A stretch of DNA of 64,000 bases from Nocardia xishanensis NBRC 101358 (GTDB lineage: Bacteria > Actinomycetota > Actinomycetes > Mycobacteriales > Mycobacteriaceae). A program made the translations under genes and the position numbers. Under the pieces are notes generated by a model. The model ran no database searches. It worked only from the letters and a program-made list of their open reading frames with translations, and had not been told where the DNA came from. Below are positions 1 to 64,000 of the stretch, one piece after another (within the stretch, counting starts at the first letter, position 1; each line of letters begins with the position of its first letter). The stretch spans positions 469,921 to 533,920 of the forward strand of contig NZ_BDCF01000001.1 of the NCBI RefSeq assembly GCF_001613365.1. The letters run 5' to 3'.

Positions 1-817
1 GGTGCGTCGAGAACCACCGCGCGGCCCGCTCACCGGCGCGGAACGGGTTGGCGATCATCAGGTGCGATTGCGCCGTCAGCTGCGGCTCAGGGGGCAGCGG
101 AGCGGCCTGTACGCCGCGTTCCAGCTTGCGCAGGGCCGAGGCCAGCGCCAGCGGGTCGCCGGTGAGTTCGGCGCCGGATTGATCGGCCTGGTACTCGCGG
201 GAGCGGGAGACGGCCAGCTTGATCAGGGTGGCCGCGATCGGGCCGAGCAACGAGACCAACAACACACCGAGCATGTTGGGGCCGCCGTTGCCGCGGCCGC
301 CGAAGGCCGACGCGAAGAAGGCCAGGTTGGCCAGGCCGGAGATGACCGCGGCCAGCGCGCCCGCGATGGACGAGATGAGGATGTCGCGGTTGTAGACGTG
401 CGAGAGCTCGTGGCCCAGTACCGCGCGCAGTTCGCGCTCGTCGAGGATCTGCAGGATGCCGCTGGTACAGCAGACCGCGGCGTGCCGCGGGTTGCGGCCG
501 GTGGCGAAGGCGTTCGGCGCGTTGGTCGGACTGATGTAGAGCCGCGGCATCGGCTGTCGCGCCGCCGTCGCCAGCTCCCGCACGATCCGGTAGATGACCG
601 GCGCTTCCAGCTCGCTGACCGGTTGCGCGTGCATCGCCTTCAGCGCGAGTTTGTCGCTGTTGAAGTAGGCCCAGGCGTTCATGCCAACGGCCAGCAGGAT
701 GGAGATGATCAGGATCGTGGGGCTGCGGAACATAGCCCCGGCGAAGACGATGATGGCCGAGAGGCCGACCATCAGACCGAAAGTCTTCAACCCGTTCGCA
801 TACCCGTGCCCGTGCAT
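1..817 (-). CDS. htpX: Membrane zinc metalloprotease HtpX, C-terminus cut off by window edge
   Basis: M48-family heat-shock protease of the cytoplasmic membrane that degrades misfolded membrane proteins. The protein starts [11 protein letters not shown] and has two hydrophobic segments near residues 14-28 and 34-50. The zinc motif HELSH lies at residues 136-140, and more hydrophobic segments follow. About 272 residues are visible; the mycobacterial homologue is about 286 long, so only a short C-terminal tail is missing. The reading frame is open to the window edge. In M. tuberculosis, htpX also neighbours the grcC1-like synthase, which supports the call. The ATG at 817 gives the start known for the family. 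Confidence 0.93.
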
Positions 818-939
818 ACGTCTCCTTGCCCACTCCCCCGTTCGTCGAGTGCGTTACGCCAGATCAACGATCGGCGCCGGGGCCAAAGTTCCTGGACGAG
901 GCGAAGGCGCCCGTACCGGCGCGTCCGCTCATACCCGCG

Positions 940-1012
940 CCTCGCCGACGCTCGGCTCCGGTATGCGCGATTCCCGCCGGCGAACGATTCGCTCGCTACG
1001 CTCGCTCAGCCG
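940..1012 (-). repeat. Dispersed leader-like repeat, copy 1
   Basis: On the minus strand this stretch contains GAGCGAATC, then CGGAGCCGAGCG, then GGCGAGGCG, and ends at an ATGAGCG. The same order of blocks occurs at 46395-46445 and 54852-54988. Here it overlaps the last codons of the polyprenyl synthase gene (stop at 1006) and precedes htpX. The closing ATGAGCG opens a 22-codon reading frame of unknown meaning. Copies differ by substitutions and a one-base indel, so the shared signal does not look like a conserved protein. Confidence 0.6.
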
Positions 1013-2028
1013 ACGCGTTCGATGGTGTAGCGGACGAGCTGCTCGAGTGCGTCGTTGGCCGGGCCCGCGGGGAGCGCGGACAACTCGGCGTAAGCCAGGT
1101 CGGCGTAGCCCTGCAATTTCTCCTTGGCTAGCACCATGCCGCGCGAGCGGGCGAGCAGCGCCAGCGCCTCGTCGACTTCCTCGTCGGTCTCCAGCGGACG
1201 GGCCAGCAGCGCGCGCAGCCGGTCGCCCTCGGCTCCCTCGTCGCGCAGCGCGTACAGCACCGGCAAGGTGTGCACGCCTTCGCGCAGGTCGGTGCCGGGG
1301 GTCTTGCCGGACTGTTCGGAGGCCGAGGAGATGTCGATGATGTCGTCGGAGATCTGGAAGGCGGTGCCGACCGCGTCGCCGAGCCTGGCGAGCCGCTCGA
1401 TGTGCTCGGGGGAGGCGCCGGAGAAGGTGCCGCCGAAGCGTCCGGCCGCGGCGATCAGCGAACCGGTCTTCTCCCACACGACGCGCAGGTAGTGCTCGAC
1501 CGGGTCCTGCGATTCGCGCGCGCCGACGGTCTCGCGCATCTGGCCGGTGACCAGTTCGGCGAAGGTCTCGGCGATGATGCGGACCGCGTCGGGGCCGAGC
1601 GTCGAGGTGAGCCGGGAGGCGTGCGCGAACAGGTAGTCGCCCGCCAGGATCGCGACGTTGTTGCCCCAGCGCGAGTTCACGCTCGGTGCGCCGCGGCGCA
1701 TCGGGGCCTCGTCCATCACGTCGTCGTGGTACAGCGTCGCCAGGTGCACGAGTTCGACTACGGTGCCCGCGGTGATCAGATCGGGATCGGTCGGGCGCGG
1801 GCCGAGCTGACCGGTGAGGATGGTGAACAGCGGCCGGAATCGCTTGCCGCCCGCCCGAGCCAGATGTAGCGCGGCGTCCTGCAGGAAGTCCTCGCCGTCG
1901 GAGAGCTCGGCGATCAGCAGCTTCTCGACCTCTTCCAGGCCGTTGCGCACGCTCGCCGCGAGCTCGGGGTCACCGAGTTCGACCCCGGCGACCACCGTGC
2001 TCTCATCACTAACAGCCGATGTGCTCAT
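1006..2028 (-). CDS. grcC1: Polyprenyl diphosphate synthase (GrcC1-like, trans-isoprenyl)
   Basis: Condenses isopentenyl diphosphate with an allylic diphosphate to make the isoprenoid side chain, probably for menaquinone. The first aspartate-rich motif DDVMD is at residues 102-106, followed by the family pattern MRRG. The second motif appears as QISDDIIDI. At 340 residues it matches class I trans-prenyltransferases. The ATG at 2028 is preceded by GGGAG at good spacing; an upstream in-frame start at 2058 is possible. It is divergent from menJ, and this pair with htpX is conserved in mycobacteria. Product chain length cannot be read from the sequence. Confidence 0.88.
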   Translation of the reverse strand: MSTSAVSDESTVVAGVELGDPELAASVRNGLEEVEKLLIAELSDGEDFLQDAALHLARAGGKRFRPLFTILTGQLGPRPTDPDLITAGTVVELVHLATLYHDDVMDEAPMRRGAPSVNSRWGNNVAILAGDYLFAHASRLTSTLGPDAVRIIAETFAELVTGQMRETVGARESQDPVEHYLRVVWEKTGSLIAAAGRFGGTFSGASPEHIERLARLGDAVGTAFQISDDIIDISSASEQSGKTPGTDLREGVHTLPVLYALRDEGAEGDRLRALLARPLETDEEVDEALALLARSRGMVLAKEKLQGYADLAYAELSALPAGPANDALEQLVRYTIERVG

Positions 2029-2215
2029 CTCATCTCCCAGCGCCGCGTCCGACCCCACGGTAGAGAACCTAGCGTGTCCGACCCGCGTGGCCCATGAACA
2101 CCGTCACTATGCGGTGTATCAGACACTTTTCCATACGTCGGCTCGGCCGGACACGCCACCCGGCCCCGTGGTCCTGCGTCGACACCGATCCGGCTGTCCT
2201 GCAAGTATTGAGCGC

Positions 2216-3487
2216 ATGGGTGCACCGGATGTCACAGCCGACGACCGCGCGGAGAACCCGCTGCCCGATCGCGCCGAGGTGCTCGTCGTCGGCGCTGGTC
2301 CGGCCGGTTCCGCCGCAGCCGCCTGGGCCGCGCGCGCGGGCCGTGACGTGCTGCTCACCGATGCCGCGGTCTTCCCGAGGGACAAGACCTGTGGCGACGG
2401 CCTGACACCGCGGGCGACCAAGGAGCTGGAGCACCTCGGGCTCGGCGAGTGGTTGCGCGCGCACACCGTCAACCACGGCCTTCGCATGACCGGCTTCGGC
2501 AGGGAAGCCCTGCTCAACTGGCCGGGCGGCTCCTTCCCCAGTTACGGAAGCGCCGTCGCGCGAACCGAACTGGACGACAAGCTGCGCGAGACGGCGGTGA
2601 AGTCCGGCGCAAGGGTGCTGGACGGCACGAAAGTGGTGGACATCACCAGGAACGGCGACCGGGTCACCGGTGTGACGGTGCAGACGGCGGAGGGCTCGCG
2701 CGAGATCGCCTGCGACATATTGATCGTCGCCGACGGCGTGCGCTCGCCGATCGGCAAACTGCTCGGCCGTACCTGGCATCGCCGCTTCGCGTACGGTACC
2801 GCGGCGCGCGCCTACATCAAGTCCGGCCGCAGCGACGACCAGTGGATCACCTCGCACCTCGAGTTGCGCGATGCCGACGGCCAGTTGGTGCCGGGCTACG
2901 GCTGGGTGTTCCCGCTGGGCAATGGTGAGGTCAACATCGGCGTCGGCTCGCTGGCCACAGAGCAGCGGCCATCCCACATCGCACTGAAACCGCTGCTGCG
3001 CCACTATGTCTCGCAGCGCTATCAGGAGTGGCAGTTCGAGGGCGAGCCGCGCGCGGTGGCTTCGGCGCTGCTGCCGATGGGCGGCGCGGTGTCGAACGTG
3101 GCAGGCCGCAACTGGGTGCTTGTCGGCGACGCCGCAGGCTGCGTGAACCCGCTCAACGGCGAGGGCATCGACTACGGCCTCGAAGGCGGGCACATGCTCG
3201 CCGAACTGCTGGACGCGCCCGATTTCACCGGGCTCTGGCCAGACGTGCTGCGCGCCCGCTACGGCCGCACCTTCTCGGTGGCCCGCCGGATCGCGGGCCT
3301 TGCCACGCATCCGCGCATGGTGCCCGCGGGCGGTCCGCCGGTGATGCGTTCGAAGTATTTGCAACGCACCGCGGTTCGCGTGATGGGCAATCTTGTCACC
3401 GACGAGGATCTGGATATGACAGCGCGCGCCTGGCGCTTGGCGGGCCGGGCGTCCATGCGCTACGACGACCTGCCGCCCTTCACCTGA
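2216..3487 (+). CDS. menJ: Menaquinone reductase MenJ / geranylgeranyl reductase family flavoprotein
   Basis: FAD-dependent reductase of the GGR family; the mycobacterial orthologue (Rv0561c) saturates one isoprene unit of menaquinone to give MK-9(II-H2). The N-terminal dinucleotide motif VVGAGPAGSAAA is near residues 23-34, with the family motif FPRDKTCGDGL after it. The second FAD motif GDAAGCVNPLNGEGIDYGLE is near residues 305-324. Length is 423 residues, against about 408 in M. tuberculosis. It is divergent from the polyprenyl synthase, so chain synthesis and chain saturation sit side by side. The ATG at 2216 was chosen because it leaves a short N-terminus before the FAD fold. Confidence 0.92.
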   Translation: MGAPDVTADDRAENPLPDRAEVLVVGAGPAGSAAAAWAARAGRDVLLTDAAVFPRDKTCGDGLTPRATKELEHLGLGEWLRAHTVNHGLRMTGFGREALLNWPGGSFPSYGSAVARTELDDKLRETAVKSGARVLDGTKVVDITRNGDRVTGVTVQTAEGSREIACDILIVADGVRSPIGKLLGRTWHRRFAYGTAARAYIKSGRSDDQWITSHLELRDADGQLVPGYGWVFPLGNGEVNIGVGSLATEQRPSHIALKPLLRHYVSQRYQEWQFEGEPRAVASALLPMGGAVSNVAGRNWVLVGDAAGCVNPLNGEGIDYGLEGGHMLAELLDAPDFTGLWPDVLRARYGRTFSVARRIAGLATHPRMVPAGGPPVMRSKYLQRTAVRVMGNLVTDEDLDMTARAWRLAGRASMRYDDLPPFT

Positions 3488-3497
3488 GCGCGGGCAG

Positions 3498-3917
3498 ATG
3501 GGCGAACCACGCGGATTGCCCGCGCTCTACCTGCTTCCGCACCTGCGCAAGGCGCGCGACCTCGCGGATCGGCACTACGCCGACCCGCTGAACCTCGACG
3601 AACTGGCCGCCGCCGCAGGGGTTTCCAAGTATCACTTCCTGCGCGCCTTCGCCGCGGTGTACGGCGTCACACCGGCCGCGTATCTGGCCGAGCGCCGCAT
3701 CGAACGCGCCCAGGACCTGCTGCGCGCCACCAATCTGACGGTCACCGAGGTCTGCATGATGGTCGGCTACGCCAGTCTCGGTTCGTTCAGCTCCAAGTTC
3801 CGTCAGCTGGTCGGCGTCACTCCATCGGAGTACCAGGCGAAGTTCGCCGACGGCGCGCCGCGCATTCCCGGCTGCTACGTCTTCATGCACGGGTTGTCCG
3901 ACCGCAAGCGCCCGTGA
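3498..3917 (+). CDS. AraC-family transcriptional regulator, DNA-binding domain only
   Basis: A 139-residue protein made almost entirely of the two AraC helix-turn-helix motifs. The first is around LDELAAAAGVSKYHFLRAF (about residues 33-51). The second is around VTEVCMMVGYASLGSFSSKF (82-101), followed by the signature GVTPSEYQ. There is no N-terminal sensor domain, so effector sensing is not evident. It starts 11 bp after menJ and is followed 55 bp later by a VOC protein. AraC/VOC pairs of this kind are common in actinobacteria, and the VOC gene is the likely target; that link is inferred. Confidence 0.88.
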   Translation: MGEPRGLPALYLLPHLRKARDLADRHYADPLNLDELAAAAGVSKYHFLRAFAAVYGVTPAAYLAERRIERAQDLLRATNLTVTEVCMMVGYASLGSFSSKFRQLVGVTPSEYQAKFADGAPRIPGCYVFMHGLSDRKRP

Positions 3918-3972
3918 CGACACCGCAATTTCGGAGAAGCGCCCGCGGCCGCACCGCTCATAGCCTGGGCAT

Positions 3973-4416
3973 ATGACGACGATTACGAATATTTCCCTGG
4001 TCACCGTGTACGTCACCGATCAGGACGAGGCCAAGCGGTGGTACATCGACAAGCTCGGGTTCGTGGAGACGGCCGATGTCACCATGGGCGAGAACGGGTT
4101 CCGGTGGGTGACCGTCGCGCACCCCGATCACCGGGAGCTGGAGGTCACGCTGATGATCCCCGGCCCGCCGCTCGACGAGAACATGGCCGAGGCGATCCGG
4201 CGCGCGCTGGCCAACGGCACGCACGGCGCGCTGGGGCTGCGGACGGAGAACTGCCAGAAGACCTTCGAGGAGCTCACCGCCAAGGGCGTCGATTTCGTCC
4301 AACCGCCTGCCGAGCGACCGTACGGCACCGAGGCGATCATCCGGGACAATTCCGGCAACTGGCTGGTGCTGGTGGAGAACAAGGAGTTCGATCCGAGGGA
4401 CTTCGCCGGGCAGTGA
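3973..4416 (+). CDS. VOC (glyoxalase/bleomycin resistance) superfamily protein
   Basis: A 147-residue protein with two beta-alpha-beta-beta-beta halves. It opens NISLVTVYVTDQDEAKRWYIDKLGFVE, typical of the first VOC module. The second half contains the pattern YGTEAIIRDNSGNWLVLVE with a terminal glutamate in metal-ligand position. The substrate is unknown. It lies directly after the AraC-type gene on the same strand, so the two may be one transcription unit or a regulator with its target. An inverted repeat that fits a terminator follows at 4430. Confidence 0.88.
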   Translation: MTTITNISLVTVYVTDQDEAKRWYIDKLGFVETADVTMGENGFRWVTVAHPDHRELEVTLMIPGPPLDENMAEAIRRALANGTHGALGLRTENCQKTFEELTAKGVDFVQPPAERPYGTEAIIRDNSGNWLVLVENKEFDPRDFAGQ

Positions 4417-4429
4417 CGAGCCGGACGAC

Positions 4430-4459
4430 ATCGGGCGCCCCCGCACGGAGGCGCCCGAT
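4430..4459. terminator. Bidirectional intrinsic terminator candidate
   Basis: A perfect 10-bp inverted repeat, ATCGGGCGCC (4430-4439) and GGCGCCCGAT (4450-4459), with a 10-nt loop. It sits between the convergent stop codons of the VOC gene (4416) and the DUF2505 gene (4473), so it can end transcription from both sides. There is no clear U-tract, as usual in this high-GC group. Confidence 0.7.
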
Positions 4460-4472
4460 TCGACGGATCGGC

Positions 4473-4979
4473 TCAGGCTGTCGCCTGCGCGCCGAACCAC
4501 TCCTCGAAGAACTTGCGCTCGCTGTTGAGCACGCGGTGGAACAGCTGCTCGGCCAGCGGCTCGATGGCCCCGCCGACCAGCGACACCTTCACCTCGACGG
4601 AGCCGACCACCTCGATCTGGCTGCCTTCGGCGGTCGGGCGTAGTACATAGGAGCCCGACATCCGGCTGGTGATCCCGGTGGTGGACGCCTCGAAGACGCC
4701 CTTGGCGATCTCGCCGTCCAACGCCTGCCAGTCGTCGGTGCGCGAGAGCACCAGTTCGTTCTTGAGTACCTTGCGGACGATCCCGGGAATCTTGTCCTGA
4801 CGAGCCTTTTCGGTCATGTGGATGCGAATGGTGCCCGCGCCCCCCGGATGTGACAGCTCGAGTGTCGCGGTCTCCGCCCCGGTGAAGCGGGAGCGCCAGG
4901 CGTCGTCGGTGGTGAGTGCCCGGTGAAGATCTTCGACCGGGACGGTGTAGGGCACGGTGAAGCTGAATTTTCGGGACAT
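4473..4979 (-). CDS. DUF2505 / SRPBCC-like protein
   Basis: A 168-residue soluble protein starting MSRKFSFTVPYTVPVEDLHRAL, the pattern of actinobacterial DUF2505 proteins. The predicted alternation of strands and a long C-terminal helix (residues about 130-160, with HRVLNSERKFFEEWFG) suits a START/SRPBCC hydrophobic-ligand fold. No catalytic residues can be assigned. It is divergent from the DUF3592 membrane protein, with only 40 bp between starts. The start at 4979 is fixed by the conserved N-terminus; the frame stays open further upstream, but that part looks non-coding. Confidence 0.82.
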   Translation of the reverse strand: MSRKFSFTVPYTVPVEDLHRALTTDDAWRSRFTGAETATLELSHPGGAGTIRIHMTEKARQDKIPGIVRKVLKNELVLSRTDDWQALDGEIAKGVFEASTTGITSRMSGSYVLRPTAEGSQIEVVGSVEVKVSLVGGAIEPLAEQLFHRVLNSERKFFEEWFGAQATA

Positions 4980-5019
4980 GGGCGCACACGCTAGCCGAGT
5001 CCATCGGTAGCCTGTTGCG

Positions 5020-5493
5020 GTGTCGGAAACCTCCCAGTCCGTAAGGCGGGCCGTCCGCCTGCGGCGGGCGAGAATCGGCGTACTCACCGCCGCGACGGTC
5101 GTCAGCGTGCTCATGATCCTGTTGGTGTTCGCGGCTTGGCGCAACGACTACCTGATCAGTTCCGATCGTGGCGTGACCACCGGCGAGGTGCTCTCGGCGG
5201 GCAGGCTGCGCTCGGCGGTCATCTACGTCACACCCGACGGAGAAACGCACAATCCGAAGGTCGGCGTGCTGTATCCGACCAACCTGACCGCGGGCGAGCG
5301 CATCAATGTCGAGTACAGCCGCAGCGATCCCGATCTGGTCCGGGTAGCGGGCCGCGACGTCCGGGTCGCGATTCAGCCCGCCCTCTCGGTGATCGTGGTG
5401 GTGTGGGCGCTCGCCCTACCCGCGCTGTGGCTGATCGTCCGCGCGGGCAGGCGCGATGCGAGGCAACGGGTCACTGCGCCCACGGCGGGCTGA
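5020..5493 (+). CDS. DUF3592-type membrane protein (Rv0556-like)
   Basis: A 157-residue protein with an N-terminal basic stretch, a membrane segment near residues 22-42, and a roughly 70-residue extracytoplasmic part. That part contains VIYVTPDGETHNPKVGVLYPTNLTAGERINVEYS. A second membrane segment lies near residues 118-140. This layout matches DUF3592. In M. tuberculosis a similar protein (Rv0556) sits between menD and mgtA, the same neighbourhood as here. Function is unknown. GTG start at 5020. Its 3' end overlaps the convergent cupin gene by 23 bp. Confidence 0.78.
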   Translation: MSETSQSVRRAVRLRRARIGVLTAATVVSVLMILLVFAAWRNDYLISSDRGVTTGEVLSAGRLRSAVIYVTPDGETHNPKVGVLYPTNLTAGERINVEYSRSDPDLVRVAGRDVRVAIQPALSVIVVVWALALPALWLIVRAGRRDARQRVTAPTAG

Positions 5494-5836
5494 GCTTGCT
5501 GCCGTCGGCCATGGTGGCCTGGAATCCGGCGGCGATCGCGACGTGCGCGACGGCCGGTTCGTCGCCCGGGTTGGCGACCGAGATCGGCCCTCCCGCGGGC
5601 ACGATGGCGACATCTCCCGGGGCGAGCAGCTGACCGCTGACCTCGAGCACTCCGGAGAGCACCAGGAAGATCTCGTCGCGGTCGAGTACGTGCGCGGCGT
5701 CGCTCTCGTGGTGCGGCGCGACGGTGAGACGCCAGGTACAGACGTCCGCCGAGCCACGGCTCGGTGCCGCCATGGCGCTGAACTCGACGCCGTGCAGCTC
5801 GAAACGTGGGACTTCGGCGGCCTTGATGACGTGCAT
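5471..5836 (-). CDS. Cupin-domain protein
   Basis: A 121-residue single-domain cupin, starting MHVIKAAEVPRFE. The first cupin motif is represented by HHESDAAHVLDRDEIFLVLSG, with HH and a glutamate as likely metal ligands. The second is LAPGDVAIVPAGGPISVANPG, in which the usual histidine is not obvious. The C-terminal part contains HVAIAAGF. The substrate is unknown. It is divergent from a MarR regulator, and the 86-bp gap holds a perfect 36-bp palindrome. MarR control of this gene is therefore likely. Confidence 0.8.
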   Translation of the reverse strand: MHVIKAAEVPRFELHGVEFSAMAAPSRGSADVCTWRLTVAPHHESDAAHVLDRDEIFLVLSGVLEVSGQLLAPGDVAIVPAGGPISVANPGDEPAVAHVAIAAGFQATMADGSKLSPPWAQ

Positions 5837-5877
5837 GAACACTCCTGTGCGAGATAGGGCTGGTGAAGAGTCGAGAA

Positions 5878-5913
5878 ATAGACAAGCCAGCTTGATCAAG
5901 CTGGCTTGTCTAT
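5878..5913. promoter_or_regulatory. 36-bp perfect palindrome, candidate MarR operator
   Basis: Eighteen bases on each side are perfectly complementary around the centre CTTGATCAAG, with outer arms ATAGACAAGCCAG and CTGGCTTGTCTAT. It lies between the divergent cupin and marR genes and ends 9 bp before the marR ATG. Bound repressor would block marR translation and transcription start and probably the cupin promoter. The arrangement CAAGC-GCTTG recurs within it, so two dimers could bind. Confidence 0.85.
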
Positions 5914-5922
5914 CATGACGGT

Positions 5923-6390
5923 ATGGCATCCACATCGCAAGACCCGGATTTGGGAATCCTGCTCGGCCTCGCCTGGGAGCAGTTCGTCATCGAATTGCGA
6001 ACGACCTTGGCGGAGCAGGGTTTCGATGACCTCGGCCGTTCCGACGGCTATGTGTTCCGCTGCCTGGCGAACGGGCCGATGAACGTCAGCGAGCTGGCCG
6101 AACGGCTCGCGATCAGCAAGCAGGGCGCCGCGCAGATCATCGACGACATGCAGCGGCGCGGATACGTGGAACGCCGCCCCGATCCGGCCGACGGCCGCGC
6201 CAAACTCCTCTACCTCACCGAACGCGGCGAAGCCGCCCTCGCCGCCGCGCGGCGATTCCACCGGAACCGGGAGCAGCGCCTCGTGCGTGAATTCGGCGCG
6301 GACGCGGTGCATTCGCTGCGCGCGGTGCTGGGCGGCATCGCGACCGAACAGCGACTGGCCGACCCGCTGCTGCGGGCACTGCACATCTGA
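5923..6390 (+). CDS. MarR-family transcriptional regulator (1)
   Basis: A 155-residue winged-helix regulator. The recognition region is [36 protein letters not shown] (about residues 48-83), followed by the wing [11 protein letters not shown]- and C-terminal helices suit the MarR dimer. It is divergent from a cupin gene, with a long perfect palindrome between them, so it probably represses itself and the cupin gene. The ligand is unknown. The ATG at 5923 leaves only a weak Shine-Dalgarno sequence because the palindrome ends 9 bp upstream. Confidence 0.9.
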
Positions 6391-6496
6391 CGCGCCGAGA
6401 GCACTGTCTGCGACAGCGCGAGGAGTTCGCCGGAACTTTCCGCACGCTTCATGTCCGCGTGGCTGCGGCGCGCGCTGCGCGGGTCACGCTGAGGTG

Positions 6497-7639
6497 GTGC
6501 GCGTAGCCATCGTTTCGGAGTCCTTCCTGCCGAACATGAACGGCGTCGTCAATTCGGTGCTCCGGATACTCGATCATCTGGACAAGCACGGCCACGAGGC
6601 GCTGGTGATCGCGCCCGACACACCGCGCGGCCTGCCCGCCGCCAGGGGCGCGCACGGTCGCTTCCCGGTACACCGGGTGCCCGCGGTGATGGTGCCCAAG
6701 GTCAGCTCGCTGCCGGTCGGGTTGCCGCAGCCCGGCATCACCGCGGCGATCGCCGAATTCGACGCCGACGTGGTGCATCTGGCCTCGCCGTTCCTGCTCG
6801 GCGCCGGCGGGCTCGGTGCGGCGCTGCGGTTGGATCTGCCGACCGTCGCGGTGTATCAGACCGATGTGGCCGGCTTCGCCAAGAGCTACGGACTCGGTCT
6901 GGCCAGCCGTGCGGCGTGGGCCTGGACCAAGCGCATCCACGAGGGCGCGACCCGCACGCTGGCGCCATCCCGCGCGGCCGCGGAAGACCTGGTCCTCCAT
7001 GGCATTCCGCGCGTGCATCGGTGGGGCCGCGGCGTGGACATCGCGCGGTTCACCCCCTCGGCCCATCGCCCGGAGCTGCGCGGACGCTGGCTAGGCGGAC
7101 ACGAGCGACTCCTGGTCGGATTCGTGGGGCGACTTGCTCCGGAGAAGCACGTCGAGCGACTGGCCGTGCTGGCCGACGACCCCGGCATTCAGCTGGTGAT
7201 CGTCGGCGACGGCCCGGAACGCGACCGGCTGGCCCGGCTCATGCCCAGCGCGGTGTTCACCGGCGAGCTGGGCGGCGACGAACTCGCGCAGGCGTACGCC
7301 AGCCTGGACGTGATGGTGCACGCGGGTGAGCACGAGACCTTCTGCCAGGGCGTGCAGGAGGCGCTGGCCTCCGGTGTCCCGGTCATCGGGCCGGACGCGG
7401 GCGGTCCGCGCGATCTCATCGCGCACTGCCGCAACGGATATCTGCTTCCGGTCGACCGTTTCACCGAACTGCTGCCGAGCGCCGTGGCCGCGTTGCGCGA
7501 TCCGGCGCTGCGCACCCGTTTCGCAGGCGCCGCCCGCAAGTCCGTACTGCACCGAACCTGGCCTGCCGTGTGCGACGAGCTGATGGCGCACTACACCGAC
7601 GTCACCGGCCGGGACTTCCGCCTTTCGAACACGGCATGA
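6497..7639 (+). CDS. mgtA: GDP-mannose-dependent alpha-mannosyltransferase, GT4 (MgtA/PimB-like)
   Basis: A GT-B glycosyltransferase very like mycobacterial MgtA (Rv0557), which mannosylates glucuronosyl-diacylglycerol in cell-envelope lipid synthesis. It begins [21 protein letters not shown] with the GT4 glycine-containing loop. The C-terminal half has [16 protein letters not shown] and VIVGDGPER. The donor-binding EX7E-type motif is [20 protein letters not shown] (about residues 276-295). Length is 380 residues. GTG at 6497 matches the family start; GTG at 6494 is an alternative. It is followed by menG, as in M. tuberculosis. Confidence 0.9.
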
Positions 7640-7741
7640 GCCTGGTCACCACCCGACGCGGCATGGCACGCGGCATCGAATATCGGCGCTGTGAGCGGTC
7701 GCACGCGGATCCGTAAGGGCCGGTCCCTTAAGGTCGTTGGC

Positions 7742-8446
7742 GTGGCGAATACGCATGCAGGTCGAGCCTCCCTGGACAAGCGGCCGGGCGAGGTCGCAGC
7801 AATGTTCGACGGGGTCGCGAAGCGGTACGACCTCACCAACACCGTCATCTCGGCGGGTCAGGACCGCTACTGGCGCTGGGCGACCCGCAAGGCGCTCGAC
7901 CTCCGGCCCGGCGAGCGCGTGCTGGACCTGGCGGCGGGCACCGGCGTATCCACCTTGGAATTCGGCAAGTCGGGCGCCTGGTGCGTGGCGGCCGACTTCT
8001 CCAAGGGCATGCTCGCGGCGGGACGATTCCGCGGCGTGCCGATGGTCGCGGGCGATGCCATGGCGCTGCCCTTCGCCGACGATTCCTTCGACGCGGTGAC
8101 CATCTCCTACGGCCTGCGCAATGTCGCCGATCCCGATCTGGCGCTGCGCGAGATGCTGCGCGTCACCAAACCGGGCGGGCGGCTCGTTGTCGCCGAGTTC
8201 TCGACGCCGATCGTGCCGGCGTTCCGCACCCTGTACATGGAGTACCTGATGAAGGCGCTGCCGCGGGTGGCGCGGGCGGTCAGCAGCAACCCCGACGCGT
8301 ATGTGTATCTGGCGGAATCGATTCGGGCCTGGCCGAATCAGCGGCAGCTGGCCATGCGGATAGGCAAGGCGGGATGGTCGTCGGTCAGGTGGCGCAATCT
8401 CACCGGCGGGGTCGTCGCGCTGCACCGGGGCTACAAGCTCGGCTGA
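7742..8446 (+). CDS. menG: Demethylmenaquinone methyltransferase
   Basis: SAM-dependent C-methyltransferase of the MenG/UbiE family that makes menaquinone from demethylmenaquinone in the last nuclear step. SAM motif I is [12 protein letters not shown] near residue 61. The family signatures are [13 protein letters not shown] near the N-terminus, [12 protein letters not shown], and the C-terminal [16 protein letters not shown]. Length is about 234 residues. GTG at 7742 gives an N-terminus comparable with mycobacterial homologues; GTG at 7691 is possible. Synteny with mgtA and menD supports the call. Confidence 0.92.
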
Positions 8447-8465
8447 CCACCGGCCCCTCAGACAT

Positions 8466-8975
8466 TCAGACCGCGGCCGGGCGACGACCGAAACCGAGGC
8501 GGCGGGCGATGCGGGCCATCAGTTGCGACATCCGCGAGGGGAAGGAATTCGGGGTGGGGACGGTGACCGGGCGGACGCGCCCGTTGTGGATGGCGGCGAT
8601 GCGCCAGCCGTCCGAAGTGCGCATCACCACGACGGTCTGGCGGGAGAGCCTGCGCTTCGGCAGCCGGGAACGCCACGGCATCAGCACCGACGCGGTGCCG
8701 TGCAGCACCGCGACGTCGGGCGTGAGGTAGCGGATCGATTCGAGGTCGCCCACCAACGCGGAACCCGCGAGCACGCCGCGGAACAGCAGGTCGTGATTGT
8801 GGTGATGCTCGGCGCGGCCGATGGCGCGGGTGCCGTCGTAGGAGACGTAGTCGGAGTCCTCGGTGAACAGCGCGCCGAAGGTGGCGGCGTCGTTGTCGGT
8901 CCAGGCTCGCATGAAGCGCTGGAACAGGTCCCGGATCAGGGTGTCGTCGTCGGTGCGATCGAGTGTGTGGTTCAT
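8466..8975 (-). CDS. SnoaL-like (NTF2 fold) domain protein
   Basis: A 169-residue protein with the NTF2-like pattern DTLIRDLFQRFMRAWTDNDA, FGALFTEDSDYVSYDGTRAIG, and late strands VVVMRTSDGWRIAAIHNGR. These match SgcJ/EcaC or DUF4440-type proteins that bind small hydrophobic molecules or act as hydrolases; the substrate is unknown. A C-terminal basic tail (MARIARRLGFGRRP) follows. It is divergent from a second MarR gene with an AT-rich inverted repeat between them, so MarR control is likely. Convergent with menG, 19 bp apart. Confidence 0.8.
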   Translation of the reverse strand: MNHTLDRTDDDTLIRDLFQRFMRAWTDNDAATFGALFTEDSDYVSYDGTRAIGRAEHHHNHDLLFRGVLAGSALVGDLESIRYLTPDVAVLHGTASVLMPWRSRLPKRRLSRQTVVVMRTSDGWRIAAIHNGRVRPVTVPTPNSFPSRMSQLMARIARRLGFGRRPAAV

Positions 8976-9004
8976 GGCGCGGCGCTCCCGTGGTAATATT
9001 TTGA

Positions 9005-9023
9005 CTATCGAATAATAAGATAG
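9005..9023. promoter_or_regulatory. Candidate MarR operator in divergent promoter
   Basis: CTATC (9005-9009) and GATAG (9019-9023) flank an AT-rich core, giving an imperfect 19-bp inverted repeat in a strikingly AT-rich island (8995-9030). It lies between the divergent SnoaL-like and marR genes, 14 bp before the marR ATG. Position and symmetry suit autorepression; no footprint data are available. Confidence 0.55.
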
Positions 9024-9036
9024 CAGAAAGGTTCGA

Positions 9037-9510
9037 ATGTCGAAAGATGAGAGGATCGACGCGGTCGGCGAGCAACTGCGGCTGCTACAGCGCAGTTTCG
9101 ACACGTTCGACGAGGCCGCCGCCGCTCGCCTCGGCCTCAACCGCACGGACCTGCGCTGCCTGGACATCGCGCTCGGTCGCGGACCGCTGCCCGCGGGTGA
9201 ACTGAGCGCCGAGCTGAAGCTCAGTCCTGGCGCCACCACGACGGTCATCGACCGGCTGCAACGCGCGGGGTTCGTCACCCGCACCCAGGACCCGGCCAGC
9301 CGCCGCAGGGTGCTCGTCGAGGCCACCGCTGCCGCACGCGCCGCCGCGGCCGACATCTTCGTCCCGGTCGGCATCGCGGGCGCGCGGGCGCTGCGCCGCT
9401 ACAGCGCCGACCAGCTCGACCTCATCCTCGACTTCCTCGGGACCGCACTCGCCGTCCACCGCGCCGAGACCGAAAGACTGACGGCCGAAACCGCCGAGCA
9501 ACCGCACTGA
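9037..9510 (+). CDS. MarR-family transcriptional regulator (2)
   Basis: A 157-residue winged-helix protein. The HTH is GPLPAGELSAELKLSPGATTTVIDRLQRAGFVTRTQDP (about residues 49-86), with the wing SRRRVLVEAT. The flanking helices suit dimerisation. It is divergent from a SnoaL-like gene and is followed, after 109 bp, by the nitrate reductase gene. Local control of the SnoaL-like gene is the most probable role. Control of nitrate reductase is possible, but a hairpin at 9538-9564 separates them. Confidence 0.88.
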   Translation: MSKDERIDAVGEQLRLLQRSFDTFDEAAAARLGLNRTDLRCLDIALGRGPLPAGELSAELKLSPGATTTVIDRLQRAGFVTRTQDPASRRRVLVEATAAARAAAADIFVPVGIAGARALRRYSADQLDLILDFLGTALAVHRAETERLTAETAEQPH

Positions 9511-9537
9511 TCTGCGACGACGTGACCGACACCACAG

Positions 9538-9564
9538 CTCACAGCCGCGATTGTTGGCTGTGAG
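9538..9564. terminator. Hairpin between marR and nitrate reductase
   Basis: A perfect 9-bp inverted repeat, CTCACAGCC (9538-9546) and GGCTGTGAG (9556-9564), with a 9-nt loop. It can end marR transcription. It could also be a leader hairpin or operator for the downstream nitrate reductase gene, whose start is 56 bp away. Confidence 0.5.
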
Positions 9565-9572
9565 GAGAATTG

Positions 9573-9587
9573 TCACCTGGCGATAAC
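9573..9587. promoter_or_regulatory. Candidate GlnR half-site upstream of nitrate reductase
   Basis: GTCACCTGGCGATAAC shows the AC-N9-AC spacing described for mycobacterial GlnR sites (AC at 9575-9576 and 9586-9587). It lies 33 bp before the nitrate reductase start. GlnR is the known activator of nitrate assimilation genes in this order, so the placement makes sense; the match is short and could be chance. Confidence 0.4.
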
Positions 9588-9619
9588 GTTCGGTAAATCC
9601 GGCGCAATCGGGGTTCCGG

Positions 9620-12600
9620 ATGATCGGTGACATGTCGGACGCAGCCAACAGCCCCGCGCCGGGCGTCGCCAGAACGGCGTGCTCGTACTGCGGCGTGGGT
9701 TGCGGCATCACGGTCGAGACCAAGCGGGGCGCCGGGGGTTCACCGGTGATCGCCAAGGTCAGCGGCGACAAACTGCATCCGTCGAACGCCGGCAGGCTCT
9801 GCACCAAGGGCGCCACCCACGCGGAACTGATGCAGACGCCGGGACGGATGACGACCGCGTACCGGCGTCCCGAGCGTGGGCAGGAACCGACGCCGGTCAC
9901 CGTGGACGCCGCGGTGCGCGAGGCGGCCGATCGGTTGCGCGCCATTCTCGACGAGCACGGGTCCGACGCCATCGCGCTGTACGTCTCCGGGCAGATGTCG
10001 CTCGAGGCGCAGTACCTGGCCACCAAACTGGCCAAGGGCTACCTGCGGACCGTGCACATCGAGGCCAACTCGCGACTGTGCATGGCCAGTGCGGGCACCG
10101 GCTACAAACAGTCGCTCGGCGCCGACGGCCCGCCCGGCTCCTACGACGATTTCGAGCACGCCGACCTGTTCTTCGTCATCGGCGCGAACATGGCCGACTG
10201 TCATCCGATCCTCTACCTGCGCATGGCCGATCGGCTGAAGGCGGGCGCCAAGCTGATCGTCGCCGACCCCCGCCGCACCGACACCGCCGTGCGCGCCGAC
10301 CTGTACCTCCAGCTGCGCCCCGGCACCGACCTCGCGCTGCTCAACGGCCTGCTGCACCTGCTCGTCGCGAACGGCGACATCGACGAGGAGTTCATTGCCG
10401 AGCACACCGAGGGCTGGGACGCCATGCCCGAATTCCTCGCCGACTACCCGCCGGACCGGGTCGCCGAGATCACCGGCCTCGCCGAACAGGACATTCGCAC
10501 CGCGGCGCGCTGGATCGGCGAGGCGGGCGAGTGGATGACGCTGTGGACGATGGGACTCAACCAGTCCACCCACGGCACCTGGAACACCAACGCGATCTGC
10601 AACCTGCACCTGGCCACCGGCGCCATCTGCCGCCCCGGCAGCGGTCCCTTCTCGCTGACCGGTCAGCCCAACGCCATGGGCGGTCGCGAGATGGGATACA
10701 TGGGCCCCGGCCTGCCCGGTCAGCGCTCGCTGCTCTCCCCCGCCGACCGCGGCTTCGTGGAGACGGCGTGGGGTGTGGAACCCGGCACGATTCGCACCGA
10801 GGCGGGGCCTGGCACGATCGAGATGTTCCGCGGCATGGCCGACGGCGAGATCAAGGCGGCGTGGATCATCTGCACCAATCCCGTTGCCTCCGTGGCCAAC
10901 CGGAAGACGGTGATCGCGGGTCTCGAGGCCGCCGAGCTGGTGATCGCCCAGGACGCCTACACCGACACCGCCACCAACTCCTACGCCGACCTGCTGTTGC
11001 CCGCCACGCTCTGGGCCGAGGCCGATGCGGTGATGGTGAACTCCGAACGCAATGTCACCCTGTTGCAGCGCTCGGTCGACCCGGTCGGCGACGCGCGGCC
11101 GGACTGGCTGCTGATCGCGCAGGTGGCCACGGCCATGGGCTTCCCCGGCTTCGAATACGCGTCCAGCGCCGAGGTTTTCGCCGAGATCCAAGGCTTCGCC
11201 AATACGGCGACGGGCTACGACCTGCGCGGCATGAGCTACGACGCGCTGCGCGACGGCCCGATGCAGTGGCCGTGCGCCGAACCCGGCAAGCGCCGCAACC
11301 CGATCCGCTACCTGAACGACGGCGTCAGCCAGGATCTCTTCGTCGACGAGGAAGGTCACCGCCCGCGGCTTGCCTTCGCCACCGCGAGCCGCCGCGCGAT
11401 GTTCTGGCCGCGCCCGCACATGCCGCCGGAGGAAATGCCCGACGACGACTACCCGTTCGTGCTGAACACCGGTCGCCTGCAACATCAGTGGCACACCATG
11501 ACCAAGACCGGCAAGATCGCCAAGCTCACCAAGCTGACCGGGCAGCCTTTCCTCGAGGTGCATCCGGCGGACGCCGAGCGGCTCGGCGTCCGCGCGGGTG
11601 ATCAACTCGAAATCGCCTCCCGCCGCGGCCGAGCCGTGCTGCCGGTGCAGATCAGCGACCGGGTGCGCCCCGGCGACTGCTTCGCGCCATTCCACTGGAA
11701 CGACGAACAGGGTGAGTATCTGACCATCAACGCCGTCACCAACGACGCCGTCGATCCGGCCTCGCTGCAACCCGAGTTCAAGCAGTGCGCCGTCTCACTG
11801 CGCCGCGTCGCGCCGATGAAGCAGGCCGAAACACCGGTCGCCGAACCGGTTTCCGCGTCGCAGGGGGGCGCGCATCCGCTCGCGGTGATGCTCGGGCTCG
11901 ACAGCGGCGTCGCGCCGACGCTCACCGACACCGAGCAGATCTACCTCAGTGGGTATCTGGCCGCGCTGCACTCGCTGCCGGTGATCGGCCAACCGGTGCT
12001 GCCGGAGACCGCGCCGCTGTCCACCCGCGGCAGGCTCTGGATCGACGGACTGCTCGCGGGCATGTACTCACGCGGCGCGCTGACCCCCGAGACACCGGCG
12101 CCCATGGCGGCGGAGCGGCCGGTCACGGTGTTGTGGGCCTCGCAGACCGGCAACGCCGAGGAGTTCGCCGCGGCGGCGGCCGAGCGCCTGGCCGAATCCG
12201 GCTTCGCGCCGCGGCTTTTCGAGATGGACTCCTGTGATCTCGGCGCGCTGACCGGCGACGCCCTGTTCATCAGCAGCACCTTCGGCGATGGCGGTCCGCC
12301 GGACAACGGCGCGGACTTCTGGACCAGGCTCGCCGACAGCGCGACCCGGCTGACCGGCCTGCGCTACGCCGTCCTCGCGCTCGGCGACTCCTCCTACGAC
12401 GACTTCTGCGGCCACGGCCGCAAGCTGGACGAGAAGCTGGCCGAGCGCGGCGCCACCCGGCTGCTGCCGCGGGTGGACTGCGAACCCGACTACGAGGAGC
12501 CGGCGAGCCGCTGGCTGGACGCGGTGCTCGGCGCGTTCGGCGGCGAGGACGACGGCGAGGGCCCGGCTCCGGACGGCGGTTCCGGTCCGCGCCCGCCGGT

Positions 12601-13822
12601 CCGCGCCGCGAGTTCCGGCGGCACCATGCTGCTGACCAGGCCCGAGGCTCCGGCTCCCGCGCGTTCCCTGCGCGCCGCGCCCGCGCGGTTCACCCGTAAC
12701 GCGCCGGTGGCCGCACCGCTCGTGCGCAACGAACAGCTCTCGCGCGCCGGATCGCCGAAGGAGGTGCGTCAGTTCGGTTTCGATCTACGCGGCCTCGACG
12801 CCGGCTACGAAGTGGGCGATTCACTCGGTGTATGGCCGTCGAACTGTCCTTCGCTGGTCGAGGAGTGGCTCACCGCCACCGGCCTGGACGGACGGCGCAT
12901 CATCGAGGTGGACGACCTGGATATGCCGCTGACCGAGGCGCTGCGCACCAGATACGACATCACCAAGGTCAGCCCCGACCTGCTCGGCTTCATCGGCGAG
13001 CGCAACCCGAGCAACCAGCTCGCCAAGCTGCTGCGCAGGGACAACCGCAACGAGCTGGACAGCTATCTCTGGGATCGCCAGGCCGTCGACGTGCTACGCG
13101 ACTTCCCGGTGCGGGCCGACCTGGTGGAATGGCTCGGCGCGCTGAAAAAGCTTCAGCCGCGCCAGTATTCGATCTCGTCGAGTCCGCTGGTCAGCCCGGA
13201 CGAGGTGCAGCTGACGGTCGGCGTCGTCCGCTACGGCGAACCAAGCGGCGCCGGCGCCCGGCGCGGCGGGGTCTGCTCCACCTTCCTCGCCGACCGGGTG
13301 CCGAGCGAGTCCGCCGACGCCACCGTGCCGATCTTCCTTCAGCGCGCACCGCATTTCCGGCCGCCGCTCGATCCGACGGCGCCGATGATCATGGTCGGTC
13401 CCGGCACCGGCATCGCCCCGTTCCGCGGCTTCCTGCACGAGAGAAGGGCGCTCGGCGCGACGGGCCGCAACTGGTTGTTCTTCGGCGAACAGCATGCGGC
13501 GCAGAACTTCTACTACCGCGCGGAACTGGAGGACATGTTCCGCACCGGTTTCCTGACCCGTCTCGACCTGGCGTTCTCCCGCGACCAGCGGGAGCGGATC
13601 TACGTGCAACACCGGATGATCGAGCACGGCGCCGAGCTGTGGTCCTGGCTGCGCGACGGCGCCCACTTCTACGTGTGCGGCGACGCGGCGCGCATGGCCA
13701 AGGACGTGGACGACACGCTGCTCGCCATCGCCCGCATCCACGGCAAGCTGGACGAGGACGGCGCGCTGGCGTTCCGCAAGCAGCTCGTCGCCGAGAAGCG
13801 TTACGTGCGCGACGTCTACTGA
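9620..13822 (+). CDS. Assimilatory nitrate reductase fused to CysJ-like flavoprotein reductase
   Basis: A self-contained enzyme predicted to reduce nitrate to nitrite with NADPH. Residues about 20-730 form a molybdopterin oxidoreductase: an N-terminal [4Fe-4S] site with C21, C24, C28 and C61, and C154 in SRLCMASAG as the likely Mo ligand. Next comes a CysJ-type N-terminal linker ([16 protein letters not shown]). A flavodoxin domain follows ([14 protein letters not shown] from about 834), then a cytochrome P450 reductase-like FAD domain ([18 protein letters not shown]). Last is an NADPH domain ([32 protein letters not shown]). Similar fusions are known in mycobacteria (NasN of M. smegmatis). 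ATG at 9632 is an alternative start. No nitrite reductase is in the window. Confidence 0.9.
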
Positions 13823-13834
13823 TCCGCTGCTGGG

Positions 13835-13856
13835 CGGCCCGCCCGGCGGCGGGCCG
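13835..13856. terminator. Bidirectional intrinsic terminator candidate
   Basis: A perfect 8-bp GC-rich inverted repeat (CGGCCCGC at 13835-13842, GCGGGCCG at 13849-13856) with a 6-nt loop. It lies in the 41-bp gap between the convergent nitrate reductase and aldo-keto reductase stops. Confidence 0.6.
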
Positions 13857-13863
13857 AATCCCG

Positions 13864-14919
<1,056 letters not shown>

Positions 14920-14960
14920 CGGACGGCCCTCCTAAAGGGTCTATAGTTCCGTTAATGCCT

Positions 14961-14982
14961 CCGAACGGTACACCCCGTTCGG
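14961..14982. promoter_or_regulatory. Candidate TetR operator
   Basis: CCGAACGG and CCGTTCGG form perfect 8-bp arms separated by TACACC, in the 87-bp gap between the divergent aldo-keto reductase and tetR genes. Weaker outer arms AGTTCC (14945-14950) and GGAACT surround it. Location and symmetry suit a TetR-family repressor site shared by both promoters. Confidence 0.65.
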
Positions 14983-15006
14983 CGCAAATGGAACTGGAGT
15001 CCTGTT

Positions 15007-15633
15007 ATGCCGTTCGAAGAACCCGCTCCCGGATCGGTTCGCCCAGGTGGGCGCACCGCGCGCATCCGCGAGGCCGTCCTGCGCACAGCGGGCGACCTAC
15101 TCGCCGAACGAGGGTTCGCGACACTGGATCTCGCGGAGGTCGCGGCCGCGGCCGGGGTCGGCAAGACCACCGTCTACCGGCGCTGGGGCACCCCGGCCGG
15201 GCTCGTCGCCGATCTGCTCGCCGATATGGCCGAGCAGTCGCTGCCGCGCGCCGACACCGGCTCGCTGCGCGGCGATCTCACCGCCAACGCGCGTCTGGTC
15301 GCGAAGACGCTGACCGATCCGCGCCAAAGCCGCCTCTTTCAAGCCGTGATCGCCGCGGCCACCGGCGACCCGATCACCGCGGCGGCGCTGCGCCGTTTCT
15401 ACGACGTCCGCCTCAACGAGTGGGCGCCGTGCGTCGAGGACGCGATCGCGCGCGGCGAGGCGCCCGAGGGCACCGATCCGCGCGCGGTCCTCTCGGCGGT
15501 CTCGGCTCCGCTCTACTACCGCCTGCTCGCCAGCGGCGATCCCATCGACGAAGCAGCTGCGGGCGTCGCCGTCCGAGCCGCCATGGACGCCGTCGCCGCG
15601 GGCACTTTCGTCACCGGCCTGGCCGAAGGCTAG
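15007..15633 (+). CDS. TetR-family transcriptional regulator
   Basis: A 208-residue repressor. The N-terminal HTH runs from about residue 20 to 60: RIREAVLRTAGDLLAERGF, then LAEVAAAAGVGKTTVYRRW. The C-terminal ligand domain resembles TetR_C_33-type folds, containing LFQAVIAAATGDP and RRFYDVRLNEWAP. It is divergent from the aldo-keto reductase and separated by a 22-bp inverted repeat. It probably represses that gene and itself. The ligand is unknown. Its stop overlaps the convergent TIGR03086-type gene by 4 bp. Confidence 0.9.
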   Translation: MPFEEPAPGSVRPGGRTARIREAVLRTAGDLLAERGFATLDLAEVAAAAGVGKTTVYRRWGTPAGLVADLLADMAEQSLPRADTGSLRGDLTANARLVAKTLTDPRQSRLFQAVIAAATGDPITAAALRRFYDVRLNEWAPCVEDAIARGEAPEGTDPRAVLSAVSAPLYYRLLASGDPIDEAAAGVAVRAAMDAVAAGTFVTGLAEG

Positions 15634-16208
15634 GGCGTCCAGCTCGGCGTGCGGCCGGTGAGGCCGATCACGCGATCGAGCAGGGGTGCGTCGGCGGGGA
15701 CCTCGACCACCGGGCCGAAGAGTCCCGGCGTGCCGGTCGTCGGCGTTTCGCGGAGGAAGTCGAACAGGATCGCCGCGTGCGATTCGGCGCAGGTGAACGG
15801 CTGACCGGTGGCCCGCGCCAGGTCCCAGCCGTGCACGACGACCTCGTCCAGCGCGATCACGGCCATCACGAGCGCGGCCTCCGTGACGCCACCCGCCTCG
15901 GTCTCGCCTTCCCACGCGCCCGGCTCGCGCCAGGCGGCCACCAACTCCTTCAGCTGGGCCTGAATTCGGGTGCGCCAATCCTCGGGCAGCTTCGAGTCCC
16001 GCCCGACGGCGGGCGGGGTGCTGCGGCCGACGGATTCCTTGGTCGCCGCCTGCCGGAACGCCTCGGTCAGCGCGAGCACGTGATCGAGCAGCGCGGCGAC
16101 GGTGCTGCCTTCGCATGGCGTCGGGGTGTGCAGCTGGTCGTCGGAGATGCCCGCTACCACGGTCTCCAATGCGGTAGCGGCGGGCTCGAAATCGAACGTG
16201 GGTGTCAT
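15630..16208 (-). CDS. TIGR03086 family metal-binding protein (DinB/MDMPI-like)
   Basis: A 192-residue helical-bundle protein. It has the TIGR03086 pattern: an early PTPCEGSTVAALLDHV segment with the metal-ligand histidine, and the later VHGWDLARATGQPF motif with a second histidine. Members bind a divalent metal, and some are mycothiol-dependent isomerases or S-transferases; the substrate here is not known. It is transcribed from the right and ends in a tail-to-tail overlap with the TetR gene. No operon partner is evident. Confidence 0.85.
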   Translation of the reverse strand: MTPTFDFEPAATALETVVAGISDDQLHTPTPCEGSTVAALLDHVLALTEAFRQAATKESVGRSTPPAVGRDSKLPEDWRTRIQAQLKELVAAWREPGAWEGETEAGGVTEAALVMAVIALDEVVVHGWDLARATGQPFTCAESHAAILFDFLRETPTTGTPGLFGPVVEVPADAPLLDRVIGLTGRTPSWTP

Positions 16209-16373
16209 CGGGTCTCCTGCCGGATGCGAGTTGTCTGCGTGAGTTGAGACGGTGCGGTGACGCGGAATTCATCGGTTCGCACCGCTGCCCGGGGCCGCCC
16301 CGAACGGGCGGCCCGGCTCCTCCGCGATCAACTCGTAACGGCGAAAAGCACTGGAAAAGAGGAGAATTGGTGG

Positions 16374-16610
16374 ATGAAGGGTGATCGAGTGGAGATCGTC
16401 GTCGATGTCGGTGACGGCTCCCGCAATTACGAAATCGCCGCGACACGGGCGGGGCGGCGGGTCGAGGTGCGCATCGCGCGCGGAGTGGTCGAAGTCAGCG
16501 AGGTGACGCGGACCGGGGTCGCGGTCCGTACGGCGCGGTTCATGGCCGGACGCACGCTGGCGCTGGTCGAGCATCCGGCGAACGGGGGCGTGGCCGTCGA
16601 GGGGGAATGA
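16374..16610 (+). CDS. Small hypothetical protein, strand-rich
   Basis: A 78-residue protein with an alternating hydrophobic pattern (VEIVVDVGDGSRNYEIAAT, RRVEVRIARGVVEVSEVTRT) that predicts a small all-beta fold. It ends in HPANGGVAVEGE. The ATG at 16374 follows GGAGA at proper spacing, which decides the start. There are no cysteines, signal peptide or membrane segment. I do not recognise the family. It stands alone upstream of another small acidic protein on the same strand. Confidence 0.65.
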   Translation: MKGDRVEIVVDVGDGSRNYEIAATRAGRRVEVRIARGVVEVSEVTRTGVAVRTARFMAGRTLALVEHPANGGVAVEGE

Positions 16611-16736
16611 AGCCATACGGCGCGGACGGTTGCCGGAAGCTCACGCTCGGAGCATTCTCGACACTGCCGGACTGTTGTCCGCTTCCCTGATTGGGTATAC
16701 CCGATGCGGGAGAGCACCAGCGGAGAGGAGCACACG

Positions 16737-16982
16737 ATGATCGATCGCAGCACCCCGCGTACGTTGGACGACGCCCCGGAGGCCGATCGCGTGGAGCAAT
16801 CCACGCCCGCCTACCAGGTGGACGACGCCGATACCGACGACCGGGCCGCCGCGGAAACCGGCGTCGAACGCGCGGCGCGTCCCGCGGTCGATCGCGACAT
16901 CTGGGACGCGAACGAAGCCGACCTCATCGAGCAGTCCATCCCCGTGCCGATCGACGACGAGGATCGCGACGAGGCCGAATAG
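16737..16982 (+). CDS. Small acidic protein with duplicated EAD-xx-EQS motif
   Basis: An 81-residue, strongly acidic, probably disordered protein. The motif EADRVEQSTP (about residues 14-23) recurs as EADLIEQSIPVP (about 61-72). A strong Shine-Dalgarno GGAGAGGAG stands before the ATG at 16737. No membrane segment or enzyme motif is present. Similar short acidic proteins with an ADxxEQ motif occur widely in actinobacteria without known function; this is from memory. It is convergent with menD, 13 bp apart. Confidence 0.7.
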   Translation: MIDRSTPRTLDDAPEADRVEQSTPAYQVDDADTDDRAAAETGVERAARPAVDRDIWDANEADLIEQSIPVPIDDEDRDEAE

Positions 16983-16995
16983 TCCGTCGAAGGGC

Positions 16996-18636
16996 TCAGG
17001 TCGCGATCTTGGCCCGCACCGCGGCGTGCAGCTCGCGCAGGCTGGACCGTTCCGTCGCCACCTCCAGCACCCGCAGACCGTGCGCGTGCCCGGCCAGTTC
17101 GGCCGCCAGCTGTTCCGGGTCCACCTGCCGGTGCGGAACGCGGTACGCGGCGCACAGCGCGGCCAGGTCCATGCCGTGCGGCGTGCCGAAGACGCGTTCG
17201 AAGACGCCCGCGTACTGCGGGTCGCCCTGTTCGAGTAGCTCGAAGATGCCGCCGCCGTCGTCGTTGGCGACCACGATCGTCAGGTCGACCGGCCGCGGCT
17301 CGCCGGGCCCGATCAGCAGTCCCGACGCGTCGTGCAGGAATGTCAGATCGCCGATCAGCGCGACGGTGCGGCCGCCGTGCGCCACGGCCGCGCCGACGGC
17401 CGTCGACACCGTTCCGTCGATGCCTGCCACGCCGCGGTTCGACAGCACCTTGATGCCGGGGCGCGGATGCGAGACCAGAGCCGCGTCGCGCACCGGATTG
17501 GACGCGCCGAGCAGGAGCTGATCGCCCTCGCGCAGCGCGTCCATCACGACCGCGGCCACGTGCAGGCCGGTCGGCTTCGGGTGGCCGGCGAGCGCGGCGC
17601 GCACCACCTGTTCGGCGTTGTCGCTCACCTCGCGGCAATGCGCGAGCCACTCCGCGCTCGGCGCGCCGATGGTGATCGCGCGGGTGCCGGTACCGACGAC
17701 ATTGCCCGACACATCGGGCCAGCGCGGACCGGTCGTCAGCGCGAACACGGTGACGGATGGATCGGAGAGCACCTTGGACACCTGCCGGTGCAGGGTCGGG
17801 CGACCGGTGATGATGGCCTGCTTCGGTTTCAGCAACGGCAGCGCTAGCGGGTGCAGCGCCGGGCCGTGCATGGGCGCGGTCGGCTCCGCGACGGTCGGCA
17901 ACTCGGCCAACTCGGGGCGCAGACCGGCGCCGTGCCCGGAGATCACCACGGTGTCCGGGGTCAGATCGATGTCGAGCGGCACGTCCAGCGTCGCGTACTG
18001 CGTCGCCGTCCAGGGCTGCCCGTCCGTGCGTCCTTCTGGGCCCGCGGCCGCCTCCGGGTCCGGCACCAGCGGCTCGCGCAGCGGAATGTCGAAATGGACC
18101 GGGCCCGCGTTGCCCGAACGCGTCCCGCGGGCCGCGGCGAGCACCCGGCACACCGCCGAGCGCCACACGCTGTTCTGCTGCCCGTACGGACCGCTGCCGT
18201 TGCCGCTGTGGTCTACCTCGGCAAGCCCGAGACTGATGGTGGCACGCACCTGGCTACCGAACAGGCCCAGCTGCTCGACGGTCTGATTGGCGCCGGTGCC
18301 CAGCATCTCGTAAGGCCGATTGGCGCTCAGCACGATCAGCGGGACCCGCGCGTAGTTCGCCTCCAGCACCGCGGGGCCGAGATTCGCGACCGCGGTACCC
18401 GAGGTCATCACCACCGGAACCGGATTGTTGCCCGCGATCGCCAGACCGATGGCGAGAAAACCCGCGGTTCGTTCGTCGATGCGCATGTGCAGCCGCAACC
18501 GACCGGCCGCGTCGGCGGCCTGGAGCGCGAAGGCGAGCGGAGCGTTCCGCGAACCGGGACACAACACCACATCGCGGACACCCCCGCGCACAAGTTCGTC
18601 GACGACTACTCGAGCCTGAGCGGTAGACGGGTTCAC
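16996..18636 (-). CDS. menD: SEPHCHC synthase (2-succinyl-5-enolpyruvyl-6-hydroxy-3-cyclohexene-1-carboxylate synthase)
   Basis: A thiamine diphosphate enzyme that joins isochorismate and 2-oxoglutarate in menaquinone synthesis. The 546-residue protein has the N-terminal PYR domain ([43 protein letters not shown]). Its C-terminal PP domain carries [16 protein letters not shown] and the ThDP motif [13 protein letters not shown] with later [11 protein letters not shown]. Length and motifs match MenD. It is the only gene on its strand between 16.9 and 18.6 kb; the upstream 540 bp are a repeat-rich non-coding region, so its promoter lies within or near that. Confidence 0.95.
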
Positions 18637-18689
18637 GGCTCCAGCCTCTCAGACAGTCCGCGCGCCGTCTCCGTCACCCTGGTCACAGT

Positions 18690-19030
18690 GTTGCTGGCGC
18701 GCCGGGGCGCGCGGGTTCGCGGCCCCGTGTGTCTCGCTTCTGAGCGGCCGATTCTCGCGACTTCGTCGCATGCGTCTCGGCCGCTCAGAAGCGAGACGGC
18801 CGCGAACGGGCTCGTAAGACTCGCCCTCGGGGTGGCCGAGAGGGCGGGATCGAACGTCCGGAACTCGGTGCACGCTCGGGCCTGCTGCCGGAGCGCGGCC
18901 CTCGGCTTCGGCGAGTCTCGGTCGCACACAATGCCTGGGGTTCGCACGGCCAGAAGCGAGACGGCCGCGAACGGGCTAAGACTCGCCTTGTGGGTGGCTG
19001 GGAGGCCGGGATCGAGCGGTCGATTTTCTG
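18690..19030. repeat. Repeat-rich intergenic region with 21-bp inverted repeat and direct repeats
   Basis: The 540 bp between menD (start 18636) and the gene ending at 19177 hold no convincing gene. They contain three copies of a related sequence around GAAGCGAGACGGCCGCGAAC. One is inverted (about 18705-18751) and two are direct (about 18777-18856 and 18950-19020). The first two copies form a perfect inverted repeat with 21-bp arms (18731-18751 and 18777-18797) and a 25-nt loop. The two direct copies are similar over about 70 bp. This resembles a mobile REP-like element. Confidence 0.75.
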
Positions 19031-19176
19031 TCCGCGCCTGGCTTGGCCGCGCGGAGAGGGCACGGCTGATCAGCGGGTTGCGTCGCCGTGCGGTGGACGC
19101 GCGGTGGACCCCCGAAACGCACAGTCGCACGCCGAGCCCGGGCGGCCGGGGCTCGGCGTGCGACTGCGGTGTGCGA

Positions 19177-19623
19177 TCAGTTCGCGTGGCGCTGCACCAG
19201 GTCGCCGAGGCGCGGGAGGGCCTCGATGACGTTCTTCTTGGCCGAGGAGCGCATCGAGGAGTACACCTTCTGCAGCGCGGGACGGCTGGAGGCATTGGCG
19301 CGGGCGTCGGTCACCTGGAGGAGCGCCTCGGCGACCTCGTCGGACTTGGACACGAGCAGGTCGGCGAACTGGCCCGAGCCCGCGGCCTTGTACTCCTGCC
19401 AGAACGGCTCCAGCTGCTCGACCAGCTTGGGCGCCAAGGACTCCAGCGCGTCCGGCACGATGGACGGGCTGATCTTCTTCACCGCAGCGTAGCCGCCCTT
19501 GACCGCAAGGCCGGACGCCCCGCCCTTATCCGACACCTCGGCGTCGAGAACCTCCTTGGCATCGGCAAGGAAGGCCGAGCGCTTCGCGTCGTCGAGCAGG
19601 GATTCAGACAGTGCTGCAACCAC
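19177..19623 (-). CDS. Conserved helical protein (DUF6918-like)
   Basis: A 148-residue soluble, largely helical protein beginning MVAALSESLLDDAKRSAFL. It continues with an alternation of Lys- and Ala-rich helices (GGYAAVKKISPSIVPDALES) and ends LPRLGDLVQRHAN. From memory it fits an uncharacterised actinobacterial family (DUF6918). It has no catalytic motif, signal peptide or cysteine. It is transcribed toward menD, with 540 bp of repeat-rich DNA between them, and shares its strand with the thioesterase upstream at 86 bp distance. Confidence 0.75.
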   Translation of the reverse strand: MVAALSESLLDDAKRSAFLADAKEVLDAEVSDKGGASGLAVKGGYAAVKKISPSIVPDALESLAPKLVEQLEPFWQEYKAAGSGQFADLLVSKSDEVAEALLQVTDARANASSRPALQKVYSSMRSSAKKNVIEALPRLGDLVQRHAN

Positions 19624-19709
19624 TTTCAGGTTCCTCCGGAATAGATGTCGATGAACGAGCGCACGCCACTATACGCACTGGTGCGCGCCGTCACACGAGC
19701 TAGTTCCGC

Positions 19710-20438
19710 TCACGGCTGCCACGGCAGCAACTGCACCATCAACCCTTCACAAGCTGCCAGCAAATCGCCCTGCTCATCGCGCAATTCGGCGGTGATGAAG
19801 GTCTTGCGGCCCTCGACGCGGTCGACGCGCCCGCACACCGTCAGCGCCCGTTCCAGCGGTGTGATCTTGCGGTAGTTCACGTGCAGGTAAGCCGTCCGGC
19901 TGATCGGCCTGCCCGCGTAATGCACGATCATCCCGAGCAGATCGTCGAACAGCAGCGGGAGCACGCCGCCGTGCGCCGCGCCGTTGCCGCCGAGATGGAA
20001 ACGGCGGAACTCGCCCGTCATGGTGATGCCGTCCGGTCCGGCCGAAAGCACCCGCCACGGCAGCAGCAACAGGCTGCCGCGCCCGGGCAATTCCACCGCC
20101 CGGCCCGCCGGGCCCTGCAATTCCGGTGCGCGATAGGGCTCGAGCAGCTCGATGAGTTCGCGTGCCTGCGCCAACGCTTCGCCGAACACCTCGTCGGGCG
20201 CGTCGACCGAGACCGCCAGATCCTGCAACGTGCGCATGGCTTCCACGAAAGGCCCGAAATTCGAACCGATCCGGGCGCGGGCTACCTTCGGGAATCCGCC
20301 GTGCCGCTCGTATCGGCTCTCGTCCACCGCGCTGCGATCGATACGCGGACGGGTCGCCGTCCCCTGGGAACGCGGCGCACCCGATTCCGCGGGCGCCTCC
20401 GCGGCCGAATCTGGAACAGGTTTCACACGCTCACTCAT
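19710..20438 (-). CDS. Hotdog-fold thioesterase (PaaI-like)
   Basis: A 242-residue protein. The N-terminal half (about residues 1-130) is hydrophilic and partly Pro/Ser/Ala-rich. The C-terminal half is a hotdog domain with FRRFHLGGNGAAHGGVLPLLFDDLLG, the PaaI/HGG motif, and YLHVNYRKITPLERALTV. It probably hydrolyses an acyl-CoA. Its divergent neighbour is menB, and the menaquinone pathway needs a DHNA-CoA thioesterase. A role there is attractive but only inferred, because nothing in the sequence fixes the substrate. Confidence 0.8.
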   Translation of the reverse strand: MSERVKPVPDSAAEAPAESGAPRSQGTATRPRIDRSAVDESRYERHGGFPKVARARIGSNFGPFVEAMRTLQDLAVSVDAPDEVFGEALAQARELIELLEPYRAPELQGPAGRAVELPGRGSLLLLPWRVLSAGPDGITMTGEFRRFHLGGNGAAHGGVLPLLFDDLLGMIVHYAGRPISRTAYLHVNYRKITPLERALTVCGRVDRVEGRKTFITAELRDEQGDLLAACEGLMVQLLPWQP

Positions 20439-20540
20439 ACCTGCACGGTAACGCGTAGTTTTACACCGTCAAGCCCACGGCGCCGAAATGCACGGAAGTC
20501 GCTGGCACCGGATCTTTCGCCGCGGGCAATAATCACAAGC

Positions 20541-21434
20541 GTGACGTTCAATCCCAAGCTGTGGCGACCGGTCCCCGGATTCGAGAATCTGACCGACATC
20601 ACCTACCACCGGCATATCGAACAGGGCACGGTGCGGGTGGCGTTCGATCGGCCCGAGGTGCGCAACGCGTTTCGGCCACACACCGTCGACGAGCTCTACC
20701 GGGCGCTCGACCACGCTCGGATGACGCCCGACGTCGGCGCGGTCCTGATCACCGGCAACGGACCGAGCCCCAAGGACGGCGGCTGGGCCTTCTGCTCCGG
20801 CGGTGACCAGCGCATTCGCGGCCGCAGCGGTTACCAGTACGCCAGCGGCGACACCTCGGACACCGTCGACCAGGCGCGCGCGGGCAGGCTGCACATCCTC
20901 GAGGTCCAGCGCCTCATCCGCTTCATGCCCAAGGTCGTCATCGCGCTGGTCAACGGCTGGGCCGCGGGCGGAGGGCACAGCTTGCACGTGGTCTGCGACC
21001 TGACGCTGGCCAGCCGCGAGCACGCCAGGTTCAAGCAGACCGACGCCGACGTGGGCAGTTTCGACGGCGGCTACGGCAGCGCCTACCTGGCCAAGATGGT
21101 CGGCCAGAAGTTCGCTCGCGAGATCTTCTTCCTCGGCAGGCCCTACACCGCCGAGGAGATGCACCAGATGGGCGCGGTCAACAAGGTCGTCGACCACGCC
21201 GAGCTGGAGGACGTCGCGCTGGAGTGGACCGCCGACATCAACGGCAAATCCCCGCAGGCGCAGCGCATGCTGAAGTACGCGTTCAACCTGCTCGACGACG
21301 GCCTGGTCGGCCAGCAGCTGTTCGCGGGCGAAGCAACCCGCATGGCGTACATGACCGACGAAGCGGTGGAAGGTCGCGACGCGTTCTTGGAGAAGCGCAA
21401 GCCGGATTGGACGCCCTACCCTTGGTACTTCTGA
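20541..21434 (+). CDS. menB: 1,4-dihydroxy-2-naphthoyl-CoA synthase
   Basis: Crotonase-fold enzyme that cyclises o-succinylbenzoyl-CoA to DHNA-CoA. The 297-residue protein carries the MenB signatures TDITYHRHIEQGTVRVAFDR, RPHTVDELYRALDHAR, the oxyanion/active-site loop WAFCSGGDQRIRGRSGYQYA, and TDADVGSFDGGYGSAYLA. It ends with the typical C-terminus WTPYPWYF. It is almost collinear with M. tuberculosis MenB apart from a shorter N-terminus. GTG start at 20541. It is followed 16 bp later by a VOC protein and then by menE on the same strand. Confidence 0.96.
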   Translation: MTFNPKLWRPVPGFENLTDITYHRHIEQGTVRVAFDRPEVRNAFRPHTVDELYRALDHARMTPDVGAVLITGNGPSPKDGGWAFCSGGDQRIRGRSGYQYASGDTSDTVDQARAGRLHILEVQRLIRFMPKVVIALVNGWAAGGGHSLHVVCDLTLASREHARFKQTDADVGSFDGGYGSAYLAKMVGQKFAREIFFLGRPYTAEEMHQMGAVNKVVDHAELEDVALEWTADINGKSPQAQRMLKYAFNLLDDGLVGQQLFAGEATRMAYMTDEAVEGRDAFLEKRKPDWTPYPWYF

Positions 21435-21450
21435 CGAAGGGACTGGCCCC

Positions 21451-21843
21451 ATGGAGATCCTCAGCAGCCGGGTGATTCTGCGGCCGGGCGACTACGCGAG
21501 AACGCTCGAGTTCTACCGCGACGGACTCGGTCTCGCGATTGCCAGGGAATATCCAGGTGGAACCGTTTTCTTCGCTGGACAGTCGCTGGTCGAGGTCGCG
21601 GCGCACGGCGGGACGGGCGCGTCGACGGCCTTCGACGGCGCGATCTGGTTGCAGGTGCGCGATGTCGACTCGGCCGCCGTCGAGCTGGCGCTGAAGGGAA
21701 TCCCGATCGATCGCGCACCGAAACAGGAGCCGTGGGGTCTGATCGAAATGTGGATCCGCGACCCCGACGGTGTGCCGGTGGTGCTGGTGGAGATTCCGCC
21801 CGAACATCCGATCCGGCGAGATTCCCGCTGGTCGGAGGACTGA
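21451..21843 (+). CDS. VOC superfamily protein in menB-menE interval
   Basis: A 130-residue glyoxalase-fold protein (ILSSRVILRPGDYARTLEFYRDGLGLAI, then WIRDPDGVPVVLVEIPPEHP). A glutamate in the last strand fits a metal ligand. The start is 16 bp after menB. A VOC protein (Rv0546c) also lies near menB and menE in M. tuberculosis, so the association is conserved. A role in quinone or aldehyde metabolism is possible but not shown. Confidence 0.85.
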   Translation: MEILSSRVILRPGDYARTLEFYRDGLGLAIAREYPGGTVFFAGQSLVEVAAHGGTGASTAFDGAIWLQVRDVDSAAVELALKGIPIDRAPKQEPWGLIEMWIRDPDGVPVVLVEIPPEHPIRRDSRWSED

Positions 21844-22135
21844 TCGGCGGCAGGAGAGCGGACCGGGGTCCGAATGCCGAGTTGCCAAGGGCTGGCTCGG
21901 CGAGGACGATAGCGCTCTAGCGGACGCCCGGCCGCCGATGTCCGGGCGACCGCCATCCGCGTCCCGTCCGACGAGTGAATCGCAGTCTCGATGTCTGGCC
22001 TAGCCGAGCCCCATTTTTTCGGGGCGGCCGCACGCTGCGCGCGCCGCCCCAGCAAACCGACCCGTTCCCCGCGCGACGGCGCGGGCATGACACGATCCCT
22101 ATCGTGATGGAACCGAGCGACGGCGAGGTGTGGTC
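21844..22135. other. Intergenic region before menE, no gene seen
   Basis: About 290 bp with no reading frame that has a good start, Shine-Dalgarno sequence and codon bias. A short T-rich stretch (around 22015-22020) is followed by GC-rich DNA. It probably holds the menE promoter; no clear -35/-10 pair was found. Confidence 0.4.
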
Positions 22136-23296
22136 GTGAGCAACACTCTGCGGACGCTTCCTATGCCGACCGGATCCGGTCTGGGTGACGTGCTGCCGCA
22201 TCTGCGAGAAGCGTTGGAAGGCAACGGCCCCGCGTGGCTGCCCATCCCGACCAGCGACCGCAGGGAGGCCCGTCGGCTCAGCGACGCGCTCTCCCCCGGC
22301 GAAGCGATCGACGACGACGTGGCGCTTGTCGTCACCACCTCCGGCACCACCGGCGTGCCCAAGGGCGCGATGCTCAGCGCCTCCGCGCTGCGCGCCAGCG
22401 GCACCGCGACCCACGACCGCCTCGGCGGTCCCGGCGCCTGGCTGCTCGCGCTGCCGACCCACCACATCGCCGGCCTCCAGGTCCTCCTGCGCAGCATCCT
22501 CGCGGGCACCGAGCCCGCCGTGCTCGACGTCTCCGGCGGCTTTCTTCCCGAGGCCCTGGTCGGCGCGGTGTCGGGCATGCGCGGCGAGCGCCGCTACACC
22601 GCCCTCGTGCCGACCCAGCTGATCAAGGCGCTCGACGCGCCAGGCGCCGCCGAGGCGCTCGCCGATCTGGACGCGGTGCTCGTCGGCGGCGCGGCGACCC
22701 CGCTGCCGGTGTACGAGCGCGCGAAAGCGGCCGGTATCAACGTCGTTCGGACCTACGGCATGAGCGAGACCTGCGGCGGCTGCGTCTATGAGGGCGTGCC
22801 GCTGGACGGCGCGAAGGTGCGCATCGAGGACGGCCGCGTGCTGCTCGGCGGCGCCATGATCGCCAGCGGTTATCGCGGCCAGCCCGATCACCCCGCTTTC
22901 GCCGAGCCCGGCTGGTTCCGCACCGAGGACGCGGGCGCTTTCGACAACGGCGTGCTGCGAGTCACCGGACGCCTGGACGAGGCCATCATGACGGGCGGAT
23001 TGCTGGTCATCCCGCAGGTGGTCGAGGCCGTGCTGGTGACGCATCCGTCCATCAGCGAGTGCGTGGTGCTCGGCTTGCCCGACGAACGGCTCGGCCAGCG
23101 CGTCGCGGTCGCGGTCGTGCCCACCGCGGGAGCCACCCCAACGCTCGACGAACTGCGCGACCACGTCGTCCGGGAACTCGACGCCATAGCCGCGCCCCGA
23201 GAACTGGCCCTACTGGACGAACTTCCGTTGCACGGCCCCGGCAAACCCAACCGGACCAAGCTCCGCGAATTGCTCCTCGCCCAGTCCGCCAACTGA
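22136..23296 (+). CDS. menE: o-succinylbenzoate-CoA ligase
   Basis: An adenylate-forming ligase that activates o-succinylbenzoate before MenB. The 386-residue protein has the AMP-binding P-loop VVTTSGTTGVPKGAM (about residues 63-77) and HHIAGLQVLLRSI. The core motif TYGMSETCGGCVYEGVPLDG and the hinge/C-terminal domain GRLDEAIMTGGLLVIPQVVEAVL follow. Length is typical of the short actinobacterial MenE. The GTG at 22136 follows GAGG at good spacing; GTG at 22130 is in frame and possible. It sits downstream of menB and a VOC gene. Confidence 0.94.
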   Translation: MSNTLRTLPMPTGSGLGDVLPHLREALEGNGPAWLPIPTSDRREARRLSDALSPGEAIDDDVALVVTTSGTTGVPKGAMLSASALRASGTATHDRLGGPGAWLLALPTHHIAGLQVLLRSILAGTEPAVLDVSGGFLPEALVGAVSGMRGERRYTALVPTQLIKALDAPGAAEALADLDAVLVGGAATPLPVYERAKAAGINVVRTYGMSETCGGCVYEGVPLDGAKVRIEDGRVLLGGAMIASGYRGQPDHPAFAEPGWFRTEDAGAFDNGVLRVTGRLDEAIMTGGLLVIPQVVEAVLVTHPSISECVVLGLPDERLGQRVAVAVVPTAGATPTLDELRDHVVRELDAIAAPRELALLDELPLHGPGKPNRTKLRELLLAQSAN

Positions 23297-23537
23297 CCGC
23301 GCAGGCTCTCCGCACTCCTCACAAGGCCCGCAACCGCCGCCGGTGGGCGCGGGCTCACCGGACTCGCCGGGCGATCCGGCATCGGCCTCGTCCTGCGCGA
23401 GGCGCACGAAACGACAGCGACGCCGCACACAGGATCTATGCCCGCTGGCACGTATGAAAGCCGTGTCGGCGTGATGCAAGAGGGCGTGCAATCGCGGCGC
23501 AAGGGTGGTGCAAGGGGTGGGCGACAGAGTTCGTGGC

Positions 23538-24518
23538 ATGAATTCTTTCGCGCCACATGCAGCGCCGGCCGTCGAAGCCGACGCCCTGGTCAAGGTGTTC
23601 GGGGAGCAGCGGGCCGTGGACGGGGTGAGTCTGACGGTGCCGCAAGGCTCGGTGTACGGAGTGCTCGGGCCGAACGGGGCGGGCAAGACCACCACCATCC
23701 GAATGCTCTCGACGCTGCTGCGTCCCGACGGCGGTAGCGCCAGGATCTTCGGCCACGACGTGGTCGCCGAGCCGACCGCGGTCAGGTCGCTGCTCGGCCT
23801 CACCGGGCAGTACGCCTCGGTGGACGAGGGCCTGACCGCCACCGAGAACCTGATCATCTTCTCCCGCCTGCTCGGCCTGAGCCGGGCCGACTCCCGGCGT
23901 AAAGCGAGCGAACTGCTCGAGGAGTTCGACCTCACGGAAGCGGCGAACAAGCCGCTGAAGAACTTCTCCGGCGGTATGCGCCGCCGCCTCGATCTCGCGG
24001 CGAGCCTGATCGCCGCGCCGCCGTTGCTGTTCCTCGACGAGCCGACCACCGGCCTCGACCCGCGCACCCGCGCCCAGATGTGGGAGACCATCCGCCGCCT
24101 CGTCCGCGAGGGCGCGACGGTGCTGCTCACCACGCAGTACCTGGACGAGGCGGATCAGCTGGCCGACCGGATCGCCGTGATCGACCGCGGCCGGGTGATC
24201 GCCGACGGCACCGCCGACGAACTCAAGGCCTCGGTCGGCGGTTCCTCGCTGCATCTGACCCTGGTCGACGAAGCGCAGCTCGCCGAGGCCCGCCGCATCG
24301 TCGGCGATTTCCTCGGCGCCGAGGCGCAGATCACCCCCGAGGCCGGTCGGCTCACCGCGCCACTGCCTGACGCGAGCGTCACCACCGACCTGCTGATCCG
24401 GCTGCGCGAGTGGGACATCGCGATCGACGAGATCACGGTGAGCAAGCCCAGCCTCGACGAAGTCTTCCTGACCATCACCGGCCACCCGGCCGACGACAAC
24501 GAACGGAGCGCGGCATGA
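23538..24518 (+). CDS. Daunorubicin-resistance-type ABC transporter, ATP-binding subunit (DrrA-like)
   Basis: A 326-residue ABC ATPase. Walker A is GPNGAGKTTT (about residues 43-52), the Q-loop TGQYASVDEGL, the ABC signature NFSGGMRRRLDLA, and Walker B LLFLDEPTTGLDPRTR. The H-loop equivalent is TTQYLDEADQLADRI, where Gln replaces the common His, as in DrrA proteins. The C-terminal extension ends with the DrrA-like VSKPSLDEVFLTITG. Its stop overlaps the permease start (ATGA), so the two are translationally coupled. The substrate is unknown; drugs or lipids are usual for the family. Confidence 0.92.
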   Translation: MNSFAPHAAPAVEADALVKVFGEQRAVDGVSLTVPQGSVYGVLGPNGAGKTTTIRMLSTLLRPDGGSARIFGHDVVAEPTAVRSLLGLTGQYASVDEGLTATENLIIFSRLLGLSRADSRRKASELLEEFDLTEAANKPLKNFSGGMRRRLDLAASLIAAPPLLFLDEPTTGLDPRTRAQMWETIRRLVREGATVLLTTQYLDEADQLADRIAVIDRGRVIADGTADELKASVGGSSLHLTLVDEAQLAEARRIVGDFLGAEAQITPEAGRLTAPLPDASVTTDLLIRLREWDIAIDEITVSKPSLDEVFLTITGHPADDNERSAA

Positions 24519-25345
24519 CCACCATCACCGCACCGACCGCCGCCGCGGCCCCCCTACGAATCCCCGAAGCAAGCAACCGAATCGGCATCCGCCAGACGGT
24601 GTCGAGCTCGCTCACCATGGCCTACCGGGGCATCCTCAAGATCAAGCACAATCCCGAGCAGCTGTTCGACGTGACGATACAGCCGATCCTGTTCACGGCG
24701 CTGTTCACCTACATCTTCGGCGGCGCCATCGCGGGCAACGCGCACGACTACCTGCCCCTGCTGATTCCCGGCATCCTCGTGCAGACCGTGGTGCTCACCT
24801 CCGTAGTCACCGGCACCCAGCTGCGCGAGGACATGGACAAGGGCGTCTTCGACCGCTTCAAATCGCTTCCGATCGCCCGTATCTCGGCGCTGAGCGGCGC
24901 GCTGATCGCCGACATGGTGCGCTACGGCATCGCCACCACGCTCACCGTGATCGTCGGCCTGTGCCTCGGCTACCGTCCGGGCGGCGGCGTGGCCGGCGTG
25001 CTGGTCGCCGCACTGGTCATCGTGGTGTGCTCGTTCGCGATCAGCTGGATCTGGGCTCTGGTCGGCGTGACCGGCAAGAGCGCTTCGTCGGTGCAGGGCA
25101 TCTCGATGATGGTGATGTTCCCGCTCACCTTCATGTCCGGCGCCTTCGCTCCGGCACAGACCATGCCGGGCTGGATGCAGGGCATCAACCACGTCAACCC
25201 GGTGTACTACATGGTGAACGCGTGCCGAGACCTCATGAACGGCAACGTCTACGGCAGCAACCTGGCGTGGTCGCTGATCGGCTCGGCGGTCGTGATCGCC
25301 GTGTTCGCCCCGCTGACGGTCAAGGCGTACATGCGCAGAGCTTGA
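24515..25345 (+). CDS. ABC-2 type transporter permease (DrrB-like)
   Basis: A 276-residue membrane protein with six predicted hydrophobic segments. After a cytoplasmic N-terminus comes the EAA-like region EQLFDVTIQPILFTALFTYI. The family then shows FDRFKSLPIARISALSGALIADM and SGAFAPAQTMPGWMQGINHVNPV. These are signatures of ABC2_membrane/DrrB. It pairs with the preceding ATPase by a 4-bp overlap to form a predicted exporter. A terminator follows directly. The large AfsR-type regulator gene converges on this pair, but regulation between them is only a guess. Confidence 0.92.
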   Translation: MTTITAPTAAAAPLRIPEASNRIGIRQTVSSSLTMAYRGILKIKHNPEQLFDVTIQPILFTALFTYIFGGAIAGNAHDYLPLLIPGILVQTVVLTSVVTGTQLREDMDKGVFDRFKSLPIARISALSGALIADMVRYGIATTLTVIVGLCLGYRPGGGVAGVLVAALVIVVCSFAISWIWALVGVTGKSASSVQGISMMVMFPLTFMSGAFAPAQTMPGWMQGINHVNPVYYMVNACRDLMNGNVYGSNLAWSLIGSAVVIAVFAPLTVKAYMRRA

Positions 25346-25357
25346 TCGACACGACAC

Positions 25358-25388
25358 GGCCGGAATCTCGGAAGAGGTTCCGGCCTTT
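25358..25388 (+). terminator. Intrinsic terminator after the DrrAB-like pair
   Basis: GGCCGGAA (25358-25365) and TTCCGGCC (25378-25385) form a perfect 8-bp stem, extended by CTC/GAG inside. It is followed by TTT. It starts 13 bp after the permease stop. Confidence 0.8.
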
Positions 25389-25451
25389 GCCGTTTCCCCT
25401 GGGCGAACCTCCGCAATCACTTCGGCCGCGCACGGTGTGCTGGCCTCCGAG

Positions 25452-28400
25452 CTAAGCGTCCAGCCGCCCGCTCAACTCGCGCAGCAGCGCGATGATCCGT
25501 GCCGCTCCGGTCCTGCGCCGCATCCCGGTGGCCGCGCGCAAGGCCGCGTCCATCCGCTCGGAGCCGACTCGCGACCGGTGAAAGTCCCAGTGCCGCCGCA
25601 CCATCATCGACGGATAGTCCTGCCGGGCAACGACCTTCGCGGACAGCGCGAGCAGCTCCATACCCGCCTCCGCATCCGGCTCGATCGCGAGCCGATGCGA
25701 GCCGACCGCGCACGCCACCGCGCCTATCTGCGGCAGGTCGTAGAACTGGGCAAGCCTGCCCGCAGCGCTCTCGGTGACTTCGGCGGCGAGTTCCGTCGCC
25801 TCCTCGGCGCGTCCGTACAGCACCTGCGCGCCGATCATCGCGCTCGCCAGCATGAGCCCGCCCGGCCCCGGCGTCAGATCATCGTCCGGCCAGCCCAACA
25901 GCTCGAGCGCCCTGCGGTAATACCGCAATCCGATGTCGGTATCGCCCTCGGCCAGTGCGAGTTCCGCGACACCACCCGACACGGTGGCCAGCCGATGGTT
26001 GCGCCGGACGTTCGGATCGTCGATCGGGGCGACATAAGCCGGGTCGTCGGAAGCGCCGAGCGCGAAGGCCAATTCCTCGCGTGCCCGCTCCACCTGGCCC
26101 ACGCCGATCAGCGCGACCGCGAGATAGCTGCGAATCTCCACGGCCTCGTCGTGGGCCCGCAGGGTGCGCAGCGCGGCGGCGGCCCTGCGGTAGTAGTCCA
26201 CCGAATCGGCGTAGCGGGCGGTCTGCCCGCCGAGCTGGCCTAGGTGCTGACAGACCATGGCGAGGCCCCATAGATCTTTGCCTTCCAGCAACCGCAGCGC
26301 GCCGAGCGCGTCGCGGGCCGAGCCGTGCACGTCGCCCGCGTTCTCCCTGATGTTCGCGCGGGCGATGAGCGCGGCCGCCCGCACGTCGGGGTCGGAGGAA
26401 CGCGCTCCGTCGGCGAGAATGCGCGCAAGGCCTTTTCCCGAGGCGTCCACGATCAGCAACCCGCCGAGGTGGCGCAACCCGGGGTTCATCCCGACGGCGG
26501 TGCGCAGCAACACCCGGGTGCGCGCCCGCACGGTGGCCAGCGGGCGCAGATCGGCGTTCAGGAAGACCAGGTGTATTCCGATCGTCAGCGCGGCCAGCAT
26601 CCGCAGATCCGCGATGACGCCGCGCGCGGGTTCCCGCTCGGGCGCGGAGCGCAGCACTCGCGGCGCCCACGACGTCAGCTCCATATGCGCGCCGCGCATC
26701 ATCCACAGCATCGCGAGGACAGGGAACACGCGATACACCGTCGCGGCGTCGTCGCGGTCCAGCGCGTAGCGCAGCACACCCGCCAGGTTGTCCTGTTCGG
26801 CGGCGACCGAGAGCACCGTCGTCAGCTGTTCGTCGGTGCGGTAGCGCAGGGCGGCGTCCACCGAGTATTCGGCCGCCCACCGCGACATCCGCCGCATGAC
26901 ATGCTCGACTTCACCGACGGTGGTCAGCTGTTCCTCACCGAATTCACGGACCGTCTCAAGCATTCGGTACCGCGTGCCGTCCTCGTCCTCGAGCACGGTG
27001 AGCAGCGACTGGCTCACCAAGCCGTCCACCGCGGCGGCCACATCGTCGACGTCCGGTCCGCCCGCCACCGCCTCGGCGGCGATCGAGGTGAAACCCGCTG
27101 GAAAGCGGCACATTCGGCGCAATGTCGCCTGCTGCGGCGGATCGAGCAGGTTCCAGCTCCACGCGATCACCGCGTGCAGTGTGCGGTGCCGTTCAGGTGA
27201 CGAGCGGTCGCCGCCGCGCAGCAGGGCGAATCGGTGCTCGAGCCTGGCCTCGATCTCCTCGACGCTCATGGTGCGGGCACGGGCGGCGGCGAGTTCGATG
27301 GCCAGTGGCAGTCCGTCCAGCATCGCGCACAGCCTGGCGACGGCGTCCGGGTCGAGGCGCACCGTCGGCCGCACCGCGCGGGCCCGCGCGCTGAACAGGT
27401 CGGTGGCGGGCGAGCCCGCGGCGTCGATGGCCAAGGGCGCCAAGGGATAGACGCTCTCGGCGGTGATGGCCAGCGGGGCGCGGCTGGTGGTCAGCACGGT
27501 GAGCTGGTCGCAGCTGCCGATCAGGTCGCCGACGACCTCGGCGACGGCATCGACGAGGTGTTCGCAGTTGTCCAAGATCAGCAGCATCGGACGGGCCGAC
27601 AGCGCGTCGCGCAGCCGCCTGCCCGTGTCGATCCGCCCCGGCCGCAGCAGACCCGGCTCGCGGACCACCTCGCCGATGCCGAGCGTCGTACTGATCGCCG
27701 ACTCGATATCGGCCCGCGCGTCGTCCACGGAGGTCGAGCGCACCGACGCGAGCTCCACGAGCACCACGGATTCCTGCCGCGCCACCCTGGCGCCGACTTC
27801 GTTGGCCACCCTGGTCTTTCCGGTTCCCCCCGGCCCGAGCACGGTGACCACCCGGGCGGCGCGCAGCAGCTCGGCGAGCTGGTCGAGGTCGGCGTCCCTG
27901 CCCAGCAGTGCGTTCGGCGCGGCGCGCAAGCCGATGGCCTCGCGCGGACTCTCGGAGCGAGACAACAACTGTGCGTGCAGCGGTGACGCCGTGCTCGCGT
28001 CCGGGATACCGACGGCCGCGGCATGCGCCGACCCCTCCGGGTCGGAAGAGGCCGCCGGTTCGGGTTTTTCGATGACATTGAGCGTCACGGTTCCCCGCCG
28101 GTCGGGCGGGACGCTTCCACCGTTGGTCGCCGCCGTCCGTTCGGGGGCGCCCACCGCCTCACCCCGCAGGATGGCGGTGTTCAACTCGACGAGCGCCCGT
28201 CCCGGGTCCGCGCCGAGCTGATCGGCGAGGCGGGTCCGGAACCCCGCGAAGGATTCCAGCGCCTCGTTGGCCCGGTCGGCGCGCGCGAGCAGCCGCATGA
28301 GGGCCAGTTGGGCGGGTTCGTCGAGTGGTTCGGCGGCCGCGCGACGCCGCGCCAGGTCGAGTGCGCCGGGGATGTCGCCGCCGGATTCCCGCGCGGCCAA

Positions 28401-28991
28401 CTCGAGCGCGTCGAGTTCGGCGGTCAGCGACGCCGCGACGCGCGCGAGTTCCTCCGCGATCTCACCGGGCGGCAGGTCGGCGGCGGGTTCGCCGCGCCAG
28501 AGCGCTCGCGCCTCGTGCACCGATCCCAGGCACGCGGCGACGTCCCCCGCCGCGAGCCCGCCGCGGGCTCGGGCCAGCAACGCGCCACCGTGCGTCAGGT
28601 CGACCTGGTCGGGCGCGAAGGTGAGCCGGTAACCCGCGGGACCGATCTCCAGCGCGCCGTCGGGCAGCGTCGAGCGCAGCCGCGACACCTGGGTGTGCAG
28701 CGCGTTCATCGGCGAGCGTGGCGGCTGGTCGGCCCATACGTCTTCGATCAAGGCCGATGCCGTGCGGCTGCGGCCAGGTCGCAGGGCGAGCGCGGTGAGC
28801 AGCAGCCGGGACCGGGCTCCGGGTACGGGTGTGAGCGCGCCGTCGCGGCGCAGTGCGACCTCGCCGAGCAGGGCCACCACGACCGATGCGCCCGCCTGCG
28901 GCGTAGCGGTGGGATTCGGGCCCTCGGGGCCGCGCCGATCTGGAAACATGCCGTGGTCATCGTATGCGAGGGAGCGGGCTGAGACTGACAT
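25452..28991 (-). CDS. AfsR/SARP-type regulator: winged helix, BTAD, NB-ARC ATPase and TPR domains
   Basis: A 1179-residue regulator of the signal-transduction ATPase type. An OmpR-like winged helix lies at about residues 38-115 (LLGEVALRRDG, LHTQVSRLRSTLPDG). The bacterial transcriptional activator domain is at about 125-275. After a Pro/Ser/Ala-rich linker, an NB-ARC module follows with Walker A GPGGTGKT near residue 385 and Walker B MLLILDNCEHL. The C-terminal 500 residues are helical repeats of TPR type. Such proteins activate secondary-metabolite or stress genes; the target here is not known. The start at 28991 is uncertain: a downstream Met gives MFPDRRG. Confidence 0.88.
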   Translation of the reverse strand: MSVSARSLAYDDHGMFPDRRGPEGPNPTATPQAGASVVVALLGEVALRRDGALTPVPGARSRLLLTALALRPGRSRTASALIEDVWADQPPRSPMNALHTQVSRLRSTLPDGALEIGPAGYRLTFAPDQVDLTHGGALLARARGGLAAGDVAACLGSVHEARALWRGEPAADLPPGEIAEELARVAASLTAELDALELAARESGGDIPGALDLARRRAAAEPLDEPAQLALMRLLARADRANEALESFAGFRTRLADQLGADPGRALVELNTAILRGEAVGAPERTAATNGGSVPPDRRGTVTLNVIEKPEPAASSDPEGSAHAAAVGIPDASTASPLHAQLLSRSESPREAIGLRAAPNALLGRDADLDQLAELLRAARVVTVLGPGGTGKTRVANEVGARVARQESVVLVELASVRSTSVDDARADIESAISTTLGIGEVVREPGLLRPGRIDTGRRLRDALSARPMLLILDNCEHLVDAVAEVVGDLIGSCDQLTVLTTSRAPLAITAESVYPLAPLAIDAAGSPATDLFSARARAVRPTVRLDPDAVARLCAMLDGLPLAIELAAARARTMSVEEIEARLEHRFALLRGGDRSSPERHRTLHAVIAWSWNLLDPPQQATLRRMCRFPAGFTSIAAEAVAGGPDVDDVAAAVDGLVSQSLLTVLEDEDGTRYRMLETVREFGEEQLTTVGEVEHVMRRMSRWAAEYSVDAALRYRTDEQLTTVLSVAAEQDNLAGVLRYALDRDDAATVYRVFPVLAMLWMMRGAHMELTSWAPRVLRSAPEREPARGVIADLRMLAALTIGIHLVFLNADLRPLATVRARTRVLLRTAVGMNPGLRHLGGLLIVDASGKGLARILADGARSSDPDVRAAALIARANIRENAGDVHGSARDALGALRLLEGKDLWGLAMVCQHLGQLGGQTARYADSVDYYRRAAAALRTLRAHDEAVEIRSYLAVALIGVGQVERAREELAFALGASDDPAYVAPIDDPNVRRNHRLATVSGGVAELALAEGDTDIGLRYYRRALELLGWPDDDLTPGPGGLMLASAMIGAQVLYGRAEEATELAAEVTESAAGRLAQFYDLPQIGAVACAVGSHRLAIEPDAEAGMELLALSAKVVARQDYPSMMVRRHWDFHRSRVGSERMDAALRAATGMRRRTGAARIIALLRELSGRLDA

Positions 28992-29037
28992 CGTTTTCCT
29001 CCCTGGATAACGGCGGGCTTGCGCCTACGCTTTGCGC

Positions 29038-29496
29038 ATGGCTGAGTTCGAAGTGGTCCGACGGGTCGTCGTTTCAGCCGACCCCACACACATCCACACG
29101 CTCATCGACAATTTCCGGGAGTGGACGAAGTGGTCCCCCTGGGAGGATCTCGACCCGCAGCTCCAGCGCACCTATTCCGGCGCGCCATCCGGTGTCGGCG
29201 CACACTACGCCTGGAGCGGCAACCGCAAGGCGGGCGCGGGCAACATGGAGATCGTCTCCGACGCCGAACGCGAGATCGGCATCCGTCTGGAGTTCCTCAA
29301 GCCCTTCAAAGCGACCAACCACGTCGACTTCGAGCTGAATCCCACCGAGTCCGGCGCCACCGAGGTGGTCTGGCGAATGACCGGGCAGCAGCAGGGCCTG
29401 ATGGCGCTGATCGGCAAGGTGATCCCCATGGACCGGATGGTCGGCAAGGACTTCGAAAAAGGTCTCACCCGGCTGAAGGCGACGGCCGAGGCCTGA
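29038..29496 (+). CDS. SRPBCC (polyketide cyclase/dehydrase-like) protein
   Basis: A 152-residue protein starting MAEFEVVRRVVVSADPTHIHTLIDNFREWTKWSPWEDLDP, the standard opening of polyketide_cyc2 proteins. It continues through EIVSDAEREIGIRLEFLKPF to a C-terminal helix with KDFEKGLTRLKATAEA. It has a hydrophobic-cavity fold with no fixed reaction. The ATG at 29038 is the conserved start. It lies 55 bp upstream of menA on the same strand, so the two may be co-transcribed. Confidence 0.85.
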   Translation: MAEFEVVRRVVVSADPTHIHTLIDNFREWTKWSPWEDLDPQLQRTYSGAPSGVGAHYAWSGNRKAGAGNMEIVSDAEREIGIRLEFLKPFKATNHVDFELNPTESGATEVVWRMTGQQQGLMALIGKVIPMDRMVGKDFEKGLTRLKATAEA

Positions 29497-29550
29497 GCGC
29501 CCGCGGACTGTCGGCAAGCCCCGCTCGACAGCGCCTATTAGGCTGCGTTC

Positions 29551-30420
29551 ATGGCTACAGCAGCGCAATGGATCGAGGGCGCACGGCCCCGCACCCTGCC
29601 GAACGCGATCGCCCCGGTCATCGCCGGTACCGGCGCCGCAGCCTCGCTCGATGCCGCGGTGTGGTGGAAAGCCGTTCTGGCGCTGCTGGTTTCGCTGGCC
29701 CTGATCATCGGGGTCAACTACGCCAACGACTACTCCGACGGCATCAGGGGCACCGACGACGAGCGCGTCGGCCCGCTGCGGCTGGTCGGGTCCAAGCTCG
29801 CCTCGCCCGCGGCGGTCAAGAACGCCGCGATACTGAGCCTGGCGATCGGCGCGGTTCTCGGTCTGGTGCTCGTCGCCACGACCGCGTGGTGGCTGCTGCT
29901 GGTCGGCGTGGCCTGCTTGGCGGGCGCGTGGTTCTACACCGGCGGCAGCAAGCCGTACGGCTACAGCGGTTTCGGCGAGCTCGCGGTGTTCGTGTTCTTC
30001 GGGCTGGTCGCCGTGCTCGGCACGCAGTTCGTGCAGGCCGAGCGCGTCGACTGGGTGGGCGCGGCCCTCGCGGTGGCGGTCGGTTCGTTCTCCAGCGCGG
30101 TGCTGGTGGCCAACAACCTGCGCGACATTCCCACCGACACCGAATCCGGAAAGACCACGCTCGCGGTCAAGCTCGGCGATCCACGCACCCGCACCCTGCA
30201 CCTCGCGCTGCTGGCCGCGCCGTTCGTGGTCACCCTGCTGCTGGTGATCCGCACGCCCTTCGCCCTCGTCGGCGTGCTCGCCCTCCCGCTCGCGGTGCGC
30301 GCCAACGCACCCGTGCGGTCGGGCGGCAACGGTTTGGAACTGATTCCGGCGCTGCGTGATTCCGGTCTCGCCCTGCTCGCCTGGTCGGCGCTGACCGCGC
30401 TGGCGCTCGGCTTCGCCTGA
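29551..30420 (+). CDS. menA: 1,4-dihydroxy-2-naphthoate polyprenyltransferase
   Basis: Integral membrane UbiA-family prenyltransferase that attaches the isoprenoid chain to DHNA. The 289-residue protein starts [20 protein letters not shown]. The first Asp-rich motif is [15 protein letters not shown] (about residues 58-72). The second is [22 protein letters not shown] (residues about 189-210), with eight to nine hydrophobic segments in total. It would use the product of the polyprenyl synthase at 1006 and supply demethylmenaquinone to MenG. It is convergent with a holin-like protein, 8 bp apart. Confidence 0.95.
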
Positions 30421-30428
30421 CCGGTCCG

Positions 30429-30821
30429 TCAGTCGTTGTCGGGAACCAGCACGCCGAGAACCCAGTTCACCAGCGAGATGATGATGCCGCCGAGCACGGC
30501 GGCCCAGAATCCGTCGACCACCAAACCGTATTCGGGAGCGTCGACGAGTTCGGTGATCTCCGCGGTGAGCCAGAGCATCAGCGCGTTGATCAACAGCAGG
30601 AACAAGCCGAGGGTCAGCACGATCAGCGGCAGCGACAGCAGTTTCACCAACGGCTTCACCAGCGCGTTGACCACGGTGAACACCACCGCGATGGCGAGGG
30701 CGACGAGAATCTCGCCGCCGGTGCCGTTCTCTTTCGGGCTCAGGATGTCGATACCGCCCACCCATTCGGCGGCCAACCATATGGCGAACGCGTTGATGAT
30801 CAACCGAAGCACGAGCTGCAT
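30429..30821 (-). CDS. Phage holin superfamily IV-like membrane protein
   Basis: A 130-residue protein with four hydrophobic segments, at about residues 6-20, 37-53, 58-82 and 100-122. The pattern NALVKPLVKLLSLPLIVLTLGLFLLLINALMLWL is characteristic of the four-TM phage holin family found throughout actinobacterial chromosomes. Despite the name, these are housekeeping-like genes of unknown role, and nothing nearby suggests a prophage. ATG at 30821 is favoured over the GTG two codons upstream. Confidence 0.82.
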   Translation of the reverse strand: MQLVLRLIINAFAIWLAAEWVGGIDILSPKENGTGGEILVALAIAVVFTVVNALVKPLVKLLSLPLIVLTLGLFLLLINALMLWLTAEITELVDAPEYGLVVDGFWAAVLGGIIISLVNWVLGVLVPDND

Positions 30822-30880
30822 GCGCACATGCTAAATGCGGTGAGCCGCCGCCGCTGGCGGGAAATGGTTTTCCGCGTTCG

Positions 30881-31456
30881 TCAGGCCGCACGGTCGAGCA
30901 GCGCGTGCACCTTCGGCCGCAGGTCGTGGATCGGCCCTGAGCCGCCGAACAGGCCAACGGTGGTCTGATTCGGCGCGCGCAGGATACCGAGCAGCACGTG
31001 CCCTGATTCGATGCTTTTGTCCTTGCGCGCGAGGGCTTCCCGCAGTGAGAGCTCGAGCACTTTCTTCGCGTCCTTGGTGAACGGGATGTGTCCGCCGTAC
31101 CACTGCCGCCCAAGGAGTCCGCGACGCGGCTCGGGGAGCGGACGATCCAGCACGTCCTCACCGAAGCCCGCTTCCAGCGATTCGCGCACCGCGTCCAGGT
31201 CGATGCCGATCGAGCGCAATGCTTCGGCGTCCTCGGCGCCGAGTGGCTCGGCGTGCCCCTCGGCGTTCAAGGCGCTCAGCACACCCTCGCGGGTGAGCCC
31301 CGCGTCCGCGAGCAGCGCCTTCAGCTCGGGCTCGGCTTGCGTGAGCAGGCCGAGCAGCACGTGCTCGACCTCGATGCTCGGCGACCGCAGCTCACGGGCG
31401 TCTTCCTGCGCGATCACGACGGCCGTCCGCGCCGACTTGCTGAACCGTTCGAACAT
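30881..31456 (-). CDS. Clp N-terminal (double Clp repeat) protein without ATPase domain
   Basis: A 191-residue protein made of the ClpA/C N-domain repeat twice: MFERFSKSARTAVVIAQEDARELRSPSIEVEHVLLGLL (1-40), and again FTKDAKKVLELSLREALARKDKSIESGHVLLGILR (about 128-162). No AAA+ module follows, so it is not a Clp unfoldase. It may be a stand-alone adaptor or substrate-binding domain, which is inference. Its start overlaps the stop of the upstream HTH gene (TGATG), so both are translated from one message behind two inverted repeats. Confidence 0.88.
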   Translation of the reverse strand: MFERFSKSARTAVVIAQEDARELRSPSIEVEHVLLGLLTQAEPELKALLADAGLTREGVLSALNAEGHAEPLGAEDAEALRSIGIDLDAVRESLEAGFGEDVLDRPLPEPRRGLLGRQWYGGHIPFTKDAKKVLELSLREALARKDKSIESGHVLLGILRAPNQTTVGLFGGSGPIHDLRPKVHALLDRAA

Positions 31457-31674
31457 CAGCTTCTGCCTTTCCGGTTGTATTTCTGATGGACCGCCTGCTT
31501 GCTGACCTCGAGCGCGTCGGCGATCGCCTGCCATGACCAGCCCTGCGCGCGGGCGTTGGTCACCTGGATCGCCTCCAGCCGTTCGAGCAGCCGACGCAGT
31601 GCGAGCACGGCGCGCAGTCCGACCTTGGGGTCGGGACTGCCCGCGGCGGCCGCCAGAGTGGTTGCCTCAGTCAT
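31456..31674 (-). CDS. Small helix-turn-helix protein coupled to the Clp-N gene
   Basis: A 72-residue protein. Residues about 23-45 form a helix, and residues about 47-68 form an HTH: QGWSWQAIADALEVSKQAVHQKYN. The C-terminus is basic (RKGRS). It starts at ATG 31674; a longer in-frame form from 31698 would run across the candidate operator. The stop and the next start share one base. HTH/Clp-N pairs of this kind are frequent in actinobacteria, and the HTH probably controls its own operon through the repeats at 31678-31722. Confidence 0.85.
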   Translation of the reverse strand: MTEATTLAAAAGSPDPKVGLRAVLALRRLLERLEAIQVTNARAQGWSWQAIADALEVSKQAVHQKYNRKGRS

Positions 31675-31677
31675 GAC

Positions 31678-31722
31678 GTCAATTTTGATTGACGCCAACG
31701 CTGTGTGTCAACAAAAATTGAC
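31678..31722. promoter_or_regulatory. Twin inverted repeats, candidate operators of the HTH/Clp-N operon
   Basis: GTCAATTTTGATTGAC (31678-31693) and GTCAACAAAAATTGAC (31707-31722) share the arms GTCAA-N6-TTGAC in 16-bp sites. Their centres are 29 bp apart, and the first lies 4 bp upstream of the HTH start codon. Their AT-richness stands out from the surrounding DNA. Two copies right before a gene for a small DNA-binding protein suggest autoregulation. Confidence 0.75.
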
Positions 31723-31862
31723 GCGCAATGCACTGTGGAAGCGCGGGTTTCGCTATCGGAGAAAACCGAGGGGCGGTACGCGCGGAGTCGGGCGGCGGCG
31801 GAGGCGCGCACAACCAGCGCCGGCCGGACATCCGAGACCGCGCACAGCCGGGGCGGAGGTGC

Positions 31863-32948
31863 CTACCCGTTCCAGATGCCGGTGGCGTGGAATTCGTCGA
31901 GCACGGCGGTCGGCTCGGCCAGGTTCATGCCCTGCGCGGCGACCCACTGATCGTCGAAATAGGTTCCGGCGTATCGATCTCCGCCGTCACAGAGCAGGGT
32001 GACCACGCTGCCATCGCGGTTCTCGGCGAGCATCTCCGCGATCAGGTGGAAAACGCCCCACAGATTGGTGCCGGTCGACCCGCCGACGCGGCGGCCGAGG
32101 ACGCGGCTGGCGTGCCGCATAGCGGCGATCGAGGCGACGTCGGGCACCTCGATCATCCGGTCGACCACCTGCCCGACGAACGAGGGCTCCACCCGAGGGC
32201 GGCCGATGCCTTCGATCCGCGAGGACATGCCGGTCTGATATCCGGCGTCCCCGGTCTCGTAGCCGCCGTAGAAAGCGGAATTCTCCGGGTCGACCACGGC
32301 GAGCTTGGTGGCATGCCTGCGGTAGCGGATGTAGCGGCCGATGGTGGCGCTGGTGCCGCCGGTGCCCGCCCCCGCCACGATCCATTCCGGCACCGGATGC
32401 GTCTCGAGCACCATCTGCTCGAAGATGGATTCGGCGATGTTGTTGTTGCCGCGCCAGTCGGTGGCCCGCTCCGCGTGGGTGAACTGGTCCATGTAGTGGC
32501 CGCCGCACTCGGACGCCAGCCGCGCCGCCTCGGTGTACATATCCGGCGGACGCTCCACGAAATGGCAACGGCCGCCCTGCGCCTCGATCAGCGCGATCTT
32601 CTGCGGCGAGGTGCCCGCGGGCATCACCGCGACGAAATCGAGGCCGAGCAGCTTCGCGAAATACGCCTCGCTCACGGCGGTCGACCCGGAGGACGCCTCC
32701 ACCACCGTGGTCCCCTCGGTAACCCAGCCGTTGCAGATGGCGTACAGGAACAGCGAGCGAGCGAGTCGATGCTTGAGGCTCCCGGTGATGTGGGTGGACT
32801 CGTCCTTCAGGTACAGCTCGATGTTCCACTCGACCGGCAGCGGATAGCGGAGCAGGTGGGTGTCGGCCGAGCGCTGGGCATCGGCGTCGATCAGTCGCAC
32901 CGCGTTGTCGACCCAGTCCCGGGGCGCGCTGCGATCGCAGTACTTCAC
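31863..32948 (-). CDS. PLP-dependent cysteine synthase-fold enzyme (Cds1-like L-cysteine desulfhydrase)
   Basis: A fold-type II PLP enzyme of 361 residues. The PLP lysine is in TGSLKHRLA (about residue 59), with the substrate loop [14 protein letters not shown]. The phosphate-binding loop is [18 protein letters not shown]. It differs from CysK/CysM in its N-terminus ([20 protein letters not shown]) and in a longer C-terminus with the pattern [19 protein letters not shown]. This matches mycobacterial Rv3684 (Cds1), reported to release H2S from cysteine. Its GTG start overlaps the stop of the DUF4229 gene, so the two form an operon. The desulfhydrase role is inferred from family resemblance. 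Confidence 0.82.
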
Positions 32949-33292
32949 TTGGCCGCTCCGGGCCCGCCCTCACCTCGCAGGCGCGCGCGCAGCTGCGCCT
33001 TGTCCTTGCGGCGCTTCTCGTCGACCACCGCGATGTCCTCGTTGACCTTGGCGCGCAGCTTCTTGAACAGGGCCAGCGACAGCGGCATCGCGATGATCAG
33101 CGCGAAGAGGGCGGCGACGACCAGCGGAATATCCACCGAGACCAGTCGCGCGGCCAGGATGATCACCGCGGTGATCGCCGCGACCAGCGCCAGCCTGGCC
33201 AGCGTGTACAGCGCCAGATTCACGGCCAGTCTGCGGCCGGGACGCGCGGTGGGCTGGGACGATGCGCCGTCCGGACGAGTCGAGTCGCTCAC
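32945..33292 (-). CDS. DUF4229 membrane protein
   Basis: A 115-residue protein. A Ser/Thr/Pro/Arg-rich N-terminus of about 24 residues is followed by two membrane segments (about 25-48 and 52-70: [19 protein letters not shown] and [20 protein letters not shown]). A charged C-terminal tail ([29 protein letters not shown]) ends it. This is the DUF4229 layout; function unknown. It starts at GTG 33292. The stop overlaps the PLP enzyme start by 4 bp. It is divergent from the BldC-like gene. Confidence 0.82.
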
Positions 33293-33475
33293 GTGAACCA
33301 GAGTATGCGAAGCTGTTGCCCGCTCTCGGGCCACACCCGTTTCATACGTCGGACGACGATCCGTTTTGTCCATTACTTCGCCTTTACCAACTGTAGGTGG
33401 TTCGCGTACCTAGGGGTTGGGGTGCAACGATGGCGCCATCTGATGAGGGAACTGTCGAGAACGGAGAGGTTTGCT
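33293..33475. other. Divergent promoter region of DUF4229 and BldC-like genes
   Basis: A 183-bp gap with relatively low GC (for example GTTTCATACG, TTGTCCATTACTTCGCC), containing no gene. It must hold both divergent promoters. A purine-rich GGAGAGG near 33463 is the Shine-Dalgarno sequence of the BldC-like gene. Confidence 0.4.
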
Positions 33476-33688
33476 ATGACTGCGATCACCGTCGGCGGCC
33501 AGGACACTCTGCTGACACCCGGCCAAGTGGCTGCCCTGTTCCACGTCGATCCGAAGACCGTCACCCGCTGGGCCCACGCCGGGCGTCTCGGCTCGCTGCG
33601 CACTCCGGGCGGGCATCGCCGGTTTCGGGAGTCCGAAGTCCTTCAGCTGCTGAAGTCGCTGACCACGGAAGCAAGCCCCACCCGCTAG
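33476..33688 (+). CDS. bldC: BldC-like MerR-type DNA-binding protein
   Basis: A 70-residue protein that is one winged-helix domain: LLTPGQVAALFHVDPKTVTRWAHAGRLGSLRTPGGHRRFRESEV (about residues 12-55). It is nearly the same as the developmental regulator BldC of Streptomyces, which binds head-to-tail on direct repeats. Its targets in this organism are unknown. ATG at 33476 follows a good GGAGAGG. A strong terminator stands right after it, so it is a single-gene unit. Confidence 0.9.
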   Translation: MTAITVGGQDTLLTPGQVAALFHVDPKTVTRWAHAGRLGSLRTPGGHRRFRESEVLQLLKSLTTEASPTR

Positions 33689-33694
33689 AACGAC

Positions 33695-33733
33695 CACGAC
33701 CGGCGCGGGCGTCCATGCCCGCGCCCGGTCGTG
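33695..33733 (+). terminator. Intrinsic terminator after bldC
   Basis: A 16-bp stem with one bulged base: left arm CACGACCGGCGCGGGC (33695-33710), right arm from 33717 to 33733, loop GTCCAT. It begins 7 bp after the bldC stop. Confidence 0.8.
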
Positions 33734-33808
33734 TCGGCGGCAATTCGAGGTCTGCGGTATGCGCGGACGTCGCGCGCGGCTACCCTCGATAGCAGGAGGT
33801 GAGCGAAC

Positions 33809-34009
33809 GTGACGTACCTGTTGGCACTCATCGCTGTTGTGGCTGTCGCGGTGTTGTGCTGGAAGGCGTTCGGCCCCGTGAATGCTGGCGATCGGACCCC
33901 GCGTTCACCCCAACGCAAACGAGTCCTCGGCCCCGACGACGACCCCGAGTTCCTGTGGCGCATCTCGCGTCAACAGCACCCAGACGGCGACGGCACCACC
34001 GACCGCTGA
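33809..34009 (+). CDS. Small single-pass membrane protein
   Basis: A 66-residue protein with an N-terminal membrane segment (YLLALIAVVAVAVLCW, residues 3-18) and a polar tail with DRTPRSPQRKRVLGPDDDPEFLWRI. GTG start at 33809 after AGGAGG at good spacing, which makes the gene credible. From memory, comparable small proteins with the GPDDDPEFLW motif are common in Nocardia and mycobacteria; no function is known. Confidence 0.75.
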   Translation: MTYLLALIAVVAVAVLCWKAFGPVNAGDRTPRSPQRKRVLGPDDDPEFLWRISRQQHPDGDGTTDR

Positions 34010-34110
34010 ACGGCCCGTGCGCGGGGGCGATAGCGTCGCACCCATGTCGATCCCACATGCCGTTGGGGCTCGGTCCCTGCCCTGTCCAGGAGTTGGCTGT
34101 ACCCGCGACG

Positions 34111-34824
34111 TCAGTGCTGATCGAGCGGTAGCGCGCGGCAGACGTTCGGCCGCTGGTCGGGGTTCGCCAAATAATGACGTAGCAGGCTGTAAGCGATCAG
34201 CGGGTTCATGAGCAGATGCCTGTCCAACACGGTGACAATGCGGAAATCGCCCCGTTCGACCGTCATCCGCCGCACGGTCGCCTTGACGGATTGCCAGACT
34301 TCGGCGGACGGATGCGCCTCGACGACGATGAGGTTGTCGTAGCGGCTTCCGCCTTGGCGCCGGATGCGGGCATCGATGGCCGAGACCTGCTGCCACGGGA
34401 TCGCGAAGACGCTGCCGACGTTGTCGCGATACAGGATTCGGGTCGGCGTGAGCAGCAATCCCGGCACCACGCCTCGGCGTGCACGCAGGATCCCATACGC
34501 CGCGAGCAGCGCCACCGCGCCGACCGGACCGACGAACACCAAGGCAAGCAGGCCGACCCAGGTCCGTTCGACGACCGCCAGCACCGCGTTCGTTCCGGCA
34601 CTCGCGACCAGCACCGACCCGAGCGCCGCCGCCAGCACGCCGTAGATTTTGCGCGGCGTGCGCATCGCCAGCAACAGCCCGGATTCCCGCACTCCGGCGT
34701 GCTCGATGCCCTCCACCCACACGCCCGACCAGCCGCGGCGTTCGTAATCCCGTACGCGCTTTGCTTCCCATCGCCATCGCTCGGGCCACGTGTGCTCCGC
34801 CCCCGAGATGTTCTCCCCACTCAC
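34111..34824 (-). CDS. Hypothetical membrane protein with PH-like tail
   Basis: A 237-residue protein with two adjacent hydrophobic segments (about 59-83 and 90-113). After them comes a stretch of strands: GLLLTPTRILYRDNVGSVFAIPWQQVSAIDARI. That pattern (response strand, then IPWQQV) resembles bacterial PH-like domains of membrane proteins, which is inference. The N-terminus is polar with many Trp and Arg residues (WPERWRWEAKRVRDYERRGW). The family was not recognised. No partner gene is evident. Confidence 0.65.
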   Translation of the reverse strand: MSGENISGAEHTWPERWRWEAKRVRDYERRGWSGVWVEGIEHAGVRESGLLLAMRTPRKIYGVLAAALGSVLVASAGTNAVLAVVERTWVGLLALVFVGPVGAVALLAAYGILRARRGVVPGLLLTPTRILYRDNVGSVFAIPWQQVSAIDARIRRQGGSRYDNLIVVEAHPSAEVWQSVKATVRRMTVERGDFRIVTVLDRHLLMNPLIAYSLLRHYLANPDQRPNVCRALPLDQH

Positions 34825-35136
34825 CAGGCCGATACTGCCACAGCGGGACTCGGCCGGGTAATTTCATTTGGCGGGCGAGAATGCGTGCACCAGGGCGCGA
34901 TTCGCTCGTGTAGCAATCGCGGCGCAGGCTGTCAGCCGAAAACATCTTCGCGCCAGTGGAAGACGGCAGCGGTCGAGTACGGAAGGTAGCCGAAGGCAGC
35001 GATCCACTCGGGCGGCTCTGATGTCACGGATTCGAGCCGCGACCGCGAGAAATTCCTCCACCGATCCGCCGCATCGGGCCGGCGCGGCAGCAGAGGCCGG
35101 AACGATCCGGCTTGTACGGCGAGCCTCGTTGTCAGG
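34825..35136. other. 312-bp region without a firm gene; possible decayed coding fragment
   Basis: On the minus strand at 34932-35029, a GTG opens a 32-codon frame with good GC bias at third codon positions: EPPEWIAAFGYLPYSTAAVF, then HWREDVFG. The same frame remains open upstream into the formyltransferase gene, without a better start. It may be a small peptide or the tail of a decayed gene. The rest of the stretch shows no feature. Confidence 0.3.
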
Positions 35137-35745
35137 TCAGCGGTCGGCGGCGGCGGGATCCCGGGTCGCGATGATCTGTACAACTGCGGGAAGCAGCAGG
35201 TGCTCGGCGGCCAGGACGCGCTCGGCCAGCGAATCGACCGTGTCATCGGGCAGCACCGGCACTTCGCTCTGCGCGATGACCGCGCCCGTGTCGTATTCCT
35301 CGGTCACGAAGTGGACCGTCGGGCCCGATACCGCGTCACCCGCGGCCAGCACGGCCTCGTGGACGGCCTTCCCGTACATGCCTTGCCCGCCGTGGCGCGG
35401 GAGCAGCGCGGGATGGATATTGATGATGCGGCCACCGAACTCCTCGCGCACCCGCGGCCCCAGCTTCTTCATGTAGCCCGCGGTGACGACCAGAGCCGTG
35501 TCGTGCGCGACGAGCGTCGCCCGCATCGCCTCGTCCAGTTCCGCCGGATCCGGATGCGTCCGCCCCGACATGTGCACCGCCGGAATCCCAGCATCCCGCG
35601 CATACGCCAGCGCCCCTGACCCACTGTTGTTCCCGATGACCAGCGCGATCGAGAACCGCGCCTCCTCCTCCATCGAAGCCCCGTGCAGCGCACGCAAATT
35701 CGACCCATTCCCCGACGCCAGCACCGCGACCCGAAGCCTCGACAT
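35137..35745 (-). CDS. purN: Phosphoribosylglycinamide formyltransferase family protein (PurN-like)
   Basis: Formyl-transfer fold, 202 residues. The phosphate-binding loop is VLASGNGSNLRAL (about residues 8-20), and the catalytic motif is INIHPALLPRHGGQGMYG, with Asn and His in place. Later the folate-side motif GPTVHFVTEEYDTGAVIAQ follows. Family members convert GAR to formyl-GAR in purine synthesis. The HGGQGMYG loop differs from the AFPG loop usual in actinobacterial PurN and is more like that of other phyla, so this may be a second or transferred copy. No other purine genes lie nearby. Confidence 0.82.
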   Translation of the reverse strand: MSRLRVAVLASGNGSNLRALHGASMEEEARFSIALVIGNNSGSGALAYARDAGIPAVHMSGRTHPDPAELDEAMRATLVAHDTALVVTAGYMKKLGPRVREEFGGRIINIHPALLPRHGGQGMYGKAVHEAVLAAGDAVSGPTVHFVTEEYDTGAVIAQSEVPVLPDDTVDSLAERVLAAEHLLLPAVVQIIATRDPAAADR

Positions 35746-35927
35746 ACCCGCAGTCTCGCACAGCCCAGCTGGCGCCCGTCGACAGCCGAGCTCCGGGTCA
35801 GCCGAGTACGGCGCGAGCAGCAGTTGGCCGGTCGTGGACCGAACGATGGAGAAGTGCTTGCGGTCCAGCGTGGTGACGGCGGTGACGGCCGCCTGTGCGG
35901 CGATTACGAGTCGGGTCGCCGGTCGGA

Positions 35928-36899
35928 TCAGAAGATGAACTGGCTGCCGTAGGCGGAGGTCTGCACCGTCCCCACCGCGGTACTCACCGTGGCGGTGATG
36001 AAGGGAACGGCCGAAACCGGTGAGGCACACTGGCCGACGTTCAACGCGGCGTTGTTGAAAATGAAGTGGTACGGGAACGCGGTCCTGTCGTCCAGGGGGG
36101 TCGTCACTGTCGTGACCGTGGTGATCTGGCCCGGCGCCAAGGTGGCTTCCAGGACCTCCGCCAAGCCCAGATTCCCGCCGACGGTCGGTCCGAGGCTCGC
36201 GCTGGGGGCCGAGGCACTCGGGGACGGGGTGTCGACGCTCGGCGACGGGGTGTCGACGCTCGCGGAGGTAGTGGTGGCGCTCGGGGAGGTAGTGGTGGCG
36301 CTCGGGGAGGTAGTGGTGGCGCTCGGGGAAGTACCGGCTGCGCTCGCGGAGGTGGTAGCGGCGCTCGGGGAAGTAGTGGCTGCGCTCGCGGAGGTGGTAG
36401 CGAGACTCAGGGAGGTGGTGCTGGCACGCTGCGGTGTGGACGACGGCGTCAGCGTCGCACTCGGCGGGGTGGACACCGGAGTCACCTGCGCATTCGGCAA
36501 TCGGGCGGCAACATCCGACTGGCTGAATTCGGGGGAAATACTCGCCATCAGCCCCTGTTCCGGATCGATTCCGACGGTGAAGCCGTTGTCCAGACTGATC
36601 GCGCAGCCGACTAGGAACCCCGAGACGGCCTCGCCGGACGTTATTCCATCGCCCTCCACGTTCAGCGAGTAGTCGCCGGATAGCTGCGCCGCATGCGCGA
36701 ACGTCATGAGGAAGTTCGGCGTCCGGTCGCCCGGTGGGTCCACTCTGATGTTCTCCACCGATGCCGTCACATGAATCCCGGCACCGGATACGTCCGCGCC
36801 GGGCGGTTGGGCTCGGCTCGGCTCGGCACCGGGCCACAGACCGACAGCCAGGACGGCCGCGACCACACCGGTCACGATAACGACGAATCGAGGTCGCAT
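35928..36899 (-). CDS. MspA-family porin-like secreted protein with Ser/Thr/Pro repeat insert
   Basis: A 323-residue exported protein. The signal peptide is about residues 1-31 (FVVIVTGVVAAVLAVGLWPG, then cleavage after AQ or nearby). The MspA-like first part contains SGFLVGCAISLDNGFTVGIDPEQG (about 100-123). The last part contains LAPGQITTVTTVTTPL and ASPVSAVPFITATVSTAVG. Between them, from about residue 150 to 235, is a run of heptads such as ATTTSPS and VDTPSPS. MspA proteins form outer-membrane channels in this order. The insert lies between the two halves of the MspA fold, where the pore mouth would be. Pore function is inferred. ATG at 36929 is an alternative start. Confidence 0.8.
   Translation of the reverse strand: MRPRFVVIVTGVVAAVLAVGLWPGAEPSRAQPPGADVSGAGIHVTASVENIRVDPPGDRTPNFLMTFAHAAQLSGDYSLNVEGDGITSGEAVSGFLVGCAISLDNGFTVGIDPEQGLMASISPEFSQSDVAARLPNAQVTPVSTPPSATLTPSSTPQRASTTSLSLATTSASAATTSPSAATTSASAAGTSPSATTTSPSATTTSPSATTTSASVDTPSPSVDTPSPSASAPSASLGPTVGGNLGLAEVLEATLAPGQITTVTTVTTPLDDRTAFPYHFIFNNAALNVGQCASPVSAVPFITATVSTAVGTVQTSAYGSQFIF
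36199..36420. repeat. 21-bp tandem repeat inside the MspA-like gene
   Basis: Three perfect copies of a 21-bp unit lie at 36265-36327 (GAGGTAGTGGTGGCGCTCGGG on the plus strand is one unit, less its final bases in some flanking copies). Two near-identical copies of another 21-bp unit lie at 36223-36264. Degenerate units continue to about 36420. Each unit encodes seven residues, so changes in copy number keep the frame. Confidence 0.9.
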
Positions 36900-36929
36900 A
36901 TCTGATTCCGTTCCGAATCGGATGTACAT

Positions 36930-37200
36930 CAGCGGCGGCTGAATCGCATGAACAGACCGATATAGCTAATTTTTGGCAAGCATAATGAGATATCGGCCCG
37001 ACTCAGTCAGGCTGCGGGGCGTGTTGCGCATCTGCTAGGGCTCGGCCATATATTTGCCGAGCGCGGGTGATGCTCAGGTTTGCCTGAGGCGGCGTCCTCC
37101 GGGCAAATCTCGAATCCACTGCGTACCCGCTGCGTACCGAGCCGGATTCAACCGCACCGGGAGCTTCGAAGACAAACGCTGACGCGCAGATCGGAGCCAG
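36930..37200. other. Intergenic region between the MspA-like gene and ccsB
   Basis: About 270 bp without a convincing gene. The part 36958-36995 is AT-rich (TATAGCTAATTTTTGGC) and is the likely promoter region of the MspA-like gene, which reads leftward. The remainder is the downstream side of ccsB. Confidence 0.4.
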
Positions 37201-38172
37201 TTAGTTCAGACCCGCGTAGCTGTGCAGACCGCTGATCACGATGTTGATGATGAACAGGTTGAAGAGCATCGCGACGAAGCCGGCGACGTTGATCCAGGCG
37301 GCCTTGGTGTCGCGCCAGCCGGAGGTGGCGCGGGCGTGCAGGTAGGCGGCGTAGAGGACCCAGGCGATGAACGAGCAGGTCTCCTTGGGGTCCCAGCCCC
37401 AGAAACGGCCCCAGGCGGCCTCGGCCCAGATGGCGCCGAGGATGACGCCGGCGCCGAAGAGGGGGAAGCCGATGATGGTGGTTTTGTAGGCGAGGCGATC
37501 GAGGGCGCGGGCGTCGGGCAGGCGACGCGCGATCTTGCCGAGCGGGCTGTCGGACTCCTGGCCCTCGGGCTGACGCAGGCGGTACAGGAACAGCATGCTC
37601 GCGACACCGGAGAGCAGGAAGATGCCGCTGCCGACGCTCACCACGGTGACGTGGATGGGCAGCCAGAACGACTTCAGCGCGGGCACCACCGGCGCGGCCT
37701 CCGCGTAGAGCACCTGTCCGGCGAGAAACATCAGGACCAGCACCGGCGCGATCAGGAACACCCAGATGGCACGGAACTTCTGCTCGTACAGGAAGCCGAG
37801 ACCGACGACGAGCGCGGCCGCGCAAGCCATGGTGACGAACTCGTACATGTTGCCGAGCGGGAAGCGGTGGGTCGCGAAGCCACGCAGCACGATCGAGGCG
37901 ACGTGCAGGACGATGCCGACGATCAGCACGGAGAACGCCATGTTGCCGAACTGTTCGGCGCGCGAGCGGCGCGGTGGCGGCGCCACCTTCCCCGGCACAC
38001 CCGGCCCCGCGCCGCCGCCGACGGTGACGAGTTCGCGCGCCTCGGCCTTGCGTGTCTGCACCGACGCGTACTGCGCGATGAGCAGACCGAGCGCGAGCAC
38101 GTAGATGACGAACGCCGATTTGAAGGCGAGGTTGCTGTACCCGGCAAGGGTCTCGTCGATCGGCATGTTCAC
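37201..38172 (-). CDS. ccsB: Cytochrome c biogenesis protein CcsA/CcsB (haem exporter subunit, system II)
   Basis: A polytopic membrane protein of 323 residues with about eight hydrophobic segments. It has the family's tryptophan-rich haem motif WGRFWGWDPKETCSFIAW near residue 257. Conserved histidines occur in LRGFATHRFPLGNMYEF and LPIHVTVVSVGSG. With ResB it moves haem across the membrane and attaches it to apocytochrome c (system II). The GTG start overlaps the resB stop by 4 bp; an ATG two codons later is possible. It is the last gene of the hemL-ccsB operon. Equivalent to Rv0529. Confidence 0.94.
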   Translation of the reverse strand: MNMPIDETLAGYSNLAFKSAFVIYVLALGLLIAQYASVQTRKAEARELVTVGGGAGPGVPGKVAPPPRRSRAEQFGNMAFSVLIVGIVLHVASIVLRGFATHRFPLGNMYEFVTMACAAALVVGLGFLYEQKFRAIWVFLIAPVLVLMFLAGQVLYAEAAPVVPALKSFWLPIHVTVVSVGSGIFLLSGVASMLFLYRLRQPEGQESDSPLGKIARRLPDARALDRLAYKTTIIGFPLFGAGVILGAIWAEAAWGRFWGWDPKETCSFIAWVLYAAYLHARATSGWRDTKAAWINVAGFVAMLFNLFIINIVISGLHSYAGLN

Positions 38173-39839
38173 TCTCCCGTGCGTGTGGCGTCGGTCTTCG
38201 CGTCGTCGCCCGCAGCATCGAGCAGGCGCGCGCGGAGCCGGTCGAATTCGCCGCCCCAGCCCGCCTGATCGGTTCTGGCGAGCCCGCCCATTTCTACTAC
38301 AGTGCGTCGTTGGTCAACGGTACCGGCAGCGTCCTCGGACGGGTAGACCCGCACCCAGATCCGCCGACGTTTCACCAGCAGCGACACCAGCAGGCCCGCC
38401 ATCATGGCCAGCGCGCTCACCAGCACCCACTGCTGGGCCGGATCGTGCGAGACCTGCAGGTTCACGAATTCCTGTGCGCCGTCGAACGTCACCTTGGTGC
38501 CGTTGGGCAGCGTGGTCGATTCGCCGGGGCGCAGGTTCACCCTGGCCTCCTTGGCGAGCCTGCCCTGCCGCACCATCTCCTGGTCGAGCGAGAACAGATC
38601 CTGCGGACGTCCGGTGTCCAGACCGGTGTCGCCCCGGTAGACGTCCACCGCGACGGCGGGGTCGTCCATGCTCGGGAACGCCGAGGTCAGCAGGTTGCCG
38701 TGGAACAGCGCGGTCGGCGCGAACAGGCCCTCGATGGCGATCTGGTTCTTGCGACGCTCCTCGTCGGTGGCGTACATGCCGCCGGGCGGGTCGATGCGCA
38801 GCACGCCGCTGGACAGGAAGGTGCGCGCGTCGTCCGGCCGCCACTGGATCGTTTCGGTCCTGGTCTGGCCGTTCGGGAAGGTGACGGTGAATGTCGGCGC
38901 GTACCCGTGTCCCTGCAAGTAGAGGCGATCGCCCTCGACCCGCAGCGGATGGTTGACCTGCAACATGGCTGACCGCCACCTGTCGGTCGCCAGATCCGAT
39001 CCGGCCTGGTAATCGACGTTCGAGGTGAACATCTCGGCCTGCCCGGTGCGCAGGTAGTCGGCCTGGAAATCCTTGACCCGCACGCAGATCGGCGTCATGC
39101 CGGTGCCGTCGTTGACGTTGCCCGCCCGGAAGGAGTCGAACGCGGCGGGCGAGGTGGTGCAGAAGCCTGGGCCGTTGTTGGCGATCACGATGACGGTGCC
39201 CTCGTAGCCGAACAGCTTGCCGACCGCGATGGCCACCAGCAGGCATACCAGCGCCAGATGGAAGACCAGATTGCCGAATTCGCGGGAGTAGCCCTTCTCT
39301 CCAGAGAGGGTGAGCTCGCCGGGGCGGCTGCCCGGCCGCACTTCGGTGCGCCAGCCGCGCAGCCGGGCGCGCGCGGCCTCGATCAGCTGCTCGGGAGTGC
39401 TCGCCGACTCGCCCGAATAGTGGTGCGGCAACCGGGCCAGGTTGCGCGGGGCGCGCACCGGCGGGGTGCGCAGCGCCTTGTAGTGATCGAAGGTGCGCGG
39501 CAGGATGCAGCCGACCAGTGAGACGAACAGCAGCACGTAGACCGCGGTGAACCAGAAGCTGGAGAACACGTCGAACAGCTCGAAGCGGTCCATCCACGGA
39601 CCGAGCATCGGACGGTCGGCGATGTACTGCTCGACCTTTTGCTCGTTCAGGTTCCGCTGCGGCAGCAGGGCGCCGGGAATCGCGGCCAGCGCGAGCAGGA
39701 ACAGCAGCACCAGCGCGGTGCGCATGCTGGTGAGCCCGCGCCAGGTATTGCGGACGAGCGCGAAGGCGCGGCCGGGCAGCGACTGGCGGGGCGGGCGGGG
39801 GGCGGCCGATTCGGCCACGGGATGGTCGGTCACGGTCAT
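38169..39839 (-). CDS. resB: Cytochrome c biogenesis protein ResB
   Basis: A 556-residue membrane protein with three N-terminal membrane segments (about 42-60, 92-112, 190-212). A large extracytoplasmic domain follows, and a last segment lies near 460-482 (LVSALAMMAGLLVSLLV). ResB signatures are RTALVLLFLLALAAIPG, GEKGYSREFGNLVFHLALVCLL and VNLRPGESTTLPNGTKVTFDG. It forms the CcsBA-like haem-handling complex with the next gene. Overlaps ccdA (ATGA) at its start and ccsB (GTGA) at its end. Equivalent to Rv0528. Confidence 0.94.
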   Translation of the reverse strand: MTVTDHPVAESAAPRPPRQSLPGRAFALVRNTWRGLTSMRTALVLLFLLALAAIPGALLPQRNLNEQKVEQYIADRPMLGPWMDRFELFDVFSSFWFTAVYVLLFVSLVGCILPRTFDHYKALRTPPVRAPRNLARLPHHYSGESASTPEQLIEAARARLRGWRTEVRPGSRPGELTLSGEKGYSREFGNLVFHLALVCLLVAIAVGKLFGYEGTVIVIANNGPGFCTTSPAAFDSFRAGNVNDGTGMTPICVRVKDFQADYLRTGQAEMFTSNVDYQAGSDLATDRWRSAMLQVNHPLRVEGDRLYLQGHGYAPTFTVTFPNGQTRTETIQWRPDDARTFLSSGVLRIDPPGGMYATDEERRKNQIAIEGLFAPTALFHGNLLTSAFPSMDDPAVAVDVYRGDTGLDTGRPQDLFSLDQEMVRQGRLAKEARVNLRPGESTTLPNGTKVTFDGAQEFVNLQVSHDPAQQWVLVSALAMMAGLLVSLLVKRRRIWVRVYPSEDAAGTVDQRRTVVEMGGLARTDQAGWGGEFDRLRARLLDAAGDDAKTDATRTGE

Positions 39840-40657
39840 ATGGGCAGGGTCACCTCGGAGACGAACGCGTCGCGCACCCACGCCACGAACTGGTCCCACG
39901 CCCCCGTGACCAGCGCGACGCCGACGGCCATGAGCAGAATGCCCCCGACGATCTGAATGGTTCGCGAATTGCTGCGCAGCCAGCCGACGCCGCGCAGCGC
40001 GCCCGCCGAGCCGAAGGCCAGGATCACGAACGGCAGCCCGAGCCCGAGGCAGTACGCGACGATGAGAGCGACGCCGCGCGCCGCGGTCGTGCCCTCGGTG
40101 CCCGCGGACACCGCCATCACGCCGGACAGGGTGGGTCCGAGACACGGCGTCCAGCCGAGTGCGAAGACCGCGCCGAGCAGCGGCGCTCCCACGAGGCTGG
40201 TCAGACGACGCGGCTCCATTCTGGTGTCGCGCTGCAAAGCCGGGACCAAGCCGACGAACACCAGCCCCATCAGAATCGTGACCACGCCACCGATGCGTTG
40301 CAGCAGTTCACGATTCACGTTGAGGGTCTGGATCACACCGAACACGGTGGCCGTCGCGAGCACGAAGACCACGGTGAATCCGGTGACGAACAGTCCGGCC
40401 GCACCGGCGATGCGCAACTTGCCCGCGCGCGCGGCGAGCGCGACGGAGGACCGGCCTTTCGCCGACTCGACGGTCGCGGGCGGAGCCTCGGCGCCGACCA
40501 ACCCCGCCAGATACGACAGATATCCGGGCACCAACGGGACAACGCACGGCGACGCGAACGACACCAGCCCCGCCAGCACGCACGCGCCGAGCGCAAGCAG
40601 CAGCGGACCGGTCGCCGCCGTCTGCTGGAACGATTCCCCCACGCTCGCGAGCACCAT
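39836..40657 (-). CDS. ccdA: Cytochrome c biogenesis protein CcdA (thiol-disulfide electron transfer)
   Basis: A DsbD-beta-like six-TM protein of about 273 residues. The redox cysteines are in VSFASPCVVPLVPGYLSYLAG and FALGWTPCLGPTLSGV, one per half as the family requires. It carries electrons from cytoplasmic thioredoxin to the TlpA-like lipoprotein encoded just upstream, so that apocytochrome cysteines are kept reduced. The start is chosen at ATG 40657; GTG at 40672 is also possible. It overlaps resB by ATGA. Equivalent to Rv0527. Confidence 0.92.
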   Translation of the reverse strand: MVLASVGESFQQTAATGPLLLALGACVLAGLVSFASPCVVPLVPGYLSYLAGLVGAEAPPATVESAKGRSSVALAARAGKLRIAGAAGLFVTGFTVVFVLATATVFGVIQTLNVNRELLQRIGGVVTILMGLVFVGLVPALQRDTRMEPRRLTSLVGAPLLGAVFALGWTPCLGPTLSGVMAVSAGTEGTTAARGVALIVAYCLGLGLPFVILAFGSAGALRGVGWLRSNSRTIQIVGGILLMAVGVALVTGAWDQFVAWVRDAFVSEVTLPI

Positions 40658-40688
40658 CACCGCATGCCCCACACGCTCGGACGACCCA

Positions 40689-41348
40689 TTACTGCTTGCC
40701 CTCCTCGGCGAGCCTTTCGACGATCGGCTGCAAGTCCTCCGCGATCAGCGACCGCAGGAAGACCGCCGCGACGCGATGCTGCCGGTCCAGCACTAGGGTG
40801 GTCGGGATGACGCTGGTCGGGAAGTTTCCGCCGAGGGCGAGCAGCGTGCGCATGGACGGGTCGTAGATGGACGGGTAGCCGACCTTGTTGTCGGTGACGA
40901 AGTCCTGCGCCTTGTCGCGCTGCGGATCTCGGACATTGATGCCGAGGAAGGCGACGCCCTTGTCCTTGGTGGCCTCGTAGACCTTTTCCAGCGCCGGCGC
41001 CTCGGCCCGGCACGGCCCGCACCACTGGCCCCACAGGTTGACCACGACCACCTTGTTGGGGAAGTCGGCGACCGAGACGGTCTTGCCCTCGCTCAGCAGA
41101 TCGGGGCCGGACAGCGCACCGATGGTGCCGCGCGCGGCAGGCGGATCGTAGAAGATGGCGGTCTTGCCGCCGGGCGAGACGAATTCGAAGGTGCCGCCGG
41201 TGGCCACCGCGTCCGATCCGGTCGAGCAGCCAGCGAGCGCGGCCACCAGGGCAACGCACGCAACGAGCATCGGCGCGATCCGCCTGACCAGCGTCCGTGC
41301 GGACGCGGGCCCGGCCTTCGCGGGGATCGACGCGGTGGCGCGAATCAT
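40689..41348 (-). CDS. TlpA/ResA-like thioredoxin-fold lipoprotein
   Basis: A 219-residue protein with a lipoprotein signal ending in the lipobox LAGC (cysteine near residue 41). The thioredoxin fold has the active site WGQWCGPCRAEAPAL and a cis-proline region NFPTSVIPTTLVLD. It probably reduces the CXXCH cysteines of apocytochromes c, receiving electrons from CcdA next door. Its ATG overlaps the stop of the histidine phosphatase gene by 4 bp. The extra SPGGKTAIFYDPPAARG stretch before the fold is common in mycobacterial homologues such as Rv0526. Confidence 0.92.
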   Translation of the reverse strand: MIRATASIPAKAGPASARTLVRRIAPMLVACVALVAALAGCSTGSDAVATGGTFEFVSPGGKTAIFYDPPAARGTIGALSGPDLLSEGKTVSVADFPNKVVVVNLWGQWCGPCRAEAPALEKVYEATKDKGVAFLGINVRDPQRDKAQDFVTDNKVGYPSIYDPSMRTLLALGGNFPTSVIPTTLVLDRQHRVAAVFLRSLIAEDLQPIVERLAEEGKQ

Positions 41349-42772
41349 GCGCCGTGCACCGTGGGATCCGAACCGCCCGCGGGCTCGGAGTAGACGATGT
41401 CGACGAGCGTGTCGCCCTGGTAGACCAGCGAGGTCAGCGAGGCGAGCGAGCACTGCCTCGCGCGCGGGTCGTGCCACAGCCGCTGGCCCTGCAGGAACCG
41501 TCGCAGCGTCCAGACCGGCAGCTGATGCGAGACGAGCACCGCCTCGCGGCCCGCCGCCTCGACCCTGGCCTTGTTGACCGCGGCCAGCATGCGGTGCGCG
41601 ATCTGCAGGTACGGCTCGCCCCAGGACGGGGTGAACGGGTCGCGCAGCTTCCACCAGTGCCGCGGCTTGCGCAGCGCGCCGTCGCCGACGGACACCCGCA
41701 GACCCTCGAAGGTGTTGCCCGCCTCGATCAGGTTCTCGTCGGTGCGCACGATCACGCCGTGCTGCTCGGCGATCGGCCCGGCGGTTTCCTGCGCGCGCTG
41801 CAGCGGCGAGGCGATCACCGCGGCGATGTCGTGGTCGGACAGCGCCCGCGCCACCGCGCCCGCCTGCGCCCGTCCGGTGACCGACAGGCTGAAGCCGGGC
41901 AGCCGACCGTAGAGAATGCCCTTCGGGTTGTGCACCTCGCCGTGCCGCAGCACGTGCACGATGGTCTCGACCGCCGGTCCCGCGTCGGAGAGATCGGTCT
42001 CGCCGGAGCGAGGGGTGGCGGTGATTCGCGAAGTGCGCGCGGGGGTTTCGGTGTCCTTGGCGACGGCGGGCGGCTCGTCGGCGACCGCGTCGGCGGGGGT
42101 CGCGCCGGAGGCGGCGAAATCGGTGGCCGACTGATCGGCGCTGTTCTGGCGCTCGGCAGCATCCACGTCGGCGGTGGTCTCCGCAGCTGCGGCGGCCTCG
42201 AACCCGGCAGCGGTCTCGTCGGCCTCGGATTCCGTAGCGGCACCGGCGATCTCGTCGCGCGCAACCGTCCAGGCGGCAGCAGAATTCACATCGGCGGCAC
42301 CCTCGGCCGCGGCATCGGTGGTCTCGGCAGCCGCATCGTTCACGTCGGCAGCGGTGGCCCCGGACTCGGCTGCGGCGTCGGCACCCGAGGCTTCGGCGGT
42401 CTCGGCAGCGTTCGCATCGGCCGCGGCGTCGTCAGCCTTCGCGGCGGCGGCAGCTTCGGCGTCCTCGGCAGCGGCATCGGCGCCCGCGACCTCGTCGCCC
42501 GCGACAGTCTCGGTGTCGGTCGCCGCACCCTCGGCGTCACCTTCCGCCGGTGCGTCGGCCAGATCCACATCGGCGGCGGCAGCGGCCGACGCCGCCGCGC
42601 GGGCTGCGGCCTGCTCGGCGAGCTCGGCTTCGGCGATGTCGGCGTCGGTGATCGCGCCGAGCGCCTCGGCCTCGCTGAACGGGGAGTCGACGCTCGGCGG
42701 GGTGGTCGTCGGTTCAGGAGTGGTCGGTAGTTCGCGGCGGGCGGCGCCGGGCTGGTCGTGGTCGGAACTCAC
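41345..42772 (-). CDS. Histidine phosphatase (phosphoglycerate mutase-like) with long Ala/Asp/Glu-rich N-terminal region
   Basis: A 475-residue protein. The C-terminal ~205 residues are a histidine phosphatase domain with the catalytic [12 protein letters not shown], the pattern [14 protein letters not shown] and the late [16 protein letters not shown]. The M. tuberculosis counterpart (Rv0525) is only about 200 residues. Here residues about 20-240 are a low-complexity run of Ala, Asp, Glu and Thr, for example [20 protein letters not shown], probably disordered or helical. GTG start overlaps the hemL stop (GTGA), and its own stop overlaps the TlpA-like start. The substrate is unknown. Confidence 0.85.
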
Positions 42773-44106
42773 GCGCGGGATCCTTCGGGGGTGGCGGCCG
42801 CGGCCGCGTGCGCGGCGGCGGGCAGGGCTGCGGCGATTCGGTCGAACGCGTCCTCGTCGAGCGCCGCGGAGACGAACCACGCCTCGAACGCGCTCGGCGG
42901 CGCGTACACGCCGCCGTCGAGCAGCGCGTGGAAGAAGGCCGGGAAACGCCAGGTCTCACTGGCCTTGGCGGTGGCGTAGTCGATGACCGGACGGTCGGAG
43001 AAGAACACGCTCACCATATTGCCCGCGAACTGGACGTGGTGCTCGACCCCCGCCGCGCCGAGCGCCTCGGTGAGCAGGCCGCCGAGCCGTTCGGCGTTGC
43101 GATCCAGCGCGGCGTAGACCGCGTCGTCGGCGGCGCGCAGCGTAGCCAGGCCCGCGGCCACGGCGACGGGATTACCGGACAGCGTGCCCGCCTGGTACAC
43201 CGGGCCGAGCGGGGCGAGCTGGTTCATCACCTCGGCGCGGCCGCCGAACGCGGCGGCGGGCAGTCCGCCGCTCATCACCTTGCCGAAGGTGTAAAGGTCA
43301 CCGGCGACGCCGTCGCGCCCGAACCAGCCGGAGCGGCTGACCCGGAACCCGGTCATCACTTCGTCCATGATCAGCAGCGCGCCGTGCTCGGTGGTCAGCG
43401 CGCGCAGACCTTCGTTAAAGCCGGGTACCGGAGCGACCGCGCCCATGTTTCCCGCCGCGGCCTCGGTGATCACGCACGCGATCCGACCGGGATGCGCCGC
43501 GAAGGCCGCGGCCACCGCGTCGAGGTCGTTGTACGGAAGCACGATGGTGTCGCTCGCCTGCGCGCCGGTGACGCCGGGCGAGTTGGGCAGGCCGAGCGTC
43601 GCGACGCCGGAACCCGCGTCGGCCAGCAGCGCGTCGACGTGTCCGTGGTAGCAGCCGCTGAACTTGATGATCTTGGTGCGGCCCGTGTAGCCGCGCGCAA
43701 GCCGCACCGCGCTCATGGTGGCCTCGGTGCCGGAGTTCACCAGCCGCACCCGCTCCACCGGCGCGACGCGCTCGATGATCAGCTCGGCCAGCTCGATCTC
43801 GGCCGCGGTGGGCGCGCCGAAGGACAGGCCGCCGACAGCGGCCCGCTGCACCGCCTCGACGACCGCGGGGTGCGCGTGCCCGAGGATCATCGGACCCCAG
43901 GAGCACACCAGGTCGACGTAGTCGTTGCCGTCGGCGTCGGTGAGCGTGTAGCCCTTCGCGGAGTCGATGAACCGCGGCGTGCCGCCGACCGATTTGAACG
44001 CCCGCACCGGCGAGTTGACGCCGCCGGGGATCACCGAACTCGCCCGGTCGAAGAGCTGAGCGGAAACCGGCACCGATGCCCTGGTCACGCGCGGAGAAGA
44101 ACTCAC
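42769..44106 (-). CDS. hemL: Glutamate-1-semialdehyde 2,1-aminomutase
   Basis: A PLP enzyme that converts glutamate-1-semialdehyde to 5-aminolevulinate, the C5-pathway step after HemA. The 445-residue protein has [37 protein letters not shown], the PLP-pocket motif [13 protein letters not shown] and the catalytic lysine in [20 protein letters not shown] at 44106 fits the family; the frame is open further upstream to an ATG at 44190. It heads a chain of genes with overlapping stops and starts running to ccsB, linking haem supply with cytochrome c maturation. Confidence 0.95.
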
Positions 44107-44274
44107 GGCCTCCAGTGTCGCAGCCCCGGCGAACCCGGTCGACGACAGGGTGTAGGAGAGTGACGCGCGCCGCAGTGTCCGCGGCAACACGCCGTGCGGG
44201 CGTTTGCCGCGATATCCGGCCGCGCGTCCGTAATCTCGACAAGTCTTTTGCGACTACTCACCGGGAGGCTAGTC

Positions 44275-44667
44275 ATGCGGTTCGCCCTCGTCAGCACGGC
44301 AGCATTGGCCTTGTTCACCTCCGCGGCAGCGCTGTTCGGCGCCGGGACGGCCGCCGCGGCCGACCCGGTCGCCGATCTGGACCAAGGCCGCGTCGGCGCC
44401 AGGCTGACCCACGAAGAGACCGTCGCGCTGGCCGGCGGTCCCGCCCCCGCGCTGATCACGATGTTCGTGCCGCTGGACCGGATCGGCGCGGGCTTGCACA
44501 GGGATACCGAACTGTTCCGCGATCAGAGCGGCGGCATACGCGCGACCCTGCGCCAGGTGATCTCGGAGTCCGCGAGCCATCCGGACGGTTCGGTGACCAT
44601 CTACCTGAACGCCCCGTGGACTCGCAACGGCCGCATCCTCGACGTCTATCAGAACTGGACCCGCTGA
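44275..44667 (+). CDS. Small secreted protein
   Basis: A 130-residue exported protein with a clear signal peptide (RFALVSTAALALFTSAAALF, cleavage after AAA near residue 28). The mature part of about 100 residues contains VPLDRIGAGLHRDTELFRDQ and ISESASHPDGSVTIYLN, with no cysteine. I do not recognise the family. ATG at 44275 follows GGGAGG. It is divergent from hemL, with a perfect 14-bp hairpin after the stop. Confidence 0.75.
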   Translation: MRFALVSTAALALFTSAAALFGAGTAAAADPVADLDQGRVGARLTHEETVALAGGPAPALITMFVPLDRIGAGLHRDTELFRDQSGGIRATLRQVISESASHPDGSVTIYLNAPWTRNGRILDVYQNWTR

Positions 44668-44674
44668 ACATCGA

Positions 44675-44706
44675 ACTCGCCCGCGGACCGGAGTCCGCGG
44701 GCGAGT
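44675..44706. terminator. Strong bidirectional terminator
   Basis: A perfect 14-bp inverted repeat, ACTCGCCCGCGGAC (44675-44688) and GTCCGCGGGCGAGT (44693-44706), with loop CGGA. It sits between the convergent stops at 44667 and 44738. Confidence 0.88.
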
Positions 44707-44737
44707 GTGAATCATTCGGTGACTTCGATTTTCGGTT

Positions 44738-44956
44738 CTACGTGTAAACGCACGGCAGCGCGGCGGACAGGCTCTGCAGCGAGCACAGGATCCCGTTCAT
44801 CGCTCCCGCCGACCCGGTCTCCGGTACCAGTCCGGCGACCGGGGCCGTCGGCTCCAGCGGCAGACCGGCGGGGTCCGCCAGCGCGGGCGAAGCGGCCAAA
44901 CCGACCGCAGCGGTCGCGACCAGAGCCACGCTCAATCTCGTGACGAGAACTTTCAC
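44738..44956 (-). CDS. Small secreted two-cysteine peptide (1)
   Basis: A 72-residue exported protein. The signal peptide is TRLSVALVATAAVGLAASPA with likely cleavage after ALA near residue 27. A Pro/Ala-rich linker follows, then a C-terminal segment with two cysteines spaced C-x10-C (CSLQSLSAALPC). GTG start at 44956. Its architecture recurs in the genes at 45053 and 50292. Function unknown. Confidence 0.7.
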   Translation of the reverse strand: MKVLVTRLSVALVATAAVGLAASPALADPAGLPLEPTAPVAGLVPETGSAGAMNGILCSLQSLSAALPCVYT

Positions 44957-45052
44957 GGATCACACCTTCCATTCGATCAGCCCACCGGCGAATGCCGATG
45001 CGGCACAACACGAATGGTATGCGGACCGGTAACGTTGTGAAGCGTTATTGTT

Positions 45053-45304
45053 TCAAATACTCGGGTTCGTGATGCCGACGCAGAACAACGCGAATCCGGT
45101 GGTCACCAGGCAGTCCAGCGGGGTCGGCAGCAGCTCCAGCAGCCCGGGCGGCGGAGTCACGGCGAACGCGGGCGACACCGGCACCGGCGGTGGAGGAGTG
45201 TGATCGTCAGGAGTGGCGGCGGCCGGTACCGCGGCGGCCGCACCGATCAGCCCGCCGGCCACAACCCCGACGGCGAGCTTCTTCGCGTAGATCGTCGGCT
45301 TCAT
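45053..45304 (-). CDS. Small secreted two-cysteine peptide (2)
   Basis: An 83-residue exported protein starting MKPTIYAKKLAVGVVAGGLI, with cleavage probably after AAA near residue 30. A proline-rich linker (HTPPPPVPVSP) is followed by a hydrophobic C-terminal part with C-x9-C (CLVTTGFALFC). Same overall plan as the genes at 44738 and 50292. It lies 53 bp after the two-TM protein gene, so co-transcription is possible. Confidence 0.68.
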   Translation of the reverse strand: MKPTIYAKKLAVGVVAGGLIGAAAAVPAAATPDDHTPPPPVPVSPAFAVTPPPGLLELLPTPLDCLVTTGFALFCVGITNPSI

Positions 45305-45357
45305 TTGTTGAAGATTCCCGCCCGTGCGGCGGCGAAACGGAGCTGCCGGCCCGCGTT

Positions 45358-45606
45358 TCACCTCTCAGCGGCAGACCGCACGACACGGGTCACGGCATCG
45401 ATGACGAGCAGACCCGCCACCGCGACCAGGAAGGCCGACAGGACCAGCCACGGCGCGACATACCGGGTCGCCTCGAAAGCGGGCATCTCGCCGATCGCCG
45501 CGAACGACGTCGTGACGGTGCCACGACCCCAGCTCAGCACCGCGAGCACCACCGCGACGACAGCCGCGACGACCCGGCCGAGCGCCACCACCATGTCACG
45601 TCTCAC
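45358..45606 (-). CDS. Two-TM membrane protein (Rv0514-like)
   Basis: An 82-residue protein with two membrane segments (about 6-26 and 51-71). Between them is an extracytoplasmic loop GRGTVTTSFAAIGEMPAFEATRYVAPW. The GTG start at 45606 overlaps the stop of the preceding gene (GTGA). By position downstream of hemB it corresponds to Rv0514 of M. tuberculosis, which is also a small membrane protein; similarity was not tested. Confidence 0.72.
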   Translation of the reverse strand: MRRDMVVALGRVVAAVVAVVLAVLSWGRGTVTTSFAAIGEMPAFEATRYVAPWLVLSAFLVAVAGLLVIDAVTRVVRSAAER

Positions 45607-46394
45607 CGATCGGCTCCGTTCTCGCTGTGCTGCTCGTTCCTGTCCTTGACCAACGGCACCGCCGCACCATCGGCATGCCGTTCGACGCCATCGGCTCCGC
45701 GCTGCTCCGCACCATCAGCGCCGTGTAGTTCCGCACCATCGGCGCTGTGCCGCTCGACGGCAGCAACTCCGCGCGATTCCGAGCTATCGACTCGGCGCTC
45801 CTCCGCACCATCGACTCCGCGCTGTCCCAAACCATCGGTACTGCCCGGTTCCGCACCACCGGAGCTGCGCGGTTCCACACCATCGACTCCGCCCTGCTCC
45901 TCGGCGCTCCCCACCAGCGCCTCCTCACCATCCGCCTCCAGCGCCGCGCCGAGCGCGGTCCGCAGGCCGCGGTGATCACGCGCCCACGCCTGCGCCAGTC
46001 CGCCGTCGCGCAACCGCAGTCCGATCGCCTTCCGCCTGCGCGGCACCCCGCTCAATTCACCGAGGGCTCGCGCGGATTCCCATTCCTCGTCGTTCCAGGA
46101 ATGCTCGTCGCGCTCGGGCAGTACGGCGGCGATGCCGGTGAGCGGCAGGGTCTCGGTGCCCTGACGCAAGGTGGACTCGGTGAGCTCGACGCTCACATGA
46201 CGGCGGCCCGCGACGACTTGCAGCGCAACGAAAGCCGCGATGAGCGCTCCGCAGAAGATCAGGGCGAACCAGTGCACGGGACTTGCCGTGACCAGCTCCA
46301 GCACCAGGACGAGAAGACAGAGCAGCGGGCCGTAAGCTACCGCGCGCCAGCGCGCACCCGGCTCCGTGAACAGAACGGCGTCGCCATCACTCAC
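45603..46394 (-). CDS. Membrane protein with DUF3093/PH-like core and repetitive acidic tail
   Basis: A 263-residue protein. Residues 1-75 include two membrane segments (about 20-42 and 46-64). A strand-rich part follows, HVSVELTESTLRQGTETLPLTGIAAVLPE, resembling PH-like domains of small actinobacterial membrane proteins (tentative). From about residue 160 to 250 the protein is a degenerate decapeptide-like repeat built on GVDGAE, SADGAE and GADGVERH. GTG at 46394 is preceded by GGCGGAGGC, which is part of the dispersed leader repeat. The function is not known. Confidence 0.7.
   Translation of the reverse strand: MSDGDAVLFTEPGARWRAVAYGPLLCLLVLVLELVTASPVHWFALIFCGALIAAFVALQVVAGRRHVSVELTESTLRQGTETLPLTGIAAVLPERDEHSWNDEEWESARALGELSGVPRRRKAIGLRLRDGGLAQAWARDHRGLRTALGAALEADGEEALVGSAEEQGGVDGVEPRSSGGAEPGSTDGLGQRGVDGAEERRVDSSESRGVAAVERHSADGAELHGADGAEQRGADGVERHADGAAVPLVKDRNEQHSENGADR
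45670..45910. repeat. Degenerate ~30-bp tandem repeat in the acidic-tail gene
   Basis: About eight copies of a unit near CTCCGCACCATCGACTCCGC (plus strand) follow one another with substitutions. Spacing is close to 30 bp, so the frame is kept. They encode the GADGAE-type tail. Confidence 0.75.
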
Positions 46395-46445
46395 GCCTCC
46401 GCCTCGCTGGCACTCGGCTCCGGCGTGCGCGATGCGCGCTGCCAC
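46395..46445 (-). repeat. Dispersed leader-like repeat, copy 2
   Basis: On the minus strand: CGCATCGCGCACGCCGGAGC, then CGAGTGCCAGCGAGGCGGAGGC, directly followed by the GTGAG start of the gene at 46394. The blocks match those at 940-1012 and 54852-54988, and the last block provides the Shine-Dalgarno sequence. Confidence 0.65.
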
Positions 46446-46506
46446 GCCGCACTACCCATCGGATCGCGCATCCGGCGCCCGGCGCCGGGTCGCCCCGCCG
46501 ACGAAA

Positions 46507-46626
46507 TCAGCCGACCAGACCGGGCAGCAGCAGGACCGCGACGGTGACCAAGCCGAACAGGATCAGCAGGCTCAGGACGAGCAAGTCTCGTCGCATGCTC
46601 TGCGGCTGCTGGATCACCACTCGCAT
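46507..46626 (-). CDS. 39-residue single-pass membrane peptide
   Basis: An ORF of 40 codons beginning MRVVIQQPQSMRRDLLVL. A hydrophobic segment of about 22 residues (LLVLSLLILFGLVTVAVLLL) ends PGLVG. The ATG at 46626 is preceded by GGAGG at 7-bp spacing, and the positive residues stand before the membrane segment, giving N-in topology. It lies between the 176-residue membrane protein and the PH-like gene on the same strand. No name is known to me; it is a plausible small membrane protein. Confidence 0.7.
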   Translation of the reverse strand: MRVVIQQPQSMRRDLLVLSLLILFGLVTVAVLLLPGLVG

Positions 46627-46783
46627 CTATGCCTCCGATCTCCCGGAGCCAACTGGATGACGCCCTCACGCAAGGTAAGACAACGCATGACCAACAACTA
46701 CCGGTTCCCATGACTACTGTGACAACCCTCACCATACATGTCCGCGCTACCGCGACAAACTCAGTGACGCCACCGTCATTCGG

Positions 46784-47314
46784 TCACCGGAGGCTGTTCT
46801 GGAAGTAAGTCGTCGAGTCCGGACGGAAGCTCAGGAACAGCGCGCCGCCCGCGAGCACGCCCTGCACGATCGCCGCGCCGCCCGCGACCAGCGAGGCCAC
46901 GCCGGTCACCGCGTCCAGGGCGAACAGCGCCGCGACCGCGCCGAGCACCAGCCACACGGCGAGCACCGCCAGCACGGTGCGCGCCCAGAGCTTGCCCCGG
47001 CCGAACTGGTGTACGACCGCGAAGGCGCCCGCCGCCAGCGCCAGTCCGGCCAGCACCATGGCGACCAGCATCAGCGACACCAGCAGTTCGGCGGTGGCCA
47101 TGGCGAAATTCGGGTCGCCCGCCTTGCCCTGATCGAACATCCGCTGGTCGAGATCGGCACGCCGCTGCAACGAGGTGAGCACCGTGCCGACCAGCTGTAC
47201 GACACCGAATCCGATGATCGCCCACCACAATTGGCGAGCGGTACGGATGTCTTCCGGCATCGGCGGCCGGTGCGGAACCGGCACGACGCCCATCGGTCTC
47301 GGGTAGTTCGTCAC
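46784..47314 (-). CDS. Four-TM membrane protein downstream of hemB (Rv0513-like)
   Basis: A 176-residue protein with a proline-rich start ([20 protein letters not shown]). Four hydrophobic segments lie at about 28-46, 72-98, 105-123 and 128-152. GTG at 47314 overlaps the hemB stop (GTGA), so the two are translationally coupled. In M. tuberculosis hemB is also followed by a predicted membrane protein (Rv0513). Function unknown; coupling to hemB suggests a conserved, perhaps haem-related, role. Confidence 0.78.
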
Positions 47315-48288
47315 GACAACCAGTGTGCGGCCTCGGTCGCCCAGTAGGTGAGCACGATGTCCGCGCCCGCCCGGCGGATACCGGTCAGCGATTCCAGTAC
47401 GGCGCCGCGACGGTCGATCCAGCCGCGCTGCGCCGCGGCGGTGATCATCGCGTACTCGCCGGAGATCTGATAGGCCGCGACCGGCACCGTCGACCGGTCG
47501 GCGACGTCGCGCAGGATGTCCAGGTAGGACATGGCGGGCTTGACCATCACGATGTCGGCACCCTCGGACAGGTCCAGCTCCAGTTCGCGCAGCGACTCCC
47601 TGCGGTTGGCCGGGTCCTGCTGGTAGGTGCGGCGGTCGCCCTCCAGCGAGGAGCCGACGGCCTCGCGGAACGGGCCGTAGAAGGCCGAGGCGTACTTCGC
47701 GGCGTAGGCCAGGATGCCGGTGTCGGTGCGGCCGACCGCGTCGAGGCCGCGCCGGATCGCGCCGACCTGGCCGTCCATCATGCCGCTGGTCCCCAGCAGG
47801 TCGGCGCCCGCCTCGGCCTGGGAGATCGCCATGTCGACGTAGCGGTGCAGGGTCGCGTCGTTGTCCACCGCACCGTTCGAGGCGAGCACGCCGCAGTGGC
47901 CGTGGTCGGTGAACTCGTCCAGGCAGGTGTCGGCCATGACCACGGTCGAGTCGCCCACCTCCTCGGCCAGCGCGCGCAGGCCGCGGTTCAGGATGCCCTT
48001 CGGATCGCTGGCCTGGCTGCCGGTGGCGTCCTTGTCCTCCGGCTTTGGCACGCCGAAGAGCATGAGCCCGCCGACGCCCGCGGTGACGGCCTCCACCGCG
48101 GCCTTGCGCAGCGAGTCCATCGAATGCTGGTAGACCCCCGGCATCGAACCGATCTCGCGCGGTTCCTCCAGCCCGTCGGCGACGAACATCGGCAGCACCA
48201 AATGCCGTGGTTCCAACGTGGTTTCGGCCACGAGACGGCGCAGAGCGGGAGTACGGCGCAACCGCCGCGGGCGGTCCATTCCGGTCAT
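47311..48288 (-). CDS. hemB: Delta-aminolevulinic acid dehydratase (porphobilinogen synthase)
   Basis: Condenses two 5-aminolevulinate molecules to porphobilinogen. The 325-residue TIM-barrel protein has the metal-site region [15 protein letters not shown] with cysteines, the lysines in [14 protein letters not shown] and the Schiff-base lysine in [23 protein letters not shown] follows. Length and motifs match HemB of mycobacteria. Start ATG at 48288; ATG at 48279 is possible. It leads a minus-strand group with the coupled membrane protein. The upstream 176 bp are shared with a divergent TPR/Sel1-like gene. Confidence 0.95.
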
Positions 48289-48464
48289 GAATCGCACGAT
48301 ACGCCTGCTCGCGGAAGGTGTCGCGAGCGCATCGGACGGCGGTGACCCCGCCCACCTCCCGCTTCGGTTCGCGACCACGGCTGCCCTCGTGGACCCGTCC
48401 CCACGATCACGAGATTCTGCGCCATCCTGAAATCGGGGCACGCACGGACCTCGGAGGCAAGGCG

Positions 48465-49259
48465 ATGACAGGTTACGACCGGTACGGATCGCGACTGGCG
48501 GCGTTGCGGCGGTTCGCCGACGGCGGGGACGTGTGGGCGATGGAGCGATTGGCCGAGGCACTACGGGAGGCGAACGACCCGGGCGGTGCGGAGCAATGGC
48601 TGCGGCGGGCGGCGGAGCTCGGCAGCGATTCCGCGCTCGTCCCGCTCGGCGAGCTCGCGGTGGCGGACGGGCGCGTCGCGGAGGGCATCGGATGGTGGGA
48701 GCAGGCCGTCGCCGCCGGTTGCGCGGGAGCCGATCTCCAGCTCGGCGCACTTTACCTGGAGCGAGGGGAACTGGACGCGGCCGAGCGCTGGTTGCGTCCG
48801 GCGGCGGAGGCGGGCGCACCGGAGGCGATGGGAAACATGGGCGTGATCGCGCACCGGCGCGGGGACGACGAGTCGGCCGTGTGCTGGTACGAGCGCGCCG
48901 CCGAGGCCGGAAACCCCACGGCGATGCGGAGTCTCGGCGTACATCTGGCCCGCGCCGGTGCGTTCGAGCGCGCCGTCGAGCTGCTCACCGAGGCCGTGCG
49001 ACGTGGCCGCCGTGACGCCATGGCGGTGCTCGGCGCGGTGTATTCGGATCGCGGCGAATTCGACGAAGGCGAGCAGTGGCTGCGCCGAGGTGCGGCGGCG
49101 GGCGATCCCGACTCGATGTTCCTCCTGGCGACGACGCTGCGGGACCGCCGAACCACCGGCACGCCGAACGGCGCCGCGGCCGGCGAAGCGTCCCACTGGC
49201 TGCGCCGGGCAGCCGATCTCGGCCACCCCGAAGCCCTCCGGCTGCTGCTCGACTCGTGA
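48465..49259 (+). CDS. Sel1/TPR repeat protein
   Basis: A 264-residue soluble protein of about seven helix-turn-helix repeats. Units include [85 protein letters not shown] and so on, in Sel1-like periodicity. Such proteins are scaffolds for protein interaction. There is no signal peptide and no extra domain. ATG at 48465 follows CGGAGG. It is divergent from hemB with no sign of functional linkage. Confidence 0.82.
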
Positions 49260-49420
49260 CACCGCCCTCGCCTCAACAGGCCATCACTCGCGACCGGTCA
49301 ATTCACCATCGGGCAGTCGCGTCATCGCATTAAGCGATTGTTCGGGAGACGCCAAGCAGGATCAATAGGTTTGAGACAACACGGAAACGAACCGCAGGAC
49401 AAACAAATTGGGGGACCCCG

Positions 49421-49804
49421 ATGAAGAAGCCGATCACCACCCTGCTGCGCGTGTCGCTGACCGCGGCCATCGCCGGATCGCTGCTCGGCGTCACCGCGGG
49501 CCCCGCCTCGGCGGGTTCGGACAAATGGGGCGCCATCGCGTACTCGCCGTCGACCGGCGTGACGGGCGCTTCGTGGAACTACAGCACGGACGCCAGGGCC
49601 GAACGCGCGGCGATCGACTCCTGCGACGAATCGGACTGTCGCGTGCTGCTGAACTTCGTCAACAAATGCGGCGCCGTCGCGCGCGCCAAGGACAACAGCT
49701 GGTCCTTCGGGCGCGGCCCGAACCGCGCCGAGGCGACCGCCAACGCGATCGGCGCGGCGACCGGACGCCACCCGGTGATCAAACGTTCCGTCTGCACCGA
49801 CTGA
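49421..49804 (+). CDS. DUF4189 secreted protein
   Basis: A 127-residue exported protein. The signal peptide is LLRVSLTAAIAGSLLGVTAG with cleavage after ASA near residue 31. The mature part follows DUF4189: WGAIAYSPSTGVTGASWNYS, a RAERAAIDSCDESDCRVL segment, NKCGAVA and RHPVIKRSVCTD. Four cysteines could make two disulfides. ATG at 49421 after GGGGGA. Function unknown; such proteins are numerous in Nocardia. Confidence 0.85.
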   Translation: MKKPITTLLRVSLTAAIAGSLLGVTAGPASAGSDKWGAIAYSPSTGVTGASWNYSTDARAERAAIDSCDESDCRVLLNFVNKCGAVARAKDNSWSFGRGPNRAEATANAIGAATGRHPVIKRSVCTD

Positions 49805-49913
49805 CGAGCGCGAAAAGTGTTGCAGCCAGCGGTTTTTGTCGGTGGCCAGGGGTAGAATCGAAGCTGTGTTCGAGGGGATCCGCCGGGTTCCCGATCGCGA
49901 GGGGAGGACGTAC

Positions 49914-50195
49914 ATGCCCGCGACCGAAACCGCCCGAAAGTCCACCGTCATCACGCCGTACCGGCCATTGGAGAAGCGGCCGCTGCCGCCGGGCCGCCCG
50001 CGCAAGTGGTACATCACGCACAACCGCAGGCTCAAGGCGATGCGGCTGACCATCGCCCTGCTCGACTCGGGAATCTACCTGCCGACCCAGGCGAGCAACG
50101 AAAAGATCCGGAATACAGCCGAACTCGTCGGCATACGCCCGCCCTCGGACACCACGTGCCGCCTGGTACGAACCCTTCTGCGTTACAGCCGATGA
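49914..50195 (+). CDS. Small basic hypothetical protein
   Basis: A 93-residue basic protein with PYRPLEKRPLPPGRPRKWYITHNRRLKAMRLTIALLDSGIYLPTQ. A proline/arginine-rich part is followed by helices. The ATG at 49914 has a strong GGGGAGG at proper spacing, which decides the start. No motif is recognised; a nucleic-acid-binding role is possible but only suggested by charge. A strong terminator follows the stop. Confidence 0.6.
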   Translation: MPATETARKSTVITPYRPLEKRPLPPGRPRKWYITHNRRLKAMRLTIALLDSGIYLPTQASNEKIRNTAELVGIRPPSDTTCRLVRTLLRYSR

Positions 50196-50224
50196 CAGCG
50201 TCCGGCCCGAGGCCGGGCGCGAAA

Positions 50225-50256
50225 GCGAAACGCCCACAACGCGGTGGGCGTTTCGC
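50225..50256. terminator. Bidirectional terminator
   Basis: A perfect 13-bp stem, GCGAAACGCCCAC (50225-50237) and GTGGGCGTTTCGC (50244-50256), with loop AACGCG. It lies between the convergent stops at 50195 and 50292. Confidence 0.88.
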
Positions 50257-50291
50257 CGCGCGCGAGCTCCGTCGGTGCGGCCCGAACCGTC

Positions 50292-50561
50292 TCAGCCGAT
50301 GGGCGGCGTGAACAAACACCGCGGCGGGTACGCCATTGCCGCACTGCTGCCAGGCACCGGGACAAAGCATGCCAGCAGCCTGACCAAGGTGCTGGACAAG
50401 GCACTGGATCCGGTCGCCGAACCCGATTCCAAATCCGCGGCCGAACCGGTCCCCGCCACGGGAGCCAAGGCGGGCGCCGCGCAGGCCTGGGCGGCCGAAG
50501 CGGCACCGATGGTCAACGAAAGCAGGCCAATCGCAATAGTTTTCGTCATCAAGTGGGGCAT
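50292..50561 (-). CDS. Small secreted peptide with C-terminal cysteines (3)
   Basis: An 89-residue exported protein. The signal peptide is TKTIAIGLLSLTIGAASAAQ with cleavage near ACA/APA around residue 29. A linker rich in Ala, Gly and Ser follows, and two cysteines come near the end (CFVPVPGSSAAMAYPPRC, C-x16-C). It starts at ATG 50561 or at the in-frame ATG 50549. An overlapping plus-strand frame exists, but it lacks a signal peptide and good start. It resembles the genes at 44738 and 45053 in plan. Confidence 0.62.
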   Translation of the reverse strand: MPHLMTKTIAIGLLSLTIGAASAAQACAAPALAPVAGTGSAADLESGSATGSSALSSTLVRLLACFVPVPGSSAAMAYPPRCLFTPPIG

Positions 50562-50720
50562 GGCGCTACCGCCTTTCGAATAACACTCTCAATCGTGTAT
50601 CGGTGACGGTAGCGCTATCCAGCCAAAGTGAAACGCCCGTATTTCTATGGGCGACCGGCGGAGCCGTGCCCGGAGTCGCCGTACCACGGGAAGCAACTCG
50701 AAGCAGCGCGGCCCAGAACG

Positions 50721-50750
50721 CGAAACGCCCACCGTGGGGTGAGCGTTTCG
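50721..50750 (-). terminator. Terminator of the rex-hemACD operon
   Basis: CGAAACGCCCACC (50721-50733) pairs with GGTGAGCGTTTCG (50738-50750) with one mismatch, around loop GTGG. It lies 39 bp after the hemD stop. The stem sequence is nearly the same as that of the terminator at 50225. Confidence 0.78.
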
Positions 50751-50788
50751 ACGCGCCGATACCTACCCGGACGCGGAGCGGACGGCAC

Positions 50789-52351
50789 CTATCGGCTGCG
50801 CCGGCTCTTCTTGCGCGGCGGCGGAAGCAGACCCTCGGCGCGCAGCCGGGCGGCGTGCTCGGCGAGCGCCTCGACCAGCGGGCCGACCTGTGCGGTCTCG
50901 GGCTGCACGTCCACGCGCAGGCCGAACTCGATAGCCGTCTCGGCGGTCTTCGGGCCGATGCAGGCCACGATGGTGCGCGCGTGCGGCTTACCCGCGATGC
51001 CTACCAGGTTGCGCACCGTGGAGGACGAGGTGAACAGGACCGCGTCGAAACCACCGGTTTTGATCATCTCGCGGGTCTCCGCTGGCGGCGGCGAGGCGCG
51101 CACCGTGCGGTAGGCGGTCACGTCGTCGATCTCCCAGCCGCGGTCGCGCAGACCCTCGGCCAGTGTCTCGGTGGCGATGTCGGCGCGGGGCAGCAGCACC
51201 CGGTTCACCGGATCGAAAACGTCGTCGTACGGCGGGAAGTCGGCGAGCAGGCCCTCGGAGGACTGCTCACCCGAGGGCACCAACTCCGGGTTGATGCCGA
51301 ACGAGCGCACCTTGTCTGCGGTGGCCTCGCCGACGCAGGCGATCTTCACACCGCTGAACGCCCGCGCGTCCAAACCGAATTCGGCGAACTTCTCCCACAC
51401 CGCGCGCACCGCGTTCGTGGAGGTGAACACCACCCACTGGTAGCGGCCGTCGACCAGGCCCTTCACCGCGCGCTCCATCTGCGCGGGGCTGCGCGGCGGC
51501 TCGACCGCGATGGTCGGCACCTCCATCGGGATGGCGCCGTGCGTGACGAGTCGCTCGCTCATCTCGGCGGCCTGATCCTTGGTGCGCGGCACGAGCACGG
51601 TCCAGCCGTACAGCGCGCGCGACTCCCACCACGACATCTTCGACCGGGAGGCGACCGCCTTGCCGATGGTCACCACCAGCGGTCCGACCAGCTCGGACGC
51701 GGCGCTGTTCAGCGTGGCCAAGGTGGCCTCGATGGTCCGCTGCTGGCGGGTGGTGCCGCGCACCGTCACCGCGACCGGGGTCTGCGGCGCCATACCGTGC
51801 TCCACCAGGGCGCTCGCGGTCTCGGCCAAGTGGCCGGAGGTGGCGTGCAGCACCAGCGGGCCGGGCGCGGCGGCCAGCGCGGCCCAGTCGACCTCGCCGC
51901 GCACGTCGGCCTCGGTGTGGCCGGAGCCGAGCGCGATACCGGCGTAACTGGGCACCGCGGAGCCGTTGGGCAGGCCGGGCAGTACCTCGAACACCATGTG
52001 CGAGCGAGTCACCGTGGTGACCTCGGTGATCACCGAATCGGCCGTCAGCGGATCGCCCGCGACGACGCGGACCACGTCGTGGCCCGCGCGCGCCTCGGCG
52101 ATGAGGGTCTTCGCGACCTCCGCGGGCTCGCCGAGGGCGGGGCGCACGTCGACCGGCCGCGTGCCGTCCTCGTTCTCCTCGACCGCGGTACCGATCAGCG
52201 CGAGCACACCCTTGTCGACATCGGGATCGGTGAACGCCAGTGTCGCCCGCCCGAGCACCTCGCGCGCACGCACTGTCAGCAGCGCCGGGTCACCGGGACC
52301 CGACCCGACGAACAAGATCCGACCGGGGTGCTTCTTGGTGGCTCGGCTCAT
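50789..52351 (-). CDS. hemD: Uroporphyrinogen-III synthase fused to uroporphyrinogen-III C-methyltransferase-like domain
   Basis: A 520-residue two-domain protein, as in Rv0511. The N-terminal ~250 residues are a SUMT/CysG-like methyltransferase fold ([20 protein letters not shown], and later [10 protein letters not shown]). The C-terminal ~260 residues are uroporphyrinogen-III synthase ([51 protein letters not shown]). It ends with a very basic tail ([11 protein letters not shown]). It closes the hydroxymethylbilane ring into uroporphyrinogen III; whether the first domain still methylates is unknown. It starts at ATG 52351, overlapping hemC by ATGA. Confidence 0.92.
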
Positions 52352-53442
52352 TGGCTGTTCTCCATTGGGCTGGGATTGCTGATACGACCTTCGGCCGCGC
52401 CCGGTCGCGACCGCTGCAAGTTCGGGACGTCACCTGAGCGCTCGGTTCTCGCTTCGGCGGTGTCGTCTGTTCCGGGTGCGCCGAGCAGCTCGCGTGCCCC
52501 CAGCTCCAAGAGCTCTTGCGCGAGCGCGCGGCCGAGCCGATCGGCCTCGGCGGGCGCTCCGACCGCCGAGGCGCGCAGCACCTCGGACCCGTCGGCGGCC
52601 GCGGCGCAGGCGCGCAGCGAGAGTTCGTCGACGATGCGGCCCTCGTCGTCGAGCGACTCGACGACCTCGGCCAGCGCGCCGATCGGCGCGGTGCATCCGG
52701 CCTCGAGCTCGGCGAGCAACGATCGTTCCGCGATGACGGCGGCCCTGGTGGCCGCGTCGTCGAGCCCGGTCAGCGCCGCGATGGCCACGGTGTCGTCGCT
52801 GCGGCATTCGACCGCGAGCGCGCCCTGCGCCGGGGCCGGCAGCATCTGCACCGGCTCCAGCGCCTCGGTCACGGCGTCGAGTCTGCCGATTCTGGACAGT
52901 CCGGCTCTGGCCACCACGACCGCGTCCAGCTCACCCTCGGTGACCTTGCGCAGCCTGGTGTCGAGGTTGCCGCGCAGCGGCACGATGTCCAGACCGAGGC
53001 CGAGCGCGGCCAGCTGGGCCGCGCGGCGCGGCGCCGAGGTGCCGATCTTGGAACCGGCGGGCAGTTCGCCCAGCACCAGCCCGTCGCGCGCCACCAGGGC
53101 GTCGCGCGGATCCTCGCGGGGCGGGATGGCGGCGATGATGAAACGCGCGTCAGGCGCGGTCGGCAGGTCCTTGTAGGAGTGCACCGCGATGTCGATGGCG
53201 CCCGAGGCCAGCTCGTCGCGCAGCGCCGAGGTGAACACGCCGACGCCGATGTTCTGCACCGGATCGGAGGAGAGATCGCCCGGCGTCTTCACCACGACGA
53301 GCTCGGCCGGATGTCCCGCCGCGATCAGCGCGTCGCGCACGGTGCCCGCCTGGGTCAGCGCGAGCAGGCTGCCTCGGGTGCCGATACGCCACGGCGTGGT
53401 GCCGTCGGCGGTCATGTTGTCCTCTTCCTGAACGACTGTCAT
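52348..53442 (-). CDS. hemC: Hydroxymethylbilane synthase (porphobilinogen deaminase)
   Basis: A 364-residue enzyme that polymerises four porphobilinogens. Family signatures are [37 protein letters not shown] and the dipyrromethane cofactor cysteine in [13 protein letters not shown]. An Ala/Glu/Arg-rich extension of about 40 residues at the C-terminus (from [13 protein letters not shown]) is longer than in most bacteria. ATG at 53442 overlaps the hemA stop (ATGA), and its stop overlaps the hemD start, so hemA-hemC-hemD are translationally coupled. Confidence 0.95.
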
Positions 53443-54851
53443 GCCGACTTGCCCTCCTCGCCGAGGTGTCCCAAAGTGAAGTCGTCGGCGAGCCCGGCGC
53501 CGAGTTCACCGGTGATCGTGCTGATCTCCATCGGCGCGGCAACCGCTTGGGCCGCGCCTGGCTTGAGTTCGAACAGTTCGCGTAGTGCCTCGGCGTAGCT
53601 GTCGCCGCCCGGCGTCGACGCGAGTTGCTTCACCCGCACCGTCGGCGCGTGCAGCAGCTTGTCGACCACCCGGCGCACGGTGCGCGCCACCTCGTCGCGC
53701 TCCGGATCGGCCAGGCCGGGCAACCGCGAATCCAGCCGCAGCAGTTCGGCTTCCACCACCTCGGCGGCGCGCTGGCGCAGGGCGGCGACCGTCGGGGTCA
53801 CCTCGGCCATGCGCTGGCCCGCCAGGTACTTGGCGAGTTCGTCGGCGACGATCGACCGTGCGGCGGCGGTGTCGTCGGCCGCGGCGCCCGCGGCCGGATC
53901 GCGCTGCAGAGTCTCGATGTCGATGACCGCGACGCCGGGCAGACCCGCCACCGCGTGCTCCACGTCGCGCGGCAGGCCGAGATCGCAGAACACCAGCGGG
54001 CGTTCCGTCGCCGGGAATTCGGCGCGATCGCGATCGGCGAGGGCGCGGTGGGTGTCGGCCAGCGTCACCACGGCGCCGACGGCTCCGGTACAGGTCACCA
54101 CCACGTCGGCGGCGGCCATCGCCTCGGTGAGCCGGGACAGCTCGAGCGCCGACGACTCGACGCCGTAGGAGCCCGCGGTCTCGGCGAGGCGGCGTGCCCG
54201 GTCGATGGTCCGGTTGACCACGATGATGCGGCCGATGCCGGCGCGCGACAGATGCGCCACGGCGAGCCCGCCCATCGCGCCCGCGCCGACGACCACGGCG
54301 GTGCGACCCGTCAGTTCGCCGAGAACCTGCTTGGCCCGATCCAGCGCCACCGACACCACGGACGCGCCCGCCCGGTCGATGCCGGTCTCGGCGTGCACCC
54401 GCTTGCCGACCCGCAGCGCGTGCTGGGCCAGCTCGTGCAAGGTGCGCCCGACGGCCTGCTGGGCGTCGGCGGTGGCGTAGGCGCCGCGGATCTGGCTGAG
54501 CACCTGCTGCTCGCCGACGACCATCGAGTCGAGTCCGCTTGCCACCGCGAACAGGTGCTCGGCGGCGGCCTCGCTGTAGCGCACGTAGGCGTGCTTGGTG
54601 AGATCGGGCAGCGGCAGCCCGGAATGCTTGGTGAGCAGGTCGCCGACCTCGGCCAGACCGCCGTGGAATGCGTCGACCACCGCGTAGACCTCGACGCGGT
54701 TGCAGGTCGAGACGATCATCGCTTCGGCGATGTGGCTGGAGGCGAGCATGCGATCGATCAGCTTGGGCCGGTCGGCATCGGTGATGGCGACCTTCTCCAG
54801 CACTGCGACGGGAGCGCTGCGGTGCGAGATCCCGACCAGTAGAACGCTCAT
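53439..54851 (-). CDS. hemA: Glutamyl-tRNA reductase
   Basis: First committed enzyme of the C5 pathway, reducing Glu-tRNA(Glu) to glutamate-1-semialdehyde, the substrate of HemL. The 470-residue protein has the catalytic cysteine in [14 protein letters not shown] near residue 50, [20 protein letters not shown], the NADPH motif [15 protein letters not shown], and a C-terminal dimerisation helix region. ATG at 54851 overlaps the stop of a short ORF that itself overlaps rex, so translation may pass from rex to hemA by reinitiation. Known Rex control of rex-hemACD in Streptomyces fits the layout. Confidence 0.95.
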
Positions 54852-54988
54852 GCCTGCGCCTCGCTGACGTCCGACCGCGGTGTCCGCGGTGCGACCTGCC
54901 ACATGATTCGTTCGCTCATGCCTCCACCTCGCCGGCGCTCGGCTCCGGCATGCGCGAATGCGCGCTGGCACATGATTCGCTCACTCAT
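54848..54988 (-). CDS. 46-codon bridging ORF between rex and hemA
   Basis: A short frame starting [20 protein letters not shown] and containing a second MSERIMWQ. Its ATG overlaps the rex stop (ATGA), and its stop overlaps the hemA ATG (ATGA). It lies wholly inside the dispersed leader-like repeat. It may be a real peptide, but the repeat nature and the lack of a fold make a translational-coupling device more probable. No homologous protein is known to me. Confidence 0.45.
54852..54988 (-). repeat. Dispersed leader-like repeat, copy 3 (tandem, two units)
   Basis: Two units of about 68-70 bp, each starting at ATGAG and carrying CGAATCATGTG followed by CAG, and ending in AGCGAGG/GGCGAGG just before the next ATGAG. 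The first unit (54920-54988) is closest to copies 1 and 2, with CGGAGCCGAGCGCCGGCGAG. The second (54852-54919) has diverged in the middle. Each unit ends with a Shine-Dalgarno-like GGAGG or GCAGG next to ATG. Confidence 0.75.
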
Positions 54989-55815
54989 GGTGCAACCACC
55001 GATCCCTTGCTGCTTGGCTCCGTTGCCGAATGCGAGGTCGTCGAGTGCGTGAGGGCCGGATGACCGGCCGGCGAGTGCGGAGTCGGCACGCGGCGCGCGA
55101 TCAGGCCGGATCCCGCGTGCGCCACCTCGGGCAGCGGCTCCGGCTCGGCGTTGCGGGTCCGTTCGAACGACAACATCTGCATTTCGACCGCCAGGTCCAC
55201 CCGGCGGACTTCCACCGCGGGCGGGGCGATCAGCCCGCACGCGGAGAAGCTCAGAATCGACTGCAGCCCGGCCGCGACCAACTGGTCGCAGACGTCCTGG
55301 GCCGCGTCGTCGGGCACCGCGATCACCGCGATGGTCGGTTCCAGCTCGGCGACGCCCGCGGCAAGACCCGCGACATCGCGCACGGTCAGCCCGGCCACCG
55401 ACAGCCCGACCACCTCGGGATCGGCGTCGAAGAGGCCGACGACGCTGAAGCCGCGCCTGCGGAAGCCGCCGTAGCCGACCAGGGCCCGGCCCAGATTTCC
55501 GGCGCCGACCAGCACCACGCGATGTCCACCGGACAGACCGAGCACGTCCTCGATCCTGGTCCGCAACTTCGCTACGTCATAGCCGACACCCCGGACGCCG
55601 TTGGGGCCGAGGAACGACAAATCCTTGCGCAACTTCGCCGAATTGACACCCGCCGCGACAGCCAGTTCTTCACTGGATACGATGAGCACACCGTCGTCGG
55701 CCAACATGGCGAGGACCCGGAGATAGGTAGCCAGCCGCGCCACGGTGGCCTGCGGGATGTCTTTCTGCAGAGCCCTGCCGGAGACGCCGCCCGGCGCCTC
55801 ATGCTGCTCTGTCAC
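54985..55815 (-). CDS. rex: Redox-sensing transcriptional repressor Rex
   Basis: A homodimeric repressor that releases DNA when NADH rises. The 276-residue protein has an N-terminal winged helix (ATVARLATYLRVLAMLADDG, then SSEELAVAAGVNSAKLRKDLSFLG). A Rossmann domain follows with VVLVGAGNLGRALVGYGGF and GLFDADPEVVG. The last ~45 residues are a Ser/Thr/Pro-rich tail longer than in Streptomyces Rex. GTG at 55815 is chosen; an in-frame start at 55845 is possible. A near-consensus Rex operator lies at 55966-55983. It leads the operon to hemA, hemC and hemD, as in Streptomyces. Confidence 0.93.
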   Translation of the reverse strand: MTEQHEAPGGVSGRALQKDIPQATVARLATYLRVLAMLADDGVLIVSSEELAVAAGVNSAKLRKDLSFLGPNGVRGVGYDVAKLRTRIEDVLGLSGGHRVVLVGAGNLGRALVGYGGFRRRGFSVVGLFDADPEVVGLSVAGLTVRDVAGLAAGVAELEPTIAVIAVPDDAAQDVCDQLVAAGLQSILSFSACGLIAPPAVEVRRVDLAVEMQMLSFERTRNAEPEPLPEVAHAGSGLIARRVPTPHSPAGHPALTHSTTSHSATEPSSKGSVVAP

Positions 55816-55965
55816 GTCGTCGGCTCCTCGTTCCGGCCTGCGCACAGGTCCGGTTCGTCGTTCGACCTCGAGCCCGGCGGCGGTCCGGTGCCATGGTCGA
55901 AGTATCGGATTTCAGGGCGGCTCCGCAGCCTCGGCATGCGGGTCGCGTGCCACCACCGTAACCGC

Positions 55966-55983
55966 TTGTGAAGCCCTGCACAA
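55966..55983. promoter_or_regulatory. Rex operator (ROP-like site)
   Basis: TTGTGAAGCCCTGCACAA matches the Rex pattern TTGTGA-N6-TCACAA at 11 of 12 defined positions (the mismatch is a G for T in the right arm). It lies 151 bp upstream of the rex start in the 238-bp gap between the glutaredoxin-like gene and rex. Autoregulation of rex and NADH-responsive control of haem synthesis follow from known Rex behaviour. Confidence 0.8.
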
Positions 55984-56053
55984 AGTCGGTGAAATTGGCC
56001 TCATTTTCGGCCGCGACCAGCGCGGCGGCCAAATCGGACACGGATCACATCGA

Positions 56054-56338
56054 TCAGCGACCCAGATCAGCCCGCAAACGCGCCTCGTCGACGTCGAAGT
56101 AGCTGTGTTCACGACCGTCCAAGAGCACGACGGGCAGCCGGTCGCCGTACTCCGCGCGCAGGCCAGGGTCGGTTTCCGCGTGGACGTCGACGTCGAGGGT
56201 GCCGGGTTCGATACCGAAATCCGCGCAGATCGCCCGCAACTGCTCGAGCGCCGTGGCACACAGCCCGCAGCCGGCCCGGGTCAGCAAAATCACTTCGTGC
56301 GCGGGCGGTGCGGCGGCGCTTTCTGTGGGATTGGTCAT
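56054..56338 (-). CDS. Glutaredoxin-like protein (Rv0508-like)
   Basis: A 94-residue thioredoxin-fold protein with the dithiol motif LTRAGCGLCATALEQL (CGLC near residues 24-27). The later part has RLPVVLLDGREHSYFDVDEARLRADL, with the cis-proline in LPVV. It may reduce disulfides or mixed mycothiol disulfides; the partner is not known. In M. tuberculosis the equivalent gene also precedes hemA. It reads in the direction of rex, with 238 bp between, and is divergent from serB1. Confidence 0.87.
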   Translation of the reverse strand: MTNPTESAAAPPAHEVILLTRAGCGLCATALEQLRAICADFGIEPGTLDVDVHAETDPGLRAEYGDRLPVVLLDGREHSYFDVDEARLRADLGR

Positions 56339-56449
56339 GGCCGATATTAAATCCCCTCGCTACTGCACTCGGCGCGCGTGGTCTTTCGGGTGACTGTCGG
56401 TGAATCCGGTTAGTGTGGACGTGGTTCGCGCGAACGGGCGGAGGTACTG

Positions 56450-57472
56450 GTGCCGGAACGATCGAGGGTGGAGAGGGCCGGGTTCATCGCGGGCCGGTTC
56501 GGCGAGTTCCCGGTGCGGTGGCACCTGGGGCCGCTCGGCCAGGGGCTGCAGGACCAGCTCGCACGCATCTCCCGCAGTCCGTTCGGACCGAGCGAGGAGG
56601 AGGTCCGCGCCAATCTGGCGGGCGAGGCGAGCGCCGACGCGGCACTGTCGCTGCACGAATCGGAGCTGGCGACGGCCGAGCCGACGGGGCCGGAGATGCC
56701 GCGCGATCTCACCGCCGCGGCGTTCTTCGACGTGGACAACACGATGGTGCAGGGCGCCTCGATCGTGCATTTCGCGCGCGGTCTCGCGGCGCGCAAATAC
56801 TTCAAGACCTCCGACCTGGTCGACGTGGCGTGGAAGCAGGTGAAATTCCGCGTCACCGGCAAGGAGAGCAGCACCGACATGGCCTCCGGCAAGGAGAAGG
56901 CGCTCTCGTTCATCGCGGGCCGCCCGACCTCGGAGCTGGCCGCGCTCGGCGAGGAGATCTACGACGAGATCATCGCGGACAAGATCTGGCCAGGCACCCG
57001 CGCGCTCGCGCAGATGCACCTGGACGCGGGCCAGCAGGTCTGGCTGGTCACCGCGACGCCGGTGGAGCTGGCCCAGGTGATCGCCAAGCGGCTCGGCCTG
57101 ACCGGCGCGCTGGGCACCGTGGCCGAGAGCGTCGACGGCAAGTTCACCGGTCGACTGGTCGGCGACATCCTGCACGGGCTCGGCAAGGCGCACGCCGTGC
57201 GCACGCTGGCCATCCGCGAGGGCTTGAACCTCAAGCGCTGCACCGCGTACTCCGACAGCCACAACGACGTGCCGATGCTCTCGCTGGTCGGCACGGCGGT
57301 CGCGATCAATCCCGACTCGGACCTACGCGAGCTAGCCAAGAACCGCGGCTGGGAGATCCGCGACTTCCGCACCGGCCGCAAGGCGGCCAAGATCGGCGTG
57401 CCGACCGCGCTGGCACTCGGCGCGGCGGGCGGCGCGGTGGCCGCGGCGGTCACCCGCCGGCGCGATCACTGA
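56450..57472 (+). CDS. serB1: HAD-IB family phosphatase (SerB1-like)
   Basis: A 340-residue HAD-superfamily hydrolase. Motif I is [13 protein letters not shown] near residue 92 with DxDxT aspartates, motif II is LVTATPVEL, and motif IV is [16 protein letters not shown]. The C-terminal end is hydrophobic ([19 protein letters not shown]), possibly a membrane anchor. Annotated in M. tuberculosis as phosphoserine phosphatase-like SerB1 (Rv0505c); the true substrate is uncertain. GTG start at 56450. Convergent with the acyltransferase gene. Confidence 0.88.
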
Positions 57473-57612
57473 GTTTTTGGCGCGCTGGCGCGCGACCGCT
57501 CGTCAGGCTCGCTCCGTGTGGAGGGATCGGGTACGGATGTGTCTGTTCGGATCGGCGCGCACGTTGTCGCGACGCGGTGGGCGTGGGCGTCGCCCGGTCC
57601 GTGTAGAGACCC

Positions 57613-58641
57613 CTAACCGGTAAAGGCGTTGCGGCGCTTGGTGAGCAGCTTGTAGAGCGTCTGCTGGATGGTCTCGCGGACCTGGTCGGTGACCTCGAAC
57701 ATGGTCATCGGGTCGTCGGCGGCCTCCGGCTCGTAGGCCGTGGTGGCGATGGGCTTGCCGAATTCGATGTACCACTTCGAGGGCAGCGGCACCGCGCCGA
57801 GCGGGCCGAGGTGCGGGAACGTCGGGGTCACCGGGAAGTACGGCAGCCCGAGCAGGCGCGCCAGCGGCTTGATGTCGGCGAGCTTCGGGTAGATCTCCTC
57901 GGAGCCGACGATCGAGCACGGGATGATCGGCACGCCGGTGCGCACGGCGGCGGCGACGAAACCGCCGCGACCGAAGCGCTGCAGCTTGTAGCGGTCGGAG
58001 TACTGCTTGCCGACGCCCTTGAATCCCTCGGGGAACACGCCCGTCAGTTCGCCGGAGCGCAGCAGACGCTCCGCGTCCTCGCGGCAGGCCAGTGTGTGTC
58101 CGGCCTTGCGGGCCAGCACGCCGAGGAACGGCAGCTCGAAGATGAGGTCGGCGGCGAGCAGGCGTAGCGCGCGCTGCTTGGCGTGGTGGTCGTGGACGGC
58201 CAGCTGGAGCATCAGGCCGTCGATCGGGACGGTGCCCGCATGGTTGGCCACCACCAGCGCGCCGCCGACTTCGGGAATGTTCTCCATGCCGTTGACCTCG
58301 ACGCGGAACCACAGGTCCGACAGCGGGCGCAGCGCGGGCAGGATGACCGATTCGAGCAGATGCTCGTCGAAGCCGAACTCGTCTATCTGGTAGTCGCCGG
58401 TCACGCGGCGGCGGGCGAACTCGGCGGTGCGGCCGATCTGCTTGCCGACCTCTTTACGAATCAGGTCGGACAGCGATTGCGGCGCCTGCGGCACGGCCGA
58501 GGCGAGCCGATCCGTCAAAGACGTGACGTGGCTCGGCTTCGTCTCCCCCGGCGTACGGTCCGGCCAGCGACGAGTGCTGGTGCGCTGCCTGGTTTCGATA
58601 TTCAGATCATGAAGTTGGATGACTTTCGCCACGTCGTTCAT
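57613..58641 (-). CDS. Lysophospholipid acyltransferase family protein (PlsC-like, Rv0502-like)
   Basis: A 342-residue protein. The acyltransferase domain starts near residue 100 with LWFRVEVNGMENIPEVGGAL, then VVANHAGTVPIDGLML (catalytic His and Asp in a wider-than-usual spacing), then TGVFPEGFKGVGKQYSDRYK, and IIPCSIVGSEEIYP. It is expected to acylate a lipid or polyketide intermediate at the membrane. The N-terminal 90 residues are polar and Arg/Ser/Thr-rich. ATG at 58641 overlaps the galE2-like stop (ATGA), so both are translated together. Equivalent to Rv0502. Confidence 0.85.
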   Translation of the reverse strand: MNDVAKVIQLHDLNIETRQRTSTRRWPDRTPGETKPSHVTSLTDRLASAVPQAPQSLSDLIRKEVGKQIGRTAEFARRRVTGDYQIDEFGFDEHLLESVILPALRPLSDLWFRVEVNGMENIPEVGGALVVANHAGTVPIDGLMLQLAVHDHHAKQRALRLLAADLIFELPFLGVLARKAGHTLACREDAERLLRSGELTGVFPEGFKGVGKQYSDRYKLQRFGRGGFVAAAVRTGVPIIPCSIVGSEEIYPKLADIKPLARLLGLPYFPVTPTFPHLGPLGAVPLPSKWYIEFGKPIATTAYEPEAADDPMTMFEVTDQVRETIQQTLYKLLTKRRNAFTG

Positions 58642-59729
58642 TGGTGTGCTCCCGTACCGGCCCCTATGAGGCCGAGCAGTTTCTTTTCTGCGGCATCGAT
58701 CCACGCTGGATCGAAGACGGGCCGCAACGCTGCGCCCCCGATGAAGTCGTCGAACGCCTGAACGGTTGTCCACCGCGGTTCGAAGCCGAGTTCGGCTCGC
58801 ATTCGCGTGGTGTCCAGGCCACAGCCGAAATGGAAGTACTCGAGTTGTTCTCCGGTGAATTCCCGCATCACCGGCCCCATCAATGCGCGGCCCGCGGTGC
58901 GAAACACCGTGAACGGCACCGGCAGTTCGATGCGCCCCGCCCTGCGCACCGCCTGCGACAGCGCCAACGCACCATCGCCCGCGATGTTGTAGGTACCACC
59001 GGGGGCCGTTTGCGCCGCATGTGCCAGCGCGGCCACCGCATCTTCTTCGTGCAACAACTGCATTCGAGGGTCCCGGCCGAAGACGGTCGGTGTCACCGGT
59101 GAACGGAGATACTGTACGCCGCGCCCAGCCAGTCGCGGGCCCACAATCGGCGCAAAACGCAGAATCGATGCGGCGATATCAGGGCGACGCCGCGCGAGCC
59201 CACGGACGAAACCCTCGATTTCGATCATGTCGCGCGCAAACCAGCCGCGCGGCGGCGTGCGGGCGCTCATTTCCTCGGTGAATTTCGCCGGATCCTTGGC
59301 GCTGCACCCGTAGACCGCCGAGGTGGAGCGCGCCACGACCCGCCGCACCGAGGGCGACTTCTGACAGACCGCGAGCAACTGCATGGCGCCGAGTACGTTG
59401 AGGTCCTTCATCACCGCTCGTCCGCCGCCGGACGGCGGCGTGGCCAGTACCGCGGTGTGCACGACGGTGTCGACCTCGTTGCCGCCGATTACCTTGCGAA
59501 TCAATGGATTTCGAATATCGCCGCGAACGAACTCGGCGCGTCCCATGCGGCGCCGCAGTTCCCGGCTCGGTGACATGCTGTCGACGGCGAGAATACGCTC
59601 GATGGCGGGATCCTGGGCGAGCTTGGCCACCACGGCGCTGCCGAAGAAGCGGCTGGCGCCGGTCACCATCACGATCTTGGGCGTGTGCCCGTCTCTTATG
59701 TCAGATCCCACCGCAGCACCGGTTCCCAC
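58638..59729 (-). CDS. galE2: NAD-dependent epimerase/dehydratase (GalE2-like)
   Basis: An extended short-chain dehydrogenase of 363 residues. The NAD motif is VMVTGASRFFGSAVV (about residues 20-34), where the usual GxxGxxG reads GASRFFG. The active-site Ser/Thr region is RSTSAVYG. The usual YxxxK motif is not obvious (FARDMIEIEG occupies its place). It corresponds by position to galE2 (Rv0501) of M. tuberculosis, but UDP-galactose epimerisation is doubtful given the altered motif. GTG start at 59729; a later GTG at about 59708 is possible. Coupled to the acyltransferase. Confidence 0.82.
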   Translation of the reverse strand: MGTGAAVGSDIRDGHTPKIVMVTGASRFFGSAVVAKLAQDPAIERILAVDSMSPSRELRRRMGRAEFVRGDIRNPLIRKVIGGNEVDTVVHTAVLATPPSGGGRAVMKDLNVLGAMQLLAVCQKSPSVRRVVARSTSAVYGCSAKDPAKFTEEMSARTPPRGWFARDMIEIEGFVRGLARRRPDIAASILRFAPIVGPRLAGRGVQYLRSPVTPTVFGRDPRMQLLHEEDAVAALAHAAQTAPGGTYNIAGDGALALSQAVRRAGRIELPVPFTVFRTAGRALMGPVMREFTGEQLEYFHFGCGLDTTRMRAELGFEPRWTTVQAFDDFIGGAALRPVFDPAWIDAAEKKLLGLIGAGTGAHQ

Positions 59730-59872
59730 CTACCAGGCCCCCATTTACATTTATTGGCGGTTCCAGAGTAACCGCTACCGTCTGGGTCGCCGAGGTTATT
59801 AACCAGGATCTAACGATGACTTCAGTCACCTGATACATAGAATCGGTTTCAAACTGAACCATTTCAAAGACA

Positions 59873-59902
59873 GAGGCCCGCCACCGAGTGGTGACGGGCC
59901 TC
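59873..59902 (-). terminator. Terminator after the bS22 gene
   Basis: GAGGCCCG (59873-59880) and CGGGCCTC (59895-59902) with inner CACC/GGTG pairing and a GAGT loop form a 13-bp stem with one mismatch. Read on the minus strand it is followed by CTGTCTTT. It lies 51 bp beyond the bS22 stop and upstream of the galE2-like start. Confidence 0.8.
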
Positions 59903-59952
59903 GTGTCACACAGGCGCCGGCCGGACGACGTCCGCCCTACCGGCGCACATGC

Positions 59953-60054
59953 TCACTTGCCGAGTTTGCGACGCTGAACACGCGTGCGGCGAAGCAGCTT
60001 GCGGTGCTTCTTCTTCGACATGCGCTTGCGGCGCTTCTTGATCACAGAACCCAT
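59953..60054 (-). CDS. Ribosomal protein bS22 (AURKAIP1/COX24-domain peptide)
   Basis: A 33-residue, extremely basic peptide: [20 protein letters not shown], then [13 protein letters not shown]. It matches the actinobacterial small-subunit protein bS22 seen in mycobacterial ribosome structures (Rv0500B in M. tuberculosis), which binds near helix 44 of 16S rRNA. The ATG at 60054 is preceded by a GAGGACACC leader. A terminator follows the stop. The order HTH-bS22-galE2 is the same as in M. tuberculosis. Confidence 0.95.
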
Positions 60055-60216
60055 AGGGTGTCCTCGCGTTCTCTCTACTCGGCGCGCACGCGATGGCGTA
60101 CGCCTAGCTGATTTCGGCATCCGCGCCGCCAGCGGCCACCGGACACCACGAACTGGCGCCGCAGGCAGGCGAACACGAACGAGGGTTCATCCTACCGGTA
60201 TCGGATCGGGACCCGA

Positions 60217-60283
60217 GCAAGGGCCCTCGCGGTCCAGGGCGCCGTCATCCGCGGGCCGCCGCGCATCGCCACGGGGCCCTTGC
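60217..60283 (-). terminator. Long-loop inverted repeat after the HTH gene
   Basis: GCAAGGGCCC (60217-60226) and GGGCCCTTGC (60274-60283) are perfectly complementary, with a 47-nt GC-rich loop that can fold further. It lies 15 bp after the stop of the HTH gene (minus strand) and before bS22. A terminator or processing site is likely. Confidence 0.5.
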
Positions 60284-60298
60284 GGCGGCGAAACCGCC

Positions 60299-60607
60299 TC
60301 AGCCTGCGTCGAAGTAGGACGTCTCCAGGTAATCGTGCACGGCTTTGGCGTGCACGCGGAACGACCGGCCGACGCGCACGGCGGGCAGCTCGCCCGAATG
60401 CACCAGCCGATAGACCGTCATCTTGGAAACCCGCATCAGATTCGCCACTTCGGCGACCGTCAGGAATTGAGTGCCACCACCGAGCATCGACTGGCCGGAC
60501 GATCCCGAACCGCTTTGCGCTCTACCTCCGCCTCGGCCACCGGATGGGCCGGACGAACCTGGGGGCGTCCCCGAGTTGTTTGCAGACATCTTGTTGGAAG
60601 ACATCAT
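60299..60607 (-). CDS. Excisionase-type helix-turn-helix protein (Rv0500A-like)
   Basis: A 102-residue protein. The last ~60 residues are a MerR/excisionase-like winged helix (QFLTVAEVANLMRVSKMTVY, then RLVHSGELPAVRVGRSFRVH), ending DYLETSYFDAG as in Rv0500A. The first ~40 residues are a Ser/Gly/Pro/Arg-rich low-complexity tail not present at this length in the M. tuberculosis protein. ATG at 60607 is the likely start; Met at 60589 is possible. It is followed by the long-loop repeat and bS22. The targets are unknown. Confidence 0.87.
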   Translation of the reverse strand: MMSSNKMSANNSGTPPGSSGPSGGRGGGRAQSGSGSSGQSMLGGGTQFLTVAEVANLMRVSKMTVYRLVHSGELPAVRVGRSFRVHAKAVHDYLETSYFDAG

Positions 60608-60779
60608 CGCACCATTGACCTCCGGCACGTCCGCGCCGCCGGCTTCCCCACCGGCGGAACAGACACGCACGTGCTCCTTGAAGCTTAGCGGGGCCAATGG
60701 GATTGCTGCGACGTGTGTGAGAAATCAGCTTGTGACGCCCGGTTTGCCCCGAAAGGAACGTCAGATGTACAGCCGGGCG

Positions 60780-61601
60780 CTATTCCGTCGACGCGCCCTG
60801 CTCCGCCGACCGCCGCTTCGCCGCGTGCAGCGCCTCGAGAAACGCCGAGCGGACGCCGCCGCGTTCCAGCTCGCGAAGAGCGGCCGCGGTGGTGCCCGCG
60901 GGCGAGGTGACGGCCGCGCGCAGCTCCACCGCGCTCTGGCCGGACTCGTCGAGCAGCGCGGCGGAGCCGACCATCGTCTGCACCACCAGCTGGGTGGCCA
61001 CGTCCCTGGTCAGGCCGAGCCCGACGCCCGCGTCCACCATGGCCTCGACGACGAGTAGGAAGTACGCGGGGCCCGATCCGGATACCGCGGTGACCGCGTC
61101 CATCTGCGACTCGGCCACGGTGACCACCTTGCCAACAGCGGAGAGCACCTCGGTGACCTGCTCCAGCTGTTCCGCCTTGGCGTAGCGGCCCGGCGCGAGC
61201 ACGCTCATGCCCTGACCGACCAGCATCGGAGTATTCGGCATCACCCGCACCACCGGGAAACCCGCGGGCAGCTTGGCCTCCAGCCGCGCCGTCGGGACGC
61301 CCGCCGCCAGCGAGACCAGCACCTGATCGCGGTCGCCCGCGTTGAGCTCGGCCTTGCCGAGTTCGGTCAGCACAGCGTCCACGTCACCCGGCTTGACGGC
61401 GATCACCAGCAGATCGGCGCCGACGGCCGCGTCGGCCGCCTGGGCGGTGACCCGGACGCCGAACCGGTTCGCGATCAGCTCGGCCCGATCGGCGTGCGTC
61501 TCGACGACGACCAGATCCTTGCTCGCCCTGCCCGACTCGAGCAGGCCGGCGATCAACGCCTCCCCGATCCGGCCTCCACCGATCACCGCAATTCTCGTCA
61601 T
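60780..61601 (-). CDS. proC: Pyrroline-5-carboxylate reductase
   Basis: NAD(P)H-dependent enzyme for the last step of proline synthesis. The 273-residue protein opens with RIAVIGGGRIGEALIAGLLESG. It has VIAVKPGDVDAVL, the conserved VVRVMPNTPMLVGQGMSVL, and the C-terminal signature VSGSGPAYFLLVVEAMVDAG followed by VTSPAGTTAAALREL. All are typical of ProC. It is transcribed toward the HTH gene, the same order as Rv0500-Rv0500A, and is 23 bp after the thioesterase-like gene stop. Confidence 0.95.
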   Translation of the reverse strand: MTRIAVIGGGRIGEALIAGLLESGRASKDLVVVETHADRAELIANRFGVRVTAQAADAAVGADLLVIAVKPGDVDAVLTELGKAELNAGDRDQVLVSLAAGVPTARLEAKLPAGFPVVRVMPNTPMLVGQGMSVLAPGRYAKAEQLEQVTEVLSAVGKVVTVAESQMDAVTAVSGSGPAYFLLVVEAMVDAGVGLGLTRDVATQLVVQTMVGSAALLDESGQSAVELRAAVTSPAGTTAAALRELERGGVRSAFLEALHAAKRRSAEQGASTE

Positions 61602-61624
61602 GGACGTAAAGATTAGTGTGCGCG

Positions 61625-62512
61625 TCAGCGGCGTTGCGGAATCAGTGCCAGCTGACGGCTCTGCGCGACCACCGCGCCGGTGCTGTCCAGGACGAGCTGG
61701 TCCTCGTCGAACATGCGTCCACCCACCTCATGGGAGGTGGCGATGATGCGCAACCAGCCGGGCGCGGGTCTGCGCCGGAGGTAGGTGGTCATCTGCACGG
61801 TGGGCGCCCAGCCGAACTGGCCGAGGTTCGCAGGCACCGGCGGGCTCATGTCGGCCGCCATCATCGCGAAGTACATGGACACGTCGGCGTCGCGCTGATC
61901 GCCCTCGAACGGACGCATCCACAACCGCAGCCGCGGCTCGCCCTGGGCGCCTTCCAGGAACTTCGCCCACTTCCGGTCCAGGTAGAGATCGGCGCCCTTG
62001 GCGACATGCACGATCTTGCCCATCGGAGAACCCTCGTAACCTATTGCGTCAGCGGCGGGTTCGGCGGGCATGTCGCTGTGCTCGGGCGCGTACAGCGGGT
62101 CCATGTCGTCGAGGTGACCGAAGGTGAAGGCGGTGCGCACCATGGCGCGGCCGTTCTGGCTGAGCGTGGTGTCGGCGAGGCAGATCTGACGGCCGACCTT
62201 GCGGATGTGCACCTCGTACTCGACCTCGCCGGGCTCGGGGGCGCCCAGAAAGTCCGAACTGGCGGAGATCGGCGCCATCTCGGTGAGCGTCGGCTCGGAG
62301 GCGCGCAGCCAGCGGGTCGCGGCGGCGGCGCTCGCGGCGACCATGGTGCCGCCGTGCACCTTCTCGCCGATGGTCCAGACGTCGTCGATGACGCCCGCGT
62401 AGCGTCCGACGCCCGCTTCGGCCGACAGCAGCTCGGTCAGCGCGCAGACCGCGCCGAACGGGCCTTCCGTCGCGGTCGGTTCGGCCGTGTCGGCGGTCAA
62501 CTCCAGCGTCAT
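61625..62512 (-). CDS. Acyl-CoA thioesterase-like double-hotdog protein (Rv0499-like)
   Basis: A 295-residue protein with two hotdog-like halves. The first contains VWTIGEKVHGGTMVAASAAAA and the pattern DFLGAPEPGEVEYEVHIRKVG. The second contains FGWAPTVQMTTYLRRRPAPGWLRIIATSHEVGGRMFDED, with an aspartate positioned as in TesB-type thioesterases. This suggests hydrolysis of acyl-CoA; the substrate is unknown. ATG at 62512 is chosen. It lies between the isomerase-like gene and proC on the same strand, probably in one transcription unit. Confidence 0.82.
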   Translation of the reverse strand: MTLELTADTAEPTATEGPFGAVCALTELLSAEAGVGRYAGVIDDVWTIGEKVHGGTMVAASAAAATRWLRASEPTLTEMAPISASSDFLGAPEPGEVEYEVHIRKVGRQICLADTTLSQNGRAMVRTAFTFGHLDDMDPLYAPEHSDMPAEPAADAIGYEGSPMGKIVHVAKGADLYLDRKWAKFLEGAQGEPRLRLWMRPFEGDQRDADVSMYFAMMAADMSPPVPANLGQFGWAPTVQMTTYLRRRPAPGWLRIIATSHEVGGRMFDEDQLVLDSTGAVVAQSRQLALIPQRR

Positions 62513-62619
62513 CGTCACTCCTGTCGTGCTACCCCCAGACGTTCGTACAGCGTACAACCCTGGATCGCGGCGACGGCATTCCCGGAGCCGGGGCTGGATG
62601 AATGTCACACCGGGCAGTA

Positions 62620-63621
62620 TCAGAGCTGATTCGCGTGCGCGGAGGCCGACGCGGGCGTGGGGGCCACCCCGTTCAGATGCAGCCGGGCGAAGGCCAGCGT
62701 GCGGTGCAGCATCGCGGCGCGATGGGCGGTGGTGCGGGCGTTCTGGGTGTTGATCTCGGCGACGGCGTGCCCGGAGAAGCCGTTGCGCACCAGCTGCGCG
62801 CAGATTTCGACACAGGGCTGAGTGCCGTCACCTGGAACCAGGTGTTCGTCGTGGGCCGCGCCGCGTCCGTCGGCCAAGTGCAGATGGGCGAGGCCGCTTC
62901 CCATCCTCGCGGCCAGCGCGAGCGGATCGGCGCCCGCGGTCGCGGTGTGCGAGAGATCAAGGGTGTAGTGCCGGAAGCCGGTGTCGGTCGGGTCGTAGGA
63001 CGGGCTGAAGGCGGTCAGACCCCAGCCGGGGCCGCCGCGCCGCTCCAATCGCTTCGCCGCGCTCGCACCGCGGCCGAACAACGAATCCGCGCGCATCGGG
63101 AACATGTTCTCCACCGCGACGACGACCGGGCTGTGCTCTTCCAGCTCGGCGACCTGGTCGGCGAAGCCCTCCGCGTAGCGCCGCTGCCAGCGAAACGGCG
63201 GATGCACCACGACCGTCGCCGCGCCGAGCGTCTCGGCGGTCCGCACACTACGCTCCAGCTTGGCCACCGGGTCCGCGCCCCACACGCGCTGGGAGATCAG
63301 CAGGCACGGCGCGTGCACCGCGAGCACCGGAACGTCGTACTTACGGACGTAGGCCTGCACGGTGGCGATGCTCTGGCTGGCAGGCTCGGCCCACACCATC
63401 AGTTCCACGCCGTCGTAGCCGAGCTCGGCCGCGTACCGGAAAGCCGCCTCGGTGTTCTGCGGGTAGACGGACGCGGTGGACAGGCCGACCAGGATGTCGC
63501 GCCTCGGCCCGCCGGACGATCCGCCCGGCGCTCCCGCCGCCGGTTCGCCGGTCTGATCGGGCGCCGGTCCCCCGACCGCGCTTCCGATCCGAGTGTTCTC
63601 CGCCTGCCCGATGATCCCCAC
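62620..63621 (-). CDS. Sugar phosphate isomerase/epimerase family protein (Rv0498-like)
   Basis: A xylose isomerase-like TIM barrel, 333 residues. After an N-terminal Gly/Pro/Ala-rich stretch of about 40 residues, the barrel shows VGLSTASVYPQNTEAAFRYA and LGYDGVELMVW. Metal-ligand-like VVAVENMFPM (Glu) and HLHLADGRGAAHDEHLVPGDG (His and Asp) follow, then HAVAEINTQ (Glu). Members bind a divalent metal and isomerise sugars or act as endonuclease IV-like lyases; the substrate is not known. The start is uncertain owing to the low-complexity N-terminus. Equivalent by position to Rv0498. Confidence 0.85.
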   Translation of the reverse strand: MGIIGQAENTRIGSAVGGPAPDQTGEPAAGAPGGSSGGPRRDILVGLSTASVYPQNTEAAFRYAAELGYDGVELMVWAEPASQSIATVQAYVRKYDVPVLAVHAPCLLISQRVWGADPVAKLERSVRTAETLGAATVVVHPPFRWQRRYAEGFADQVAELEEHSPVVVAVENMFPMRADSLFGRGASAAKRLERRGGPGWGLTAFSPSYDPTDTGFRHYTLDLSHTATAGADPLALAARMGSGLAHLHLADGRGAAHDEHLVPGDGTQPCVEICAQLVRNGFSGHAVAEINTQNARTTAHRAAMLHRTLAFARLHLNGVAPTPASASAHANQL

Positions 63622-63636
63622 AGCCGCGCTCCCTAC

Positions 63637-64000
63637 TCAGTTCGTACTGAGAAGAAAGGCTAGCGGCCCCAGCGTGACGAAGATGCCGACAACGACGGCG
63701 ATCACCGTGCTGAGGATGTCATCGGTCCGGCGCAGAATCCGAACGAGCGCGACCAGACCGAGGATCACGATCATCGCCAAGGCCAACGCCACCCAGGGGA
63801 GCATCTCCCACATCCGCTCGAAACCCTTGAACAGCAACATTCCGGCGACCGCCGCGCCGGTGCTCTGGCCGCCGAGGATCATCCACTGCTTGCGGTTGGC
63901 GTCGTACTCGGCCTTGCGCGCGGCACGGGAGCGGCGCGGCGACGGCCGCTTGGCGGGCGCCGCGGTCCTGGCCTGCGGCTCGTCCTCGTCGTCCTCCTCG
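63637..64000 (-). CDS. Membrane protein (Rv0497-like), N-terminus cut off by window edge
   Basis: At least 120 residues are visible. The cut-off side starts with an acidic and then basic segment (EEDDEDEPQARTAAPAKRPS, then PRRSRAARKAEYDANRKQW). Three hydrophobic segments follow: ILGGQSTGAAVAGMLLF, MLPWVALALAMIVILGLVAL and ILSTVIAVVVGIFVTLGPLA. The frame is open to 64000, so the true start is outside. The M. tuberculosis neighbour Rv0497 is likewise a membrane protein with a long charged N-terminus. Function unknown. Confidence 0.8.
   Translation of the reverse strand, partial: EEDDEDEPQARTAAPAKRPSPRRSRAARKAEYDANRKQWMILGGQSTGAAVAGMLLFKGFERMWEMLPWVALALAMIVILGLVALVRILRRTDDILSTVIAVVVGIFVTLGPLAFLLSTN

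What the first reader, a model, noticed from the sequence alone, without database searches (positions are those of the whole stretch)
30881..31722. Clp-N-domain protein plus HTH protein behind twin 16-bp operators
Seen directly: a two-gene unit with one-base stop/start overlap, and two copies of GTCAA-N6-TTGAC with centres 29 bp apart just upstream. The Clp-N protein keeps both N-domain repeats but no ATPase, so it could bind Clp substrates or adaptors without unfolding them. A dedicated repressor suggests it responds to protein stress. I know of no experimental description of such a module.
Basis: partly seen in the sequence, partly recalled or inferred. Interest (0 to 1): 0.7.

Follow-up and report, generated by a model that had tools for sequence, protein, structure and literature searches.

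The report
Two-piece ClpC2: repressor plus Clp decoy
Two adjoining genes, found together across many actinobacteria, encode a small DNA-binding protein that likely shuts off its own operon at two matching DNA sites, and a copy of the ClpC docking domain predicted to soak up molecules aimed at the ClpC protease, apparently a two-piece version of the known mycobacterial protein ClpC2.

Summary
In detail: a 72-aa HTH gene and a 191-aa Clp-N gene sharing one base, behind two GTCAA-N6-TTGAC sites, the only exact ones in the 7.7-Mb genome. Of 144 distinct loci examined (window included; Nocardia to Streptomyces, Actinoplanes and Arthrobacter), 144 have a Clp-N gene beside the HTH, 143 carry the site and 133 carry two, always with 6-bp spacing. 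The experimental precedent is ClpC2 (Taylor 2023), a fused self-repressor and cyclomarin sponge. The window pair looks like ClpC2 in two pieces: the HTH aligns with ClpC2's N-terminal part (E 3.6e-8), the Clp-N protein with its C-terminal part, and the operators share half-site and layout. The same genomes mostly hold fused ClpC2 too, whose operators have 7-bp spacing (59 of 59 sites). Some HTH relatives without Clp-N carry the same half-sites, so the HTH is probably the DNA reader in ClpC2 as well, although the paper places DNA binding in the Clp-N half. Spacing follows one recognition-helix residue (His N6, Gln N7; one Trp exception), but on one or two independent changes only. Repression, protein contact and ligand are untested. 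New variant of a known kind.

The parts
31456..31674 (-). 72-aa HTH protein, predicted autorepressor; recognition helix SKQAVHQK
   Evidence: AlphaFold pLDDT 92, helices 48-55 and 59-71 form the HTH; related to the ClpC2 N-terminal part, hhalign E 3.6e-8
30881..31456 (-). 191-aa double Clp-N protein without ATPase, predicted sensor and decoy
31678..31693 (.). inner operator GTCAA-N6-TTGAC, 3 nt before the HTH start codon, with a predicted -10 element inside
31707..31722 (.). outer operator GTCAA-N6-TTGAC; its TTGAC half nearest the gene is the predicted -35
31706..31711 (-). predicted -35 hexamer TTGACA
   Evidence: same place in the twin-operator loci; consensus reading only, no start site mapped
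31682..31687 (-). predicted -10 hexamer CAAAAT (most relatives have TAnnTT one base on)
   Evidence: A at the eighth base after the first in 99% of 127 distinct inner sites versus 14% of 130 distinct outer ones
31160..31231 (-). extra half-repeat of the Clp-N protein, residues 76-99, DAEALRSIGIDLDAVRESLEAGFG: among its most conserved parts and the guessed contact with the HTH protein
   Evidence: G84, I85, D86 each in 142 of 144; gapped in ClpC2
31052..31093 (-). pocket segment GHIPFTKDAKKVLE with F126 and E135, which align with the cyclomarin-contacting F172 and E181 of M. tuberculosis ClpC2
   Evidence: F126 in 132 and E135 in 114 of 144; F2 in 141 of 144; alignment, contacts in PMC10030653

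Best explanation
The two genes encode a two-protein counterpart of ClpC2: an HTH protein that likely represses its own promoter at twin operators, and a Clp-N protein that is predicted to sense and soak up ligands aimed at the ClpC1 docking domain. Proposed cycle (inferred): an HTH dimer sits on each GTCAA-N6-TTGAC site, covers the predicted -35 and -10 and blocks RNA polymerase. The Clp-N partner, made from the same, probably leaderless, transcript, docks on the HTH protein, perhaps through its conserved extra half-repeat. When its ClpC1-like pocket is filled by a cyclic peptide antibiotic, an unfolded protein or another ClpC ligand, the complex leaves the DNA, the operon is induced, and the new Clp-N protein competes with ClpC1 for the ligand. 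Shown here: gene order, homology, operator conservation, overlap of the sites with a consensus promoter, pocket residues. Inferred: repression, contact between the two proteins, ligand, release.
Against: No binding, expression or ligand data were found for the pair. The pocket residues are shared with ClpC N-domains in general and do not prove peptide binding; the H of GHIPF is kept in only 97 of 144. Not every ClpC ligand would do: ilamycin and ecumicin bind ClpC2 but do not induce it in M. tuberculosis (PMC12913811, passages). The HTH aligns with ClpC2 over 48 columns only; plain BLAST finds 33 residues at 39%, and the solved ClpC2 N-domain 8ada is a weak profile hit (E 0.3). In a wider set, 14 of 45 split HTH/Clp-N loci have no such site, so not every pair uses this operator; 10 of 60 genomes lack the twin form. 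Published data place ClpC2's DNA contact in the Clp-N half: an R185A/R189A mutant binds DNA less well. Foldseek gave no match with E below 1 for the HTH model.
Confidence: 0.6

Rival explanations
1. Protein-stress module: the HTH represses, and the Clp-N protein is a holdase or adaptor regulator that competes for substrates or adaptors of ClpC1 during heat or misfolding; small molecules play no part.
For: ClpC2 mRNA rises about twofold at 45 C, and its authors suggest a holdase role from casein assays (PMC10030653); Clp-N domain features are kept.
Against: The heat effect on ClpC2 is about a hundred times weaker than that of cyclomarin. I did not look for heat-shock elements at the window promoter.
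Confidence: 0.25
2. Decoy against phage or rival proteins that attack the ClpC1 N-domain, rather than against antibiotics.
For: Taylor et al. name phage proteins as possible ClpC1 interactors. The Clp-N protein differs far more between species than the HTH (56-87% versus 89-100% identity to the window over the same-genus loci L010-L038), as expected of a surface under changing attack.
Against: No match to PADLOC defence models for either protein; seven neighbouring ORFs scanned with Pfam show no defence family.
Confidence: 0.08
3. Toxin-antitoxin pair: the HTH is an antitoxin like RelI and the Clp-N protein a toxin that jams ClpC1.
For: The HTH is related to RelI (PDB 9sdc, E 4e-4), an antitoxin (PMC13284704, abstract and passages); overlapping, apparently autoregulated genes.
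Against: The partner is Clp-N, not a RelS-like toxin, in 144 of 144. RelI-like relatives with Tyr at the key position have no GTCAA site (0 of 3). A ClpC2 variant with twofold raised expression caused no growth defect.
Confidence: 0.05
4. The operators are read by another regulator, for instance ClpC2 acting in trans, and the HTH protein does something else.
For: Same half-site as the ClpC2 operator.
Against: Spacing differs by 1 bp without exception between the two systems (276 N6 versus 59 N7 sites), which changes both distance and rotation of the half-sites. Three genomes without a ClpC2 N-terminal hit (G031, G024, G263) keep the N6 twin. Some HTH relatives without Clp-N carry such sites.
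Confidence: 0.08

Closest known systems
ClpC2 (Rv2667 and M. smegmatis homologue), fused autorepressor and cyclomarin sponge (Taylor et al. 2023, PMC10030653; sections 7, 10, 11, 13 read)
   Same: Related N-terminal part, double Clp-N part without ATPase, GTCAA/TTGAC operators, often twin, beside a leaderless start codon
   Different: One polypeptide instead of two; operator spacing N7 instead of N6; no extra SIGIDLDAVR half-repeat; authors assign DNA binding to the Clp-N half
ClpC1 N-terminal domain (target of cyclomarin, rufomycin, ecumicin, lassomycin)
   Different: No AAA+ modules in the partner; it has an insertion between the two repeats
RelI antitoxin of RelS-RelI (PMC13284704; abstract and passages seen)
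   Same: Related HTH; that paper already reports similarity of RelI to an HTH region of ClpC2
   Different: Its partner is an RNase toxin; Tyr where the window has His in the RelI-like relatives that I fetched, with no GTCAA site in those three
Plant ClpT1/ClpT2, Clp-N-only proteins
   Different: Chloroplast Clp accessory proteins with no regulator gene (recalled, from no call)

Membership tests
ClpC2 | HTH-like domain and Clp-N domain in one polypeptide | tested here: not met
   Two genes in the window; in 144 of 144 distinct loci the Clp-N match is not in the HTH's open frame; a separate fused ClpC2 exists in the same genome
ClpC2 | Double Clp-N repeat without AAA+ modules | tested here: met
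ClpC2 | N-terminal part homologous to the ClpC2 N-terminal domain | tested here: met
   hhalign E 3.6e-8 over 48 columns; partial, the first 23 residues are not aligned; sequence profile against PDB entry 8ada only E 0.3
ClpC2 | Operator CGTCAAC-n5-GTTGACG next to the start codon, often twice | tested here: not met
   Same half-site and twin layout, but N6 in 276 of 276 sites versus N7 in 59 of 59 ClpC2 sites
ClpC2 | Binds cyclomarin A; repression lifted by it | not testable with these tools
   Pocket residues F2, F126, E135 are present in the window
RelI-type antitoxin | Encoded beside a RelS-like RNase toxin | tested here: not met
   The neighbour is Clp-N; the next genes are a holin-family and a PALP-family protein
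ClpC/Hsp100 unfoldase | AAA+ ATPase modules | tested here: not met
   191-aa protein, Clp-N matches only

The most novel reading that the evidence does not exclude
A whole family of actinobacterial HTH repressors reads GTCAA palindromes, and one recognition-helix residue sets the spacing (His for 6 bp, Gln for 7 bp). This keeps two ClpC-decoy circuits, split and fused, insulated inside one cell. It follows that the HTH, not the Clp-N half, is the DNA reader of ClpC2 as well.
Probability: 0.45. Interest if true: 0.75.

Novelty: new variant of a known kind. Interest (0 to 1): 0.62.

Why it matters
ClpC1 is an antibiotic target, and its best-described natural decoy, ClpC2, has been studied in mycobacteria. 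This pair appears to be a second, separately wired decoy circuit in soil and antibiotic-producing actinobacteria. Because nature has cut sensor and DNA reader into two proteins, it allows a clean test of how a Clp-N ligand signal reaches DNA, and it questions the published placing of ClpC2's DNA site. The one-base spacing difference is a ready-made case of how paralogous repressors may avoid cross-talk.

Tried and rejected
Considered and dropped: that PDB 8b9o is ClpC3 and the orthologue of the partner; it is the C-terminal domain of M. smegmatis ClpC2. ClpC3 itself could not be compared: the primary paper is not held and the passages that I saw in other papers give no sequence.

Double counting found on checking: 6 of the 80 named loci are the same DNA as 6 of the 70 family loci, and the 70 include the window itself (L009). 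One search merges them to 144 distinct loci; its counts replace the sums.

The His/Gln spacing code. In 107 family loci, His goes with N6 in 38 (19 without a site, none N7), Gln with N7 in 25 (one N8, six without, none N6); of 17 with Arg, Phe, Tyr, Ile or Trp none has a site (which corrects). One of those 17, L191, was scored on the wrong ORF: the 111-aa HTH there has Trp at the key place and twin N6 sites, an exception to the rule. On a tree of 229 distinct cores the spacing changes twice and the residue three times, and at most two independent pairs exist, one on well-supported branches, so the code is a hypothesis. Other columns also separate the two groups nearly as well. Further script errors: L119 was scored as lacking a site (it has two); the Clp-N starts were badly chosen and only 118 of 150 found, so replace its Clp-N counts; the regex failed to read the key residue in 25 of 107 rows.

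The search for HTH relatives listed more matches than I fetched: 30 loci came with it and I took 60 further rows from a list that was itself cut.

Full report
What is there. On the minus strand, a 72-aa helix-turn-helix gene (31674-31456) and a 191-aa Clp-N gene (31456-30881) share one base (TGATG). Upstream lie two copies of GTCAA-N6-TTGAC at 31678-31693 and 31707-31722, 29 bp apart. They are the only exact copies in the 7.69-Mb genome. The genome belongs to Nocardia by inference: a same-genus genome, G326:C4:286205, coincides in coordinates with the Nocardia gamkensis contig of L109. It also has three long proteins with Clp-N domains (open frames of 849, 852 and 861 aa) and a separate 246-aa fused ClpC2.

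Is it conserved? The HTH protein is found in 257 of 401 family genomes. I examined 70 loci from there (30 given, one of them the window, plus 40 picked for diversity) and the best 80 of 560 named loci (Nocardia, Rhodococcus, Mycolicibacterium, Streptomyces, Amycolatopsis, Pseudonocardia, Actinoplanes, Arthrobacter and others). Six are shared, leaving 144 distinct loci. Of these 143 have at least one GTCAA-Nx-TTGAC site upstream and 133 have two; x was allowed to be 3-10 and is 6 in all 276 sites. The exception is L070. A Clp-N gene lies next to the HTH on the same strand, in a separate frame, in 144 of 144. Outside the ten required bases, the flanking bases are Y before and R after in 96% or more, and the inner site alone has an A at 99% inside a TAnnTT, which reads as a -10; the outer site's TTGAC lies 17-19 bp upstream of it and reads as the -35. 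No transcription start has been mapped. An unbiased scan for two adjacent sites in 60 genomes gave 55 places in 50 genomes, reversed control 0. By coordinates 52 are at the pair. The three others stand before a different stand-alone HTH gene (L191), an alpha/beta-hydrolase gene (L190) and an ORF with a weak glycosidase match below Pfam's cut-off (L189).

What it resembles. ClpC2 of mycobacteria is a fused protein that represses its own promoter, binds cyclomarin A and then lets go of the DNA; its operator is CGTCAAC-n5-GTTGACG, often twice, over the putative -35 and -10 of a promoter thought to be leaderless (PMC10030653, sections 7, 10, 11 and 13 read). The window HTH aligns with ClpC2 residues 34-81 (own-genome numbering; hhalign E 3.6e-8), and the Clp-N protein with its second half (E 1.7e-24). 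The own ClpC2 has two operators spanning 45 bp, as in the window, but with N7. In the 60 genomes tested, 54 have a strong ClpC2 N-terminal hit; 30 of those 54 loci were scanned, and 59 of 59 sites are N7, two sites at 29 loci. So two paralogous systems in one genome use the same half-site at spacings that differ by one base pair.

Which part reads DNA? The paper solved ClpC2 residues 4-72 as a dimer and proposed from a double mutant that R185 and R189 in the Clp-N half bind DNA; it also found that dimer-deficient and Clp-N-only variants support a need for the dimer. The word 'helix-turn-helix' does not occur in its text. A 2026 paper on RelS-RelI notes similarity of RelI to an HTH region of ClpC2 (PMC13284704, passages). 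Here the equivalent of R185 is kept in 125 of 144 Clp-N partners, but that of R189 in only 10. Some HTH relatives with no Clp-N found beside them also carry GTCAA palindromes: six of seven His types at N6 and five of nine Gln types at N7 among those that could read, while the reversed control has no site in 130 kb of upstream DNA of 287 loci. This favours the HTH as reader in both forms; the published arginine mutant stands against it. In the 287 loci (six of them duplicates) no His type has N7 and no Gln type has N6. But the tree shows only two changes of spacing, so causality is open, and one Trp type (L191) has N6.

Limits. Fourteen of 45 split pairs in a wider set have no GTCAA site. Loci are related by descent, so counts are not independent events. 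I found no binding, expression or ligand experiment on this pair in the papers that I could search; most subscription papers, among them the primary paper on ClpC3, were not available.

Verdict. The module is best described as a two-protein variant that works like ClpC2 but fails two of its defining features, fusion and operator spacing. Ligand decoy and sensing are the likeliest role by analogy; protein stress remains a rival.

Noticed in passing
L191:1958-2339: A stand-alone 111-aa HTH gene with no Clp-N beside it carries the same twin N6 operator 3 nt before its ATG; an Mrr-type restriction endonuclease gene lies nearby.
   Followed up: partly
L190:1945-2782: A twin N6 operator stands 3 nt before an alpha/beta-hydrolase gene, a possible extra target of the repressor in one same-genus genome.
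   Followed up: partly
L189:937-2044: A twin N6 operator stands 11 nt before a 350-aa ORF on the minus strand with a weak match to glycoside hydrolase family 113, below the Pfam cut-off.
   Followed up: partly
L295, L297, L299, L289: Short HTH genes with Gln at the key position carry single GTCAAG-N5-CTTGAC sites; L289, a fused ClpC2-like gene, has twin N8 sites that begin GTCAAG.
   Followed up: no
L057 and L030: In L057 the HTH frame appears disrupted in its recognition helix, and in L030 the Clp-N partner appears shortened: perhaps decaying copies.
   Followed up: no
window 30429-30827 (-): The gene downstream of the pair encodes a Phage_holin_4_2 family membrane protein.
   Followed up: no
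window 25452-28991 (-): Large regulator with BTAD and AAA domains.
   Followed up: no
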